From: Bacillus pumilus
GTDB lineage: Bacteria > Bacillota > Bacilli > Bacillales > Bacillaceae
NCBI RefSeq assembly: GCF_024498355.1
Contig: NZ_CP101833.1
Span: 3,267,001 to 3,331,000, forward strand
DNA: 64,000 bases
Reading direction: 5' to 3'
Shown here: positions 1 to 64,000 of the stretch, in pieces
Layout: the number at the start of each line of letters is the position of its first letter
Numbering within the stretch: the first letter of the stretch is position 1
Position numbers and translations under genes: made by a program
The notes under the pieces: generated by a model
The model's database searches: none
What the model saw: only the letters and a program-made list of their open reading frames with translations
What the model was told of the DNA's origin: nothing

Positions 1-231
1 AATGGCAGCAAGCTCTTTTCCTTCTTCAATCATTTCCTCTGCTTTTAAGGAAATGACTTCCGCACTGACAGAACCTGACACGACGTCAGTGATTTCACGA
101 AGGCGATCGTGGAATGATACGTCCTTTTCTTTCGCTACTAAACTAGGGTTTGTTGTGACGCCTGCTAAAATGCCAAGCTCGTGCGCCTCTTTGATGTCTG
201 CAATATTCGCTGTATCTACGAAAAATAACAT
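1..231 (-). CDS. tal: Transaldolase/fructose-6-phosphate aldolase family protein (partial, N-terminal part)
   Basis: This is the N-terminal 77 residues of a small transaldolase-family enzyme; the rest lies off the left edge. The protein opens [10 protein letters not shown] and continues with a GVTTNPSL motif, typical of the roughly 215-residue MipB/Fsa/TalC family, which moves dihydroxyacetone units in the non-oxidative pentose phosphate pathway in the cytosol. The ATG at 231 is preceded by a GGAGAG ribosome site. It lies downstream of fbaA on the same strand, as ywjH (tal) does in B. subtilis, with the fbaA terminator between them. Family assignment is firm; transaldolase rather than fructose-6-phosphate aldolase activity follows the B. 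subtilis orthologue and is inference. Confidence 0.92.
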
Positions 232-302
232 AACTGTGCCACTCTCCTATCAAAAAATTGTCTGAAATGTAAATTTTGATTGCGCTTTCTCAAGATATGG
301 AG

Positions 303-327
303 AAAACCGCCTGTGACTCAGGCGGCT
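303..327 (-). terminator. Intrinsic terminator after fbaA
   Basis: Seven-base perfect arms (307-313 and 319-325, CCGCCTG/CAGGCGG) are followed on the minus strand by a short T run. The hairpin starts about 20 bases past the fbaA stop, so fbaA can end here before tal. Confidence 0.75.
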
Positions 328-343
328 TTCGGTTCTCATCAAA

Positions 344-1201
344 TTATGCTTGGTTAGAAGAACCAAATTCGCGCATTTTGCCGATAACAGTTGCTTTAAT
401 TGCGTCACGAGCTGGTCCAAGATATTTACGTGGATCATACTCTTCTGTTTTTGCAGCAAGTGTTTCGCGAACTGCTTTCGCAGAAGCAATTTGGTTTTCA
501 GTGTTTACATTGATTTTTGCTGTACCAAGTGAAATTGAACGCTTGATGTCAGCAGTTGGGATACCTGTTCCGCCGTGAAGAACAAGTGGAAGACCTGTCA
601 TTTTACCAATTTCTTCCATTTCAGCGAAACCAAGGTTTGGTTCACCTTTGTATGGACCATGAACTGAACCTAGTGCAGGTGCAAGGCAGTCGATACCAGT
701 ACGTTCTACAAGCTCTTGGCATTCTTTTGGATCAGCATAAATAACGCCCTCAGCGATGACGTCGTCTTCTTGTCCACCAACAGTTCCAAGCTCAGCTTCT
801 ACAGATACACCGTGGAAATGTGCAAGCTCAACTACTTTCGCAGTTGTTGCTACGTTCTCATCGAATGGGTGGTGAGAAGCATCGATCATAACAGAAGTAA
901 ATCCTGCATGAATCGCTTTTGCACAAGATTCAAAGCTTGAACCGTGATCTAAATGAATCGCAACAGGAACTGTTACATTATATTCTTCGATTAACGCTTT
1001 AACCATTGCGACAACTGTTTTGAAGCCGCCCATGTAGCGTCCTGCTCCTTCAGATACTCCTAAAATAACTGGAGATTTCTCTTCTTCAGCAGCTTGTAAA
1101 ATCGCTTGCGTGAATTCTAAGTTATTTAAGTTAAACTGTCCAACAGCGTAACCTTTTTCCTTTGCGTCTTTCAACATTTCTGTCATTGAAACTAAAGGCA
1201 T
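344..1201 (-). CDS. fbaA: Class II fructose-bisphosphate aldolase
   Basis: FbaA splits fructose-1,6-bisphosphate to glyceraldehyde-3-phosphate and dihydroxyacetone phosphate in glycolysis and runs the reverse step in gluconeogenesis. The 285-residue length is the family norm. The metal and catalytic site shows as HLDHG near residues 83-87 (catalytic Asp85, zinc ligand His86), followed by the VHG loop near 180 and the LHGGTG motif that binds substrate and zinc. The ATG at 1201 has a GGGAGG-type ribosome site just upstream. It sits between spo0F and tal on the same strand as in B. subtilis and ends in its own hairpin. Identification is secure. Confidence 0.97.
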
Positions 1202-1379
1202 GATGAAAAATCCTCCCTATGTAGCTAATTTGCTTACTAAAAAAAGCTCTCCACCCTAGCATGACCAGAATTTCTCGCCATATGTAAACTTTCAAAGTCA
1301 GATCGCTTTCTTCTTCTTATCTAGAATACCAATTATTCGACAAATCGGCAACAGAATGAATCGATTCAATCATTTCCAG

Positions 1380-1754
1380 CTAGCCATTTGTTTCAAGAGG
1401 CAGGTATTCTTTGACTGCATCTCGGATTTCATCAATATCAAATGGTTTAGCGAAGTGCGTCAATGCACCGAGTTCTTTGGATTCTTGAATCATATCTAAT
1501 TCACCATAAGCTGTCATAATGATCACGCGGATGTCTTCATCAATTAATTTCATCCGTTTTAAAATCTCAATCCCATCCATTCCAGGAATCTTCATATCAA
1601 GCAGAACAAGGTTCGGTCTATGGTTTTTCACAATATCTAACGCTTGTAGACCATTAGCTGCTTGGAAGGTTTGATAGCCTTCTTTATGAAACACTTCATT
1701 CAGTAATATTCTAATACCGTACTGATCATCGACAATTAAAATTTTCTCATTCAT
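1380..1754 (-). CDS. spo0F: Sporulation phosphorelay response regulator Spo0F
   Basis: This is a single receiver domain of 124 residues with no output domain. It takes phosphate from KinA-type kinases and passes it to Spo0B and then Spo0A. The acidic pocket is Asp9/Asp10, the phosphorylation site Asp53 in LLDMKIPG, with Thr81 and Lys103 completing the active site. The sequence is nearly that of B. subtilis Spo0F, with differences clustered around residues 44-47. The gene is monocistronic in appearance and has a sigma-H-type promoter and a Spo0A box upstream (1807-1860), matching its known control. Confidence 0.98.
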
Positions 1755-1806
1755 CTGTTACACCCCATTGCTTTCATTTTTCGCCATAAAAAGAGCAGTT
1801 GTTAAA

Positions 1807-1860
1807 TAATTCTGTTTGATTTTCACATTTCCTTTATTTATAATAGTTTACTTTACGACA
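1807..1860 (-). promoter_or_regulatory. Sigma-H promoter and Spo0A box of spo0F
   Basis: Read on the minus strand, AAAGGAAAT (1827-1835) and ACAGAATTA (1807-1815) are 11 bases apart, matching the sigma-H pattern RNAGGAWWW-N11/12-RNNGAATWW. TGTCGTAAA at 1852-1860 is a 6/7 match to the Spo0A box TGTCGAA. Both control elements are known for B. subtilis spo0F; the positions here are read from sequence. Confidence 0.8.
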
Positions 1861-1934
1861 TTTTCTGAGCATTTTTCCTAATATTCTCTTTATATTCTAT
1901 TATAAAATGATCTGACCGAAGGAGGAAATGAGTC

Positions 1935-2465
1935 TTGTTAAAAATTTTCACCACCCAGTTATCAGGTATTTTTTCACGTATTGGAGAAAAGCAGGCAGAA
2001 GCGATTGAGGACGGTGCACGCCTTCTTGCTCAAGCCGTCGTCAGTGGACATGCTGTTTATTTCCATGGAAGAAATGAGCTGGCTGCTGTAGCCCTAGAGG
2101 CATCCGAAAGCAAGGAGCCATTTCCCGGTGCAAAAGTACTGCCACTGGATCAAAAGGAGCGCAGCTTACTTCATCCAAGTGACAGGGTTCTTCTTTTTTA
2201 TTCAGATCCAGAAGATCAGGAGATTCAATCCCTTGTAAAAGAACTGCACATGCAAGGTACGCCCATTGTTGGAGTTGGGCCAGCACAAAAGGAGCCGTCA
2301 ATAATTGAAGAGCATTGCGATGTCCACATTGATTTCCAGCTCAAGAAACCACTTGTGCCTGCCGAGGATGGAACAAGGTTCGGCTATCCTGCTTTAATGA
2401 CCTGCTTATATGTCTACCATGCTCTATCGTTTACTGTGAAAGAAATCGTTGAGGAATATGAATAA
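1935..2465 (+). CDS. ywjG: DUF2529 family protein YwjG
   Basis: This 176-residue cytosolic protein corresponds to B. subtilis YwjG (DUF2529), a family with an SIS-like sugar-isomerase fold and no established function. Residues 35-60 and the VLLFYSDPED stretch near 95 look like a Rossmann-type nucleotide or sugar-phosphate fold; that is inference. The start is TTG at 1935, nine bases after GGAGG. An upstream ATG at 1928 is in another frame. It is transcribed away from spo0F and converges on pyrG, sharing the bidirectional terminator at 2464-2503, as in B. subtilis. Confidence 0.88.
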   Translation: MLKIFTTQLSGIFSRIGEKQAEAIEDGARLLAQAVVSGHAVYFHGRNELAAVALEASESKEPFPGAKVLPLDQKERSLLHPSDRVLLFYSDPEDQEIQSLVKELHMQGTPIVGVGPAQKEPSIIEEHCDVHIDFQLKKPLVPAEDGTRFGYPALMTCLYVYHALSFTVKEIVEEYE

Positions 2466-2503
2466 AAAAACTGCCGAGAAGATGATATTCTCGGCAGTTT
2501 TTT
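2464..2503. terminator. Bidirectional terminator between ywjG and pyrG
   Basis: Ten-base perfect arms (2471-2480 and 2488-2497, CTGCCGAGAA/TTCTCGGCAG) have an A run on the left and a T run on the right, so the structure can stop both convergent genes. Confidence 0.92.
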
Positions 2504-2506
2504 GTT

Positions 2507-4186
<1,680 letters not shown>

Positions 4187-4200
4187 CTAAATCTCTTGAA

Positions 4201-4238
4201 AAATAAGAAAGCTCCCTTTCAAATAAATGAAAGGGAGC
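4201..4238 (-). promoter_or_regulatory. pyrG leader attenuator (CTP-sensing)
   Basis: On the minus strand a perfect hairpin (arms 4211-4221 and 4228-4238) is followed by a T-rich tract and stands between the promoter and the pyrG start. Its 5' arm is the C/U-rich GCTCCCTTTC. In B. subtilis, low CTP makes RNA polymerase add extra G residues at the transcript start, and the poly-G pairs with this same arm to prevent termination. All required parts are present here. Confidence 0.93.
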
Positions 4239-4274
4239 GTAAATGAACGTATCTTTACGTACTCTTTTTAGAGA

Positions 4275-4314
4275 GCCCAAAATACATACTACATAGTTCG
4301 CTCTCGAAAGTCAA
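4275..4314 (-). promoter_or_regulatory. Sigma-A promoter of pyrG with GGGC start
   Basis: The -35 TTGACT (4309-4314) and -10 TAGTAT (4286-4291) are 17 bases apart, and seven bases later the transcript would begin GGGC (4278 to 4275). The run of three G followed by C is the initiation sequence needed for reiterative G addition in the B. subtilis pyrG system. Confidence 0.9.
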
Positions 4315-4352
4315 GACGGTTTTGTCCTGTTTTAAGGACCGGTTTGAGAGGG

Positions 4353-4889
4353 TTATTTCCCTTCCTCTTCCTCGTCTAAATCGTCTTCATCAATCTCCGT
4401 TAAGCCGTCATCATCTTCGTCATCATCTTCGTCGAAGTCTTCTAGATCTTCATCAACTTCTTCTTCATCTAAGTCGAGATCATCGTCGGCTTCAACAAGA
4501 TCAAGATCTTCTTCAAGCTCTTCGATTTCTTCTTCCTCTTCAATCTCATCGAAGTCTTCTTCAACGACAGCTGCTTTTGTTTTTTTCTTTTTCGCTTTTG
4601 TTTTCACAGCTGGCTGAACTTCTTCTTCGATTTGATCAACTGGATACCAGCTGCGAAGTCCCCATCTCTGATCACCTAACGAAATAAAGCGGCCATCTAT
4701 ATTTAAGTCTGTATAAAATTGGGCAAGTCGATCATCTAGATCAGATTTTTGTATCCCTTGCAAACGGATCATTTCATCTATTAACTCGGAAAACGTGATC
4801 GGTGTTTTGCTGTCTCTGAAAATTTCATAAGCAAGTTCAACTAAAGACATTTGTTTGAGCTGTTCCTGTGAGTATTCTTTCAAACTCAA
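4353..4889 (-). CDS. rpoE: RNA polymerase delta subunit
   Basis: Delta is a Gram-positive core-polymerase accessory protein that speeds recycling and raises sensitivity to initiating NTP levels. The 178-residue protein has the folded HARE-HTH-type N-terminal domain (about 1-90, with QFYTDLNIDGRF and WGLRSWYP) and, after a basic KTKAKKKKTK patch, a disordered tail of almost pure Asp and Glu. The start is TTG at 4889 behind GGGAG. In B. subtilis rpoE is next to acdA and can be read from the fadF promoter; here a bacteriocin island separates them. Confidence 0.97.
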   Translation of the reverse strand: MSLKEYSQEQLKQMSLVELAYEIFRDSKTPITFSELIDEMIRLQGIQKSDLDDRLAQFYTDLNIDGRFISLGDQRWGLRSWYPVDQIEEEVQPAVKTKAKKKKTKAAVVEEDFDEIEEEEEIEELEEDLDLVEADDDLDLDEEEVDEDLEDFDEDDDEDDDGLTEIDEDDLDEEEEGK

Positions 4890-5261
4890 GGTCAGACACT
4901 CCCTTTCTATTACATGTATGTATCCATTTATCAGTGAAATAATAAGTATTTATACCTTATTCTTACGACAAACCATACCTCTCATTATAAACAAATTAGG
5001 GGAGTTTATGCCACCTTTATCGATGTTAAATTTTGATTTTTTCTCACGGGGAGCACCTAGAGGTTCATCATCTGCGTTAAATTGGACTGGTTCTTGTGTC
5101 CGGCATGCTTTTAGTATGCATCCGTTTTATTTATTTCAAATGAAAAAAACCGAAATAGTCGGAGGCGGTATTAATGAATGAAGACATTGACTGTACAAAA
5201 CAATAGGACATGATCAGCTATCGATCGAACGATGTAATTGTCCATTTTTTATAAAGCTTAT
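4890..5261. other. rpoE upstream region at the edge of the bacteriocin island
   Basis: This holds the rpoE 5' region, the weak open frame at 5008-5181 and no other convincing gene. A TTGTCG-like hexamer and AT-rich stretches lie 40-80 bases before rpoE, but I cannot settle a promoter. Confidence 0.4.
5008..5181 (+). CDS. Possible 57-residue orphan peptide
   Basis: I do not recognise this frame. It runs 57 codons from an ATG with GGGGAG three bases upstream, which is close for a ribosome site. The product has a Ser/Gly/Arg-rich middle with one Cys, an aromatic stretch (MHPFYLFQ) and a VGGGINE end. A second SD (GGAGGCGG) near its stop precedes an overlapping ten-codon frame. It faces away from rpoE. 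It may be a real small gene, a remnant left when the island inserted, or chance. Confidence 0.22.
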   Translation: MPPLSMLNFDFFSRGAPRGSSSALNWTGSCVRHAFSMHPFYLFQMKKTEIVGGGINE

Positions 5262-5300
5262 AAAAAGGTACACGTAAACAGATTTAAGTCTACGTGTACC
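5262..5300 (-). terminator. Terminator of the circular-bacteriocin operon
   Basis: Ten-base perfect arms (5267-5276 and 5291-5300, GGTACACGTA/TACGTGTACC) are followed on the minus strand by five T. It lies about 160 bases after the last bacteriocin gene. Confidence 0.85.
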
Positions 5301-5457
5301 CATAATGAAAAAACTTGTATAAAACCTTTTTCTTTGATAACCTTGTCTTCGTTTTTTGAGCGAATACCGTTGCCTCTTACGCAAGCTTTACGTATCTTGA
5401 AAACCAACTATACATCTTATTTTTTTACTTGAAAATTCATGCTTTACTTATCTTTCT

Positions 5458-5961
5458 TTACATTACAGTGACTATTTCTTTTCCTAAGGAAATTAAAGCA
5501 TCAATAATAAATGGTGCTGCAAAGAGAATCGATGCTTTCCAGTTCGCTTTTTTGTACTGAAAAAAGATCAAAATGAGAATCGATCCTATAAGGGCTGTGA
5601 AGATGTACATCCATAAGCTATGTACTTGCAAAATCCCCATACATATCACATTAACAAACATAATGAGAATCTTAGGAATCAGAGCATAAAACAAATGACT
5701 CTTAACCTCAGGAGCAAAGATCATTAATAAGAATTTACCGATTAGATACTGTACTAAGAGACTGATTGTGGTTAGGGTTGTGGTAATGACAACAATTAGA
5801 TTCAGCATCGTATCATAGGAAATATCCTCTAACAAAGCTCGCAAATCACCTAGTTTTGAAATGTAGCCATTCAATTCAATAGCAAAAGTGACAAAATAAT
5901 AATTGGCAAGAATAAAAATGACCAACGATATCAGTGATGTTATTCTTGGACGTTGTTCCAT
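5458..5961 (-). CDS. Small integral membrane protein, likely bacteriocin immunity or export
   Basis: This 167-residue protein is almost entirely hydrophobic with about four to five membrane segments (roughly 9-30, 55-80, 88-112, 116-135, 143-163). It is the last gene of the bacteriocin operon and overlaps the ATPase gene by 22 bases, with a GGGAGG site placed inside that gene. Its layout resembles Yip1-like proteins found last in some circular-bacteriocin clusters. Self-immunity, alone or with the ABC pair, is inferred from position; no catalytic motif is visible. Confidence 0.75.
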   Translation of the reverse strand: MEQRPRITSLISLVIFILANYYFVTFAIELNGYISKLGDLRALLEDISYDTMLNLIVVITTTLTTISLLVQYLIGKFLLMIFAPEVKSHLFYALIPKILIMFVNVICMGILQVHSLWMYIFTALIGSILILIFFQYKKANWKASILFAAPFIIDALISLGKEIVTVM

Positions 5962-6554
5962 AATAGCCTCCCATCCCCTATACTCATAATGCTTGAATGA
6001 TCGTTTAAGCGTTTATTTACCATGCTATGGGAAACATATATGATGGTTGCTATATTTTTAATAGAAAGATTCACTAACCTTTCAGATAGCATATCTATAC
6101 TTTCTGAATCTAGAGATGACATGGTTTCATCAATTAGTATGGTTTCCCAATCTTTTACGAATACTAAAGATAACCCTACCTTCGCTTTCATACCCGTGGA
6201 TGCTCTGCTATACGAATCATCTAGTTTACCATCAAAAAAATCATTCACATTGCACATTTGTTCTTCGGTGGGTGTAATCTTAAACGTATTCCACAGAATC
6301 TCTAGATTCTCTCTAATTGTAAATGGATGAATACCAATAGGATCCACATTTAAATAAAGAGTCGATTTATTGTTTGTCTCAATACCTCCAGAGTATCTCT
6401 TATCTAAACCAGCTATCATTTTAAGGAGAGTGCTTTTACCCGCACCATTTCGCCCTACTAAATGAAAGAGACCTGATGGAATTGAAAAATTCACTTTATC
6501 TAGTATCATAGTGTTCTTGAAATTCTTCGTACATTCTACAAATTCTAATCCCAT
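5940..6554 (-). CDS. ABC transporter ATP-binding protein of the bacteriocin operon
   Basis: This 204-residue single ATPase domain has a Walker A GRNGAGKST (about 34-42), a Walker B ending TILIDE, and a weak signature around SRASTGMKAKVGL in place of canonical LSGGQ. It would pair with the adjacent membrane proteins to export the circular peptide or remove it from the membrane, as in circularin, carnocyclin and amylocyclicin clusters. It is shorter than many such ATPases because the C-terminal extension is absent. ABC identity is firm; the exact role is inferred from context. Confidence 0.9.
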   Translation of the reverse strand: MGLEFVECTKNFKNTMILDKVNFSIPSGLFHLVGRNGAGKSTLLKMIAGLDKRYSGGIETNNKSTLYLNVDPIGIHPFTIRENLEILWNTFKITPTEEQMCNVNDFFDGKLDDSYSRASTGMKAKVGLSLVFVKDWETILIDETMSSLDSESIDMLSERLVNLSIKNIATIIYVSHSMVNKRLNDHSSIMSIGDGRLLWNNVQE

Positions 6555-6582
6555 TTGAATCCCCTTCTCTGTAATATAGAGT

Positions 6583-6695
6583 CTTCAATAAAACCAGCTA
6601 TTATTGATAAAGATAGAAAATAATAAGGAATCATACCCTTCAATAAAAGCAGCTATTATTAGGATCGTTAACGATAGCAGATAATAAGGAATCAT
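6583..6695 (-). repeat. Imperfect 52/58-bp tandem duplication at the 3' end of the SpoIIM-like gene
   Basis: Segments 6583-6634 and 6638-6695 both begin CTTCAATAAAA and end AATAAGGAATCAT on the plus strand. They differ by a few substitutions and a 6-base indel. Equivalent points are 55 to 61 bases apart, so the second copy is read one frame off and gives the protein a new C-terminus. Confidence 0.85.
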
Positions 6696-7115
6696 TTTTT
6701 TCATGACACCTAAAGCAGCTTTAATTGATTTCGTATAAATTAATGTAAAAAGCACATACTGGCTTATGCCTTGATACAGCAACATATTTGGAAATTCTAA
6801 TAACCCATGAGGAATTAGTTTATCCAAAGCTTCTTGTGCTCCTAGCGTTCTAAAACCCATTGTAATGACGAAGGACGAACCTCCAAAATCCATTATTTGA
6901 AATAACGGTGACAATAAGAATCCCAGTAAATACATTGCAAAGTTTGTTAAGTTATGCGTCAGAACTACAGACATAAAATCCTGGCCCGAAGTTGGCGGTG
7001 CTGCTTCAAATAAATCTTTGTTGACTATGTTCCCAAGATAAATCCCTGTACCTATCAGTAAGATACAGTAGATAGAATAGTACCACAGAAAATATTTCAA
7101 TCTTTTATGTATCAT
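6585..7115 (-). CDS. SpoIIM/DUF95-family membrane protein of the bacteriocin operon
   Basis: The 176-residue protein has four or five membrane helices and the family-like LIPHGLLEFPNML stretch (near 100-112). DUF95 proteins are a near-constant part of circular-bacteriocin loci and are linked to export and immunity. The coding end runs through a tandem duplication, so the last 17 or so residues (from IEGYDSLL to the stop) are the start of the repeat read out of frame. The undisturbed frame would continue IAGFIEDSILQ. Whether this changes function cannot be told. SD and spacing are normal and the gene follows the large membrane protein by 13 bases. Confidence 0.85.
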   Translation of the reverse strand: MIHKRLKYFLWYYSIYCILLIGTGIYLGNIVNKDLFEAAPPTSGQDFMSVVLTHNLTNFAMYLLGFLLSPLFQIMDFGGSSFVITMGFRTLGAQEALDKLIPHGLLEFPNMLLYQGISQYVLFTLIYTKSIKAALGVMKKMIPYYLLSLTILIIAAFIEGYDSLLFSIFINNSWFY

Positions 7116-7128
7116 TTTCCTCCTCTTT

Positions 7129-8262
7129 TCATGAAGTAATAGTGAAAATTGTAATGCATATGAGTAACAAAATAGGCAAGGATAGCTTCAGCAACTTATG
7201 TTCATAATCGCTGATTAATAGTTCTGTTTTTCTGAAATATACGACCCCAATAAAGATGATTAAAGGAAGCGATAACGTATTTTTAAGAATGATTGAGATA
7301 TCGGACGTGTTTATCATCACTCCGACTATTCCACACACGCTTACAAAAATCAGCACAAGACATAGTAAATAAATCGTACTGGATTTAAACCTTTCGTACG
7401 GACTTACGATCAAAGAGGATTGTAATGTCTCGACTCTTGCCTTATCAAGAACGATCTCTTCCTTTTTCGAACCTATTAAGATTTCTAATATCGTTATAAA
7501 ATTTATATAGACTAGAATGAGCGCAGGCAGGTTTTCTACTTTCGTTAAAAAGGATTGGGCGAAATAAGTAAGCACTGATACTAAGGCGCCTATTAAGACC
7601 ATTAATATTTTATTACTAGTGGTATAAGACAAAAATAGATACAGAATATTTCCAGACCTATATTTCCTTTTAGCACTTTTTAGAAAGGAAAGTCCAGTTG
7701 TCAAAGGTATCCTATGCGAATTACTTATGTAAATGTAAATAAGAAGGGACTGTACTATTTGCAGTATCATAACTGCTTCAAAAATGGACGTTATCATATA
7801 CCAAAATTGCAACAAAAGGAATATTCTGTTTATGATATTGAATAGACCAGACAACAATTGAGATGCAAACGAAAGCATTACGACCACAAGAGCTAATATC
7901 ATAATGAAATATTGATTTTCTACTAACAAAAAGGTTAGAGCGATGAAACAAGTAAGAAGTAATTGAACTGCATACCCTTTTTTAATCGTAAAGAATAAAT
8001 GTTTCAACAACAATTGTTTAGAGATAAAGACCAAGCCTGGCTGCTGTCTTCTATACGGTAATACACAACGATTAATATTAGCTGTAGCTACAATGTATAT
8101 TGAAATAAAAATAAAGCTGTTTAGGTAAGTGCTGGGAATCCCATCGCGATAGAAAATCACCGCTACCATAACAATGAAAGAAAAAAGAATCAACCCAATA
8201 TAATTGAGATACCCCATTATACTTTGATCATATATTTTAAATAGCTTATTTAATTTATGCAT
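7129..8262 (-). CDS. Large membrane protein of the bacteriocin operon (candidate maturation/export component)
   Basis: This 377-residue protein has around ten predicted membrane segments and no soluble domain. Its position directly after the precursor genes matches the large hydrophobic protein (CirB/BacB-like) required for production in circular-bacteriocin clusters, suspected in leader removal, ring closure or transport. Its ATG at 8262 lies eight bases after the stop of the miniature precursor and lacks a clear SD of its own, so translation may be coupled to that small gene. The function is not proven for any family member I can recall. Confidence 0.78.
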   Translation of the reverse strand: MHKLNKLFKIYDQSIMGYLNYIGLILFSFIVMVAVIFYRDGIPSTYLNSFIFISIYIVATANINRCVLPYRRQQPGLVFISKQLLLKHLFFTIKKGYAVQLLLTCFIALTFLLVENQYFIMILALVVVMLSFASQLLSGLFNIINRIFLLLQFWYMITSIFEAVMILQIVQSLLIYIYISNSHRIPLTTGLSFLKSAKRKYRSGNILYLFLSYTTSNKILMVLIGALVSVLTYFAQSFLTKVENLPALILVYINFITILEILIGSKKEEIVLDKARVETLQSSLIVSPYERFKSSTIYLLCLVLIFVSVCGIVGVMINTSDISIILKNTLSLPLIIFIGVVYFRKTELLISDYEHKLLKLSLPILLLICITIFTITS

Positions 8263-8270
8263 AAGTCATT

Positions 8271-8450
8271 TTAAAAAGCAGCAGCCTTGGCTTTTCCTTG
8301 TTTTTTAAGTACAGCCAAAATTGCAGCAGCCCCAGTACTAACACCAAGATTCGCTGCTATCAAAGAACCATTTCTTCCAACTACTAAAGATGCCATTGTA
8401 ACTACAAATAACAATAGTGAGAATAAGCCAAGATTTTTTGCTTTTATCAT
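8271..8450 (-). CDS. Miniature circular-bacteriocin precursor paralogue (59 aa)
   Basis: This short frame has a strong AGGAGG site seven bases before its ATG. The 59-residue product has a hydrophobic leader (1-29), then LIAANLGVSTG joined directly to AAAILAVLKKQGKAKAAAF. Compared with the full precursor at 8611-8901, it keeps the leader type, the presumed first mature residues and the last 19 residues, but exactly 35 internal residues are missing in frame. The predicted core is 30 residues against 65. It lies after the operon's internal terminator and next to the large membrane protein. It could make a small circular peptide, act as a decoy or maturation substrate, serve translational coupling, or be a decaying duplicate. 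Confidence 0.8.
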   Translation of the reverse strand: MIKAKNLGLFSLLLFVVTMASLVVGRNGSLIAANLGVSTGAAAILAVLKKQGKAKAAAF

Positions 8451-8566
8451 AAATTTACCTCCTAATTAATGTTTTATTACAAGCCACAATGGGCATAAAA
8501 CGTTAAATTAGTTTTTAAGTCACTGTCTATTGAACGCCGTTTCACCTGATATCAATACACTTTTGG

Positions 8567-8606
8567 AAAAAAAATCATCTCAATAAAGATTGAGATGATT
8601 TTTTTC
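8567..8606 (-). terminator. Internal terminator after the main precursor gene
   Basis: Thirteen-base perfect arms (8572-8584 and 8589-8601) with a 4-base loop are followed on the minus strand by at least eight T. Placed right after the structural gene, it would let the precursor mRNA greatly exceed the downstream operon mRNA, a common bacteriocin arrangement. Confidence 0.9.
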
Positions 8607-8610
8607 AAGA

Positions 8611-8901
8611 TTAAAAAGCAGCAGCTTTAGCTTTTCCTTTTTTCTTAAGGATAGCCAAAATAGTAGCAGCTACACCCGCACTAATTGTTCCTACACCAGT
8701 GAACATGCCAACGACAGTAATGACAGTTGCTACTGAGGACCAAGTATCTAAGAAATTAACCATTGCAAACGCGGTTCCAGAACTAACACCAAGATTTGCT
8801 GCAATTAAAGAACCATTACCAATCACTAAAGCTACTAATGTTACCGCAAGAAGTAACAGCGATAATAAAGCATAAAACTTAGAATCTGTTGCTTTTGTCA
8901 T
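8611..8901 (-). CDS. Circular bacteriocin precursor (pumilarin/uberolysin class)
   Basis: The 96-residue product has a charged start (MTKATDSK), a hydrophobic leader and, from LIAANLGVSSG at residue 32, a core resembling head-to-tail cyclised bacteriocins such as enterocin NKR-5-3B (LTANLGISS) and amylocyclicin. The core has helical hydrophobic stretches, a basic KKKGKAKAAA end and a final aromatic Phe96. By this analogy the mature ring would be 65 residues, Leu32 joined to Phe96, forming pores in target membranes. An AAGGAGGT site precedes the ATG. B. pumilus strains are known to make pumilarin; whether this is that peptide or a variant I cannot say. Confidence 0.88.
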   Translation of the reverse strand: MTKATDSKFYALLSLLLLAVTLVALVIGNGSLIAANLGVSSGTAFAMVNFLDTWSSVATVITVVGMFTGVGTISAGVAATILAILKKKGKAKAAAF

Positions 8902-8935
8902 AATATGACCTCCTTCTATTATTTACCACTCTTTT

Positions 8936-8964
8936 AGTCTAACAAGAATTAAATTACATTTCAA
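8936..8964 (-). promoter_or_regulatory. Promoter of the circular-bacteriocin operon
   Basis: TTGAAA (8959-8964) and TAGACT (8936-8941) are 17 bases apart on the minus strand, upstream of the precursor SD. The -10 is a 4/6 match. Confidence 0.6.
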
Positions 8965-9991
8965 CATTTTTTGTAAAATATGTAATATTAATTTAAATAG
9001 AGGTATTTATAACCAACTATTATCAGGGATTAAGTTCATTTTCCATTTTTACAGGGCACTTATGTAATGGCATAAAATGCTCTGATTCTCTAAAAGCTAG
9101 TCAAAATTTCTAATAAACACTATCAAAAAATCAATTCGTTTCATATTTTTATTGACCTGTCTTAGAGGTAGGTAACTTTTTTATCATGACTTAAAAGATG
9201 ATGGCATTTATATTTATAGGTATGATAAGCTACCTTTATCCTTGAAGTTATTACATCTTTACTAAAGGCAGAGCTAAATTCAATGAATAGCTTTCTCTCA
9301 TTCTATTCTCTGTAAACTTATTTTGAATTCAAGAGAATTGATGAATTGAATTGGCAGTACATCATACACTTGAATCTTATAAAGACAAGAACCTTATCAT
9401 TTATTAAAATGCTAATAACCTGATCGAACATGTCAGTATCTTTATACATCGCAGTTCCTATGACATCCTTTGAAAAATTGTAATGTATTAGAAAATTCAA
9501 TAAACTTACTATTCTTCAAAACCCAATATAAGCCCCTGTATACCGATGATAAAAAAGACTTAAATGGGTGGAATCAACTACTTAAAATAAACCAATTTCT
9601 CGATTTCAAAAAAATCGAAACACTCATATTGAGCTGTCTCGACTTCGGTTGATAATAGAATAAATGTACTTAATTAAAGGCTTTATTTTCGAAGGTGTTA
9701 TTCGTATTATTTTTGACTGTTTTGTATTAAACATCTCACTGGTCATCTCTGCAATTTCTTTAAATCAAGATATTCGGACAAATAAAATCTTTTCTTCATT
9801 TATGTAGTTTGAATAATATTCATCATTTATTTACTAATGATTAATTTTATATATATCTCAAGCATTGAGATTTGCTTTAATTATGTGATGTCTAAGAGAT
9901 GATTGCCTCAGTTTTACTTAAAATATATAATCTGCTTAAAAATTAATTGATGAAAACTTTATAGCTATACACTTTTATACTCTATCTTAAT
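8965..9991. other. About 1 kb AT-rich stretch without a recognisable gene
   Basis: Only short broken frames are present on either strand. Stretches on the plus strand (about 9300-9655, for example a 60-codon frame ending at 9652) read like residual coding sequence interrupted by stops, which would fit a lost regulator gene, but I see no family. No tRNA, repeat array or clear promoter is visible apart from a small inverted AGGTA/TACCT near 9217-9234. Confidence 0.4.
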
Positions 9992-10180
9992 CTAAAGTTT
10001 CTGAAATAATGAGATTACTACAGCTATGGTCAATACAATTCCCGCAAACATTAATACAATTAATTTTCTATTACTGTTTTCTTTTTGATCATTGTCTTTT
10101 TTTGAAGTCTTCGAAAGTTCTACGGATACCAGAATCCATATAACCATGGTTACGATTCCTAAGGTGGTAGCAGCGTTCAT
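9992..10180 (-). CDS. Small two-helix membrane protein
   Basis: This 62-residue protein has one membrane segment at 3-20, a highly charged linker (KTSKKDNDQKENSNRK) and a second at 41-59. A good GGGAGG site lies seven bases before the ATG. I do not recognise a family. Size and topology resemble small immunity proteins, and it sits in the same island as the bacteriocin operon, but about 1.1 kb from the precursor and outside the operon. A role in immunity is only a possibility. Confidence 0.6.
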   Translation of the reverse strand: MNAATTLGIVTMVIWILVSVELSKTSKKDNDQKENSNRKLIVLMFAGIVLTIAVVISLFQKL

Positions 10181-10494
10181 AATAACCTCCCATATTCATA
10201 TTTCTTCAATTTTAACATAATCCCATGATAAGATGGATCTATACTGGAAATTATCTTAAATTAAGGAGAAATTAACTATTACCTTTAATGCATATTTACC
10301 TATTTCTTTATTATCGTCTAATACTTTAGTAAGTTTGTTGCCAGTTCATATGTATCAATACTCTCTACATCATAGGTGACAGTTCACTATTAAGTTAAAG
10401 CTGTTATACTGCTGACAAAATCCTTTTTCCACCACTAAAAAACCTTTAGATTTTGCTACTGATTTAAAATTTTAAAGCTGATTGAACCGCACCA
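10181..10494. other. Intergenic region between the island and acdA
   Basis: I see no gene, hairpin or motif that stands out between the small membrane protein and the acdA terminator. Composition is AT-rich like the island. Confidence 0.4.
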
Positions 10495-10523
10495 AAACAG
10501 ACCACCTCACGTTCAGGTGGTCT
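10495..10523 (-). terminator. Terminator after acdA
   Basis: Nine-base perfect arms (10499-10507 and 10515-10523, AGACCACCT/AGGTGGTCT) end the fatty-acid operon on the minus strand, with a short interrupted T run. Confidence 0.78.
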
Positions 10524-10533
10524 TTGCTTTTTT

Positions 10534-11676
10534 CTACATATCTAGCAGTTTCCGCGAAATGACCAGCCGCTGGATTTCCTGTGTTCCTTCGTAAATTTGA
10601 GTGATTTTCGCATCACGCATGTATCGTTCGACTGGGTAATCCTTTGTATAGCCGTATCCGCCGAAGATTTGAACCGCTTCTGTCGTCACCTTCATGGCTG
10701 TATCACCCGCAAAGAGCTTGGACATGGCTGATTCCTTTCCATACGGAAGCCCTTTCGTTTCAAGCCATGCTGCCTGGTACGTGAGCAGTCTCGACGCCTC
10801 GATCGCTGTCGCCATATCGGCTAGCTTAAAAGCGATCCCTTGCTGCTGAATGATTGGTTTTCCAAATTGTTTGCGCTCCTTTGCATAATTGACCGCCGCA
10901 TCAAGAGCGCCTTGGGCGATCCCAACAGCCTGTGCAGCAATGCCGTTTCTGCCGCCATCGAGCGTCATCATGGCTATTTTAAACCCTTCTCCTTCTTTGC
11001 CGAGCCGGTTCCTTTCATGAATGCGACAATCTTCAAAGATGATCTCAGTTGTTGGCGATGAGCGTATGCCCAGCTTGCTTTCTTTTTTACCTATCGAGAA
11101 GCCAGGTGTCTCTTTTTCTACAATAAAGGCGGTTGTATTTCGAGATGCAGCTTCTTGGTCTGTCACGGCAAACACAATATAATAATCCGCAATGCCTCCA
11201 TTTGTTATAAAGATTTTCGCACCGTTCAGAACATATCCACTACCCACTTTCACTGCTGTTGTCTTCATTCCGCTGGCATCAGAACCGGATCCGTTTTCAG
11301 TGAGAGCGTATGCTCCTATCTTCTGTCCCTCTGCAAGCGGCTTTAAATAGGTCTCCTTTTGTTCAGCTGTTCCGAAAGTAAAGATAGGCCATGAGGCGAG
11401 AGATGTATGGGCAGACAGGGTAACGCCTGTAGAGGCGCACACTCTTGAAAGCTCCTCAACTGCAATGACGTAGGCTAAATAGTCACTCCCGATCCCGCCT
11501 ACCTCTTCTGGCCATGGGATACCCGTTAAACCGAGCTCCGCCATTTGGCGAAAAATAGCTGGATCATAGGTTTCTGTCTCATCTCGCTCTGCTGCTGTTG
11601 GCTCCACTTCATTTCTCGCAAAATCTCTCACCATTTTTTGTATCATTTCATGTTCGTCACTTAATTGGAACTGCAT
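10534..11676 (-). CDS. acdA: Acyl-CoA dehydrogenase
   Basis: AcdA is an FAD enzyme that oxidises acyl-CoA to trans-2-enoyl-CoA, the first step of beta-oxidation, passing electrons to ETF. The 380-residue protein covers the N-terminal helical, middle beta ([13 protein letters not shown] flavin loop) and C-terminal helical domains, with the catalytic Glu in IYEGTQEIQ near the end. The frame is open from 11691, but that ATG is part of the AGGTGG ribosome site, so the ATG at 11676 is preferred and gives the usual length. It is the last gene of a five-gene minus-strand set. In B. subtilis rpoE follows directly. Confidence 0.95.
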
Positions 11677-11692
11677 CATGAGCCACCTCATT

Positions 11693-12805
11693 TCATATTA
11701 GCTGTTTACAAATGACCAGCCTTTGAATTTCACTTGTTCCTTCATAGATTTCACAAATTTTCGCATCACGAAAATAGCGTTCTGTGTGATATCGATTGGT
11801 ATAACCGTCCATGCCTAGCAAATGGATCGCTTCTGTACTGATCTCAACCGCCGTTTTTGAAGCAAATAACTTCGCCATCGACGCTTCCTTTGTGACCGGG
11901 CGGTTTGCCTCTTTATAAGAAGCTGCTTGATAGACGAGCAGCTTGGCCGCTTCAAGCTTGGCCGCCAAATCGCCTAGCCGAATGGTCGTTTCAAGACCGG
12001 CTGGATGCTGCTTTAAATAAGTCACTGCCTCCGTTAATGCGGCTTCTGCAATACCAAGGCTTTGGGCCGCGATACCGATTCTCCCCGCATTTAAGCTAGA
12101 CATGGCCAATCGGAAGCCCTCACCTTCTGCACCGAGCAGCTGCTCCTTCGGAATTCGCACGCCATCAAAATGAAGCGTCACTGTTTTTGACCCGTGCAGC
12201 CCCATTTTCTTCTCATCTTTTCCGATCGTAAACCCCGGCGTATCTTTTTCGACAATGAACGCCGATATATTTTTTTTAGCAGAGGCAGGGTCTGTCACTG
12301 CAAATACAAGATACAGTTCTGCTTCCCCGCCGCTTGTGATAAAAATCTTCGTTCCATTTAACTCATAGTGGTCGTCTATCCGCTCTGCTCTAAGCTGAAT
12401 ACTAGAAGCATCTGAGCCAGCTGTTGGTTCAGTCAGGCAAAAGGCGCCCAGCTTCTGCCCAGACGCAAGCAGCGGAACATAGGATTTTTTTTGCTCGGTC
12501 GTACCAAAAGCCAAAATAGGCATCGTCACAACAGATGTATGAACGGACACAATGACACCGATGGTTGCACTCACTTTCGATAATTCATGAATCGCGATGA
12601 TATATGTTGTAAAATCTGCCCCTAATCCTTGATACGCAGCTGGTATCGGAAGCCCTAGAAAGCCTTGCCGTCCCATCTCAGCTAAAAGTGTGCTTGGAAA
12701 CTGGCCTTGTTCCATGGCTTCTACTTCAGGGAATACATGCTGGCGTGCAAATGATGCCACTTGTTCTCTCCAGAGACGCTGTTTTTCCGTTAGCATAACA
12801 TCCAT
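11693..12805 (-). CDS. Second acyl-CoA dehydrogenase (MmgC-like)
   Basis: This 370-residue paralogue of AcdA has the same domain order, a [12 protein letters not shown] flavin loop and a catalytic Glu in IYEGTSEIQ. The start is ATG 12805 behind GGGGGAG; an upstream frame of 33 codons would overlap mmgB. It lies directly between mmgB and acdA, so the operon carries two dehydrogenases, probably of different chain-length or branch preference. In B. subtilis the mmgC gene lies elsewhere beside mmgAB; naming this one mmgC is plausible but not certain. Confidence 0.92.
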
Positions 12806-12816
12806 CTTGACTCCCC

Positions 12817-13680
12817 CTATGAGTGGTCGTGGTATGTGTAAAAACCTCTCTTTGTCTTTCTGCCAAGCCAGCCTGCGCTTACGTATTTTTTCAAAAGAGG
12901 ACAAGGTCGATATTTGCTATCTCCAAGACCCTCGTGAAGGGTATTCATAATAAATAAACATGTATCCAGTCCGATTAAATCAGCGAGACGAAGCGGACCC
13001 ATTGGGTGATTCATTCCAAGTGTCATGACACTGTCAATGCTTTCTGCATCTGCCACGCCTTCATAAAGGGTATAAATCGCTTCATTGATCATCGGCATCA
13101 ATATACGATTTGAGACAAACCCCGGGAAGTCTTCCACTTCAATTGGGGTCTTGTTTAATTTCTTCGCTGTTTCAAAAACGATTTGATACGTTTCGTCATT
13201 CGTTTGCAGGGCACGGATGACCTCAACCAGTTTCATGACAGGAACCGGATTCATAAAATGCATGCCAATGACCTGCTCTGGCCTTGTCGTAACGGCTGCT
13301 AATTCTGTGATCGACAAGGAAGACGTATTTGTCGCAAATATCGTCTTCACCTCTGCAAATTGATCGAGGGTTTTAAAGATTTGCTTCTTAACACTCATTT
13401 GTTCAGATGCCGCTTCAACTACCAAATGAGCCTGCTGTACGTCCTTTAAATTTGTTGAGATGGCAAGCCGCTGCGTAATATCACGGACTGCCTGATGTGC
13501 CAGCTTTCCTTTTTCCGCTCGTTTCGTCAGTTGTTTGGTCATGGAGGAAATCGCTCTATGAATCTGCTCTTCTTGTGCATCATGGAGCAGGACTGTGTAA
13601 CCTGACTGAGCAAATACTTGGGCAATGCCTGATCCCATTTGACCAGCCCCGACGACCATGACGGTCTCTTCTGTACGCAT
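12817..13680 (-). CDS. mmgB: 3-hydroxybutyryl-CoA dehydrogenase
   Basis: The enzyme oxidises 3-hydroxyacyl-CoA to 3-ketoacyl-CoA with NAD. The 287-residue length is the family norm. The N-terminal Rossmann domain has VVGAGQMGSG, the active site shows as HFMNPVPVMKLVEV (catalytic His) and the CoA-binding C-terminal domain follows. It lies 19 bases after mmgA and 11 before the next dehydrogenase, consistent with one transcript. In B. subtilis its homologue MmgB is expressed in the mother cell under sigma-E; I did not find a sigma-E promoter here. Confidence 0.95.
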   Translation of the reverse strand: MRTEETVMVVGAGQMGSGIAQVFAQSGYTVLLHDAQEEQIHRAISSMTKQLTKRAEKGKLAHQAVRDITQRLAISTNLKDVQQAHLVVEAASEQMSVKKQIFKTLDQFAEVKTIFATNTSSLSITELAAVTTRPEQVIGMHFMNPVPVMKLVEVIRALQTNDETYQIVFETAKKLNKTPIEVEDFPGFVSNRILMPMINEAIYTLYEGVADAESIDSVMTLGMNHPMGPLRLADLIGLDTCLFIMNTLHEGLGDSKYRPCPLLKKYVSAGWLGRKTKRGFYTYHDHS

Positions 13681-13699
13681 GACAATAAACGCCTCCCTT

Positions 13700-14875
13700 T
13701 TAATCCACCTTGATCATGATGGCATCTCCTTGACCGCCCCCACTGCAAATCGCCGCGATGCCAATGCCGCCGCCTCTTTGTCTGAGTGCATGAATCAAGG
13801 TCAGTATGATACGTGTTCCACTTGCCCCAATCGGGTGACCGAGCGCGACTGCTCCTCCATTGATATTCATTTTCCGCCGATCCAGCCCGAGTATTTTTTC
13901 GCAAGCAAGAGCCACTGCTGAAAAAGCCTCATTGATTTCAAACAAATCGATATCCTCTACACGCATTCCTGTTTTCTGTAACATTTTTTCGATCGCAAAG
14001 GCTGGTGTTTTTGGAAAGTCCTTTGCCTCTACTGCTACCTGTGTATGTCCAAGCACGACAGCCATTGGCTTTTCGCCATGCTGCTTAGCATATGTGTCTT
14101 TCATTAGAAGAAGCGCACTTGCTCCGTCATTGACACCTGGTGCGTTCCCAGCAGTGATGGTACCGGTCTGATCAAAAACCGGCATGAGCTTTGATAACCT
14201 TTCATATGACGTATCACGCCGCGGGGATTCATCTTCTGTGATCAGCTGATCCCCTTTTTTCGTCTTGACGGTGACTGGGGTGATTTCATTTTTAAAAAAG
14301 CCGTTTTTTTGAGCTTCAATGGCTCGTTCATGGCTTCTTAGCGCCCAAAGGTCCTGCTCTTCTCGCGTGATGCCGAGCTCCTTCGCTGCCATGCTTCCAT
14401 ACTCGCCCATATGAACACCTGTAAACGAACAGGTTAATCCATCTAAAATCATCGCATCTTGTACCGCTCCATCTCCCATTTTGTAGCCCCATCGCGCTTT
14501 TTTTAGCAAATAAGGGGCGTGTGACATGGATTCCATACCGCCCGCTACGATGACCTCCGCATCACCTGCTCGAATGATTTGATCTGCTGTGCTGACACTG
14601 CGCATTCCAGAAGCACAGACTTTATTGATGGTTTGCGTCGGAACCGACCATGGAAGATCAGCATATCTAGCTGCTTGCCTAGAAGGGATCTGACCTTGTC
14701 CTCCTTGAAGAACACTTCCCATGATGACCTCATCCACCTCATGAGAACTTGAGGCTCTTTCCAGCGCAGCCTTGATCGCCATTCCACCTAATTCTGCGGC
14801 AGTTAAACCACTTAAAGATCCGCCCAGTTTTCCAAATGATGTTCTCGCTCCAGATACAATGACTGTCGTGCTCAT
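13700..14875 (-). CDS. mmgA: Acetyl-CoA acetyltransferase (degradative thiolase)
   Basis: Thiolase cleaves 3-ketoacyl-CoA with CoA. The 391-residue protein shows the nucleophilic Cys in NKVCASGMRS near 88, the His in ALGHPIGASG and the second Cys in ICSGGGQGDA near the end. A GGGAGGGG site precedes the ATG. A perfect cre site lies 17-30 bases upstream (14892-14905) and a long hairpin separates it from fadF, so expression can be adjusted apart from fadF. Confidence 0.96.
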   Translation of the reverse strand: MSTTVIVSGARTSFGKLGGSLSGLTAAELGGMAIKAALERASSSHEVDEVIMGSVLQGGQGQIPSRQAARYADLPWSVPTQTINKVCASGMRSVSTADQIIRAGDAEVIVAGGMESMSHAPYLLKKARWGYKMGDGAVQDAMILDGLTCSFTGVHMGEYGSMAAKELGITREEQDLWALRSHERAIEAQKNGFFKNEITPVTVKTKKGDQLITEDESPRRDTSYERLSKLMPVFDQTGTITAGNAPGVNDGASALLLMKDTYAKQHGEKPMAVVLGHTQVAVEAKDFPKTPAFAIEKMLQKTGMRVEDIDLFEINEAFSAVALACEKILGLDRRKMNINGGAVALGHPIGASGTRIILTLIHALRQRGGGIGIAAICSGGGQGDAIMIKVD

Positions 14876-14891
14876 GTATTTCCCCTCCCGT

Positions 14892-14905
14892 TTGTTACCG
14901 CTTAC
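14892..14905 (-). promoter_or_regulatory. CcpA cre site before mmgA
   Basis: On the minus strand TGTAAGCGGTAACA matches the consensus TGWAANCGNTNWCA at every fixed position. It lies between fadF and mmgA, where CcpA would repress the thiolase segment on glucose. CcpA control of mmg genes is known in B. subtilis. Confidence 0.82.
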
Positions 14906-14941
14906 ATATCGTCCAGGCAGCTGATGAACAGCGCCATGCTT

Positions 14942-14970
14942 AGGCCGATGAACATCATATTCATCGGCCT
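14942..14970. repeat. Intercistronic hairpin between fadF and mmgA
   Basis: Perfect 11-base arms (14942-14952 and 14960-14970, AGGCCGATGAA/TTCATCGGCCT) around a 7-base loop lie eight bases after fadF. No T run follows on the minus strand, so an RNA-stability or processing element fits better than a terminator. Confidence 0.7.
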
Positions 14971-14977
14971 GCCACTC

Positions 14978-17089
14978 TTACGAAGCCTTCGTTTTAGCCT
15001 CGCCAAACACTGATTTTTCAAGAAGTTCTGCGACGTCAAATGTGCCAACCTGCTCCTCTACTTCTTTCGCTTTTGTTCCGTCTCCCAGCATGGTTAAACA
15101 ATAAGGACATCCTGAGCTGATGATGGATGGCTGCACCTGTAAGGCCTGCTCCGTTCGTGCTGTGTTAATCCGAGTACCTGTCTCTTCTTCCATCCACATT
15201 AAGCCTCCGCCTGCACCGCAGCACATACCGGTTTCACGATTGCGCTCCATTTCTTTCAGCGTCACACCAGGAATGGCTTTTAAAATGTCTCTTGGCGGGT
15301 CATACACCTCGTTATATCTGCCCAAATAGCAAGAATCGTGGAAGGTAATCACCTCGTTCACTTCATGTACAGGTGTTATTTTCCCTTCTTTCACTAGCTC
15401 TGCCAGTAATTCTGTATGATGGTATACGTCTGCCTCAAGCCCGAAGTCTGGGTATTCATTTTTAAATAAATTGTAGGCGTGTGGATCAATCGTGACGATC
15501 TTTGTCACGCCGTTTTTCTGAAATTCTTCGATGTTCTTTGTGGCAAGCTCTTGGAACAAAAATTCGTTCCCGAGTCTTCTTGGTGTATCGCCTGAGTTCT
15601 TCTCTTTATTGCCTAGGATGGCAAAGGAGATACCTGCTTCATTGAGCAGTTTTGCAAAGGCAAGCGCAATCTTTTGACTTCTATTGTCATATGCTCCCAT
15701 TGAACCAACCCAGAATAAATAATCAAAGGTCTGATCTGCTTTTTTCAGCTCTTTCACTGTCGGCACATGCACATCTTCTCTAAGTTCACGCCAATTTTCT
15801 CTTTCTTTCCGGTTCAATCCCCATGGGTTTCCTTGACGCTCAATGCTTGTCATGGCACGCTGTGCATCTGCATCCATTTTTCCTTCTGTCAGTACAAGAT
15901 ATCTGCGCATATCAATAATTTTGTCGACGTGTTCATTCATGACAGGGCATTGATCTTCACAGTTTCGGCAAGTCGTACATGCCCAGATTTCTTCTTCTGT
16001 AATGACCTCACCAATGAGAGATGGATGATACATGGTGCTGGCAGCTGATTCTTCCGCTCCAGCTCCTCTCGCCTGCATCGCCAGCTGATTCGCAGTTGTC
16101 TGCTTGAAGGCAAGCTGCGGGACCCACGGTGTCTTTGATGTAATAGCAGCCCCTTTATTTGTTAAATGATCCCTTAACCTTAAAATCAAGTCCATTGGAG
16201 AAAGCATCTTCCCTGTCCCTGTTGCCGGGCACATATTTGTACAGCGCCCACATTCCACACAGGCGTAAAGATCGATCAGCTGAGACTGACGGAAATCTTC
16301 AATTTTCCCAACACCGAAGGTCTCTTGTGTCTCATCTTCAAAATCAATTTTTTGCAGCTTGCCTGGCGGGTCCAATCTGCTGACAAATACATTCACTGGT
16401 CCTGCAATCAGATGAGCATGCTTAGACTGCGGAACGTACACTAAGAACGTCAGTAAAATGAGAAGATGCATCCACCATGCGACATAAAAAACAATTGTTG
16501 CCGCAAGAGGCGAGAGCCCGCCAAGCAAGAAAGCAATGCCCGAAGCAATTGGCTCAGTTGGTGATAGGGCGTGTCCATGCCAGATGATGTTCGTGCCGTT
16601 CCCTAATAATACTGTCAGCATCAAGCCGCCAATAAACAGCAGCACAAGACCTGATTTAAAGCCTCTTTTTAAACGGACAAGCTTCTCCACATATCTTCTA
16701 TGGAAAGCCCAAACAACCGCCACTAAAATCAGAAGTGTGACGACTTCTTGGAAGAACGTAAAGACGCCGTACAGCGGACCTAACGGGAGCCCGCTATCTG
16801 GGACAAGTCCCTTCATAATAAAATCAAGGGCTCCGAACTGAACAAGAATAAATCCATAGAAAAACAGCACATGAATGATGCCGCTCTTCTTATCCTTTAA
16901 CAGCTTCTTTTGCCCAAACACATTGACCCATACACGCTCTAAACGCTTCTTCATGTCCTGTTGAAACTCTTCTTTTTTACCAAGACGAATATACGCCGCT
17001 CGTGTTCGAATGAGATAAATAAACAAATACACAGCGTAAGCGGTCACCGCCGCAAATGCGATCAAGTTCATCATTAAAAGGCTATTCAT
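14978..17089 (-). CDS. fadF: Membrane iron-sulfur oxidoreductase FadF
   Basis: FadF is thought to carry electrons from acyl-CoA dehydrogenases and ETF to the quinone pool. The 703-residue protein has about six N-terminal membrane helices (residues 1-250, nitrate-reductase-gamma-like), two 4Fe-4S motifs (CVECGRCTNMCP and CTTCRNCEDQCP) and two heterodisulfide-reductase-type CCG domains (GMCCGAGGG and SGCPYC). The frame is open 21 codons upstream, but ATG 17089 has GGGGGAGC before it and matches the B. subtilis start. Its promoter contains a FadR operator. Confidence 0.95.
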   Translation of the reverse strand: MNSLLMMNLIAFAAVTAYAVYLFIYLIRTRAAYIRLGKKEEFQQDMKKRLERVWVNVFGQKKLLKDKKSGIIHVLFFYGFILVQFGALDFIMKGLVPDSGLPLGPLYGVFTFFQEVVTLLILVAVVWAFHRRYVEKLVRLKRGFKSGLVLLFIGGLMLTVLLGNGTNIIWHGHALSPTEPIASGIAFLLGGLSPLAATIVFYVAWWMHLLILLTFLVYVPQSKHAHLIAGPVNVFVSRLDPPGKLQKIDFEDETQETFGVGKIEDFRQSQLIDLYACVECGRCTNMCPATGTGKMLSPMDLILRLRDHLTNKGAAITSKTPWVPQLAFKQTTANQLAMQARGAGAEESAASTMYHPSLIGEVITEEEIWACTTCRNCEDQCPVMNEHVDKIIDMRRYLVLTEGKMDADAQRAMTSIERQGNPWGLNRKERENWRELREDVHVPTVKELKKADQTFDYLFWVGSMGAYDNRSQKIALAFAKLLNEAGISFAILGNKEKNSGDTPRRLGNEFLFQELATKNIEEFQKNGVTKIVTIDPHAYNLFKNEYPDFGLEADVYHHTELLAELVKEGKITPVHEVNEVITFHDSCYLGRYNEVYDPPRDILKAIPGVTLKEMERNRETGMCCGAGGGLMWMEEETGTRINTARTEQALQVQPSIISSGCPYCLTMLGDGTKAKEVEEQVGTFDVAELLEKSVFGEAKTKAS

Positions 17090-17147
17090 CTTGCTCCCCC
17101 TTTCATTCCCCACAACCCACTTTGTTCCGTTTCCATGTTGTACCTCT

Positions 17148-17177
17148 ATCATAAATAATGAATGAGTATTCAGTCAA
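17148..17177 (-). promoter_or_regulatory. fadF promoter with embedded FadR operator
   Basis: On the minus strand TTGACT (17172-17177) and TATGAT (17148-17153) are 18 bases apart. The plus-strand sequence TGAATGAGTATTCAGTCA at 17159-17176 matches the B. subtilis FadR consensus TGAATGANTANTCATTCA with one mismatch and fills the space between the hexamers. Bound FadR would block polymerase, and long-chain acyl-CoA would relieve this. Confidence 0.9.
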
Positions 17178-17233
17178 TATTTTTTACGCGTTTGGGTACA
17201 CTATTGAAATATGCAAAAAAAGGAGGAACCTTC

Positions 17234-18430
17234 ATGATCGCATTGATCATCCTACTCGTACTCATCATAATCGTACTACTCGTGATTTTGGACCTTTATA
17301 TGGCAAAGAAATATTTTTCTACCCATGCTTTCGAACGGACTTTTGACCAGACAAGTGGCGATGCAGTCTTTTATCATGATGGCGAACCAATTTTTGATCA
17401 GCTGCTCACTGATATTCAGCAAGCCTCTTCTTCTATTCATATGATGTTCTTTATTGTAAAGAACGACAAGATTGGGCAAAGGATCTTACAAGCACTAAAA
17501 GCCAAAGCGGAACAAGGGATTTCGGTCATTTTGCTCACCGATCGATTAGGCTCCTATCCATTTGATCAAAAGTCGATCGACATGCTCAAAAAAAGCGGCA
17601 TTCAATTTTATTTTTTAAATAAACCTCGTTTTCCTTTTTTGATTTATCGTTTAAACATGAGAAATCACCGCAAGATTACGGTGATTGATGGGAAGATTGG
17701 CTATATTGGCGGGTTTAATATCGGCGATGAATATGTAGGGAAAAACGGCAAATTTGGCATTTGGAAGGACTATCACCTGCGAATGACAGGACAGGTTGTC
17801 GCAGACCTCCAGCATGTGTTCCTCAATGATTTGTACCGATCATCAGGCATACATCAGCTGCAATACGAGGTTTTCCCTGCATTGGAACCGGGAACATTAC
17901 AATGCACTACACGTGCGACTGCTGGCTTTTCTTTAGAAGCTTTATTTCTCTATGATATTCAGCAGGCTAGACAGCAGATCACCATCTGTACGCCTTATTT
18001 TATTCCATCAGCCCCTCTTCTCAAGGCCTTGCTTGAGGCGCGGAAGCGAGGCGTCACTGTCGAAATCATCATCCCAATGAAGGCTGATCATCCTCTTGTG
18101 AAAGAAGCTGGATTTTATTATTTGAAGGATCTGATTGCCTCTGGCTGCCTTGTGTATCGTTTTTATAAAGGGTTTTATCATTCGAAAGCGATTCTCATTG
18201 ATCACAGTCGGTGCATCATCAGTACGGCGAATTTTGATAAGCGGAGCTTGTTTTTAAACGAGGAAGTAGATGTCGCCATTGATGATGAAGTCTTTACTGC
18301 ACACGTGGAGGAAAAGATTCGTGAACACATTGAAGTGTCTGAGCTCATGACAGAAGAGAAATTTAAACAGCGCCCACTTTTCACACGGCCGCTTGAGTGG
18401 GTAGGCGCCATGTTCTCGTATTTTTTATAA
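17234..18430 (+). CDS. clsB: Minor cardiolipin synthase ClsB (YwjE)
   Basis: This phospholipase-D-superfamily protein has one N-terminal membrane helix (about 1-22) and two HKD motifs: NHRKITVIDGKIGYIGG and HSKAILIDHSRCIISTANFD. Members join two phosphatidylglycerols to give cardiolipin. Length is 398 from the ATG at 17234, which follows AGGAGG; the frame is open from 17162 but that part overlaps the FadR/promoter region. It is divergent from fadF and 12 bases from uvsE, as in B. subtilis. Confidence 0.93.
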   Translation: MIALIILLVLIIIVLLVILDLYMAKKYFSTHAFERTFDQTSGDAVFYHDGEPIFDQLLTDIQQASSSIHMMFFIVKNDKIGQRILQALKAKAEQGISVILLTDRLGSYPFDQKSIDMLKKSGIQFYFLNKPRFPFLIYRLNMRNHRKITVIDGKIGYIGGFNIGDEYVGKNGKFGIWKDYHLRMTGQVVADLQHVFLNDLYRSSGIHQLQYEVFPALEPGTLQCTTRATAGFSLEALFLYDIQQARQQITICTPYFIPSAPLLKALLEARKRGVTVEIIIPMKADHPLVKEAGFYYLKDLIASGCLVYRFYKGFYHSKAILIDHSRCIISTANFDKRSLFLNEEVDVAIDDEVFTAHVEEKIREHIEVSELMTEEKFKQRPLFTRPLEWVGAMFSYFL

Positions 18431-18442
18431 AGGAGATGACAT

Positions 18443-19405
18443 ATGCGTTATCGATTTGGTTATGTTTCCAATGCCGTCACCCTGTGGGAAGCTTCTCCTG
18501 CCAAGTCGCTGACTTTTGCAAGATACAGCAAGCTCTCAAAGGAAGAAAGAGAAGAGGCTTTACTGCGAACTACGAAGGCCAATCTCGTCAATACGTTAAG
18601 AACGCTTTATTTTGCGATTGCTCATGATATTCCGCTTTACCGTTTTTCCAGCTCGATTGTTCCGCTGGCAACTCATCCTGATGTTCGCTGGGATTTTGTG
18701 ACACCCTTTCGTAAGGAGTTTCTTGAGATTGGCGAGTTGGTCAAACGGCACGGGTTACGAGTGAGCTTTCACCCCAATCAATTTACCTTGTTTACAAGCC
18801 CAAAGCCTTCGATCACAGAGAATGCCGTGATCGATATGTCGTATCATTATCAGATGCTTGAGGCGATGAAGCTCGAAAAGGAAGGCTATATGAATATTCA
18901 TGTAGGCGGTGCATATGGAGATAAGGCATCTGCTCTTCACCGCTTTGATGAAAATATAAAACAGCTCCCGGCTCATATTAAGGCGAGAACGACTCTTGAG
19001 AATGATGACAAAACATATACGTCGTTAGAAACACTCGGTGTATGCGAAAAGCACGACATTCCGTTTGTTTTTGATTACCATCATCATGTGGCCAACAAAG
19101 ATGACGATGCCGGGCTTGATGACATCCTGCCAAGAATGTTCGACACTTGGACCAACACTGGCATTCCGCCTAAAATCCATTTGTCCTCACCTAAATCAGA
19201 AAAGGCGATACGCAGCCATGCGGATGGAGTGGATATGTCCTTTGTCTTACCGCTTTTTCAAGCATTAAAGCCTTATGGGCGCGATGTAGATTTTATGATT
19301 GAGGCGAAGCTAAAGGATCAAGCCCTGCTCCGCCTTGTCGAAGAGCTGTCTGCGATTAGAGGGAATCGGCGAACGGGCGGAGGAACCATCGAGTGGAAAT
19401 CATAG
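18443..19405 (+). CDS. uvsE: UV damage endonuclease UvsE
   Basis: UvdE-type TIM-barrel endonuclease that nicks DNA 5' to UV photoproducts, giving an excision route independent of UvrABC. The 320-residue protein opens [10 protein letters not shown] and carries the expected metal-site residues in [21 protein letters not shown] and FDYHHH. An AAAGGAGATG site precedes the ATG and clsB ends 12 bases before, so the two are co-transcribed. A close match in length and order to B. subtilis UvsE. Confidence 0.95.
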
Positions 19406-19411
19406 AGAAAG

Positions 19412-19437
19412 GTTTATCCCTGTGCAAACAGGGGTAA
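19412..19437 (+). promoter_or_regulatory. Sigma-B promoter of ywjC
   Basis: GTTTAT (19412-19417) and GGGTAA (19432-19437) are 14 bases apart, matching the general-stress pattern GTTTAA-N12/14-GGGTAT with one mismatch per box. ywjC belongs to the sigma-B regulon in B. subtilis. The spacer is itself an inverted repeat (CCCTGT/ACAGGG). Confidence 0.85.
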
Positions 19438-19478
19438 CAAAGCTATTGTGAGAAAGTAATTAACAGGAGGATATGAAG

Positions 19479-19733
19479 ATGTCTCAAATCTATTCAATCC
19501 GAATCGCTGCGAAAGCATTGAATTTACATAAGCTTATGTCTCTATATGAAAAGTGCCATCAGGCTCAGCATCGTTTATATGTGTATTCTAAAAAGACAAT
19601 GTGCAACATTAAAAACATCGTAGAGCTTGAAACCTTCAGGCTCACTCATTTAGAATCAGACTACTTAATTGTTGTAGAAGGAAAACAGGCACAAGACCTC
19701 CTTCAACCATTTGAAAAAGAGAAGGTTTCATGA
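19479..19733 (+). CDS. ywjC: General-stress protein YwjC
   Basis: This 84-residue cytosolic protein corresponds to B. subtilis YwjC, of unknown function. No motif or membrane segment is visible. Two in-frame ATGs lie at 19473 and 19479; the AGGAGG site is two bases from the first and eight from the second, so 19479 is preferred. It is preceded by a sigma-B promoter and followed closely by a dispersed structured repeat. Confidence 0.85.
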   Translation: MSQIYSIRIAAKALNLHKLMSLYEKCHQAQHRLYVYSKKTMCNIKNIVELETFRLTHLESDYLIVVEGKQAQDLLQPFEKEKVS

Positions 19734-19748
19734 AAATGAGCAGCCTAG

Positions 19749-19893
19749 TCAGATTGTTGACAAATGGCTAAAATGATCTTTATTTTAGCCATTTGTCTTC
19801 TTTTCAGCGTGATAGAAAACCTTTGAAGTCTAGGAAGGACGAGCACTGGCACGCAGGACTGACAAAGAATGCGAGGGTTTGTCTACACGCTGA
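19749..19893. repeat. Dispersed structured repeat, copy 1 (145 bp)
   Basis: This element begins TCAGATTGTTGAC and ends TACACGCTGA. It holds a perfect 16-bp hairpin (19759-19774 with 19782-19797, 7-base loop) followed by a domain closed by TCAGCGTG (19804-19811) with CACGCTGA (19886-19893), inside which AAACC and GGTTT can pair. A second copy is at 54675-54851. The first and last four bases (TCAG/CTGA) are themselves inverted. A further AGCCCTTTT/AAAAGGGCT hairpin follows. It resembles the idea of the 190-bp intergenic repeats described in B. subtilis, from memory only. Confidence 0.85.
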
Positions 19894-19977
19894 GCCCTTT
19901 TTCAAAAGGGCTACTGGATCGTTTATCACTGATGCTTCCTTCAAAGTAAAATATAAAGTGCGCTATAGTGAGAGTCT

Positions 19978-20220
19978 TCAAAAAAATAGCTTAAAAAATC
20001 CAAATGATATGAGAGCAAAACAAATAGTCAACGTCGCAGATATATTTTTTTTGCTTAGAGAACTGCCTATTACGTTTACTCCAGTGTTTATGCCAAACAA
20101 AATAATACCAATATAAAAAAACACTGGATTGATTCCAGCTGGAATCATCAAAATAAATAAACCAATAAGAGTCACGTAGTGAACGCTTTTCATCATGACT
20201 GTTTTTGCCGTTTCACTCAA
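19978..20220 (-). CDS. Small membrane protein of unknown function
   Basis: From a TTG start at 20220 with GGAGAGGG eight bases upstream, the product is 80 residues with three hydrophobic segments (about 13-33, 34-52 and 60-79). A longer ATG frame exists from 20271 but lacks a ribosome site. I do not recognise a family. It stands alone between the structured repeat and ywjA. Confidence 0.6.
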   Translation of the reverse strand: MSETAKTVMMKSVHYVTLIGLFILMIPAGINPVFFYIGIILFGINTGVNVIGSSLSKKNISATLTICFALISFGFFKLFF

Positions 20221-20377
20221 ACAACCCTCTCCTTTTGAATCTAATTGCCTTAAAGTATAACAAAATTCCATTTAAATGGTGAATGAAATATCGATTAAAA
20301 AATCCTTAATATTCCTTTTGTATCTTACGTCAAAAATGAGTCCAACTCAATAGCTGGACTCATTAAGGACTTCCTTC

Positions 20378-22093
20378 TTAATGACCAAACTGCGCTTCAT
20401 GCAGTCTGCTGTATACGCCGCCCATTTGGATTAAGTCTTGGTGGCGGCCTTGTTCTTGGATGCCTTCCTCCGTCACGACGATGATACGGTCTGCGTGTTT
20501 AATCGTCGCAAGCCGGTGAGCGATGACAAGTGTTGTCCGGCCGGCAGCCAGTTCGCTCAGAGCATCCTGTATCGCTTTTTCTGTTTCTGTATCAAGTGCT
20601 GACGTCGCTTCATCTAAAATAAGAATGGAAGGATTTTTTAGGAACATCCGTGCAATCGACAAGCGCTGCTTTTGACCGCCTGACAGTTTGACGCCACGTT
20701 CGCCAATGACGGTATTTAACCCTTCTGGGAAACGCTGAACGAGTTCCTCTAAATGTGCACGTCGTACGGCCTCCCAAATCTCTGCATCACTCGCTTCTAG
20801 ATTGCCGTACGCAATGTTTTCACGAATGGTGCCTGAGAATAAAAAGACATCCTGCTGCACAATGCCGATCTGCTGTCTTAAAGAAGACAAGGTCATGGAT
20901 TTTGTGCTCACTCCATCAATCGTGATCTCACCTTCATCCACATCATAAAAACGAGGCAGCAAACTGCAAATGGTCGATTTTCCTGCTCCTGAAGGCCCTA
21001 CAAATGCAACGGTTTCTCCTTGCTTGATCTTCAAATTGATATCCTTCAACACTTGACTGTGCTCATCGTAGCCAAACGTCACGTTTCGATATTCAATTTC
21101 ACCTTGCAGTCCGAACACATCACGTGCTCCTTCTGTATCCTTCACATCCGGCTCTGTTTCAAGTAAATCGACATAGCTTTTAAAACCGGCAATTCCTTTT
21201 GGATACATTTCAATCACCGTGTTGATTTTATCTATCGGTCTAAATAAAACGTTTGTGATCAGAACAAAGGCGATAAATCCACCTGCACTCAATTGACCTT
21301 GCAGGACAAACCATGTACCTGCCAGAAGGACAAACAGCGTCACAAGCCGAGTTAAAATATAACTAATCGATCCATTGACCGACATGATTTTATAAGAAAG
21401 AAGCTTCGCTTTTCGAAAACGGTTGTTGTTTTCAGCAAAGCGTTTTTTCTCAAAATGTTCATTCGCAAAGGCTTGAACAAGACGGATGCCGCCGATGTTG
21501 TTTTCAACCCTTGCATGAAAGTCTCCAATATCATTGTTCAGCTGTGTAATGGCCTTTGTCATCTTCTTATTAAAATAAAGCGCAAGCCAGATGATGACAG
21601 GCATGATCAGGAAGGTTAAAATGGCAAGCTGCCAGTTAATCATCAGCATGACAGCAAAGGCGCCAAGAATCGTTATAATCGCAATAAACAAATCTTCAGG
21701 CCCATGATGCGCCACCTCTCCAATGTACATGAGGTCGTTGGTCATCCGTGACATGAGCTTACCCGTTTTGTTGTTATCAAAGAATTTAAATGACAGACGC
21801 TGAAAGTGATCAAATAGCTTCTTCCTCATATCTGTTTCAATATTGATGCCCAGCATGTGCCCCCAGTACGACACAATAAATTGCATCACCGAGCTGAGTG
21901 CATAAATGACAAAAAGAGCAAGTGCGGTCCAGCCAATGACCGTCCAGTTCCCTGACGGCAATAATGTATCAATGAAGTAGTTCACGATGAGCGGAAACCC
22001 TAGTTCCATTAATCCAACTGCGACAGCACAAAAGAAATCTAAAAAGAACAGACCTCGATAGGGCCTGTAATAGGCGAAAAAGCGTTTTAGCAT
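20378..22093 (-). CDS. ywjA: ABC exporter YwjA (fused permease and ATPase)
   Basis: This half-size ABC exporter of 571 residues has six membrane helices (1-300) and an ATPase with Walker A GPSGAGKST, signature LSGGQKQR and Walker B ILILDEATS. It would act as a homodimer; the substrate is unknown. The ATG at 22093 is preceded by AAATGAGGT at a longish distance. A strong Fur box overlaps the promoter, and ywjA belongs to the Fur regulon in B. subtilis, suggesting a role in iron limitation. B. subtilis ywjB, its partner there, is absent here. Confidence 0.92.
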   Translation of the reverse strand: MLKRFFAYYRPYRGLFFLDFFCAVAVGLMELGFPLIVNYFIDTLLPSGNWTVIGWTALALFVIYALSSVMQFIVSYWGHMLGINIETDMRKKLFDHFQRLSFKFFDNNKTGKLMSRMTNDLMYIGEVAHHGPEDLFIAIITILGAFAVMLMINWQLAILTFLIMPVIIWLALYFNKKMTKAITQLNNDIGDFHARVENNIGGIRLVQAFANEHFEKKRFAENNNRFRKAKLLSYKIMSVNGSISYILTRLVTLFVLLAGTWFVLQGQLSAGGFIAFVLITNVLFRPIDKINTVIEMYPKGIAGFKSYVDLLETEPDVKDTEGARDVFGLQGEIEYRNVTFGYDEHSQVLKDINLKIKQGETVAFVGPSGAGKSTICSLLPRFYDVDEGEITIDGVSTKSMTLSSLRQQIGIVQQDVFLFSGTIRENIAYGNLEASDAEIWEAVRRAHLEELVQRFPEGLNTVIGERGVKLSGGQKQRLSIARMFLKNPSILILDEATSALDTETEKAIQDALSELAAGRTTLVIAHRLATIKHADRIIVVTEEGIQEQGRHQDLIQMGGVYSRLHEAQFGH

Positions 22094-22112
22094 ATGTAAA
22101 AGAACCTCATTT

Positions 22113-22147
22113 CCTCTATAATTGATAATCATTTTCAATTATAGAGG
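22113..22147 (-). promoter_or_regulatory. Fur box within a 35-bp palindrome at the ywjA promoter
   Basis: TGATAATCATTTTCA (22123-22137) fits the Fur 7-1-7 core TGATAATNATTATCA with one mismatch. It is centred in a longer palindrome with perfect 13-base arms (22113-22125 and 22135-22147). A TATAAT -10 (22138-22143, minus strand) overlaps it, so Fur-iron would block initiation. Confidence 0.88.
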
Positions 22148-22198
22148 AATCCTCATGAAAATACTAGATGAGGAAATGATTTCTTCCATTGGTAAGCC

Positions 22199-23701
22199 TC
22201 ACAGCACACCTGAAAACAACCGGGCAAACGATTCCTTCAAACGCTCTTTTAAGCCTCTTTTATAAAAATGAACGGGTCCCATTTGCTCACATTCTTTCAT
22301 ATCTTCCTCATAATGGGCCATCAATTGCTCGATTGGCTTTTTCGCCGCTGTAAAGACATTGACCTCAAAATTGAGCTGAAAGCTTCTCATATCCACATTG
22401 GCGGTACCGACAGAGGCAAGTTCTCCATCTGCGATCATGACCTTTTGATGCATGAAACCTTTTTGATAATGATACACCTTGATGCCCTCTTTCAGAAGCT
22501 CAGCAAAATAGGAGCGTGTGGCGTATTGTGTGAGAAAGCCGTCATTTGTTTCCGGTACCATCACACGCACATCCACCCCTCTAGTGGCAGCGATTTTTAA
22601 CGCTGTGCGGATCGACTCATTTGGCACAAAATACGGTGTAGCAATCCAGACAAATTGTTTCGCATTTGAAATGAGTGCATCATATAAATCACTCATACTT
22701 TCCTTCATATCAGGTCCAGTTGGTACAACCTGAATGACATCCTCTCCTGTCACAGGGTGCGGCGTATGATACTTCGGATCATCAATTAACACTTCATCTG
22801 ATACATACTCCCAGTCCAGCATGAAAACGGAGTGCAGGGTTTGAACAGCTTCACCCTTTAACATCGCATGCGTATCACGCCAAAAGCCGATGCTTTCATC
22901 CCGCCCTACATATTCTTTCCCGACATTTAACCCGCCGACAAATCCCGTTTCCCCATCAATAATCACGATTTTCCGGTGATTTCGGAAATTGAATTTTTGA
23001 TTAAAGAATCCATATTTTAAAGGCAGAAAGGGAGCGATGTTTACACCTGCCTGCTTTAATCGTTTAATATCTTTTCGGGAGAAGCGAATGCTGCCCGCCG
23101 CATCATAGATAAAGCGAACCTCTACCCCTTCTTTCACTTTTTCAATGAGAATGTCCATCATTTGGTGACCAAGGAAATCAGATTTAAACATGTAATATTC
23201 AATATGAATGAACGTTTTTGCCTTTTTCAACTCTTCAAAAATCCGCGGAAAGGTTTCCTCTCCATTCTTTAAAATGTCCATATCACTATTTGTATTCACA
23301 TGCATTCCTGTCGCTTTTTCTGTGTAATGAAAAAAAGTACGCTGATTCTCGGTTAAACGTGTTTCATCCGGCTTGCTCTCAAGCTCTGATATTCTGCGTA
23401 ATTTTTCACGGTTATACATTCTCTTCGATTTGAACAAATGACCTTTTACGTAAAGCTGCCCCGAGAATAAATAAAACATATAGCCAATGATCGGGAAAAA
23501 GATCAGCACATATATCCATAACAATGTGTGCTGTGATGTCCGATTCTCTAGCATCAGCGAGACGATACTAAATAAAATAATGGCGACATAAATCGCTGCG
23601 TAAAGCTGGATGCTCCATGCTGGCACCGGCCACCAATACACCACATATGCCCCGATTATCATGAAATATAAAAATAAAAATTCCAGTCTCCTCTTTTTCA
23701 C
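22199..23701 (-). CDS. ywiE: Cardiolipin synthase family protein YwiE
   Basis: This bacterial ClsA-type enzyme has two N-terminal membrane helices (about 8-60) and two phospholipase-D motifs, NHRKIVIIDGETGFVGG and MHQKVMIADGELASVGTAN. It condenses phosphatidylglycerol to cardiolipin. The frame is open to 23929. The GTG at 23701, with GAGGGCGG five bases upstream, gives 500 residues, the length of B. subtilis YwiE; ATG 23716 has no ribosome site. It is the second cardiolipin-synthase-family gene in the window, 5 kb from clsB. Confidence 0.9.
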   Translation of the reverse strand: MKKRRLEFLFLYFMIIGAYVVYWWPVPAWSIQLYAAIYVAIILFSIVSLMLENRTSQHTLLWIYVLIFFPIIGYMFYLFSGQLYVKGHLFKSKRMYNREKLRRISELESKPDETRLTENQRTFFHYTEKATGMHVNTNSDMDILKNGEETFPRIFEELKKAKTFIHIEYYMFKSDFLGHQMMDILIEKVKEGVEVRFIYDAAGSIRFSRKDIKRLKQAGVNIAPFLPLKYGFFNQKFNFRNHRKIVIIDGETGFVGGLNVGKEYVGRDESIGFWRDTHAMLKGEAVQTLHSVFMLDWEYVSDEVLIDDPKYHTPHPVTGEDVIQVVPTGPDMKESMSDLYDALISNAKQFVWIATPYFVPNESIRTALKIAATRGVDVRVMVPETNDGFLTQYATRSYFAELLKEGIKVYHYQKGFMHQKVMIADGELASVGTANVDMRSFQLNFEVNVFTAAKKPIEQLMAHYEEDMKECEQMGPVHFYKRGLKERLKESFARLFSGVL

Positions 23702-23858
23702 ATTCTCCGCCCTCATTCGTTTCTGTCTTTTTCTCTTCCATACCCTTTGCACAGCTTGTATGAAACGCACGGTCCACTGCTTTCTTCTAGCTTTTACAGA
23801 CTGGAGCCATTTGATCCGATATAATGGAGAAATATGTGAAGGAAAGGAAGATTTGTTT

Positions 23859-24827
23859 ATGCATACACCATCTCCTTTAAAAAAAGGCGACCATATTCGG
23901 GTCATCGCCCCAAGCCGAAGTGCTGGCATCTTATCAGAAGAAGGAATGTCTCAAGCCAAAAAACGTTTAGAGACTTTAGGGTTTACTGTCTCTTTTGGAA
24001 AACACGTGTTTGAATGTGATCTTCATTCCTCATCATCCATTGAACACCGCGTATCTGATCTACATGAGGCGTTCTCAAATGATGAAGTCGATGGCATTTT
24101 GACTGCAATCGGCGGTTTCAACTGCAATGAGCTTTTGCCTTATATTGATTACGACTTGATCCGTCAGCATCCCAAAGTCCTTTGCGGCTACAGTGATATC
24201 ACAGCAATCGCCAACGCCATTACCACAAAATGTGATATGGTGACATACTCAGGCCCTCATTTCTCCAGCTTTCAAATGGAGCAGGGACAAGAGGAGCAGA
24301 CAGTCATGTTTCAAGCCTGCGTGATGAGCGGCGAGCCATTTGATCTTACTCCTTCTACAAAATGGAGTGATGATGCGTGGTATCTTGACCAAGCGAACAG
24401 GCAGTTTCATCCGACGAAATGGGGAATATATCACGAAGGAACAGCTGAAGGCACCTTGTATGGCGGAAACCTTTGTACACTGAACTTACTGCAAGGGACC
24501 TCGTATATGCCGAAAGTAAAGGATACGATCTTATTTGTTGAGGATGATGACTTGGTGTTTCCTGAAATGTTTGCCAGAGACCTTACCTCCCTCTTACAGC
24601 ATGCAGGATCAATCAAAGGGCTGATCATCGGACGCTTTCAAAAGAAATCTCAGATGACAGAGGAACATTTGAGGTTCATCCTAGACAAGCATCCAATGCT
24701 CAAACACATCCCGGTGATCTATGATGTAGATATAGGACATACACAGCCTGTATTCACCTTACCGATTGGCGGAAACGCCCAGCTATCGTGCAAAGACGGA
24801 GACGTGAAGCTGCGCATTCATTCATAA
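23859..24827 (+). CDS. S66-family LD-carboxypeptidase (LdcA/MccF-like)
   Basis: Peptidase family S66 enzymes cut an L-D bond in murein tetrapeptides (LdcA) or the amide of microcin C-type antibiotics (MccF). The 322-residue protein has the nucleophile Ser in LCGYSDIT near 116, YSGPHF, the GGNLCTL stretch and the catalytic His in DIGHTQP. Start ATG 23859 follows GGAAAGGAAG. It lacks a signal peptide, so it acts in the cytosol. The frame runs on from 23610 across the start of ywiE on the other strand, but that part is not coding. Which branch it belongs to cannot be decided by eye. Confidence 0.9.
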   Translation: MHTPSPLKKGDHIRVIAPSRSAGILSEEGMSQAKKRLETLGFTVSFGKHVFECDLHSSSSIEHRVSDLHEAFSNDEVDGILTAIGGFNCNELLPYIDYDLIRQHPKVLCGYSDITAIANAITTKCDMVTYSGPHFSSFQMEQGQEEQTVMFQACVMSGEPFDLTPSTKWSDDAWYLDQANRQFHPTKWGIYHEGTAEGTLYGGNLCTLNLLQGTSYMPKVKDTILFVEDDDLVFPEMFARDLTSLLQHAGSIKGLIIGRFQKKSQMTEEHLRFILDKHPMLKHIPVIYDVDIGHTQPVFTLPIGGNAQLSCKDGDVKLRIHS

Positions 24828-24837
24828 ATAAAGCCAA

Positions 24838-24866
24838 AAAAGCACCCGAAAACGAGGTGCTTTTTC
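24838..24866 (+). terminator. Terminator after the S66 peptidase gene
   Basis: AAAGCACC (24839-24846) and GGTGCTTT (24856-24863) form a hairpin followed by T residues, ten bases after the stop. Confidence 0.85.
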
Positions 24867-24967
24867 CTATTCCATGATCTATTTCAACATTTTTTTAGAA
24901 AAAGTGATCCAATCCTTCATCCCCCTCGTTAAGTAGATGTCACAACGAAAAGAGAGGAGGCAAAAAC

Positions 24968-25033
24968 ATGTTTTCAGATGTTCTCAGCCAGCTATTCGAT
25001 TCTATTTCTAACATTATTAATACGCTTGGTTAA
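24968..25033 (+). CDS. 21-residue micropeptide, copy 1
   Basis: A perfect AGGAGG (24955-24960) lies seven bases before the ATG. The peptide reads MFSDVLSQLF, then DSISNIINTLG. It has two Asp and no basic residue, and its hydrophobic residues (F2, V5, L6, L9, F10, I13, I16, I17, L20) fall on one face of a helix, so it is an anionic amphipathic helix. The neighbouring copy encodes the same 21 residues. I know of no named family. A membrane-active, PSM-like or signalling role is conjecture. Confidence 0.85.
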   Translation: MFSDVLSQLFDSISNIINTLG

Positions 25034-25082
25034 TCCAATTTTGCACACAGACTAAATGCTTTTCGGAAGGAGGTTACGCTCA

Positions 25083-25148
25083 ATGTTCTCTGATGTACTT
25101 AGCCAATTATTTGATTCTATTTCTAACATTATTAATACGCTTGGTTAA
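25083..25148 (+). CDS. 21-residue micropeptide, copy 2
   Basis: This encodes the same peptide as copy 1. An AAGGAGG site (25067-25073) lies nine bases upstream. Seven codons differ from copy 1 and all seven changes are synonymous, confined to codons 2-10. The last 12 codons including the stop are identical in DNA. The gene ends just before a strong terminator, so the pair forms a small two-gene transcript. Selection on the peptide sequence is strongly implied. Confidence 0.88.
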   Translation: MFSDVLSQLFDSISNIINTLG

Positions 25149-25153
25149 TTTTC

Positions 25154-25190
25154 AAAACCCGCTTTCTTTAGAAGATAGCGGGTTTTTCAT
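25154..25190 (+). terminator. Terminator of the micropeptide pair
   Basis: AAAACCCGCT (25154-25163) pairs with AGCGGGTTTT (25177-25186), followed by T. Confidence 0.9.
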
Positions 25191-25196
25191 ATAAAA

Positions 25197-25223
25197 AGCC
25201 CCGCTTCTAAAGTAGAGCGGGAC
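25197..25223 (-). terminator. Terminator of the ywiB-argS transcript
   Basis: A GC-rich stem (GCCCCGCT at the left, AGCGGGAC at the right) with an 11-base loop ends in TTTTT on the minus strand, ten bases past argS. Confidence 0.85.
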
Positions 25224-25232
25224 TTTTATGCA

Positions 25233-26906
25233 TTACATCTTTTCCGGTGCAGATACGCCAATTAGTTTGAATGCGTTGGCTAGCGTAATTTGTGTTGCTT
25301 TCATGAGTGATAGACGTGCTATCGTTTTTGTTTCGTTTTCTACATCAATGACCTTCTCTGCATTGTAGAAGCTGTGAAGGGCTGATGCAAGGTCATAAAT
25401 ATAGTTCGTCACACGGTGCGGAATACGTTTTTCAGCGGCTTCTGCTACGACTTCTGGGAAGCTGCCGATGATTTTCAAAAGATCGTATTCTTTTTCCGAT
25501 TGGATATGAGAGAAGTCTGCTTTTTCAAGGTTCGGCTCATAGCCTTTTTCTTCCCCTTGACGCAGCATACTGCAAATTCTCGCATGCGCATATTGTGCAT
25601 AATACACAGGGTTTTCGTTCGACGTAGAAATCGCTAAGTCTAGGTCAAAGTCCATATGTGTCGCCGCACTTCTCATCGCAAAGAAATAACGAGTGGCATC
25701 TAAGCCTACTTCTTCAATCAGATCACGCATTGTGACTGCTTTTCCTGTACGCTTACTCATCTTCATCTTTTCACCGTTTTTGTATAGGTGAACAAGCTGA
25801 ATGATTTCTACTTCAAGCTTGTCCGCTGGATATCCAAGGGCTTGGATGGCCGCTTTCATTCGAGGGATATAGCCATGATGGTCTGCTCCCCAAATGTTAA
25901 TGAGCTGATCAAAGCCTCTATCCAGTTTGTCCTTATGATATGCGATATCTGGAAGCAAGTACGTGAAGCTGCCGTCTTTTTTAATCAGTACACGGTCCTT
26001 GTCATCGCCAAAATCAGTTGAACGCAGCCATGTCGCGCCGTCTGCTTCAAAGATATAGCCTTTTTCACGAAGCGTTTCTAGCGCTGGTTCAATTTTGCCG
26101 TTTTCATATAAAGATGTTTCAGAATACCATACATCAAATGGGACACGGAAATTCTCCAGGTCTACACGTAATTTTTCTAATTCGTATTTTAATCCGTACT
26201 CACGGAAGAACTTCATGCGCTCTTCTTCTGGCTCGTGCACGAAACGGTCACCAAATTCATCAGCAAGCTTTTGACCAATGCCTTTGATGTCTTCTCCTCT
26301 ATAGCCGTCCTCTGGCATTTCTTTTTCAAGACCGAGCGCCTCAAAGTAACGTACTTCTACAGATAAAGCGAGGTTATTGATTTGATTCCCTGCATCGTTG
26401 ATATAGTATTCACGGCTCACGTCGAACCCTGCTTTATCAAGGATGTTGCAAAGAGAATCACCTACAGCTGCTCCGCGGGCATGTCCAAGGTGAAGATCAC
26501 CTGTTGGGTTTGCTGAAACGAATTCGACTTGTACCTTCTGGCCGCCGCCTGTATTCGTTTCGCCGTATGCCTCTTTTGCCTCAAGGACCGATGGGATGAG
26601 CTTTGTTAAATACTGATTGTTCATATAAAAGTTAATGAATCCTGGACCTGCGATATCCAGTTTTTCAATAGACGCTTTCCCTTTGTCAAACGCATTGACA
26701 ATGTCTTCTGCGATTTGACGAGGTGCTTTTTTCGCAATGCGGGCAAGCTGCATCGCCATGTTGGTGGAGTAATCACCGTGCGTTTTCTCTTTTGGCTCTT
26801 CCAAAAGGACATCAGGCACCTGGCTTTCATCAGCAAGTCCTGCTTTGACGACTGCCGCAATGATTTCTTCTTTTAACGCATCTTTGACCTGTTCTGCGAT
26901 ATTCAT
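25233..26906 (-). CDS. argS: Arginyl-tRNA synthetase
   Basis: This class I synthetase charges tRNA-Arg. The 557-residue protein has the N-terminal Add-1 domain (1-110), the HIGH motif as LHLGHARG near 131, the KMSKS loop as [10 protein letters not shown] and the C-terminal anticodon-binding helical domain. Its ATG overlaps the ywiB stop by four bases (ATGA), so the pair is translationally coupled as in B. subtilis. No T-box leader is visible in front of ywiB. Confidence 0.97.
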
Positions 26907-27325
26907 GAACGTAAATCCTCCTTATACGAAATCGATAATGTATGTAAATGCTTTTGATCTTCACCTGTGAGCATATCGTACGTAATGTGCAGCAGTCCCT
27001 TGTCCACATCGAGATCAATGCCATGTGTGTGAACATCGAGCTGAAGTGTACCGAATGGCATCGTGTAATGTGTGACGGTCGTTTCTCCAATGAGAAAGCG
27101 CTGCTTCATTTGAATGGCACCTGATCTCATGACAAAAATTTCTTTATCACTCATTTTCACAACGGTTTTTACTTGACCCATTTCATGTTCTTCATGGTAA
27201 GTGAGATACGTTTTGTCATTCTTCTCTTGGTACGTTCCAGTTGTCCGGAATTCGATCGTTTCAGCCGGTTCCGTCTCTGGTTTCATCACTGACTTTACAT
27301 GAATTGAAATTTGGTTTTGTGTCAT
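26903..27325 (-). CDS. ywiB: DUF1934 beta-barrel protein YwiB
   Basis: This 140-residue cytosolic protein belongs to DUF1934, a calycin-like small beta-barrel family of unknown function. The sequence alternates short strands (for example [14 protein letters not shown] and [21 protein letters not shown]). An AAGGAAGTGC site precedes the ATG. It is the first gene of the ywiB-argS pair. The conserved pairing with argS suggests a housekeeping link that is not known. Confidence 0.9.
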
Positions 27326-27444
27326 TTTGCACTTCCTTTGCTAAGACCCGTTTAACTAAAATAGTATACCATATTCACGATCGCCTATCATACCATCATT
27401 TCTCTTCTTCACTAGGATTAAACTTCGTTTTTGATCTTCTAAAA

Positions 27445-27798
27445 TCACTTTAGCAAAAGAGAAAAATGAAATTGACCAAATATAACGAGTCCAGCCTTTA
27501 ATCCCAAGTCTTTTCGATTTATTAAATAAAAAAGAGCTTGTATGCCTGAACTTGCCAAAAATGCCTGGAAAAAATCAAATGGAACGATATGTGCTTGCTT
27601 ACATACCACCTGCATGAATAACGCAATGCAAGTGAGATAGAAAAATCCTCGATCCTGAAACAGACCAACCATCTCTTCCTTTGCCTCTTTTTTCGAAGCG
27701 AAAACTGGCGGCTCAGATGCGAGCTCTCGTTTCAATGTGAAAAAGCCTGCCGCTAACACACATACAGCGAGTAACACCATCAATATAGAAGAAACCAT
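27445..27798 (-). CDS. Hypothetical membrane protein
   Basis: This 117-residue protein has an N-terminal membrane helix (2-22), an acidic and basic linker (28-47) and two or three further hydrophobic segments (51-65, 73-95, 98-115). A GGAGGCAG site precedes the ATG. I do not recognise a family. It lies between ywiB and speB, both on the same strand, separated by terminators. Confidence 0.7.
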   Translation of the reverse strand: MVSSILMVLLAVCVLAAGFFTLKRELASEPPVFASKKEAKEEMVGLFQDRGFFYLTCIALFMQVVCKQAHIVPFDFFQAFLASSGIQALFYLINRKDLGLKAGLVIFGQFHFSLLLK

Positions 27799-27828
27799 GA
27801 GCTGCCTCCTTTATTTTTTTCCCAATGT

Positions 27829-27863
27829 AAAAAAAGAGCTTGTCCACATGAGATGACAAGCTC
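27829..27863 (-). terminator. Terminator after speB
   Basis: GAGCTTGTC (27836-27844) pairs with GACAAGCTC (27855-27863); a T run follows on the minus strand, between speB and the small membrane protein gene. Confidence 0.88.
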
Positions 27864-27877
27864 CTCTATTAAAATGT

Positions 27878-28750
27878 TTATTTCACAAACCCAAGCAGCA
27901 TTTCGCGTAAAAGCTTGCTCGCTGTATTCGCTGTTTGGTCAGAGTGATCATATACAGGTGCTACCTCGACAAGGTCTGCACCGACTACTTGGACATCAGA
28001 GCCTGCAATCGCATGAATGGATGCAAGCAGCTCTTTTGACGTAATGCCGCCAGCATCAACCGTTCCTGTACCAGGTGCATGTGCTGGGTCTAGTACATCA
28101 ATGTCGATCGTGACATAAACTGGGCGTCCCTTCAGCCTTGGCAATACTTGCTTCAAGGGCTCCAGCACTTCAAATTTAGACATGTGCATGCCCGCTTCTT
28201 TTGCCCATTCAAACTCTTCTTTCATCCCAGAACGGATCCCGAAAGAGAACACATTTTCAGGTCCAATGAGTCCTGCTGCTTTACGAATGGGTGTGGAATG
28301 AGAAAGCGGCTCTCCCTCATATTCCTCACGAAGATCCGTATGTGCATCCATATGGATGATCGCCAAATCTGGATATTTTTTATGCATTGCACGGAAAACC
28401 GGCCAAGACACAAGATGCTCGCCGCCCATTCCTAATGGAAATTTGTCTTTTTCTAAAATGCTGTCGACATACTCTTCAATTAAATCTAAGCTTTTTTGTG
28501 CGTTCCCAAAAGGAAGTGGAATGTCACCAGCATCAAAGAATGGCACCTCGTGCAGCTCACGATCTAAATAAGGGCTGTATTCTTCTAAACCAATGGATAC
28601 TTCACGAATACGGTTCGGACCAAAACGTGAGCCTGGGCGGTAACTGACTGTCCAATCCATCGGCATACCGTATAAAATGACTTTTGCATCTTCCCATGTC
28701 GGATGACTTCCAATAAATACTTTTCCTGAATAAGCCTCGTCGAATCTCAT
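27878..28750 (-). CDS. speB: Agmatinase
   Basis: SpeB hydrolyses agmatine to putrescine and urea, supplying spermidine synthesis. The 290-residue ureohydrolase shows the binuclear manganese ligands in GGEHLVSW, HMDAHTDLR and TIDIDVLDPA. It is downstream of speE on the same strand, separated by a 69-base gap that contains a terminator-like hairpin. Length and order equal B. subtilis speEB. Confidence 0.97.
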   Translation of the reverse strand: MRFDEAYSGKVFIGSHPTWEDAKVILYGMPMDWTVSYRPGSRFGPNRIREVSIGLEEYSPYLDRELHEVPFFDAGDIPLPFGNAQKSLDLIEEYVDSILEKDKFPLGMGGEHLVSWPVFRAMHKKYPDLAIIHMDAHTDLREEYEGEPLSHSTPIRKAAGLIGPENVFSFGIRSGMKEEFEWAKEAGMHMSKFEVLEPLKQVLPRLKGRPVYVTIDIDVLDPAHAPGTGTVDAGGITSKELLASIHAIAGSDVQVVGADLVEVAPVYDHSDQTANTASKLLREMLLGFVK

Positions 28751-28773
28751 GCAAGATTCCTCCTTTTACGCTT

Positions 28774-28805
28774 AAAAAAATGCGCAAACCGTCATTTGCG
28801 CATTT
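28774..28805 (-). terminator. Hairpin with T run between speE and speB
   Basis: Perfect 11-base arms (28778-28788 and 28795-28805, AAATGCGCAAA/TTTGCGCATTT) end in seven T on the minus strand. It would reduce speB transcription from the speE promoter. Confidence 0.85.
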
Positions 28806-28819
28806 CCATTTCGCATGAT

Positions 28820-29650
28820 TTATTTCATTAAGTCGCTCACAAATTTCGGCAGAACGAATGCCGCTTTGTGCAATTCTTTTGTGTAATATTTTGTTTCAAT
28901 ATCAAAGAAGCGGCTGTCTTCCACAGCAAGTGGATCATATTTCTTAGAACCGATTGTAAATGTCCAAAGACCGCTTGGATACGTTGGGATATTCGCTGTG
29001 TAAAGCTTTGTGATCGGGAAAATTTCCTTTACATCACGCTGTACATTTGTAATCAACTCTGGTGTGAACCAAGGGTTGTCCGTTTGTGCAACGAAAATAC
29101 CGTCTTCTTTGAGTGCTTTTGAAATTCCTGCGTAAAATCCTTTAGAGAACAGGTTCACAGCTGGCCCAACTGGCTCAGTTGAGTCCACCATGATGACGTC
29201 ATACTCGTTGTCAGCTTCCGCAATGTGCATAAAGCCGTCTCCCACTTTGACATCCACACGAGGATCGTCTAGTTTCCCAGCAATGGAAGGAAGGAATTTC
29301 TTCGAGTATTCGATCACCTTGCCGTCAATATCAACAAGCGTAGCCTTTTTCACACTTGGGTGTTTGAGGATTTCACGAATCACACCGCCGTCTCCTCCGC
29401 CTACGACAAGAACATTTTCCGGGTTTGGATGAGTGAAAAGAGGAACATGTGCCACCATTTCGTGGTATACAAACTCATCTTTCTCAGATGTCATCACCAT
29501 GCCGTCTAAAAACAGCATATTGCCAAACTCTTCTGTTTCCACCATTTCTAAATGCTGAAAGTCTGTTTGTTCTGTGTGAAGGGTTTTCTTCACCTTTAAT
29601 GTAATGCCAAAATTCTTCGTTTGCTTCTCTGTATACCAAAGTTCGCTCAT
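28820..29650 (-). CDS. speE: Spermidine synthase
   Basis: SpeE transfers the aminopropyl group from decarboxylated S-adenosylmethionine to putrescine. The 276-residue protein begins [10 protein letters not shown] and shows the nucleotide-binding [14 protein letters not shown] and the catalytic Asp in [11 protein letters not shown]. The frame is open 12 codons further upstream, but the ATG at 29650 follows AGAGGAAGATG. It is divergent from pbpG, as in B. subtilis. Confidence 0.97.
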
Positions 29651-29876
29651 TGTCCATCTTCCTCTCATCCAATAATAAACAAACATCTATTGTTAGCGCC
29701 TTTTATCGGCTATGACTATATCGATTGTCCAAGAAAAAAGTATAGTGGATTCATATCAAATTGTAAAGAACCGCATGCGATATCTTCACCTTTCAAGGCA
29801 CACTCATGCAATCACTTGTTTAAAACGGTTTTCTTTGTTCCATACTGATAAAAAACCGTCAAAATGGGGGCTTTGC

Positions 29877-31946
29877 ATGGACACAATCATGAGTAATAAA
29901 AAAATCCGCATGACCGTGAAAACGATTCGAGCCTGCTTTTTTATTGGCTTGCTCGCCTTTCTATTTGCAGGCACTGTCTTTTTGACGATTCTTTTACTTG
30001 CAAAGTGGCAAGGTGCCCCTTCTGTTCAAGTTCCCCAATCCACGACCATTTATGCAGCAGATGGCTCAAAACTTGGAGAATCCAGCTTTGGAGAAAAGAG
30101 ATATTGGGTTCCGTTAAAGGACATGTCCCCTCATATCAGACAGGCAGTTGTAGCTGTTGAGGATAAAACCTTTTATGAGCATCATGGCTTTGATATAAAA
30201 CGGATGGCGGGAGCTGCGGTGGCCGATATTCGTGCGATGGCAAAGGTGCAAGGTGCCAGCACAATCACCCAGCAATATGCACGAAATCTCTATTTAGATC
30301 ATGATAAAACGTGGAAGCGGAAGTGGAATGAAGCCTATTACACGATCCGCTTAGAGCAAAACTATACAAAAGATGAGATTTTAGAAGGATACTTGAACAC
30401 CATTTATTATGGTCACGGAGCGTACGGTGTGGAGGCGGCGTCCCGCCTTTATTTCGGGAAAAAGGCGAAGGACTTGACCCTATCCGAATCTGCCCTGCTT
30501 GCTGGTATCCCAAAGGGACCTTCCCTCTATTCTCCTTATGTGAATGAGGAGAAAGCAGAGGCAAGAAAAGCCATGATTCTAAGTCAGATGCAAGAGGATG
30601 GCATGATTTCAAAAAAAGCAGCCGCTGATGCCGCAAAAGAAAAGCTGTCCTATCGTCCGCTGCAGCAGAAGCAGCTGCAAGCAAAGCAAGCCCCGTATTT
30701 TTATGATGATGTGATTAGAGAATTGAAACAAACCTTGGGGTTAACTGAGGAACAGATCGAAACCTACGGACTTCATATACAAACGACCTTACATCCAGAG
30801 TTACAAAAAATCGCAGAAAAGACGCTGAAAAAAACGATGAATTCTCATTCAGACATCCAAGTCGGCTTTACCGCCATCCATCCCCAAACAGGACATGTGC
30901 TTGCCCTCGTTGGGGGACGAGATTATGAGAAAAGCCCATTCAATCGGGTGACACAGGCCAAAAGACAGCCCGGTTCAACAATGAAACCCCTTCTCTATTA
31001 CATTGCCTTGCAAAATGGTTTTACACCAGCAACTGTCATGCGCAGTGAGGAAACGGTTTTTGAGCTGGATGATCAAGGGAGCGGTGCTGCTTATTCACCA
31101 AGTAACTATCACGGCTATTACGCCAATGACGGCATTACGATGCTCCAAGCCCTGGCGCTGTCTGATAATATTTATGCCGTCAAAACCCATCTGTTTTTAG
31201 GCATGGAGCAGCTTGTACGTGCAGGTAAGACATTTGGTATCAACGAGAAACTAGATCAAGTGCCCTCACTTGCCCTAGGCACGTCTCCTGTCAAACCAAT
31301 TGAAATGACCAATGCTTACGCTATGCTTGTCAATGGCGGCAAACGCGTCAAGCCAACCTTTATTACGAAAGTAATAGACGCAAAAGGCAACGTGCTCTTT
31401 GAGGAGAAACAAAAACGAGAGCAAGCCCTAGATGAAAAAGCAGCATTTGTTACCACCGACATGATGTCAGGGATGTTCAATGATCAACTAAATGGATATA
31501 CAAGTGTCACTGGACGTACCATTATGAAGGAACTCACACGAACATATGGCGGAAAATCGGGGACGACAGGAGCAGACAGCTGGATGATCGGCTTCTCACC
31601 CCAGCTCGTCACAGGTGTGTGGACCGGCTATGATAAAGGGCGCACCATTGACTCGGTCGAAGAAACCGCCTATGCGAAAAAAATATGGGCCTCCTTTATG
31701 GAATCAGCCCTCACGCAGCAGCCAGCCTCCTCCTTTAAGCCGCCAGACGGCGTAAAAGGCGTGTATATCAATCCAAAAACCGGCGACCTTGCTGGTCCAG
31801 GATGTGAATCAAAGGTATTTACCTATTTTATAGAAGGAACTGAGCCGACAGGAGTCTGCTATGGTGCTGAGGAGAAATCCTCTGAGCAAGACCCAGTTCA
31901 GGATCAAAAGCCAAAGAAATGGTGGGAAAAGTGGCTGAAACGGTAA
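29877..31946 (+). CDS. pbpG: Class A penicillin-binding protein PbpG
   Basis: This bifunctional peptidoglycan synthase of 689 residues has an N-terminal cytoplasmic tail and membrane anchor (about 20-47), a GT51 glycosyltransferase domain (catalytic Glu in VEDKTFYEHHGFD, then GASTITQQ) and a transpeptidase domain with STMK, SDN and KSGTTG. In B. subtilis PbpG (YwhE) is made in the forespore under sigma-F and helps form the spore cortex. The ATG at 29877 follows GGGGGC; an extra 55 upstream codons are open but lack support. I could not place a clear sigma-F promoter. Confidence 0.95.
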   Translation: MDTIMSNKKIRMTVKTIRACFFIGLLAFLFAGTVFLTILLLAKWQGAPSVQVPQSTTIYAADGSKLGESSFGEKRYWVPLKDMSPHIRQAVVAVEDKTFYEHHGFDIKRMAGAAVADIRAMAKVQGASTITQQYARNLYLDHDKTWKRKWNEAYYTIRLEQNYTKDEILEGYLNTIYYGHGAYGVEAASRLYFGKKAKDLTLSESALLAGIPKGPSLYSPYVNEEKAEARKAMILSQMQEDGMISKKAAADAAKEKLSYRPLQQKQLQAKQAPYFYDDVIRELKQTLGLTEEQIETYGLHIQTTLHPELQKIAEKTLKKTMNSHSDIQVGFTAIHPQTGHVLALVGGRDYEKSPFNRVTQAKRQPGSTMKPLLYYIALQNGFTPATVMRSEETVFELDDQGSGAAYSPSNYHGYYANDGITMLQALALSDNIYAVKTHLFLGMEQLVRAGKTFGINEKLDQVPSLALGTSPVKPIEMTNAYAMLVNGGKRVKPTFITKVIDAKGNVLFEEKQKREQALDEKAAFVTTDMMSGMFNDQLNGYTSVTGRTIMKELTRTYGGKSGTTGADSWMIGFSPQLVTGVWTGYDKGRTIDSVEETAYAKKIWASFMESALTQQPASSFKPPDGVKGVYINPKTGDLAGPGCESKVFTYFIEGTEPTGVCYGAEEKSSEQDPVQDQKPKKWWEKWLKR

Positions 31947-31966
31947 AGAAATCAAAAAAGACATGA

Positions 31967-31991
31967 AAAACCCCGAGATACACATCTCGGG
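31967..31991 (-). terminator. Terminator of the ywhC-ywhD transcript
   Basis: CCCGAGAT (31972-31979) pairs with ATCTCGGG (31984-31991); five T follow on the minus strand. It stands between the convergent pbpG and ywhD and may also slow pbpG transcripts. Confidence 0.82.
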
Positions 31992-32079
31992 ATTCTCCAT
32001 GTCCTAGCTTTAACACCAGTTTACTCAAAAAACGGCTGGAATTGGTGGCCCTCAGCCATTCTTCACAAAAAATTCACAA

Positions 32080-32598
32080 TTACTCAGGGACAGCCAATCC
32101 TTCTTTTAATTCATCTGTGGATGCTTCCCATAATGCTTCATTATGACTCTTCAAAAAATCAGCAAGCACCTTTTTCGATACGTCATCCATATGATTGACG
32201 ACAATTTTGCGCTTCATGGATTTATCCATAAAATTCACATGCTCTGGAAGAGACTTATATCCGCGGCGAATCGAACGGTCGACGGTCATTTCACAGGCCG
32301 TCACCCCTGCATAATAAGGTCCATCTTCTCTGCGGTCAATGGTCACCCATACGAGCCAATACGGCTTTCCGTTTGGTACCTCTTCTTTTGTTTTCAAAAA
32401 TTTAATCCCTTTTTCTACTGCACTTCTTGCATGCATGGCACCAATATCAATGACAGCTTCCTTTTCCTCTACATCAATGATGACTGGCGAGATATTATCA
32501 AGACTGAGGGCGCCTGCCCCAAAACCTCCATGACCGTCAGTTGCATCTGTTTTTTTAATGATATTAAAACCAATCGGTTTCTTCTTTTTACCTTCCAT
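32080..32598 (-). CDS. ywhD: Conserved protein YwhD
   Basis: This 172-residue cytosolic protein is the YwhD family, conserved in Bacillus and without known function. No catalytic motif is evident; the sequence mixes beta strands with a C-terminal helix rich in Glu and Lys. It starts 12 bases after ywhC and is preceded by AGGAGGTC, so the two are one transcription unit ending at the hairpin near 31980. Confidence 0.92.
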   Translation of the reverse strand: MEGKKKKPIGFNIIKKTDATDGHGGFGAGALSLDNISPVIIDVEEKEAVIDIGAMHARSAVEKGIKFLKTKEEVPNGKPYWLVWVTIDRREDGPYYAGVTACEMTVDRSIRRGYKSLPEHVNFMDKSMKRKIVVNHMDDVSKKVLADFLKSHNEALWEASTDELKEGLAVPE

Positions 32599-32610
32599 TT
32601 GTTAGACCTC

Positions 32611-33273
32611 CTAAAGCAGCGGTTTCAAAATTAAATTAAACCAGTAAATAATTTGATCTCTCATACTGATCAACGGACCAAAAACAAACTGACCTAGCGG
32701 CGTAATGACCAATATGAGGAAAATGATAATCCCATATTGCTCAAATTGCGTCATCTTCGCGCGGATGCCAGGACTGACGACGTCCTCAATAATGCGATAC
32801 CCGTCTAGAGGTGGGATCGGCAACAAATTAAATAGGAACAAAATGACGTTCAAGTTAATAAAAATCTTGAAGAAATAATCGACCCCCGGCTCAAAGCGCA
32901 TGATCCACTCTCCACCGAATTTCTGAAGAAGCACATACACAAAAAAGCCCAAAAACGCTAAGATCAAGTTGCTTAAAGGTCCAGCGATCGACACACAAAT
33001 CCCTGCTAAACGCGGGTTCTTAAAATGGTACCGGTTTACCGGTACAGGTCTCGCCCAGCCAAACCCAGCCACAAAGATCAAGATCGTCCCGAATATATCG
33101 AGATGCTTTAGTGGATTTAGCGTGAGTCTCCCTTGATTTTTAGCTGTCGGGTCTCCAAAACGATACGCAACATATGCATGCGCCAGCTCGTGCATCGTGA
33201 ATGCAACGACAAGCGTAATGGCGACATATGGAATAAGTTCTAATGGATAAACAAGAAATTGGTTCAAAGGCAT
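32611..33273 (-). CDS. ywhC: Site-2-protease-like zinc metallopeptidase YwhC
   Basis: This M50-family intramembrane protease of 220 residues has about five membrane helices. The zinc site is HELAH near residue 28 in the first helix and the second ligand is in NLLPIPPLDGYR near 157. Substrates are unknown. The ATG at 33273 follows AGAGGG; the frame extends eight codons further. It leads the ywhC-ywhD pair. Confidence 0.93.
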   Translation of the reverse strand: MPLNQFLVYPLELIPYVAITLVVAFTMHELAHAYVAYRFGDPTAKNQGRLTLNPLKHLDIFGTILIFVAGFGWARPVPVNRYHFKNPRLAGICVSIAGPLSNLILAFLGFFVYVLLQKFGGEWIMRFEPGVDYFFKIFINLNVILFLFNLLPIPPLDGYRIIEDVVSPGIRAKMTQFEQYGIIIFLILVITPLGQFVFGPLISMRDQIIYWFNLILKPLL

Positions 33274-33380
33274 GAATCCCTCTTTCTTTCTATACAATGA
33301 TTTACTTCATTCAGTATACTATAAGAAGTCCCTTAAACTAAAGGGAAGCGTAGCACTAAAGGAAAAAGGAGGTTTTTGCA

Positions 33381-33566
33381 TTGCCGATTGTCACCGTTCA
33401 AATGCTTGAAGGAAGAACAGACGAGCAGAAAAGAGCTCTTGTGGAGAAAGTCACTGATGCCGTTGTCGAAACAACAGGCGCAGGTGCAGAAAAAGTCTCT
33501 GTCATTATTGAAGAAATGAAAAAAGAACACTATGCCGTAGCAGGAAAGCGAATGAGCGACCTGTAA
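33381..33566 (+). CDS. ywhB: 4-oxalocrotonate tautomerase family protein YwhB
   Basis: This 61-residue tautomerase starts at TTG 33381 with AAAGGAGG upstream. The catalytic Pro follows the initiator Met (MPIVTVQ), so Met removal would expose it as the general base. Members form hexamers and interconvert enol and keto acids; the natural substrate in Bacillus is unknown. It is the lone plus-strand gene between ywhC and the metzincin gene. Confidence 0.94.
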   Translation: MPIVTVQMLEGRTDEQKRALVEKVTDAVVETTGAGAEKVSVIIEEMKKEHYAVAGKRMSDL

Positions 33567-33572
33567 GCATAA

Positions 33573-33605
33573 AAAAGGACAAGCACATAAGGTGTTTGTC
33601 CTTTT
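33573..33605. terminator. Bidirectional terminator between ywhB and the metzincin gene
   Basis: AAAAGGACAA (33573-33582) pairs with TTGTCCTTTT (33596-33605), with A and T runs on the outer sides. Confidence 0.88.
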
Positions 33606-33615
33606 GTCTCTTATC

Positions 33616-34428
33616 TTATCTGTACCACGCTTTATTACGGTTCACTTGACTTTTATGAGCCGCATCGAAGTAATCGACTGTGTAGGAATAATCATAATTC
33701 ATTAAGCAGACAATTCCGCTGCCTTGAGGGTCATGCGGCAAGCCAAAGTTATGACCGTATTCATGCGTAGCGGCTTTTGCTGTATTCGCTGTTCCTTGGT
33801 CAAGGTTGACAGCGAATGCACTTCCGCTCGGTGCACGATTGTAAACATAAGCAATTCCGCCAGCATCAAAGTTTGGATTTGCTGTAAATCCTGTGACAAA
33901 GTCGTACCCTCTGCCATCAAAGCTACGCTGAAGGTTTGATAGAATTTGCTCTGCATTTGATCCAGAAGACGTCCAAGATCCTACTGCTTGCACCACAAAG
34001 TCCACATCATGGTCGCGGTTAAATGTGACGTCCGCTTGCTCGATGATGCTGGCAATCCGCGTCTGCCAATCACTATATTTCGCGCGATACTGCGCATCAG
34101 CAACTGCATAGACTGTCACTTTCTGACTGCCTGTACTTGCTTTTGTTGAAATAGAATCTCCTGTATTGGCCTTAAAGGTTCTGGAGCCTACCTGCTTACC
34201 AGACTCATCTAATACCTTTGTTGTGACATCTCGTTCAATTGGAGGTGCTGTCATCAAATCTTTAAAATCATTTGCCTTTGGCAACCCCTCACTAATATGT
34301 GTTTCGAACGGCGCATGACCATGATCATGCCCATGACCTGCACTCGCTACTGGCGCTGAAGCTGAACTTACCCCCGGTAACAAACTACCTACCAATAAAA
34401 ATGACAAAAAGACTGAACGCTTTTTCAT
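33616..34428 (-). CDS. Secreted metzincin-type zinc metalloprotease
   Basis: The 270-residue precursor has a signal peptide (1-30, ending near VSSASA) followed by a His-rich GHGHDHGHAP stretch. The extended zinc motif HEYGHNFGLPHD is at 222-233 and a Met-turn CLMNY at 241-245, both defining the metzincin clan (HExxHxxGxxHD). Residues 50-105 could be a propeptide. There is a strong AAGGAGGG site and a terminator on each side, so it is monocistronic. I do not recall a B. subtilis counterpart in this interval. Extracellular protein degradation is the likely role; the substrate is unknown. Confidence 0.88.
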   Translation of the reverse strand: MKKRSVFLSFLLVGSLLPGVSSASAPVASAGHGHDHGHAPFETHISEGLPKANDFKDLMTAPPIERDVTTKVLDESGKQVGSRTFKANTGDSISTKASTGSQKVTVYAVADAQYRAKYSDWQTRIASIIEQADVTFNRDHDVDFVVQAVGSWTSSGSNAEQILSNLQRSFDGRGYDFVTGFTANPNFDAGGIAYVYNRAPSGSAFAVNLDQGTANTAKAATHEYGHNFGLPHDPQGSGIVCLMNYDYSYTVDYFDAAHKSQVNRNKAWYR

Positions 34429-34617
34429 CCCTATCCCTCCTTTGTTTTTTCACAAGGTTATATATTCACTGAAAATTCGATATTTTCCTTCTATTCAGTC
34501 AAAAACAGGGAATTAGATACACAGGAAGAAAGTCGAATCACGTCATATTCACTAATTTTTCGGATATTCCGGCACACATTTTATCGAAAAATAGCGCTTT
34601 GGTCTGGGTCTTCCAAA

Positions 34618-34646
34618 ACAAAAAGAGCCCAAAAAGTCGGGCTCTT
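34618..34646 (-). terminator. Terminator of the ywfO-ywgA unit
   Basis: AAGAGCCC (34623-34630) pairs with GGGCTCTT (34639-34646) and TTTTTG follows on the minus strand, just after ywgA. Confidence 0.9.
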
Positions 34647-34652
34647 GTCAAA

Positions 34653-35153
34653 TTAGTTCAGTTCGTTCAACTGATCGATATAAGCTAGGGCAGCCTCAAA
34701 TTCTTCGTCCGTATAGCGCTGCTTGCTTTTAATGGTGAAGACCTTTTCCTTCACCTCATGTTGAGGCAGGTCATCAAAGTATAAAATCGTTGAGACGAGC
34801 TCAAGGAAACGAGACGATTGCTCGTTCATCTGCTTCGTCAGCACTTTGAGGTCAGGCATGTCCACTTCACACTGATCGAGAAACTCTTTCCCATTGTCCG
34901 TCAGCGAATAGCGATATTGATAGTATCCGCCCTTTTTTTCCTTCATTTCGTCCAAGAATCCAAGGTTGCACAGCTCTTCAATTCTGAGCGTCAACTCCTC
35001 TGAATAGGGGCCATAAAAATGAAAATCGTATTTCTCGTAAAAAGGCAAATCTAGCTTTTTTGCTATGTAAATCATTTTTTGCAGCTTTTTCCGTCCAACG
35101 ATTTCCCCTGATTCAGAGAACACCTTCATCAACTTTGCATGCTCTTTCAACAA
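34653..35153 (-). CDS. ywgA: Conserved protein YwgA
   Basis: This 166-residue protein closely follows B. subtilis YwgA. The N-terminal two thirds read as a winged-helix-like unit (GRKKLQKMIYIAKKL, then YGPYSEELTLRIEELCNLGFL, then YQYRYSLTDNGKEFL), so a DNA- or protein-binding role is possible but unproven. The start is TTG at 35153 (followed by a second TTG). It begins 30 bases after ywfO on the same strand. Confidence 0.9.
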   Translation of the reverse strand: MLKEHAKLMKVFSESGEIVGRKKLQKMIYIAKKLDLPFYEKYDFHFYGPYSEELTLRIEELCNLGFLDEMKEKKGGYYQYRYSLTDNGKEFLDQCEVDMPDLKVLTKQMNEQSSRFLELVSTILYFDDLPQHEVKEKVFTIKSKQRYTDEEFEAALAYIDQLNELN

Positions 35154-35183
35154 ATTCCCGACATCTCCTTTTTCAGTACTTCC

Positions 35184-36485
35184 TTATCCCAATCCAAGCA
35201 GCTTCATGATCGCCTTCTTTTCTTCAGCTTTTTCCGACATATCTACAATTAAGTCCATCGGGAAATAAAGTTTATGATCGGTTCTTCGTTTACCGGAAAT
35301 GGCGTCAACAATATCTGACTGTCTCGACAGTTCTTTAATATGACCACTTTGCGTTAAGAGGTGAATAGGCAGCCTCTCTTCTTCCTCCCCCGGTCTGTAG
35401 AAGTCATAGGGCAAGTCAGAGGAAGAGTCGACCACTAAATAATAGTCAGGATCAATGCCTGCCTCCTTGAACAAGGCGGTCAGCTTGAAATATTTCGTCA
35501 TTTCTTCATTTGGATTAAACTCTGTATATTGGAACAATCGGCGGTTCATAAAACGGCGGCACAAATCAGCCAGCACATGATCTTCTTCGTCTTCCCACGC
35601 CTGAAAATAAAATAAGACAATGGATTCATCCAGCTTAATATAATCCTCTGTGGTGACATTCCCTTCAAAAATCGAATAAAAATGAACAGGGGCATGTGTA
35701 AACATATAGCCGGTTTCATGCAGCTCTTTGGCTCGATGGAGGATTTTCGTTAAAATGACTTCCGCACTGCGTGTCACTGGGTGGAAATAAACCTGCCAGT
35801 ACATTTGATAGCGGCTCATAATATAATCCTCTACGGCATGCATCCCGCTCTGCTTCATCACAATCTGATCTTCTCTCGGACGCATCACTCGCAAAATACG
35901 CTCCATATCAAAGTGGCCATAGCTGACGCCTGTATAGTAGGCATCACGCTGCAAGTAGTCCATTCGGTCGGCATCAATTTGACTTGAGATCAAACTGACA
36001 ACCTGTTTGTTTTGATAGGTTTTGGCAATGACTTCCGCCACATGCTTCGGGAAATCATCACTGACCCGGCGAAGCACTTCATTTACTTCCGTTTTCCCTA
36101 AAATAATATCTCTTGTAAACAATTCATGATCTAAGTGGAAGACCTTTTCAAAGGAATGAGAAAATGGACCATGACCGAGGTCATGAAGCAAGGCGGCACT
36201 GAGTACAAGCTCACGCTCCCCTTCATCCCATTCAGGTCGACCTTTAAACACATCATCGACAATTCGTCTCACAATCTCGTATACACCGAGTGAATGATTG
36301 AATCGGCTGTGTTCTGCACCATGAAACGTCAAGTAAGTGGTTCCTAGCTGTTTAATTCGTCGCAGGCGCTGAAATTCTCTAGTTCCTATTAAATCCCATA
36401 TTAATGCGTCCCGTACGTGAATATACCGGTGCACAGGATCTTTAAATACCTTTTCTTCAGATAATTTCCCTTTTGGATACGCCAT
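35184..36485 (-). CDS. ywfO: HD-domain phosphohydrolase YwfO
   Basis: This 433-residue protein belongs to the dNTP-triphosphohydrolase-like HD superfamily. Metal ligands appear as H in EHSRFNHS near 58, the HD pair in LLHDLGHGPFSH near 99, and the Asp in QIDADRMDYL. Homologues hydrolyse dNTPs or related nucleotides. The ATG follows AGAGGGACG. It is the first gene of the ywfO-ywgA unit. Confidence 0.93.
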   Translation of the reverse strand: MAYPKGKLSEEKVFKDPVHRYIHVRDALIWDLIGTREFQRLRRIKQLGTTYLTFHGAEHSRFNHSLGVYEIVRRIVDDVFKGRPEWDEGERELVLSAALLHDLGHGPFSHSFEKVFHLDHELFTRDIILGKTEVNEVLRRVSDDFPKHVAEVIAKTYQNKQVVSLISSQIDADRMDYLQRDAYYTGVSYGHFDMERILRVMRPREDQIVMKQSGMHAVEDYIMSRYQMYWQVYFHPVTRSAEVILTKILHRAKELHETGYMFTHAPVHFYSIFEGNVTTEDYIKLDESIVLFYFQAWEDEEDHVLADLCRRFMNRRLFQYTEFNPNEEMTKYFKLTALFKEAGIDPDYYLVVDSSSDLPYDFYRPGEEEERLPIHLLTQSGHIKELSRQSDIVDAISGKRRTDHKLYFPMDLIVDMSEKAEEKKAIMKLLGLG

Positions 36486-36655
36486 CGTTTCGTCCCTCTT
36501 TTTTAAGACGTGTTTCTATTATATCGGGTAACTTTTCCCGAAAACATCCTTGAATTTGCTGGTGAATGTGTTCTCAAAGATTACACGGACGTAAAAAGCC
36601 CGACCTGACAGGGACGGACCTCTTTTTTAGGTCGACTGAACACATTCAGTGACAT

Positions 36656-36877
36656 TTATTTGACTTTTTTTTGAACCTTTTCGATTAACTCATCTTCTGT
36701 TGGTGCGGATAATGGGCGATTGTTCACAAACGCAAAAGCCTTTTTTCGTCCTGGACCACAATAGGATTGACAGCCAATCTCAATTTTTGCATCAGGGTCA
36801 ACCGATTTGAGTCGAGGCAATAACGTCTTCAGGTTCGTCGCATCACAATCGTCACATACGCGAAACTCATTAGCCAT
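36656..36877 (-). CDS. DUF1450 family protein
   Basis: This 73-residue cytosolic protein has a CDDCD pair near the start and [11 protein letters not shown] in the middle, a thioredoxin-fold or iron-sulfur-like cysteine arrangement typical of DUF1450 (YuzB relatives). Function is unknown. An AGGAAGCG site precedes the ATG. It is monocistronic between ywfO and rsfA, as in related Bacillus. Confidence 0.88.
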
Positions 36878-37058
36878 GGTCTTACGCTTCCTTTCAATGA
36901 TGAAACTTCATTCTATATGAAACAGTTGGACAACCAAGAGTGAATAATATACCACCCAACATTGTACATCGAAGCGGCTGGACTTGCAAGATGCATTGTA
37001 ACCGCCGATACGTGTTCATATAAAAGCTAGTATTTTCCACTATCCTTTTAGCAAACTT

Positions 37059-37087
37059 GTATAAACCTTCTTCAACTTGGCTAATCT
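37059..37087 (+). promoter_or_regulatory. Sigma-F promoter of rsfA
   Basis: GTATA (37059-37063) and GGCTAATCT (37079-37087) are 15 bases apart, fitting the forespore pattern GYATA-N15-GGNNANAMT with one mismatch. rsfA is a sigma-F gene in B. subtilis. Confidence 0.78.
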
Positions 37088-37119
37088 AATACCATCAAAT
37101 CATATGGGGGTTTAAACAC

Positions 37120-37920
37120 ATGTCAAAACAAAGACAAGATGCTTGGTCAGAGGAAGATGATCTCCTTCTGGCAGAAACCGTCTTACGCCATGTCAGAGAG
37201 GGCAGCACACAGCTGAACGCGTTTGAAGAAGTAGGAGACAAACTGAACCGCACCTCAGCGGCATGCGGTTTTAGATGGAATGCTGTCGTGAGGCATCAAT
37301 ATGAAAAAGCCTTGGCACTTGCCAAAAAACAGCGAAAGCAACGAATGCGTGCACTCGGCAATGGCCAGCCTGCGAAAAAACGATTACTCTATCAGCCGCA
37401 AGTAGAAGAAACGATCATACAGGAGGAATTTTCTGAGGAGCTGGAACCAGCAAAGGAAGAAACGTTTGCACCAGCAGCTGAAACAGCTGAACAGCTTCAG
37501 TTTGTCGATAAAAGCTACAATGAAGAGTTAGCTAGTTTATCACATTTATTGTCACAGGCTTCCCACGGTGTCGAGAAAAAACCAGAAGCCAATCCGTTTA
37601 GGCAGCGTCAGGAATTAACCATCGAAGATATCATTGATTTCTTACGCCGCTATGAAGGCGATGGACAGCAATCCTCTGCCTTACGTATGGAAAACAGCCG
37701 GTTAAAACGAGAAAATAACGAACTATCACATAAAGTCTCGCAGCTAGAGGCTGAAGTGAAAAAGCTTGAAAAGGATCAGCTCACGATTCAAGAAGATTAT
37801 GAAACACTCGTCAAAATCATGAACCGTGCAAGAAAACTAGTTTTGTTTGAAGATGACGACAATGCCGCACCAACCTTTAAAATGGACCGGAACGGCAACC
37901 TTGAAAAAATGGCAGAATAA
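37120..37920 (+). CDS. rsfA: Prespore-specific transcriptional regulator RsfA
   Basis: RsfA adjusts expression of a subset of sigma-F genes in the forespore. The 266-residue protein has an N-terminal Myb/SANT-like DNA-binding domain ([13 protein letters not shown] to GFRWNAVV, residues 8-60), a basic stretch, an acidic low-complexity middle (95-150) and a C-terminal coiled coil (about 190-245, [19 protein letters not shown]). Start ATG follows GGGGG. A sigma-F promoter stands 33 bases upstream and a terminator follows. Confidence 0.95.
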
Positions 37921-37921
37921 C

Positions 37922-37955
37922 AAAAAGTGCTCCCCACCTGCGGGAAGCACTTTTT
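37922..37955. terminator. Terminator after rsfA
   Basis: AAGTGCT (37925-37931) pairs with AGCACTT (37946-37952), with an inner TCCC/GGGA pairing. A and T runs on both sides make it usable in both directions. Confidence 0.88.
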
Positions 37956-38188
37956 TATATATCCAAAAATAGCATCACACTAAAAAGGACATTGATCAAA
38001 AACACGAACATAAAGATATACCTGACCTGTCTCACCTGAAAATCACCAAAAATAAAAATAAAAAGCCCTGCGATGCCAAGTGTCAATACAGGCTGAAGAA
38101 ACGGCACGAAAAGCGAAATGCCGTAGCCGGCTCCTATGATGACAGGAAGCCATAGTAAATAGAGGTAACTGCCGTTTTTTGATTTCAC
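37955..38188 (-). CDS. Small membrane protein downstream of lipL
   Basis: From a GTG at 38188 preceded by GGGAGGATTCC the product is 77 residues with three hydrophobic segments (8-28, 32-48, 55-76). A longer ATG frame overlaps lipL and lacks a ribosome site. I do not recognise a family. It starts 20 bases after the lipL stop and is probably co-transcribed. Confidence 0.7.
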   Translation of the reverse strand: MKSKNGSYLYLLWLPVIIGAGYGISLFVPFLQPVLTLGIAGLFIFIFGDFQVRQVRYIFMFVFLINVLFSVMLFLDI

Positions 38189-38207
38189 CGGAATCCTCCC
38201 TTTCTTT

Positions 38208-39053
38208 TTACGAAAACACCTTCTCATTCCGCTCAATCATCCGCGTCATGTTTTTTTCAAATTCCAGCTGTTCTTCTGCGTTCAGTCCTGATGCTGTCAG
38301 TTGATCACTCAGCTTTTGAAGCTCTTCTAGTAAAAGACGCATGAGAAGCGTACAATCGATTGGTTCACCAATTAACTCTGATAAAGATGCCATCGTATCA
38401 GGCTGTATATCGGGAAACACTGCCTTCACTTCTTGTCGTTTATCCTTTAAGGCGGCGTTATAAAAACGACGGATCAAATCGGCACGCTCACGCCCGCTTC
38501 CATCTGCACACAAATAGATTTGCACAGCGACCCCTCCGCGTAATCTGCGCTGAGAAATGCCTGCAAATTTCTTTCCATTGATGCTTAAATCATAGCTGCC
38601 TGGACAGTAAGAGCCGACAATTTCATAGGCTTCAATCTCCGCCTCATACATTGCCAGCATCCGGCGGATCAATTCGACCATCGCATCATATCCTCGGTCA
38701 ATATCAATGCCCTTCTTTTGTTCCGCAAAGATTAAAGACACATTCAGTACGCCTTCATCCAGCACAACAGCAAGACCGCCTGAATTGCGCACAATGACGC
38801 GATATCCCTCTTCCTCAAGAAGCTTTACACCATCTTGGAGAAATGGAAGCCTTGTATCCTGAATCCCAAGAACGATCGTATTGTGGTGCACCCAAGAACG
38901 TGCTGTGGCTGGTGAGAGTCCTTTCCCAACCGACGCACAAAGCGTATCGTCCATTGCAAAGGATTGCTTCGGGTCCACATAAAGACCAAGGCTCGATTGA
39001 TCTATGATTCGCCATGTCGGCTGCGTCAGTAACTCAATAGGTTCATTTTTCAT
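38208..39053 (-). CDS. lipL: Octanoyl-[GcvH]:protein N-octanoyltransferase
   Basis: LipL moves the octanoyl group from GcvH to E2 subunits in the relay pathway of lipoic acid assembly. The 281-residue protein, same length as B. subtilis YwfL, has the biotin/lipoate-ligase fold with [19 protein letters not shown] and the catalytic Cys in [16 protein letters not shown]. The ATG at 39053 is chosen over the open 70-codon extension, with ribosome pairing at GAGAGG or GCAGGA. Confidence 0.95.
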
Positions 39054-39114
39054 GTCCTGCATATCCTCTCGTTCATAAACTGTGTTTATTATAACATGGA
39101 GGGAGAATGAGAGA

Positions 39115-39151
39115 GAAAAAAGCTCTATGACAAGGAACGTCACAGAGCTTT
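39115..39151 (-). terminator. Terminator after the 38-residue membrane peptide gene
   Basis: AAAGCTCT (39118-39125) pairs with AGAGCTTT (39144-39151), extended by TGAC/GTCA inside; a T run follows on the minus strand. Confidence 0.87.
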
Positions 39152-39268
39152 TCAACTGGATGCTTTGGTTTTTTTGTTCTTCCTTTTCGCGATGAAATAA
39201 ACAGCTGTAATTAAAATGACAGGAACCCCAACCACGAGGCATGCAGCGATCAATGTGTTCCACGGCAA
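39152..39268 (-). CDS. 38-residue single-helix membrane peptide
   Basis: A TTG start at 39268 lies eight bases after AAGGAG. The peptide has a short start ([11 protein letters not shown]), one membrane helix and a strongly basic tail ([12 protein letters not shown]). Stop and terminator follow at once. The ATG of the same frame overlaps the ribosome site, so TTG is preferred. Topology would be N-out, C-in by the positive-inside rule. I know no name for it. Confidence 0.72.
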
Positions 39269-39289
39269 ATCGATCATCTCCTTAATAGA

Positions 39290-39685
39290 CTAAACTTCTA
39301 TGAAACAGCCCTCATTTACCCAGCTCAACAAGTCTTCAGCCACCAATTCCGCATGCTGAGGATCCATCACACCAGCATCGACGATCCACACTTTTTTCTC
39401 CTCTTCAGCCTGCCGCATGAGAAGTACTCGCCCGCCGCCATCGTCACCAATGGCTACATAGCCGCTGGCATAATGATGGACTTCCCACGTTGCATTGCGT
39501 TCCACTATGTCCTCAGTTCCGTATAAAAGCAGGTCGCCTTCAATGGAACATCCATTTGTCTGTTTTAGCAATGCTTTATATGCATGGGGCAGCACCATGT
39601 TTAGCTGGGATTCTGCCTTTTTGATGTGTATGTCACTTGCTGGTTTATTCACGTGAAGATTTGGGTTTTGAGGTAAATTGAGCAT
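39290..39685 (-). CDS. SMI1/KNR4 (SUKH) family protein, candidate immunity protein
   Basis: This 131-residue protein has the SUKH pattern: IKKAESQLNMVLPHAYKALLKQTNG near 22-46, then YVAIGDDGGG near 75 and a C-terminal helix. SUKH proteins are common immunity proteins for contact-dependent and LXG-type nuclease toxins. It is 22 bases from the 38-residue peptide gene and next to two further small genes and an LXG gene. Which toxin it neutralises is not evident. Confidence 0.85.
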   Translation of the reverse strand: MLNLPQNPNLHVNKPASDIHIKKAESQLNMVLPHAYKALLKQTNGCSIEGDLLLYGTEDIVERNATWEVHHYASGYVAIGDDGGGRVLLMRQAEEEKKVWIVDAGVMDPQHAELVAEDLLSWVNEGCFIEV

Positions 39686-39686
39686 T

Positions 39687-39968
39687 TTAAGAGCCTCCTC
39701 TAGCAGTTGATTTTTTCATCACCCTTTTATACAAACGGAGGAGCATTTTTAAAAGAAAATAGTAAATGACCACATTGAGTATAAAACCCCACAATAGAAA
39801 TTCAAAAGTATGATGTCCGTGCAGAACTAGCCAATCAATAGGGAAACCGCGATAATCAGCATCTGAGTAAGAAACTCCTCTAATCAAAGCTGTTCCTATA
39901 ACAATAAGAATACTGATACTTAATAGCCAGTTGGATGTTTTTTTATTTTTGTTTTGTTTATGTTCCAT
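39687..39968 (-). CDS. Small membrane protein in the toxin-immunity zone
   Basis: Starting at the ATG at 39968 behind AAAGGAATG, the product is 93 residues with two membrane helices (about 13-30 and 52-78) and a basic C-terminus. The stop overlaps the SUKH gene start region. I recognise no family. Its setting suggests immunity to a membrane-acting toxin or simply a cargo gene; undetermined. Confidence 0.6.
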   Translation of the reverse strand: MEHKQNKNKKTSNWLLSISILIVIGTALIRGVSYSDADYRGFPIDWLVLHGHHTFEFLLWGFILNVVIYYFLLKMLLRLYKRVMKKSTARGGS

Positions 39969-40040
39969 AGGCATTCCTTTCTCTGTTTTACTGCCCAATA
40001 CAAGACTTGATTCCAGTACTACAGACAACCGTCCTATCTA

Positions 40041-40310
40041 TTACAGCATTTCTTTAAGTAAACTCTCTGCTTTATGTAATTCATCTAGAAAGGGGTTTAG
40101 ATAGTCATTATAACTATCCAAATAAGCTCTTACCCCGCCAATGATCACAATCTTTTGGAGATCTTCATTGTTCTGAATGATCCTTTGTGCATTTTTATAT
40201 CTTTTGTATATTAATTGGAGAACACCTTGATTGATTTCTTGTGAATATTCTTTTTCTAGGATGTTGATGATCGTTTGGATTTGTTTCGTTAGTTGTTGTT
40301 TTTTGTTCAT
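40041..40310 (-). CDS. Small helical protein, candidate immunity protein
   Basis: This 89-residue all-helical cytosolic protein (MNKKQQLTKQIQTIINILEKEY start, VRAYLDSYNDYLNPFLDELHKAE end) looks like the small helical genes that sit beside LXG toxins in Bacillus. A GGAGC site precedes the ATG. Function is inferred from position only. Confidence 0.65.
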   Translation of the reverse strand: MNKKQQLTKQIQTIINILEKEYSQEINQGVLQLIYKRYKNAQRIIQNNEDLQKIVIIGGVRAYLDSYNDYLNPFLDELHKAESLLKEML

Positions 40311-40484
40311 TTAATGCTCCTAAAGAATCTGCATTTTTTATTCTCTTATCAATTTAACAAGCCATCCCTGAGTGTATCTGATCATTATCGTTCTTCAGCA
40401 GGTATACCGATTCAACTATTATTATATTTCAAATAACCCTTAAAAGTTTATAGACTTTCAAGGGTTTAAAGACATCATTTCATA

Positions 40485-40856
40485 CTAATAAATATCAAGT
40501 CGTTGACAATTAAAACTTATAAAATCGCCTTCATTTATATCTCCCGGTATATTGTAATCCAATTCTAATAAGAGTCCGCCCACTCTCACTTTTTCATCAC
40601 GCTTATCAATTAATTGTCCTAAGAAACTATAGCTAAAATTATCATCTAATTTTTCAATTCTATACTCTGATATTTCAGCTTTCACTAGGTCTGACACATC
40701 TAAACAATAAATAGGCTCTAATAGTTCATTTTCTTCAAGGTAATTTAATGGTTGAGCAAAACACATTATTTCCAGTTCACCATCTGTTACAATCACTTCA
40801 GCTTCTGAAGCTTCTTGTGAAATCCAGTTTATTTTTTTTATTTTCAATACGATCAC
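40485..40856 (-). CDS. Candidate immunity protein of the LXG toxin
   Basis: This 123-residue acidic, beta-rich cytosolic protein lies eight bases after the LXG toxin gene, the usual place for its cognate immunity gene. I recognise no family. GTGATC at its start follows AAAAAGGGTG, so a start at 40856 is plausible. The toxin gene is broken at its 5' end, so this gene may persist as protection against relatives. Confidence 0.68.
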   Translation of the reverse strand: MIVLKIKKINWISQEASEAEVIVTDGELEIMCFAQPLNYLEENELLEPIYCLDVSDLVKAEISEYRIEKLDDNFSYSFLGQLIDKRDEKVRVGGLLLELDYNIPGDINEGDFISFNCQRLDIY

Positions 40857-40863
40857 CCTTTTT

Positions 40864-42515
40864 TTACTTCTTTGTTTTTATCCCTAAACTTGGTGCTTTT
40901 TTAGAAAGTTCTTTAACGGATTTTATATGAAATGTGGTGATATTTCCTGTTTTTCTATCGAGCCCAACAAATCCGTATTTTGCACTTCCCTTTCCACCAA
41001 CAATTCTCACATATCCATTCAGTTCTGGTACATATTGGCCCTTCTGAACGAGGTGATTTGCATCTTCAAGATAATTTTTGATATTGTATTTGTTTTTGCC
41101 CATTGCCCCCATTATCTCTTTACTATGCTTTTCGAAATGAATAATAGCTTCATCACCTTTGAATTTAATCAGTTCACCCGTACCCTTTCTTGTCTTCTCA
41201 ACCCTCTTCACCACATTCTTCCATTGATCAATCTTAAAGACATACTTCCCGCCTTTAATGATTTTCATAAATGGGATGATAGAGGCTGCGGATAGGGCTT
41301 GGTCGGTGCTGCTGATGTTTTTGCTGGTTTCAGGGTCTTTGCCTGTGACGGCTCGGTATCCGTCGTAGATGCCGCTGTATTCTAGGATGATGTTTTCGGC
41401 AGTTGAGACGTTTTCACCGTCTAGTATGCGTTTGGCATTTCCGTGGCTGCGGCTTTCTGGGATGTTGTCGACTTCTTCTATTCTTACTTCGCCGTTTGCG
41501 ATATACGTTCGAATGATTTGTTTATTGACGTAAACGGTGTATCTCCCGCCTATAAAATCAATGTCCGACGGATCTGTGACTACTTCATCGGCGATGTCGA
41601 ATTCTTTTAGCTTTTCAATGCCTTTTACGTTATATAGTGTACCATTTACGACCCTGATGTCTCTATGAATCTTATATTTCCCGCTTACCGCTTCCCTTTG
41701 TAATATCATAAGCGATGGATCGTTTGCTTTGATTTGCTTGTTGATGTTTTTATGGGTGTCACCCCGAACAACCGTATCCACATTCGCCTGTTCTTTCTCT
41801 CTCAATTTCTTCAGCATGATCATCATCGGATTGTCTTTCGGGTTGTCTATTTTGTCATTCAATCCTCTGATTGTGCTGCTTCCTTTTTCTTCTTTTGTGT
41901 CTTTGAAAATAGATCCCTTTTGATAGCTGGTGATCTCGATTTTTGGGCCGGTGAACATGGTGCTTAAGGTGTTTATGTATTGCTTCATTGTTTGCAATGC
42001 ACTTGCTGTTTCATTCATAGCACTTGTTTGTTCTCTGTCAAAGGCATGAAGCAGTCCAATGGTTCTGGAGGTCTCAAGCCATGCTTTTTGATAGCTTTGT
42101 TGAAAGGCAGACTCGTCTACATGAGGCAAATGAACGATATGACTGACCCTGCCAATCGCGTGGCTTACATCTGTTTCGATGTCAGAAATCGCTCGCTCCG
42201 CTTTTTTCAAACCTTGATCAAGTTCGTGTTCGATAAATGTTTGTGAAATAAAACCGTGCTGATTTGATTCAAGGGCATGAAGTGCCTGCTTTGTTTTTTT
42301 AAGCGCAGAGCTGTATTCCTCAATGACGACCTGAAAGAATTGCAAAAAGGAATATGACATTCTGTATAAAACGCTCGGATGGCTTGTCCTGCCTCTCCCT
42401 TTAGTGCATCATAAAGTGAGATGATGTTTTGTGATTGCTGCTTTAATGTATTCAGCGTTTTGTTGAGTTCTATGATTTGTTCTTTTTTATGGATATGTCT
42501 GCCTTTAACGAATAA
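40864..42515 (-). pseudogene. LXG-domain polymorphic toxin gene, 5'-truncated and frameshifted
   Basis: An open frame of 498 codons runs from ATG 42360 to 40864. It begins inside the LXG domain (FLQFFQVVIEEY). The missing part is readable upstream in another frame (EQIIELNKTL to GEAGQAIRAF to CHIPF), and the two join if the T5 run on the minus strand (42344-42348) had one more T. Coding similarity fades near 42515, where a rep remnant begins, so the first 20 or so LXG codons are gone. The C-terminal 100 residues (HFEKHSKEIMG to FHIKSVKEL) look like a small RNase-type toxin domain; inferred by style only. A short protein could still start at 42360. Confidence 0.85.
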
Positions 42516-42519
42516 AAAG

Positions 42520-43122
42520 CTGTTGTAAAACCGATGATAGCTCCAGACATCCTATGTGTGCGTGGCGAAGGTCATTGAAAATTGCTTATTACAACAAATT
42601 GACCGTTGTAGAAGCCAATCGGCAATATAAGCCCGCATGGATGCTTCTCACGTTAACAGAAAAAAACGTTGAGGGCGATGATCTGCAGACCATTTCGGAT
42701 ATGATGAAAGGCTTTAATAGATTGATGAAATATAAAAAAGTTAATTCTGCGGTGCGTCGGTATTTCAGAGCTTTAGAGATTACGAAAAATCATGAAGAAA
42801 ATACATATCATCCGCATTTTCATGTGTTAATGCCTGTTCGTACTAATTACTTTGGTAAGAACTATATTAATCAAACAGAATGGACATGCCTTTGGAAGCA
42901 TGCCATGAAATTGGATTATACACCAATCGTACACGTGCAGCAGGTTAAAGGAAAAAAGGAATCGATGCGGAAGCGATTGAAAAAGAAGTCTGCAAGGAAA
43001 TGGAAGAATAGAAAGCCATTTTAGAGATTTCTAAGTATCCAGTGGATGATGAAGTAGCCAATGAGACGTTTGAAGTCATGGCACATTGGTATGTTGGTAT
43101 TAAAAATTACATAATTAAGTAG
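42520..43122 (+). pseudogene. Decayed rolling-circle plasmid replication gene (RepU/Rep_1 type)
   Basis: The plus strand encodes CAWRRSLKIAYYNK, PAWMLLTLTEKNVEG, KYKKVNSAVRRYFRA, YHPHFHVLMPV and NQTEWTCLWKHAMKLDYTPI, the core of pUB110-class Rep proteins including the HxH metal motif. The zinc-finger start (CPMC) is damaged and the amino-terminal part is missing. After 42960 the frame shifts and later pieces (ISKYPV, VMAHWYVGIKNYIIK) appear in other frames with gaps. This is a chromosomal fossil of an integrated small plasmid. Confidence 0.9.
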
Positions 43123-43153
43123 AAAAGCAGGCTAGAAGATAGCCTGCTTTTCT
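43121..43153. terminator. Bidirectional terminator between rep remnant and secreted-protein gene
   Basis: Perfect 14-base arms (43121-43134 and 43140-43153) around a 5-base loop, with the T-rich arm ends giving T runs both ways. Confidence 0.9.
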
Positions 43154-43167
43154 ATGTTGTTTCATAT

Positions 43168-43800
43168 TTATTTTTTTGCTACACAAGATACAGTTCCTAA
43201 AGGCATATATATTGATCCTACGAATTCTCCTTTAAGATAAACTCCTTTTTTATATTTATTGCAAAGATTAAGACCACTTATCCCTAGAGTAGCAACTGCT
43301 ATAATTAACAATGATAAGGCAGTTGGGTTTAATCCCAGTTTCATTCTAATTAAGCCTGAAGCCACTCCGAATATGCCACCACTAAAATTTGTAACATCGT
43401 TTATTCTTTGTATTTGTTTTTGAGAAATGTAAATACCACTTGCTTTTTTAGCTAAAGTTGAGATTTCTCCGTTATCTATGATTCTTGAGTTTAATGAATT
43501 ATTTTTTTGGTTTTCAGGATTTTCAATATAGGCTTTGTAATCTTGGTATACTTTTTTTTCTTCAGTTGTAAGAGATGCGATTTTTTTGTTGCTATTATTT
43601 TTTAAGTCTTGAAAATCAATCCCTTTAGAAACCATTTTTTCTAGTGTAACTATTAATTTGTTAAATTCTTTTTCAAATTTTACTACATCTGTTTGTGTTT
43701 TGTTTGATACTTGTGCATGTGCGTTGGTAGGTGAAATTGATAATGATAGTGTTGCGCATAGGAACACTAAACTTAAAAATAAAATCCCGTATTTTTTCAT
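43168..43800 (-). CDS. Secreted protein with hydrophobic C-terminal domain, possible large-precursor bacteriocin
   Basis: This 210-residue protein has a signal peptide (1-29, ending AHA), a charged, Asn- and Lys-rich middle (30-125) and a C-terminal part (about 130-210) rich in Gly and hydrophobic residues with two Cys. That layout, a long pro-region then a membrane-active tail, recalls closticin 574-type bacteriocins, and relatives are reported in B. altitudinis; I cannot show homology. The gene directly upstream encodes a two-helix membrane protein fit for immunity. It could equally be an unknown membrane-targeted exported protein. Confidence 0.65.
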   Translation of the reverse strand: MKKYGILFLSLVFLCATLSLSISPTNAHAQVSNKTQTDVVKFEKEFNKLIVTLEKMVSKGIDFQDLKNNSNKKIASLTTEEKKVYQDYKAYIENPENQKNNSLNSRIIDNGEISTLAKKASGIYISQKQIQRINDVTNFSGGIFGVASGLIRMKLGLNPTALSLLIIAVATLGISGLNLCNKYKKGVYLKGEFVGSIYMPLGTVSCVAKK

Positions 43801-43825
43801 AATATACTCCCCGATCCTTTTAAGT

Positions 43826-44074
43826 TTATTTTATACTTCGATGATTTTTATCATTTTTCGTGTTTTTTGTTTTTCTGAATAAGAAGTCACTCATGAAAAA
43901 TATGATTAAACCAACCATCAAGATCATAAAATATAAATTAAATCCTGTTTCCTTAAAAAATGAATATAAAGAACTTATAGATAATGCAATTAGATAGAAT
44001 ACAAATGCTATTCCTGCTGCTTTATCTGTGTACTTTCTTTCTTCTTCTGTCAATTTTTTAAAAAACAATGTCAT
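43826..44074 (-). CDS. Two-helix membrane protein, candidate immunity partner
   Basis: This 82-residue protein has a charged N-terminus, two membrane helices (about 21-41 and 46-65) and a highly basic tail (RKTKNTKNDKNHR). It lies 25 bases before the secreted-protein gene on the same strand, preceded by AAGGGGG, so they form one transcript. Small two-helix basic proteins are typical bacteriocin immunity proteins; assigned by context only. Confidence 0.62.
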   Translation of the reverse strand: MTLFFKKLTEEERKYTDKAAGIAFVFYLIALSISSLYSFFKETGFNLYFMILMVGLIIFFMSDFLFRKTKNTKNDKNHRSIK

Positions 44075-44291
44075 TACCCCCTTAATAATTACACAATAGT
44101 TAATTTATAGAAATAGATATCTTGTATATTTAAGGTTATTTTAAACAAAATGATTTTCTTAGAATACTTTATACAGTTTTGGCGAATATCGTTAGATTTT
44201 ATCATACTCACATGTGAGTGTATAAGTGGACTATTGTCATGAATGTCTTATTTCCAAAATTTCCACCACTTTCTTTGTTGAGCTGCAGCAA

Positions 44292-44435
44292 TCATTTTTT
44301 TGTTTCAATGGATTCTTTCAAAGCGAGCATGAGATTTTCATCTCGCTTTTTTTGTTGTTCTTCAAATTGTTCGAGTCGTTTTAGGATGGCCCGGTTGAAT
44401 TCTTCTTGTCTTTTAATGAGATCGGCGTCAAACAC
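44292..44435 (-). pseudogene. C-terminal fragment of a DUF3967/MerR-type regulator
   Basis: A 47-codon frame from GTG 44435 reads LIKRQEEFNRAILKRLEQF then RDENLMLALKESIE, the charged helical tail common in DUF3967-containing phage and plasmid regulators. The DNA-binding part is missing. A GAGG site precedes the GTG, so a short product is possible, but a mobile-element remnant is the simpler reading. Confidence 0.55.
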
Positions 44436-44517
44436 CCTTATTCCTCAAATAGCCCTCCGTTATTTTACCATTTCCTAGCACGAGAGGCATATGATTGAAA
44501 ACGAATTGAATTCACAT

Positions 44518-44551
44518 AAAAAAGCTAGCTTCGTTTTAACACGAAGCTAGC
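44518..44551 (-). terminator. Terminator after pta
   Basis: Perfect 11-base arms (44524-44534 and 44541-44551, GCTAGCTTCGT/ACGAAGCTAGC) end in a T run on the minus strand. Confidence 0.92.
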
Positions 44552-44567
44552 CTCTTGGATGATTATA

Positions 44568-45539
44568 TTATAGTGCTTGAGCTGCTGTAATAAGCGCAAG
44601 GTTGTAAACGTCTTCGGCATTACAGCCTCTTGAAAGATCGTTTACTGGCTGGTTTAGACCTTGCAGGATTGGACCTACAGCTTCAAAGTTACCTAAGCGC
44701 TGGGCAATTTTGTAGCCGATGTTTCCAGCTTCGAGGCTAGGGAAAACAAATACGCTAGCATCGCCTTTGATGACGGAATCTGGTGCTTTTTTCGCTGCCA
44801 CTGAAGGAACGAAAGCTGCATCGAATTGGAACTCCCCATCAAGAACAAGCTCAGGTGCTTTTTCTTTTGCAATGCGAACCGCTTCAGATACTTTGTCTGT
44901 TTCGTCTGATTTTGCTGAGCCTTTTGTTGAGAAGCTAAGCATCGCTACACGTGGTTCAATGTCAAACATTTTTGCTGTGTTCGCACTTTCGATTGCGATT
45001 TCAGCTAAATCTTGGCTGTCTGGTGCAATGTTGATGGCACAATCAGCAAACACATATTGCTCTTCGCCGCGAGCCATGATGAAGACGCCAGATGTTTTCT
45101 TTACGCCTTCTTTTGTTTTAATGATTTGAAGTGCTGGGCGCACTGTGTCAGCAGTTGAGTGTGCCGCACCGCTTACAAGGCCGTCTGCAAGACCTTTATA
45201 CACGAGCATTGTACCGAAATAGTTTTCATCCAGTAATGCTTTTCTTGCTTGCTCTTCTGTTGCTTTGCCTTTACGTCTTTCTACGAAAGCTTGTACAAGC
45301 TCTTCAAAACCTTCATATGTATGAGGATCATACACGTCAACACCGTCAAGTGTAAGACCTAATTCTTTTGCTTTTGCTTCAACTTCTTGTTTTTTACCTA
45401 CAACAATCGGCTGCAATACTTTGCCATCTGCTAATTTTTGAACGGCTTCTAGAATGCGTTCGTCCATTCCCTCAGGAAAAACGATCTTTACGCCTTTACC
45501 TGCAACCTTTTCCTGAACTGTTGAAAAAATATCTGCCAC
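44568..45539 (-). CDS. pta: Phosphate acetyltransferase
   Basis: Pta converts acetyl-CoA and phosphate to acetyl phosphate, the first step of acetate overflow. The 323-residue protein has the full PTA domain and long identical stretches with B. subtilis Pta (for example DENYFGTMLVYKGLADG). The start is GTG at 45539 after AAGGAGGG; the ORF extends 16 codons upstream without a ribosome site. A cre box lies upstream of the promoter, as expected for CcpA activation of overflow metabolism. Confidence 0.97.
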   Translation of the reverse strand: MADIFSTVQEKVAGKGVKIVFPEGMDERILEAVQKLADGKVLQPIVVGKKQEVEAKAKELGLTLDGVDVYDPHTYEGFEELVQAFVERRKGKATEEQARKALLDENYFGTMLVYKGLADGLVSGAAHSTADTVRPALQIIKTKEGVKKTSGVFIMARGEEQYVFADCAINIAPDSQDLAEIAIESANTAKMFDIEPRVAMLSFSTKGSAKSDETDKVSEAVRIAKEKAPELVLDGEFQFDAAFVPSVAAKKAPDSVIKGDASVFVFPSLEAGNIGYKIAQRLGNFEAVGPILQGLNQPVNDLSRGCNAEDVYNLALITAAQAL

Positions 45540-45582
45540 TTCAATACCCTCCTTGATTTTACAAAAAAAGCGTTCTCTTTTA

Positions 45583-45638
45583 AGCATACTCTTCTTCTAC
45601 ATAAATTCAAACTACCAACTTACATTATAGCGCTTACA
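45583..45638 (-). promoter_or_regulatory. pta promoter with upstream CcpA cre site
   Basis: On the minus strand TTTGAA (45606-45611) and TATGCT (45583-45588) are 17 bases apart. TGTAAGCGCTATAA (45625-45638) is a cre site with one mismatch at the end. It lies upstream of the -35, the position for activation, as known for B. subtilis pta. Confidence 0.85.
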
Positions 45639-45779
45639 AATTAAATTCTTATTTTTCAAACTAATTAAATCAATTTCCATAAAAGCTGTTTTCTTCGTTC
45701 AAGTTTTGATCACATCTTCATGTGGACAAACTATGTTATAGTTGGAACAGATGGAAAACTGTAAATAGGAGTGAAGGAA

Positions 45780-46550
45780 ATGAGCGAACAACATACAACA
45801 AATGAAGCAGCTCAAACACTAGACGGCTGGTATGCGCTGCATGATTTTAGAACAATTGACTGGACAGCTTGGAAGATGCTCACAAGCGATGAGCGTCAAG
45901 CCATTATTCATGAGTTTACAGGTCTAATGAAAAAATGGAAAACAGCTGAGCACGATAAGGCTGGAAGCCAAACAATCTATAGTATTGTCGGCCAAAAAGC
46001 AGATATTATGCTCATGATTTTACGTCCAACAATGGAAGAACTGAATGAAATCGAACTTGAATTCAACAAGTCACGACTAGCAGAATTTACGATTCCAGCC
46101 TATTCGTACGTGTCAGTTGTTGAACTCAGCAACTACTTAGCAGGAGGCGGCGATGGCGGGGATCCTTACGAAAACCCACATGTACGCGCGCGTCTATACC
46201 CAGAGCTTCCTTCTTCTAAATACGTGTGCTTCTATCCAATGGATAAAAGACGCTCTGGCAATGACAACTGGTACATGCTCTCAATGGATGAGCGTAAATC
46301 TCTCATGAGAAGTCACGGTTTAATTGGGAGAAGCTATGCTGGGAAAGTAAAACAGATCATTACCGGGTCAGTCGGTTTTGATGATTATGAGTGGGGCGTC
46401 ACCCTTTTCTCTGACGATGTTCTTCAATTCAAAAAACTGGTTTATGAAATGCGATTTGATGAAGTCAGTGCACGCTACGGCGAATTCGGTTCCTTCTTTG
46501 TTGGAAACCGATTGGCAAACGATCAGCTGGCGTCATATTTTCATGTATGA
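45780..46550 (+). CDS. hemQ: Coproheme decarboxylase HemQ
   Basis: HemQ carries out the last step of the coproporphyrin-dependent heme pathway, removing two carboxyl groups from coproheme with peroxide. The 256-residue chlorite-dismutase-fold protein shows the catalytic Tyr region in [19 protein letters not shown] and the proximal His in MRSHGLIGR. The ATG at 45780 is eight bases after GGAG. It is divergent from pta, as ywfI is in B. subtilis. Confidence 0.96.
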
Positions 46551-46557
46551 TAAACTC

Positions 46558-46588
46558 CTAAGGCTTCGGATCTCTCCGAAGCCTTTTG
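46558..46588 (+). terminator. Terminator after hemQ
   Basis: AAGGCTTCGG (46560-46569) pairs with CCGAAGCCTT (46576-46585), followed by TTTG. Confidence 0.88.
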
Positions 46589-46620
46589 ATGAACCATCCA
46601 AGTATACGACAAAATTACAC

Positions 46621-46743
46621 TTAAACCACCAAAGCCACCAAAAAATCCAATAAAGCTGCCCCATCTTGTTCTTCATTTTCAGGATAAGTAAGAAACAAAA
46701 CTAAACTCATGGCCCACAACAATGCAGGTAGGATGAACATCAT
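46621..46743 (-). pseudogene. Small membrane-protein gene, apparently frameshifted
   Basis: Beginning one base after the stop of the hydrolase gene, a frame of 40 codons (MMFILPALLWAMSLVLFLTYPENEEQ) ends at 46621. In the neighbouring frame the sequence continues WGSFIGFFGGFGGLSVILSYTW, a natural second membrane helix, so a one-base shift near 46660 probably truncated a protein of about 60 residues. Translational coupling to the hydrolase is likely. Alternatively the 40-residue form is real. Confidence 0.5.
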
Positions 46744-46744
46744 T

Positions 46745-47764
46745 TTATTTCTTTAGCCTACTTTCAATAAATTGAAGTGTGTCGGCTGCTATTTTATTTC
46801 TAGATAGTACAATTCCAGCATGCCCACAACGGTATACGTGCCTTTTAGGTTGATTCCAACTATTCCACAGCGTATCAGCATCGTTTATGTCGATATACAT
46901 GTCATATTTTCCTGATATTAAGAGTACATTTTCTTTGTCTACGAGAAGTTTTGCTTTACTAGGGTTCATAATATCCCAAGCTTTGTCGAGTTCTTCATAC
47001 TTTGTTCCATGTTCCTCCAGATCTCTTCGTATATACTTCCCAGGAAGAGTGTTCCAGATGGAATGCGCAATATTATTCGCATAAAAAGCTGATACAACAA
47101 TATTCACGTCTTTCTCGACTGTTGCTAATAAGTTTGTTAGCCACCCTCCTAAACTAATACCAACTACGATTATTTCCCCACCTTCATTTTCCTTGATCCA
47201 TTTAATCAGCCCTCTAAGTTCAACAATAGCTTGCTGGGAGGATTGCACTGTTCGACTGATATTGGCGCTAATCATCTGTTCACCAGAATATGTTGAATTT
47301 TGTGGTTCCCTATCGAAATGATAAGGCAGCGTGTAGTAATACATATTCCAATCATCATTTTTAACGATCTTATCGTGATAAATCTTCTTGATTCTGTCGT
47401 ATGAATCCATTCGCCATCCATGTACGAAGATTACATTGGGCTTGTGCTTTGACTCTTTTCGTAAAAACACTTCCCCAGAAACCTTGTCATTCTTATCTTC
47501 ACCAGATTTGATGCTTGAATTAAAAGAAAATATTCCACTTTTTAAGTTTGCTGTATGGTTGTTGATGTGAAATTCTAAATCAATTGGCTGAGCACTAAAA
47601 AAACGATCCCTGTTACCTACGTCAATAGGCAAATGATTATAGTGACTTTCTTTGCTTCTTGTTCTGTGCATATCCATTAATGCTGCGTAATCTATTACTT
47701 TTAAAAGCTTCAAAAGAATTAACTCCTTTAATCTCAAATTATTACTATACGAATATTTCTCCAT
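46745..47764 (-). CDS. Alpha/beta-hydrolase-fold protein
   Basis: This 339-residue protein has an oxyanion HGW (VIFVHGWRMD near 113), the nucleophile elbow GISLGGW near 203, an acid in SGKYDMYID near 284 and the catalytic His in CGHAGI near 318. The N-terminal 100 residues are an unusual extension. There is no signal peptide. It is AT-richer than its neighbours and sits beside a truncated MFS gene, suggesting insertion by transfer. The substrate is unknown; peptidase or esterase are possible. Confidence 0.82.
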   Translation of the reverse strand: MEKYSYSNNLRLKELILLKLLKVIDYAALMDMHRTRSKESHYNHLPIDVGNRDRFFSAQPIDLEFHINNHTANLKSGIFSFNSSIKSGEDKNDKVSGEVFLRKESKHKPNVIFVHGWRMDSYDRIKKIYHDKIVKNDDWNMYYYTLPYHFDREPQNSTYSGEQMISANISRTVQSSQQAIVELRGLIKWIKENEGGEIIVVGISLGGWLTNLLATVEKDVNIVVSAFYANNIAHSIWNTLPGKYIRRDLEEHGTKYEELDKAWDIMNPSKAKLLVDKENVLLISGKYDMYIDINDADTLWNSWNQPKRHVYRCGHAGIVLSRNKIAADTLQFIESRLKK

Positions 47765-47765
47765 T

Positions 47766-47928
47766 CTGCCTTTAATATGGGAATGCCGGCGGTGCAGCGC
47801 TTGGCGGTCTTGCTATCGAAATCACACATTTACAGCTTGTTCCGTTATTTGCTGCAGGCGTGACATTCATTGGTCTCATCATAACGATCATGAGCTATCA
47901 GTCAGATAAACGAGTAAAAAGGACCTGA
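47766..47928 (+). pseudogene. 3' remnant of an AraJ-type MFS transporter
   Basis: The plus strand reads FN, then one base missing, then GNAGGAALGGLAIE, helix LFAAGVTFIGLIITIMSY and a stop at 47926. FNIGNAxGAxxGG is the conserved segment in helix 11 of AraJ/YdhP-like MFS drug exporters. Only the last 55 residues or so remain and there is a frameshift. The left edge coincides with the start of the hydrolase gene, which may have displaced the rest. Confidence 0.8.
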
Positions 47929-47942
47929 GATGGGTCCTTTTT
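47916..47942. terminator. Bidirectional terminator left of the Lrp-type gene
   Basis: AAAGGACC (47918-47925) pairs with GGTCCTTT (47933-47940); A and T runs flank it. It serves the Lrp-type gene on the minus strand and formerly the MFS gene on the plus strand. Confidence 0.85.
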
Positions 47943-48422
47943 TTATTTCATCACTGTCATTTCTGGTCCTTCTATTTGTTTCACACGTTCCTGTACTGGA
48001 TGAGAAAAGGCGTGCTCTGACAAGACAATATGGGATACGGTTTTTGTAAATCCAGACACTTCTTGAATAAAGGCTTCAATCTCTTCAAGGGACGCGACAG
48101 ACAGCTTAATGAAAAAGCAAGACTGTCCTGCCACTCGATAAGCAAAGAACGCACGTGGATGCTGATTCATAAATGTCACAAAACGCTGATATTCCCCGTT
48201 TAATACCGTGACTTCCAGCAGGCAGTCAATCAGAAGCCCTAATTTTTTATAGTTGACCTGCACAGAATACCCCTCGATAATCCCTGCATCTTCTAATTTC
48301 CGCACTCTTTCTGCTACCGCAGGCGCCGATAAATTGACTCGTTTGGACAATTCCCTCATAGATAAGCGGGCATCTTCTCTCAATTCGTTTAAAATATGCA
48401 CATCTACATCGGTGATTTTCAT
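47943..48422 (-). CDS. Lrp/AsnC family transcriptional regulator
   Basis: This 159-residue protein has an N-terminal winged HTH (VDVHILNELREDARLSMRELSKRVNLSAPAVAERVRKLEDAGII, residues 6-50) and a C-terminal RAM ligand-binding domain (75-145). It is transcribed away from the YwfA-type exporter 145 bases apart, so it may control that gene or itself in response to an amino acid. No exact B. subtilis counterpart is assigned. Confidence 0.9.
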   Translation of the reverse strand: MKITDVDVHILNELREDARLSMRELSKRVNLSAPAVAERVRKLEDAGIIEGYSVQVNYKKLGLLIDCLLEVTVLNGEYQRFVTFMNQHPRAFFAYRVAGQSCFFIKLSVASLEEIEAFIQEVSGFTKTVSHIVLSEHAFSHPVQERVKQIEGPEMTVMK

Positions 48423-48567
48423 TCGTACCTCTCCTATCCCAAAATCGTTCCATTTGAAAAGTATTTTATGATGATACTTATGATATGAAATGTAAAATAA
48501 AACTAAATAATGGTAGAATTTATTTTAACGGAATTGAATGAAAAAGCAAGTATGGAGGGATCACCTG

Positions 48568-49800
48568 ATGAAAGAATCTTTAGACAGCCGGGCTTCTAAA
48601 ACGTTTCCCATCACACTTGCCATTGCGCTGACACTTGGCGTCTTTGCGGCGGGATCGGAAGAACTGGTGATTTCACCACTGCTGCCTGATTTATCTAACT
48701 CCTTTCAGCACTCTCTTGATATTCTCGCCCTTTCCATCAGTATTTATGGGTTAGCTGTGCTGGTTGGAGCCCCGCTGCTCGTTCCTTTAGGGGACCGGTA
48801 TTCAAGAGAACTCTGTTTGATCATCGGGCTTTCTTTCTTCCTGATCGGAACAGTGATGTGTGCTGCTGCACCGAATCTGGCGGTGTTTTTTGCTGGCCGT
48901 GCCATTTCTGGGCTGGCCACTGGTGTATTTGTGCCAACGGCCTATGCTCTTGTGGGCGACCGGGTTCCTTACGAATATCGAGGCAAAGTGATGGGACTCA
49001 TTGTGTCAAGCTGGTCTCTTTCTCTTGTCCTTGGTGTACCGATCGGAGCCTTTATCGGTCAAAGTTTGAACTGGCGCTGGACATTTTGGATCTTCGCTAT
49101 GCTGAGTCTCATTGTATTGCTGCTCGTCATCCTTGAATCTCGAAAACAAGTCGCAACAGCTGACACGAAGGCACCTCAAGCTAGTGAGAAAGCCGGCTCT
49201 TTATGGGGGGCTTTGAAAATCGATCGTGTCCCTGCCTATTTGACCGTGACATTTTGTAATATGCTTGGATTTTATGGCATGTACTCTTTTTTAGGAGCTT
49301 ATCTGCAAAGTCTATTCGCTGGAGGACAATCCACGGCTGGACTTTTGATCATGGCTTATGGAGTTGGCTTTTCCATGAGTGTATTTACCGGGAAATTAGC
49401 AGACTGGTTCGGTAAAACGCGTTCTCTCTTCTTTGTGCTAGGTGGAATTACGCTCGTTCTAGCCTTACTTCCTTATGCGCCGTTCTCATGGACATTGCTG
49501 ATTTTTGCACTATTTATTTGGGGTGCGATGCAAAGTTTATCCGTCACGCTTCTCAGCACCGTTCTGAGCGACTGCTCCCAAACCCATCGAGGGAAAGTGA
49601 TGGCTTTTTACAGTCTTGCTTCCAATCTTGCCGTTATGCTCGGTTCCGCTCTTATGGGACCCGTGTATGTCCATCTCGGCTATCATACAGTAGGGCTTGT
49701 ATGTGCATTGATTACTCTTGTTGGTTGTATCATCAGCTTCGTCAGCTATAAACGTGAACGTGCCTTACAGCAGGAACATAAAAATACTTTTGAAACGTAA
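48568..49800 (+). CDS. ywfA: MFS exporter YwfA-like
   Basis: This DHA1-type major facilitator has 12 predicted helices in 410 residues, with DRYSRE after helix 2 and an RAISGLATGVFVPTAYALVGD stretch in helices 4-5. The ATG at 48568 follows GGAGGG. It lies just upstream of bacA on the same strand, as ywfA does in B. subtilis, but has its own terminator. It may export bacilysin or an intermediate, or an unrelated drug. In the absence of a bacE gene it is the only exporter near the cluster, an inference. Confidence 0.87.
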   Translation: MKESLDSRASKTFPITLAIALTLGVFAAGSEELVISPLLPDLSNSFQHSLDILALSISIYGLAVLVGAPLLVPLGDRYSRELCLIIGLSFFLIGTVMCAAAPNLAVFFAGRAISGLATGVFVPTAYALVGDRVPYEYRGKVMGLIVSSWSLSLVLGVPIGAFIGQSLNWRWTFWIFAMLSLIVLLLVILESRKQVATADTKAPQASEKAGSLWGALKIDRVPAYLTVTFCNMLGFYGMYSFLGAYLQSLFAGGQSTAGLLIMAYGVGFSMSVFTGKLADWFGKTRSLFFVLGGITLVLALLPYAPFSWTLLIFALFIWGAMQSLSVTLLSTVLSDCSQTHRGKVMAFYSLASNLAVMLGSALMGPVYVHLGYHTVGLVCALITLVGCIISFVSYKRERALQQEHKNTFET

Positions 49801-49808
49801 GCTCATTT

Positions 49809-49838
49809 CACTGCACATCTTGATATGTGCAGTTTTTT
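49809..49838 (+). terminator. Terminator after ywfA
   Basis: CTGCACAT (49811-49818) pairs with ATGTGCAG (49825-49832), followed by six T. Confidence 0.92.
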
Positions 49839-49885
49839 AGATCAATTTTTAATATCATTATAAAATACATTTTTTATAAATTTTG

Positions 49886-49915
49886 TTGACAATTGCCAAT
49901 ACTATTTTTTATAAT
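49886..49915 (+). promoter_or_regulatory. Promoter of the bacABCDF operon
   Basis: TTGACA (49886-49891) and TATAAT (49910-49915) are both perfect, 18 bases apart, in a very AT-rich stretch suited to AbrB binding. Start would be near 49922, which rules out the TTG at 49926 as the bacA start. Confidence 0.88.
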
Positions 49916-49949
49916 CTAGTAAAATTTGAATAAAGATTGGATGGTAAAC

Positions 49950-52019
<2,070 letters not shown>

Positions 52020-52034
52020 AAAGGAGTGCTTTCA

Positions 52035-53456
52035 TTGAGTAAAAAAACCGTACTTGTCATCGCTGACCTAGGAGGATGCCCGCCCCATATGTTTTATGAA
52101 AGCGTGGCTGCATCGTACCATATCGTTTCGTATATCCCAAGACCCTTTGCCATTACAAAAGGACACGCTGAGCTAATAGAAAAGTACTCCATTGCGGTCA
52201 TAAAAGATCGTGATTATTTTGAAACACATCCCTCTTTTGAACATCCTGATTCTATTTACTGGGCACAGGATGATTATCCGAAATCAGAAGAAGAGGTTGT
52301 GGGAGACCTGGTCCGAGTGGCTTCCTTTTTCAAAGCAGATGCGATGACCACCAATAATGAATTATTCATTGCACCAATGGCGAAAGCCGCTGAACGTCTT
52401 GGACTGCGCGGTGCCGGGGTAAAGGCCGCTGAAATGGCGCGTGATAAAAGTCAAATGAGGGCTGCATTCAACGCCGCTGAGGTCAAAGCGGTGAAAACTC
52501 AGCCTGTCACCACTTTATCTGATTTCCAAAAAGCCATTGAGCATATCGGTACACCGCTTATTTTAAAGCCTACATATTTAGCAAGCTCGATTGGCGTTAC
52601 CCTTTTTCATGACCGAGCCGGCAGTGATGATCTGTTTTTAAACGTACAATCCTATTTGCAAACCATTCCAGTCCCAAACGCTGTGACATATGAAGCACCA
52701 TTTGTCGCTGAAACGTATTTAGAGGGTGCTTACGAGGATTGGTATCAAGAAGAAGGATATGCTGATTATGTCAGTGTTGAAGGGCTAGTTGTCGAGGGTG
52801 AATATATCCCTTTTGTCATTCATGATAAGACCCCTCAAATCGGTTTTACAGAAACGGCTCATATCACTCCGTCGATCCTAGACAATAAAGCCCAGCAAAT
52901 CATCATTGAGGCAGCAAGGAAGGCAAATGAAGGGTTAGGTCTTGAAAACTGTGCAACCCATACAGAGATTAAGCTCATGAAAAATCGAGAAACCGGACTC
53001 ATTGAATCAGCGGCTAGATTTGCCGGCTGGAATATGATTCCGAATATCAAAAAGGTCTTTGGGGTGGATATGGCCAAGCTGCTGATCGATGTATTAGTCG
53101 ATGGAAAAAAGGCTGAGCTGCCAAAACAGCTGCTTTCTGGACACACGTATTATATGGCAGACTGCCATTTATACCCTCAGCATTTCAAAGAGAGCGGACA
53201 CATACCGCCAGAGGTCACGCATATCACCATTGATCATGTTCATATTCCGCAGGACGCTCTAGTTGGTGATACAGTGATCGTCAGTAAATCAGTCCCATCC
53301 AAAGGCACCTTTGTGGATCTTTCTTTATTTGAAGCCTTTAATGGGATCGTGTCTCTTGAATTAAAAGGATCATCCTCACAAGATGTTGCCTCGTCCATCC
53401 GCAACATTCAGAAGCAGGCAACCATTCAGTTGATGGATGAATTAGTGAAGGGATAG
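52035..53456 (+). CDS. bacD: L-alanine:L-anticapsin ligase BacD
   Basis: This ATP-grasp dipeptide ligase joins L-Ala to L-anticapsin to complete bacilysin. The 473-residue protein has the N-terminal Rossmann-like part (VLVIADLGGCPPH), ATP-grasp core with LILKPTYLASSIGVTL and the metal-site segment CATHTEIKLMK to IESAARFAGWNM. The start is TTG 52035, eight bases after AAGGAG. In B. subtilis bacE follows; here bacF follows after 14 bases. Confidence 0.96.
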   Translation: MSKKTVLVIADLGGCPPHMFYESVAASYHIVSYIPRPFAITKGHAELIEKYSIAVIKDRDYFETHPSFEHPDSIYWAQDDYPKSEEEVVGDLVRVASFFKADAMTTNNELFIAPMAKAAERLGLRGAGVKAAEMARDKSQMRAAFNAAEVKAVKTQPVTTLSDFQKAIEHIGTPLILKPTYLASSIGVTLFHDRAGSDDLFLNVQSYLQTIPVPNAVTYEAPFVAETYLEGAYEDWYQEEGYADYVSVEGLVVEGEYIPFVIHDKTPQIGFTETAHITPSILDNKAQQIIIEAARKANEGLGLENCATHTEIKLMKNRETGLIESAARFAGWNMIPNIKKVFGVDMAKLLIDVLVDGKKAELPKQLLSGHTYYMADCHLYPQHFKESGHIPPEVTHITIDHVHIPQDALVGDTVIVSKSVPSKGTFVDLSLFEAFNGIVSLELKGSSSQDVASSIRNIQKQATIQLMDELVKG

Positions 53457-53470
53457 AAAGAGAGGCTGAT

Positions 53471-54667
53471 GTGGTGAAGATGTTACCATCTAACATGATT
53501 GAACGGCTGCCTGAACAGAAATTTGGAACCGTATTTGAGAAAATTGCGCATAAAACACAAAACGGAGCGAACATCATAAACCTTGGTCAAGGAAATCCCG
53601 ATCTTCCTACTCCTGCACATATCGTGAGCGCCCTTCAAGAAGCAGCGGGCACTTTGCAATTCCAGCAATATGCGCCCTTTAGAGGCTTTGACTTTTTCAA
53701 GCAAGCCATTGCAGATTTTTATAAAAAGGAATTCGATGCTGAGATTGACCCCCAGAAGGAAATCGCCCTTTTCAATGGTGGGAAAACAGGTCTTTATGTC
53801 ATGAGTCAATGTCTGCTTGATCCAGGGGATATCGCACTCGTCCCCGATCCAGGTTATCCAGAATATCATTCAGGGATTTTGATGGCTGATGCAAAGCCAT
53901 ACTGTATCAAACTCGATGAGAAAAATGGCTATTTACCGAACCTTTCCTCAATTGATCCGGACGTGTTAAAAAAGGCAAAGGTCCTTTTCTTGAATTATCC
54001 GAATAACCCAACTGGTGCTGTCGCAAATGATGCATTTTTTAAAGAAGCTGCTGCCTTTGCGGCCGCTCACGGACTGCATGTGATTCATGATTTTGCCTAT
54101 GGTTCATTTCATTATGAACAAACACCGGTAAGCTTCATGAATGCTCCTCTTGGAAAAAGCGTAGGAGTGGAATTATATTCTCTATCAAAGACATTTAATA
54201 TGGCGGGATGGAGAGTCGCTTTTGCTGTCGGGAATGAGGAAATCATTAATGCCATCAACGCCTTCCAAGACCATGTGTTTGTCAGTATGTATGGCGGGTT
54301 TCAACAGGCTGCCACCATTGCTTTGCAAAGTGATGATGGTCATCTTCAATCATTGAAAGAGGTATACCTTGAACGAATGAATTTCTTCATCCGTCAAGCA
54401 GCGAAACAGCTTGGCTGGACCATTGAACGCCCCGCCGGCGCCTTTTATTTGTGGGCTCCTATCCCTGATGATTTCGAGGATTCTCATGCATTTGCTGACT
54501 ATTTACTCGAACATGCAGATGTCGTTGTAACGCCTGGGGGTGTGTTTGGCGGGCACGGAAGCCGTCATGTAAGGATTTCAATGGTTGCCCCAATTGACCA
54601 GCTTGCACTGTTTATCGACCGGCTTCACATACTCCCGATTCGCTTTCATCAAAAAACCCGCATGTAG
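53471..54667 (+). CDS. bacF: Aminotransferase BacF
   Basis: BacF (YwfG) is a PLP-dependent class I aminotransferase that aminates the tetrahydro-hydroxyphenylpyruvate intermediate to tetrahydrotyrosine. The 398-residue protein shows the PLP Asp in LNYPNNPTGAV and HDFAYG, the Schiff-base Lys in SLSKTFNMAGWR and the substrate Arg in RHVRISM. The start is GTG 53471 (or GTG 53474/ATG 53480) after AGAGG. The stop codon lies within the stem of a terminator hairpin that is duplicated 200 bases on. Confidence 0.95.
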   Translation: MVKMLPSNMIERLPEQKFGTVFEKIAHKTQNGANIINLGQGNPDLPTPAHIVSALQEAAGTLQFQQYAPFRGFDFFKQAIADFYKKEFDAEIDPQKEIALFNGGKTGLYVMSQCLLDPGDIALVPDPGYPEYHSGILMADAKPYCIKLDEKNGYLPNLSSIDPDVLKKAKVLFLNYPNNPTGAVANDAFFKEAAAFAAAHGLHVIHDFAYGSFHYEQTPVSFMNAPLGKSVGVELYSLSKTFNMAGWRVAFAVGNEEIINAINAFQDHVFVSMYGGFQQAATIALQSDDGHLQSLKEVYLERMNFFIRQAAKQLGWTIERPAGAFYLWAPIPDDFEDSHAFADYLLEHADVVVTPGGVFGGHGSRHVRISMVAPIDQLALFIDRLHILPIRFHQKTRM

Positions 54668-54675
54668 CGGGTTTT
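54653..54675 (+). terminator. bacF terminator, first copy (overlaps stop codon)
   Basis: A 23-base palindromic unit (AAAACCCGC ... GCGGGTTTT) whose left half encodes the end of BacF. The same 23 bases recur at 54851-54873 on the other side of the repeat element. Only four T follow here. Confidence 0.8.
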
Positions 54676-54851
54676 CAGATTGTTGACAAAGGGCTAAAAT
54701 GACCTTTATTTTAGCCCTTTGTCTTCTTTTCAGCGTGATAGAAAACCTTTGCAGTCTAGGAAGGACGAGTACAGGAGCAGAGCGAATTTGACATTCGTGA
54801 GCACCGGCACGCAGGACTGACACCGAATGCGAGGGTTTGTCTACACGCTGA
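54675..54851. repeat. Dispersed structured repeat, copy 2 (177 bp)
   Basis: This is the same element as 19749-19893, with a 16-bp hairpin (54685-54700 with 54708-54723) and an outer stem TCAGCGTG/CACGCTGA. One base pair of the hairpin differs in both strands (T-A in copy 1, G-C here), keeping pairing. It has about 34 extra bases in the middle forming a small CGAAT/ATTCG hairpin. It lies exactly between two direct copies of the bacF terminator. Confidence 0.85.
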
Positions 54852-54873
54852 AAACCCGCATGTAGCGGGTTTT
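54851..54873. terminator. Duplicate of the bacF terminator
   Basis: Identical 23-base palindromic unit to 54653-54675, here followed by a longer T run (TTTTTT), so it can act as the working terminator for bacF and, with its A run on the left, for bacG. Confidence 0.85.
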
Positions 54874-54878
54874 TTATG

Positions 54879-55670
54879 TTATATACTCTTCATCGAACCA
54901 CCGTCGACAGATATTTGTTGTCCTGTGAGATAGGAGGCTTCCTCTGATGCGATAAAAGCTGCCAGCGAAGCCATTTCACTCGCTGCGCCCACTCTTTGCA
55001 TCGGGATACCTGAAGCGACAGCCTGTACAGCTTCTTCCCGCGATAATGCCTGTTTACGCATCATGTTCCCGATAAATTGTTCATACCGATCTGTAGCAAT
55101 AAACCCTGGGTTTAAACAGTTCACCGTAATCCCAGAAGGTGCTAGCTGTGTGGCTGCATTTTTACTTGCATTGATAATCGCTGCATTCATCATACTGTTC
55201 GTAAACATTTGGTCACCAGGTTCCTTCCAAAGGTTCCCGACAATTTGAATGATACGTCCATATTCATGTCTTTTCATCATGGCTGCCGCACGCTTCATCG
55301 TATCAACGTACGCAATGGCTTTTTGTGAAAAAGCTGCCAGCATCTGCCCACTTTCACATGAATCAAATGTATCTGGCTTCCCTCCTGGAATGTTATTGAT
55401 TAACACATCCAGTCTGCCAAACTCTTTTTCTATTGCCGCAAAGGCCTCCGCCCTCACTGCTTCATGCGACATGTCACCACAGAAAAGAGCCACCGGCTCC
55501 TTTGTTTCGGTCATGTCTTGAATATGCTGCTGCGTTTGTTCTAGTGAGGATATATTTCTCGAATTGATAATCACCTTTACATCGTCTTGAGCGGCAAGCT
55601 TTATGGCAATTGCCTTTCCAATCCCTGTACTTGCCCCTGTTACAAATGCAATTCTTTTAGACAAACTCAT
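54879..55670 (-). CDS. bacG: Short-chain reductase BacG
   Basis: BacG (YwfH) reduces the conjugated dihydro-hydroxyphenylpyruvate with NADPH in the bacilysin pathway. The 263-residue protein has the cofactor motif TGASTGIG and NNIPGG, but the usual YxxxK is not seen (the region reads FTNSMMNAAI), in line with the atypical active site noted for this enzyme. The ATG at 55670 follows AAAGGGATG; a 76-codon upstream frame has no support. It converges with bacF rather than following it. Confidence 0.92.
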   Translation of the reverse strand: MSLSKRIAFVTGASTGIGKAIAIKLAAQDDVKVIINSRNISSLEQTQQHIQDMTETKEPVALFCGDMSHEAVRAEAFAAIEKEFGRLDVLINNIPGGKPDTFDSCESGQMLAAFSQKAIAYVDTMKRAAAMMKRHEYGRIIQIVGNLWKEPGDQMFTNSMMNAAIINASKNAATQLAPSGITVNCLNPGFIATDRYEQFIGNMMRKQALSREEAVQAVASGIPMQRVGAASEMASLAAFIASEEASYLTGQQISVDGGSMKSI

Positions 55671-55732
55671 CCACATCCCTTTTCTGTTTAACTTCATAAT
55701 TATACATAAAATGACACATACAGAATGTATTT

Positions 55733-55765
55733 CAACAAAAAAAGACCTTTCTCCTGCGAAAGGCC
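55733..55765 (-). terminator. Terminator of the sps operon
   Basis: CCTTTC (55746-55751) pairs with GAAAGG (55758-55763), extended outward, and seven T follow on the minus strand, 10 bases after spsL. Confidence 0.85.
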
Positions 55766-55773
55766 TCTGTTCT

Positions 55774-56229
55774 CTATTTAAACGTTGTTTTCCAATCAAA
55801 TCCGATCGCCTCATCATTCCAAGCGATTCTCTTTTCATCTGGGTTTTTCGGGTCGTAGGATTCTGTTGTAAAATAAACAATTTGCAGCGGCTTCTCACCT
55901 AGTACACGGTAGCCATGCGCGACACCTTTCGGAATAAGAAGCAGCATCGGATTATCTTCTCCCATATAATACACATCGGTTTGGCCGTTTGTCGGAGAAT
56001 CCTCTCTCAAATCGTATAAAACGACCTGTGCATGACCTGCTGGAAAAAACCAAACGTCATCTTGTTTTTCATGGTAATGAAAGGCTTTGATCACTCCAGG
56101 AAAGCTTTTCGACCACGACGCCTGCCCAAAGCGCTTTAGCATCGGTTCATCATCTCGAATGAGCTCTGCAAAAAAACCACGATCATCACAATGTTTCATG
56201 AGTTTTTTCGTTTGTACACCATCAATCAT
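55774..56229 (-). CDS. spsL: dTDP-4-dehydrorhamnose 3,5-epimerase SpsL
   Basis: This RmlC-type cupin of 151 residues makes the third step to dTDP-L-rhamnose. It shows CDDRGFFAEL near 14, AFHYHEKQDDVWFF near 50 and PKGVAHGYRVL near 105. Start ATG 56229 follows GGGAG and overlaps the end of spsK by eight bases. It is the last gene of the sps operon. Confidence 0.94.
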   Translation of the reverse strand: MIDGVQTKKLMKHCDDRGFFAELIRDDEPMLKRFGQASWSKSFPGVIKAFHYHEKQDDVWFFPAGHAQVVLYDLREDSPTNGQTDVYYMGEDNPMLLLIPKGVAHGYRVLGEKPLQIVYFTTESYDPKNPDEKRIAWNDEAIGFDWKTTFK

Positions 56230-57076
56230 GCTGATGCCATCTCCCTTCTTTCTGCAAATATTCGTGAAGTGCATCCTTCCAATGTCTTGGCTGCCAGCCT
56301 GTGGCTTCAATCGCTTGAAGGTCTAAAACAGAATAGGCTGGACGAGGTGTTTGGAAGCCGTACTCTTCCGTAGAAATCGGCTCAATGGTGGTAGACAGGC
56401 CGCTTTTTGCCACAATTTCTGACGCAAAATCAAACCAGGAACAACTCTCTCGGTTACTGACATGATAAACGCCTGCCTTCTGATCAAATAAATGAATCAA
56501 GGCCTCTGCTACATCCTTTGTATAAGTAGGAGAGCCTATTTGATCATTCACAATGCGCAAATGATCCTTCGTTTCAGCGAGCCGAAGAATGGTATTCACA
56601 AAATTATGTCCCTCATGTCCATAGAGCCACGATGTACGGATGATTTTCACTTCATCTGACACAAGGTGAATCAATTCCTCGCCAAGCTTTTTACTCTTTC
56701 CATAAATGGTTTGAGGATCCGCTTGGGCATCGACCTGATAAGGGGTCTCCGCTTGCCCGTCAAACACATAATCTGTACTGACATGTAACACATCTGCCCC
56801 TACGTTCTTTGCTTCCAGCGCTGTATAATAGGCGCCAATGCCATTCACAAGATAGGCCTTTTCCGTTTCTATTTCACATTGATCAACAGATGTATATGCG
56901 GCCGCACTGACAACAATATCAGGCCGGAAGTGTCTCATCGCGTGTCTGACTGCCTGTTGATCTGCGATATTGAGCATGCTCCTTGTTAAGGCAATGACGC
57001 TGATGTTTTTTTCCTTGAGCTGTTTGCTCAATTCTTTCCCTAATTGACCGCCTGCACCGGTGATTAAAACTTTCAT
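56222..57076 (-). CDS. spsK: dTDP-4-dehydrorhamnose reductase SpsK
   Basis: This RmlD-type SDR enzyme of 284 residues makes dTDP-L-rhamnose with NADPH. It has the cofactor motif ITGAGGQLGKEL at the start, the STDYVFDG segment and the catalytic YGKSK. It starts three bases after spsJ on the same strand and overlaps spsL. Confidence 0.95.
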   Translation of the reverse strand: MKVLITGAGGQLGKELSKQLKEKNISVIALTRSMLNIADQQAVRHAMRHFRPDIVVSAAAYTSVDQCEIETEKAYLVNGIGAYYTALEAKNVGADVLHVSTDYVFDGQAETPYQVDAQADPQTIYGKSKKLGEELIHLVSDEVKIIRTSWLYGHEGHNFVNTILRLAETKDHLRIVNDQIGSPTYTKDVAEALIHLFDQKAGVYHVSNRESCSWFDFASEIVAKSGLSTTIEPISTEEYGFQTPRPAYSVLDLQAIEATGWQPRHWKDALHEYLQKEGRWHQHD

Positions 57077-57079
57077 CCG

Positions 57080-58045
57080 TCACCCTTCTTCTCTCTGATC
57101 ATATTTGGCACGATACCAATTGATCGTTTTTTCAATACCTTCTTCAAATGAAGTCTCCTGCGCCCAGCCGAGCTCTTCTTTTAGCTTACTGGCATCAATG
57201 GCATATCGTCTGTCATGCCCTTTTCGGTCTTGAATAAACGCAATTTGGTCATGACTGATGCCAAGTTGTGTGAGAATGGTTTTGGTTAAATCGAGATTCG
57301 TTTTCTCATTGCCGCCGCCAATATTGTACACCTGCCCGGCTGTCCCGCTCTCCACCACCTGCTTCACAGCTCTCGCATGATCCTCTACATACAGCCAATC
57401 ACGAATCTGCTGGCCGTCTCCATAAATCGGGATCTTTTCGCCATTGACCGCTTTTCTGATAATGGTCGGTATTAATTTTTCCTCATGCTGATAGGGTCCA
57501 TAGTTATTGCTGCATCGTGTGATCATTGCGGGTAATTGGTGGGTGTGGATATAGGATTTCACAAGCAGGTCTGAACTCGCCTTACTTGCTGAATAAGGAT
57601 TATTCGGTGAGAGTGGTGTTTGTTCTGTGAAAGCAGGATCATCCAATTCCAAATCTCCATATACTTCATCTGTTGAAATATGAATGAGTTTTTTCGCCTT
57701 TCCCTTTAAGACAGCTTCCAGCATACGATAGGTACCGAGGACGTTTGTTTGAATAAAAGGTTCTGCCGATTCAATACTGCGATCGACATGCGATTCTGCT
57801 GCAAAATGAATGATGCCATCATAGGCTTCATCAAATACTTGATCCAGCTCATGCTGCTGGGTGATATCTCCTTGAATAAAACGGAAATGAGGCAGCTTTG
57901 ATAATTCATCCATTTCCTCTGGATGACTGGCATACGTTAATTTATCAAATACGGTGAGCCGGACATCTGATTCCTGAAGCAGCAGTTTCACAAAATTCAG
58001 TCCGATAAATCCCGCTCCGCCTGTAATTAAATAAGACTTCGTCAT
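57080..58045 (-). CDS. spsJ: dTDP-glucose 4,6-dehydratase SpsJ
   Basis: This RmlB-type enzyme of 321 residues converts dTDP-glucose to the 4-keto-6-deoxy sugar. It has [12 protein letters not shown] near the start, STDEVYGDL and the catalytic YSASK near 153. The start overlaps the end of spsI by four bases. Confidence 0.95.
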
Positions 58046-58782
58046 TCGTATCCCTCTTTTTTCTTCATCGTTTCAAACATTTTCGTAGATGCTTGGTGAA
58101 GAGATTCATGTGTTCCGGCATCAATCCACCACCCTTCTAACATATCATAGGTCAGCTGGCTATTTGAGATATAGAGATTATTCACATCTGTAATCTCTAA
58201 TTCACCTCGATCTGACGGCGAGATTTTCTCAATATATTCAAAGACTTCTTGATCATAAAAATAGATACCCGTGACACAGTAGGATGAAAGCGGATGCTCT
58301 GGCTTTTCTTCTATTGATAAAATCCGGTGGTGTGCGGCATCAATTTCTGCAATGCCAAACCGCTTCGGATCTGTCACTTCTTTCAAAAGGACCTTGGCTC
58401 CGCTTTCTTGCTGCTGAAAGGCTTCAACAAAAGGGCTTAACGCATCCTCAAATACATTATCACCAAGCATGAGCACAAACTTCTCCCCTTTTACAAAGGG
58501 CTTTGCATAGGATAAACCGTCTGAAATGCCAGAAGCCTCTGGCTGTACTTGATAAACAATGTTCATCCCAAGTCCCTGATCGCCCTCAAGCAATTTTTGA
58601 AACAGCGGGATTTGTTCTTCTTGTGAAATCAGCATCACATCTAAAATACCTGCTTCTTTCAGTTTGAACAATGACCAATAAATCATCGGATATGGACCAA
58701 CCGGCAATAAATGTTTGTTGAAAAGCTTAGTTAATGGGGCCAGTCGCGATCCTTTACCTCCTGCTAAAATAACTCCCTTCAC
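58042..58782 (-). CDS. spsI: Glucose-1-phosphate thymidylyltransferase SpsI
   Basis: This RmlA-type nucleotidyltransferase of 246 residues makes dTDP-glucose. The pyrophosphorylase signature [12 protein letters not shown] is at the start and the metal Asp at MLGDNVFED near 107. It starts two bases before spsG ends in the operon order and follows it closely. Confidence 0.95.
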
Positions 58783-58784
58783 AT

Positions 58785-59813
58785 CTACACATCCTTATGT
58801 TCTTTTTGATGATCGTTCATGAGGTGTATAAGAATGTTTTTCACTCGTTCGGTTCCTTTTCCATCAATAAGTGTCCGTCCATTGAGATGGATGCTCCTGC
58901 GGAGAAAGTAGCTGCCGGACAGCCTTTCAACAGCACGCAATAGATCTTTTTCATCCACATGATCACCTAATCCAAGGTGTAGACAGGCTCCCTTTTGCGC
59001 GAAATTACTGGCTGTAACTGCTTGATGGTCTACTTGCGAAAGTACAATGCTGGGCACCCCGATACAAACCGCCTCATATAACGTCATGCCTCCTGCGACA
59101 ATAGCCAAATCAGCTTCCCATAGACGGGCAGGTAATTGATCAGTATGGCGAATGAATTGAATATGCTCAGCCTCTACTTGCTCTTTGATGTGAGAGGCTT
59201 TTCCTGTCACCGCTAGAATGTGTAAATGATTTGCTTGTAGAAGTGCTGATACAGCCTTTGATAACAATCCGCGCGGATCACTGCCCCCAAGGCTGATGAC
59301 CACCCTTTTGCAATCTTTTCGAACCACATATGTGTCTTTTAATTTGCCAATCTCATGATCTAACAATAAATAAGGTGTTCCATGAAAATATGCCGTCCCA
59401 TTTACTTGCATGTGCTTCCCGTCCAGACCTCCATAAATACCGTTCACGACTGCATCCGCAAGCTGACAGGCTTCATCTCTTTTTTCCTCGAATAAGACCA
59501 GCCTTGCAGAGCCGCAGGAATCCTTGATCGTTCGAAGGAACTGCAGGTCACAATCAAGGACATCAATCAGTAGAAGATCTGGCTTCAGCTCTTTCAAGTC
59601 CTGCTGCAACTGAAGGAGCGCATTCGACTCCTGCACCATGTGGACGTGCCACGCTGGATGCGATAGCATTTCTACACAAATCCGCTCATTTGTATAGAAA
59701 AATAGGTCATTATCTTCCTGAAGCAGCTCCCTTGCTAACTGTTTCATTCTGACGACATGCCCCATCCCTCTTAAAAAACCACCAAAGACAACAATCAAAA
59801 TTTTTTTGTTCAT
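58785..59813 (-). CDS. spsG: Glycosyltransferase-like protein SpsG
   Basis: This 342-residue GT-B-type protein resembles PseG/MurG-like UDP-sugar hydrolases and transferases: [17 protein letters not shown] near the start and [21 protein letters not shown] in the C-terminal half. In the spore-coat polysaccharide pathway it probably handles an activated nonulosonic-type sugar with SpsE and SpsF. The start overlaps spsF by four bases. Confidence 0.92.
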
Positions 59814-60550
59814 TCAGCATCCTTCTGTCTCACAAATTGATTCAACCGAACAATGTCTGGATCTTGTTCACAGATGGATATGAGTTCAGCCGTTGGCACA
59901 GCAATGGAACCACCAGCTTTCTCAAGTAACCGGATGGCAAACACGTAATCTTCTTCTGTATCAATCGTGAATCGATAAGCAGGATATGCAAGTTCTTTGG
60001 GCGGTGTGAATAATTGAAGGTGAAATTGCTCTGGATGCTTTCTGATATACAGCGTGACATGCTCACGCTCTGGCTGCGAGAGGGGAAAATTGTCGATTTC
60101 ACTTAAAATAGGTGCGTCAATCATTTCCCCGGAAATACCGAGTGGTGTTCCGTTCGTATACGTGTAATCAGCCTTCTCCTGTCTATGTTTTTCAAGCATT
60201 TTCGACAAAAGTGCCGGATCTATGAATGGATTATCTCCCGTTAAACGTACAACAGTTTGCGGTTCAAATTGTCGGACAATCTGCGCAAATCGCTGAAGCA
60301 CATCCGTCTCACTGCCACGAAACACCTTATAGCCCTTTGATAAACAATAATGAGCCAGCAGATCATCTTCCGCCTCAACCGTTGTGGCGATCATGAGGTT
60401 TTGTGTTTTGTGATTGTAATGGTTTGATTGCTTTACCCGTTCAACAATCACATCGATCAGCGCCATCCTCCCGATCGGTTTCATTACCTTTTTTGGCAGC
60501 CTTGTCGAACCCATCCTAGCCTGAATGACAAAGAGCACATCATTGATCAT
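59810..60550 (-). CDS. spsF: Cytidylyltransferase-like protein SpsF
   Basis: This CMP-sugar synthetase-type protein of 246 residues has the nucleotide-binding IQARMGSTRLPKKVM at the start and RLTGDNPFIDP near 98. It would activate the acidic sugar made by SpsE. Start ATG 60550 follows AGGAG; an eight-codon longer frame lacks support. Confidence 0.93.
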   Translation of the reverse strand: MINDVLFVIQARMGSTRLPKKVMKPIGRMALIDVIVERVKQSNHYNHKTQNLMIATTVEAEDDLLAHYCLSKGYKVFRGSETDVLQRFAQIVRQFEPQTVVRLTGDNPFIDPALLSKMLEKHRQEKADYTYTNGTPLGISGEMIDAPILSEIDNFPLSQPEREHVTLYIRKHPEQFHLQLFTPPKELAYPAYRFTIDTEEDYVFAIRLLEKAGGSIAVPTAELISICEQDPDIVRLNQFVRQKDAE

Positions 60551-61664
60551 TTTGGGACTCCTGCGTGAGCACATCTTTCCACGAAACGCCTGTATGGGCT
60601 GGGATGTCGCTCAAAGCCTTTGCGCCAAGTAAAAGCTCCATGTATCGCGGATGCAGGCCCTGACTTTTTTGTCCTGGACGCAGCACGGCTAGATTTTCTG
60701 AAGTTAAGGTCTCGCCCTTTGCAATGCCTCTTGTCGTAAAAATCCCTCGATACGCAAATTCACGAATCTGACCTTCAATGGCTGTTGTCGTTTTATAAGA
60801 ACTGCCAAGAAGCTCCTCTGGCACAGAATGAGCGTCTTCTTCTGTTTGATTTCGCTGCTTTTCTGCTGCTCGAATATGCTGAACCATTTCCTTTAATTCT
60901 TCAGGATCAAGGGCAAAGGAATGATCCGCCCCAGGTAACGTTTTATCCACTGTAAAATGCTTTTCAATCATGGCTGCCCCAAGCTTCACAGCGGCAACAG
61001 GCGCTTCAGTTGGGTGCTCACTATGATCCGAAAAGCCAATGACTGCCTCAGGAAAAGCTGAGGTTAAGGTTTGCAGCACACGAAGATTCGTGAATGCTCT
61101 AGGTGCAGGATACTTTGCCACACAATGCATGATGGCGATTTGCTTATTTTGCTGGCTTGTAATGGCCTCATATGCTTCATGAACATCGGCAATGGTTGCC
61201 CCAGCTGTTGAAAAAATGATCGGCTTTTGAAAAGAAGCGGTGTGACGTAAAAGAGGTAAATGATTGATTTCATAGGATGCCAGTTTAAAAGCAGGCGGAT
61301 CGGTTTGATTCAATAAATCCGCAGATTCCTCGTCACACACTGTGCTTAAAAAAATCAGTCCCTTTTCCTCACAACGTGTTAATAAAGCCGGCAGCCATTC
61401 TGGCGGCAGCTCCATTTGTTCTACTAACGAAAAAATGGACACTTCTTCTCCTTTGGCCGTTTCGTACAAACCCGGTTCCTTTTGATACATCCGATCAGCT
61501 TGAAACATCTGAAACTTCACCGCATCGGCACCTGCTTCTTTTGCCACATCAATTAAAGCAAGGGCCTGATCCAGCTTTCCATCATGGTTAATGCCTGCCT
61601 CTGCAATGATAAAGACAGGCGCACCATCCCCCACTTTGCGATCTCCAATATAGAAATGCGCCAT
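60540..61664 (-). CDS. spsE: Sialic-acid-synthase-type protein SpsE
   Basis: This NeuB-family enzyme of 374 residues would condense phosphoenolpyruvate with an N-acyl sugar. It has the TIM-barrel NeuB domain (IAEAGINHDG, DAVKFQMFQ, GFSDHSEHP, MIEKHFTVD) and the C-terminal SAF antifreeze-like domain (from about 300). The ATG at 61664 follows AAAGGAGAG. It overlaps spsF by 11 bases. A legionaminic or related nonulosonic acid in the spore coat is inferred. Confidence 0.94.
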   Translation of the reverse strand: MAHFYIGDRKVGDGAPVFIIAEAGINHDGKLDQALALIDVAKEAGADAVKFQMFQADRMYQKEPGLYETAKGEEVSIFSLVEQMELPPEWLPALLTRCEEKGLIFLSTVCDEESADLLNQTDPPAFKLASYEINHLPLLRHTASFQKPIIFSTAGATIADVHEAYEAITSQQNKQIAIMHCVAKYPAPRAFTNLRVLQTLTSAFPEAVIGFSDHSEHPTEAPVAAVKLGAAMIEKHFTVDKTLPGADHSFALDPEELKEMVQHIRAAEKQRNQTEEDAHSVPEELLGSSYKTTTAIEGQIREFAYRGIFTTRGIAKGETLTSENLAVLRPGQKSQGLHPRYMELLLGAKALSDIPAHTGVSWKDVLTQESQNDQ

Positions 61665-61665
61665 C

Positions 61666-62541
61666 TTATCTCTCTCCTTTTCTCGGCCACACATGGTAAT
61701 ACAGAAAAGTATTCATTGTCCTAAATCCCATCTTCTCGTACAGCTGGATCGCAGGAATGTTATGCAACTGCGTTCCAGCTGAGATGAAGCTATATTGTCT
61801 GTCATGAGATACTTTCATCATCTCTACAAACAGCCTTTTTCCGATCCCTTTTCCCTGAATATCTGACCTAATGGCAAAAAGCTCAATCCCTATTTTATTA
61901 GCTATGGCCTTTCCTTGAATCAAGCCAACCACTTCATCGTTCAGCTTTGCTACGAGATTGATATCTGCACGCCCATACAAATTATTTCTCATCCATTCCT
62001 GATAGAAATGCCGGACGACACGCTGGTCTAAATATGGATCAAGTGCATATCGGCTTTTCACAAAAGCCTGACCACCGAGTGAAACCGCCTCATCGTAATC
62101 CTTTTCATCCGGCAGACTAATCACCACATCTTGACCTGATAATGGCATCTCCATTTGAGCAGGCGGTGCCTCAAGCCTAGTGAGACCGCCGACATAGTAG
62201 ACATGTGATAGCTTTTGGACAATACGGTTTTTTTCAAGATCAGCCGCTTCAAGGCGTAAAAAGAAGAAATCGCATTTTTCGGTTCTCATCCAAATGATGA
62301 ATCGCTCCATCAATTCTTGAAAAGCAAGTGCTGATTCAGCTTCCACAAACTTCACATGAAAAATATGCTGATTAAAAATACCGCTCTCCCATTTGGACCA
62401 ATCGTATAACAACACCGCTTTAAGCTGGGCTCCGCTGACAAGGGCAAATTGTTTGAAACTGTTCATGTGTTCCGCCCGGTGATCATATTTCTCCAGCCAA
62501 GCGGCAAGCACCTGATCGTCTATTGCATGAACAACCTTCAT
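61666..62541 (-). CDS. spsD: GNAT acetyltransferase SpsD
   Basis: This 291-residue protein has a variable N-terminal part and a C-terminal GNAT domain (SDIQGKGIGKRLF motif for acetyl-CoA near 227). It likely acetylates the amino sugar made by SpsC. It overlaps spsC by four bases and ends one base before spsE. Confidence 0.92.
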   Translation of the reverse strand: MKVVHAIDDQVLAAWLEKYDHRAEHMNSFKQFALVSGAQLKAVLLYDWSKWESGIFNQHIFHVKFVEAESALAFQELMERFIIWMRTEKCDFFFLRLEAADLEKNRIVQKLSHVYYVGGLTRLEAPPAQMEMPLSGQDVVISLPDEKDYDEAVSLGGQAFVKSRYALDPYLDQRVVRHFYQEWMRNNLYGRADINLVAKLNDEVVGLIQGKAIANKIGIELFAIRSDIQGKGIGKRLFVEMMKVSHDRQYSFISAGTQLHNIPAIQLYEKMGFRTMNTFLYYHVWPRKGER

Positions 62542-63716
62542 GAAGATGCCTTCTTATCTTTTAAAATAGACAACACTGCGGTGATAACATCCTGCACATC
62601 TTCATCTGTCATACTTGGATAAAGCGGGAGTGAGAGAGTTCGTTTGTAATAAGTGAGTGATTCAGGGAAGTCCTCTGGTGAATAGTTGTAGGTTTGCTCG
62701 TAATATGGATGCAAATGAACAGGAATAAAGTGAACGCTCGTGCCAATTTTATACTCCTTTTGCAGCTGATCAATCATGTCATCACGTGTGATGACTGCTT
62801 TTTCTGGATCAACTTGCAGCACATACAAATGCCACGCATGTCTTCCCTTTTGGTGGACAGGCGGTAAGATCAGACCTGCTTCTTTTTGAAAAGCCTGGTT
62901 GTATGCCTTCGCAATCTGTTCTCTGCGCGTCTGCATGTTTTCCAGCCGGCTTAGCTGAACGAGCCCTAACGATGCTTGCACGTCAAACATGTTCATTTTA
63001 TAGCCAGGTTCCTCGACCTCGTAATACCACGTTCCCTTTTCTCCATAACGATTCCACGCTCCCTTGCTCATCCCGTGGAGCGCTAGTCTTCTGATTCGAG
63101 CTGCAAGTGCATCATCATTTGTCGTTAGCATGCCGCCTTCTCCGGTCGCTATGTTTTTCGTTGCATAAAAACTAAAAGCGGTCGCATCACCAATTGATCC
63201 AATGAGCTGATCGTGAAACGTCGTATAGAGGGCATGGGCGGCATCCTCAAGCACAAACAAATCATACTTTTTGGCAATCGCTAAAATCCGGTCCATATCG
63301 CACGATTGACCAGCAAAATGAACAGGTACAATCGCTTTTGTATGTGGTGTGATGGCCGCTTCTACTTTCTCCGCATCCAGATTGAGTGTCGCCGGATCAA
63401 TATCCACGAAAATAGGTGCTGCCCCCGTATGGATGATCGTATTGGCTGTTGCGCAGAACGTCAGGGGCGTTGTGATCACTTCATCACCAGCCCCAATGCC
63501 TCTCGCCTTTAACGCTAAAAATAGAGCAGCTGTACATGAATTGACAGCTATCGCGTGTTTTGCACCTGTCAGCTGCCGAAATTCTTCTTCAAACTGCCTG
63601 ACTTTTGGTCCGGTTGACAGCCAGCCGGACTTTAATGTTCCAATGACTTCATCAATTTCTTCCTGTTCAATCAAAGGCAGTGCATAAGGAAGAAATTGTG
63701 TTCTCTTTTGTTCCAT
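62538..63716 (-). CDS. spsC: Sugar aminotransferase SpsC
   Basis: This DegT/DnrJ/EryC1-family PLP enzyme of 392 residues transfers an amino group to a keto-sugar nucleotide. It has NSCTAALFLAL near 60, the Asp in LEDAAHA near 158 and the PLP Lys in FSFYATKNIATGEGG near 189. Start ATG 63716 lies 20 bases after spsB. Confidence 0.95.
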   Translation of the reverse strand: MEQKRTQFLPYALPLIEQEEIDEVIGTLKSGWLSTGPKVRQFEEEFRQLTGAKHAIAVNSCTAALFLALKARGIGAGDEVITTPLTFCATANTIIHTGAAPIFVDIDPATLNLDAEKVEAAITPHTKAIVPVHFAGQSCDMDRILAIAKKYDLFVLEDAAHALYTTFHDQLIGSIGDATAFSFYATKNIATGEGGMLTTNDDALAARIRRLALHGMSKGAWNRYGEKGTWYYEVEEPGYKMNMFDVQASLGLVQLSRLENMQTRREQIAKAYNQAFQKEAGLILPPVHQKGRHAWHLYVLQVDPEKAVITRDDMIDQLQKEYKIGTSVHFIPVHLHPYYEQTYNYSPEDFPESLTYYKRTLSLPLYPSMTDEDVQDVITAVLSILKDKKASS

Positions 63717-63736
63717 ATCACTTGCCCCCCCTCTTC

Positions 63737-64000
63737 TTATCTCTTAAAATCCACACCTGTTTTTGTTTTGAGCAGAGCAAGCAGAACATCGGTCGATCGC
63801 GCATGTGGGTAATTTTCTTTGACAAAAAGGGCACCTTGCTGTTTCGCCAGCTTCATCTCTCGTTCATCCGACAAAGTAAGAACCGCTTTCTCAGCAAGTT
63901 TAATAGGGTTTTCCATATGATAGCTGCCAAGCGACTCGTAATAAGGGTATCTTCTGCCTTGTGACATCTTCCCAATTAGCACACTTTTTTCAAAAAGCAT
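63737..64000 (-). CDS. spsB: SpsB, C-terminal part (runs off the right edge)
   Basis: This is the last 87 residues of a protein in the SpsB position, immediately before spsC. SpsB is a CDP-glycerol-glycerophosphotransferase-like protein of about 470 residues in B. subtilis. Only the C-terminal helical part (MSQGRRYPYYESLGSYHMEN, ending TGVDFKR) is in the window; no catalytic motif can be seen. Assignment is by position and general likeness. Confidence 0.8.
   Translation of the reverse strand: MLFEKSVLIGKMSQGRRYPYYESLGSYHMENPIKLAEKAVLTLSDEREMKLAKQQGALFVKENYPHARSTDVLLALLKTKTGVDFKR

Follow-up and report, generated by a model that had tools for sequence, protein, structure and literature searches.

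A shortened copy of a circular-bacteriocin precursor gene in the Bacillus pumilus group as a probable ribosome-delivering open reading frame

Translational coupling is a known property of the gene clusters that encode circular bacteriocins. It was assigned to 109 of 119 clusters in one survey, which also lists clusters with several structural genes (PMC7132975), and multiple copies of the structural gene have been noted elsewhere as well (PMC8659200). In B. safensis APC 4157, a full precursor gene is accompanied by a second gene of ‘unknown function’ encoding a 69-aa form (PMC11381294, published in 2024), for which the accessible text of that report gives no mass. Two different bacteriocins, altitudin A and safencin E, come from this species group (PMC10888436, PMC7617318), and the precursor of flexusin A from B. 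flexus differs from the Priestia flexa plasmid precursor compared here (PMC11943950). The concept of a short open reading frame (ORF) that only delivers a ribosome has also been put forward (PMC12548453). Work on E. coli and Haloferax treated a spacing between −8 and +10 nt as predictive of restart, for which the final 15 nt of the gene upstream proved sufficient; restart drops steeply with distance, and pairs near +10 nt usually have a Shine-Dalgarno site of their own (PMC10666635).

The 64,000-nucleotide stretch of Bacillus pumilus DNA analyzed here (the window) contains a cluster in which a full-length precursor gene is followed by a miniature precursor ORF, hereafter the mini, and then by a gene that we call cirB-like, a label given by position; the Pfam search gives its 377-aa product no family (Table 1). 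The B. safensis APC 4157 cluster resembles that of the window: its full precursor is similar, and its 69-aa gene is almost the same as the form found in one of our comparison genomes, G021. Unlike the reading proposed here, its published account, in the text accessible to us, invokes no coupling role, decay or cross-species comparison (PMC11381294). Other clusters have genes that depend on the ribosome binding site of the gene upstream, as is proposed here for the mini/cirB-like pair, although coupling is given there per cluster and a decayed precursor as upstream partner is unmentioned in the available part of the survey (PMC7132975). Tandem precursor genes also occur in clusters with several structural genes (PMC7132975, PMC8659200) and in G164, an outgroup genome described below, but those copies are structural genes of high identity, whereas the mini is internally deleted. 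The ribosome-delivering short ORFs of PMC12548453 share with the mini a strong Shine-Dalgarno site, a short gap and a downstream gene devoid of a site; unlike them, the mini descends from a toxin precursor gene, itself duplicated next door. The axe-txe minigenes are small ORFs that act in cis on a downstream gene, as the mini is proposed to do, with distance mattering over length, but they are two-codon ORFs and not gene remnants (PMC8708949).

Table 1. Genes and elements of the circular-bacteriocin cluster, with positions in the window.
Feature	Position	Strand	Remarks
Full-length circular-bacteriocin precursor, 96 aa	8611..8901	-	PF09221 and TIGR03651 matches above cut-off
Inverted repeat with A and T runs at its flanks	8567..8605	-	Between full and mini genes; read as a possible terminator
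Mini leader: AT-rich inverted repeat CTAATTTAACGTTTTAT ... ATAAAACATTAATTAG (8462-8511), then AGGAGG (8463-8458)	8458..8511	-	
Mini precursor ORF, 59 aa; proposed ribosome-delivering ORF	8271..8450	-	Open in 6/6 intact operons
Proposed coupling junction: mini TAA, 8 nt, cirB-like ATG	8260..8273	-	Same spacing in 6/6
cirB-like membrane protein, 377 aa; presumed maturation protein	7129..8262	-	Conserved next gene in compared operons
SpoIIM/DUF95-type protein of the cluster	6585..7115	-	PF01944, E 1.4e-8
ABC transporter ATPase of the cluster	5940..6554	-	PF00005, E 3.8e-14
Small membrane protein, cluster end	5458..5961	-	No Pfam family; syntenic in six operons

The full-length precursor matched PF09221 (E 1e-17, 64.5 bits against a cut-off of 23.6) and TIGR03651 (E 1.8e-15, above cut-off), and this family match, with SpoIIM and ABC genes close by, places it in the uberolysin family. 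By comparison it divides into a 31-aa leader and a 65-aa core, and its Shine-Dalgarno duplex reaches −13.8 kcal/mol. The inverted repeat that follows it is nearly invariant in the six intact operons described below (mean pairwise difference 0.037) and may, as a reading rather than a tool call, be a terminator that separates the full gene from the mini; a scan for consensus terminators reported one terminator-like site elsewhere (9155-9173) and did not list the repeat. Upstream of the precursor, a 62-aa membrane-protein-like ORF (9992-10180, minus strand) also precedes the precursor in G018, G021, G022, G034, G148 and the P. flexa plasmid, where it starts with TTG, and its counterparts in G001 and G041 have a longer predicted start. 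It may be part of the cluster, perhaps with an immunity role.

Both ORFs agree with the initial annotation, and the strong AGGAGG site and uninterrupted frame that it reported for the mini were confirmed. Its end-to-end alignment of the two products is borne out by 41 identities among 58 aligned residues, except that the leaders lack collinearity, that of the mini having three residues missing and one extra. Similarly, the claim that exactly 35 residues are missing is true of the core, where the deletion is in frame, the total length difference being 37. With the mini protein as query, the full copy of the same genome scores E 5.5e-7; this match, the grouping of the minis in one clade and the fact that 15 of 17 protein matches are of mini type indicate that the likeness is not due to chance. 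Against the family models, however, the mini scores 14.2 bits for PF09221 (cut-off 23.6) and 13 bits for TIGR03651 (cut-off 30.7), and its core of 30 residues falls outside the approximately 58-70 residues of uberolysin-family circular bacteriocins. The Leu and Phe presumed to be joined are retained in the window genome but lost in several relatives. The core begins with Lys in P0009, with Phe in P0011 and with Met in P0040, and it ends in Cys in P0014, G001 and G041; hydrophobic ring ends are found in the window genome and are not conserved across the mini family.

A protein search with the mini returned 17 matches, 15 of which are of mini type (P0001-P0015, 48-91 aa) and two of a differently deleted form (P0016 and P0017). 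One further mini, P0040, came from a search with the full precursor, bringing these proteins to 18; the homologues carry the names of B. pumilus, B. safensis and B. altitudinis. The frame is altered in three of the 18 (P0002, P0013 and P0015): the endings of P0002 and P0013 are the residues expected of the +3-nt TGA, and P0015 has an early stop. P0013 read from the mini start would probably not work. Among 44 same-genus genomes, seven contain a cirB-like gene, in an intact operon in six and in a broken one in G034. Absence of the gene or random stop codons in close relatives had been named as the mark of a decaying duplicate, yet an open mini directly precedes cirB-like in all six intact operons (59 aa in G000 and G018, 69 in G021, 58 in G022, 55 in G001 and G041), with internal deletions that differ among them. 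The G021 mini lacks the stretch from LIAANLGVS through Trp-Ser and retains the middle part lost in the other minis; this segment, which may be either ancestral or regained, shows 11 differences in 66 nt from the full copy of the same genome.

In G034, a deletion has left the full precursor running into the mini end as a single 81-aa ORF, behind which the cirB-like gene is broken. The compared stretch of this genome is identical to that of B. stratosphericus KcN0-8 (L036; also L065), and the 81-aa fusion product, P0028, carries the name circular bacteriocin in a public source. In wider draws of genomes, which overlap, cirB-like was found in three of 398 genomes of the class (own genome included) and six of 397 of the order, and a weak fragment was met in G363. 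The full precursor matched 14 of 397 genomes drawn from the order. The genome contig search returned one locus, a broken operon, and the plasmid search one record; 42 stretches of viral contigs fit a pattern, none of them related to the full precursor.

The mini and the cirB-like gene differ sharply in their ribosome-binding sites. Shine-Dalgarno duplexes at the mini range from −10.2 to −11.6 kcal/mol in the six operons, whereas those at cirB-like amount to −0.3, −0.3, −0.3, −1.6, −3.4 and −3.4 kcal/mol against a background of random 17-mers with a median of −2.4, a 25th percentile of −4.5 and a 5th percentile of −8.0. All other starts scored in these operons lie between −8.3 and −14.2 kcal/mol (that of the upstream 62-aa ORF being scored in four of the six), which leaves cirB-like as the only one without a site. 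The mini stop falls 8 nt before the cirB-like ATG in every operon, and the pair thus combines a short gap with a site on the upstream ORF and none on the downstream one, as in coupled gene pairs. In four of the six operons, each of the three frames meets a stop no more than 8 nt from this ATG; in G001 and G041, one frame continues and overlaps cirB-like by 17 nt. The cirB-like start itself is supported by a conserved KLFKxYDxS-like segment that precedes the next Met. RNA structure at this start was no better than in shuffled sequences (z −0.07). A stable hairpin before the mini Shine-Dalgarno site was considered and rejected: the sequence is conserved, but z is 0.04 against shuffles. G041 has changes in the left arm of this inverted repeat, which could be an mRNA stabilizer or a DNA site. 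A promoter scan for a separate mini transcript gave 16 consensus sites against a shuffle mean of 13.2, an uninformative difference.

Four operons served as outgroups, in G148, G164, the P. flexa plasmid and G453; of the 14 precursor-matching genomes, G148 and G164 are the ones outside the pumilus group whose junctions were inspected. The gene that ends just ahead of cirB-like is a full-length precursor in G148, G164 and the P. flexa plasmid, at distances of 5, 5 and 7 nt, respectively, and the corresponding cirB-like duplexes of −5.0, 0.4 and 0.2 kcal/mol include no strong site, the G148 value, between the 5th and 25th percentiles of random 17-mers, being weak rather than absent. Since the precursor occupies the cirB-like junction in these three outgroups, coupling to the precursor looks ancestral. 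G164 (L058) has two full-length tandem precursors with identical cores and different leaders, the second of which lies at the junction, and a cirB-like frame that is broken in the draft; its tandem layout would be the kind of intermediate expected. In G453, cirB-like lies away from the precursor and has a strong site of its own (−14.6 kcal/mol), a single and distant case at 31% identity. On the P. flexa plasmid (L056 5299-5338), the annotated cirB-like start is 39 nt downstream of the ATG abutting the precursor stop, a placement that may reflect the lack of a Shine-Dalgarno site at that ATG.

In a tree of 16 precursor and mini sequences, the six minis form one clade with support of 100/98, pointing to one duplication older than the split of the six genomes, which bears out the initial description of the mini as an aged copy of the precursor. 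The duplication appears, from the same comparison, to have followed the split from the P. flexa line. Gene conversion between the copies was rejected as a general picture, the minis being one clade. Over the six genomes, pN/pS is 0.75 for the mini (bootstrap 0.53-1.13) and 0.28 for the full copy (0.27 when confined to codons still present in the mini), with 0.18 for cirB-like, 0.12 for SpoIIM, 0.20 for ABC and 0.18 for the small membrane protein. Judged by these ratios, the mini peptide is weakly constrained. When G021 is set aside, the leader stands at 1.16 (0.64-3.01) and the core at 0.55 (0.30-1.09), and a hand calculation gives about 0.37 for the last 12 codons; these lower values suggest that some protein constraint may remain, perhaps near the mini end. 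The frame and the start region are better kept. About five length changes in the mini ORF all preserve the frame, whereas none of eight spacer indels is a multiple of three (Fisher p 0.0008, on small numbers counted by eye and on a codon-based ORF alignment that forces gaps to threes, so that net frame alone is observed). In a crude neutral simulation, 4.4% of runs ended with all six ORFs stop-free, and on average 3.0 of the six were broken. The mini leader region at 8458..8511 has a mean pairwise difference of about 0.10, versus 0.345 in the spacer before it.

We propose that the mini is probably a precursor copy that decayed and was retained for translational coupling, as a means of bringing ribosomes to cirB-like. 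The ancestral layout would have been a precursor with cirB-like coupled to it. After duplication of the precursor, the upstream copy, followed by the terminator-like repeat, would have gone on to make the active bacteriocin, while the copy on the junction side, now the mini, would have lost its product and stayed as the ribosome entry for cirB-like. Ribosomes would load at the mini Shine-Dalgarno site, translate the ORF, stop at its TAA and, after 8 nt, start again on cirB-like, whose translation would depend on the mini as an upstream ORF delivering ribosomes. We also lean, by a smaller margin of confidence, toward the broader view that a precursor gene here became a pure translation device, the duplicated precursor with its terminator being dosed separately and the maturation gene keeping its coupled start. 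Counting against the coupling reading are the altered frames in three of the 18 proteins, the possible residual constraint and the crudeness of the neutral simulation. In addition, restart at +8 nt without a site may be weak, given the steep fall with distance and the sites usual near +10 nt.

The mini peptide could instead have a job of its own, such as occupying maturation or export proteins or protecting the producer by means of its leader and basic tail. This would fit the retention of the ORF in all six operons, the hydrophobic leader and KKQGKAKAAAF-like tail present in most relatives, and the pN/pS of the core, but the interval of the overall ratio includes 1, the leader evolves at a ratio above 1, the hydrophobic stretch of the leader is interrupted by charged residues in P0012 and P0009, and G021 has retained a different part of the core. 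We consider such a job unlikely. A decoy role of the peptide, raised in the initial annotation, found no support, and the regulatory role suggested with it is right in the cis sense, that of the act of translating the ORF; the evidence does not point to the peptide. A little less likely still is a functionless, decaying duplicate that is open by chance. A pN/pS near 1, the altered frames among the database proteins and the loss of the G034 mini by fusion with the full copy, though in an operon itself broken, all speak for decay. It is at odds with six open frames in six intact operons, with a Shine-Dalgarno site that is strong and conserved together with its leader, and with length changes that are in frame on balance in the ORF and never so in the spacer; moreover, it would leave cirB-like without visible ribosome entry.

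The remaining alternative, a second circular bacteriocin of 30 residues as the initial annotation had envisaged, strikes us as very improbable. A leader is present and Leu and Phe stand at the presumed ends in the window genome, but the ring-junction residues and the core vary among relatives, which makes such a ring unlikely. Confirmed circular bacteriocins span 58-70 residues in the table rows available from PMC7132975, and enterocin NKR-5-3B is cited in PMC10888436 as failing to mature when L1 is replaced by a non-hydrophobic residue. One of the two gene products of the B. safensis cluster gave no circular model (PMC11381294); we take it to be the 69-aa form from the table of that report, whose text and table number the genes oppositely.

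Coupling in such clusters being already known, what would be new in the reading that we favor, a mini kept as ribosome entry for cirB-like, is the descent of a ribosome-delivering ORF from a toxin precursor. A search of mainly open-access literature brought up no account of a decayed precursor that is retained for coupling. If true, this reading would provide a traceable case in which a gene loses its product yet keeps its role as a launch site for ribosomes, and it would explain the second gene of ‘unknown function’ in B. safensis (PMC11381294). Genome mining may also list such remnants as bacteriocins, as illustrated by the 69-aa P0016, which is named ‘uberolysin/carnocyclin family circular bacteriocin’.
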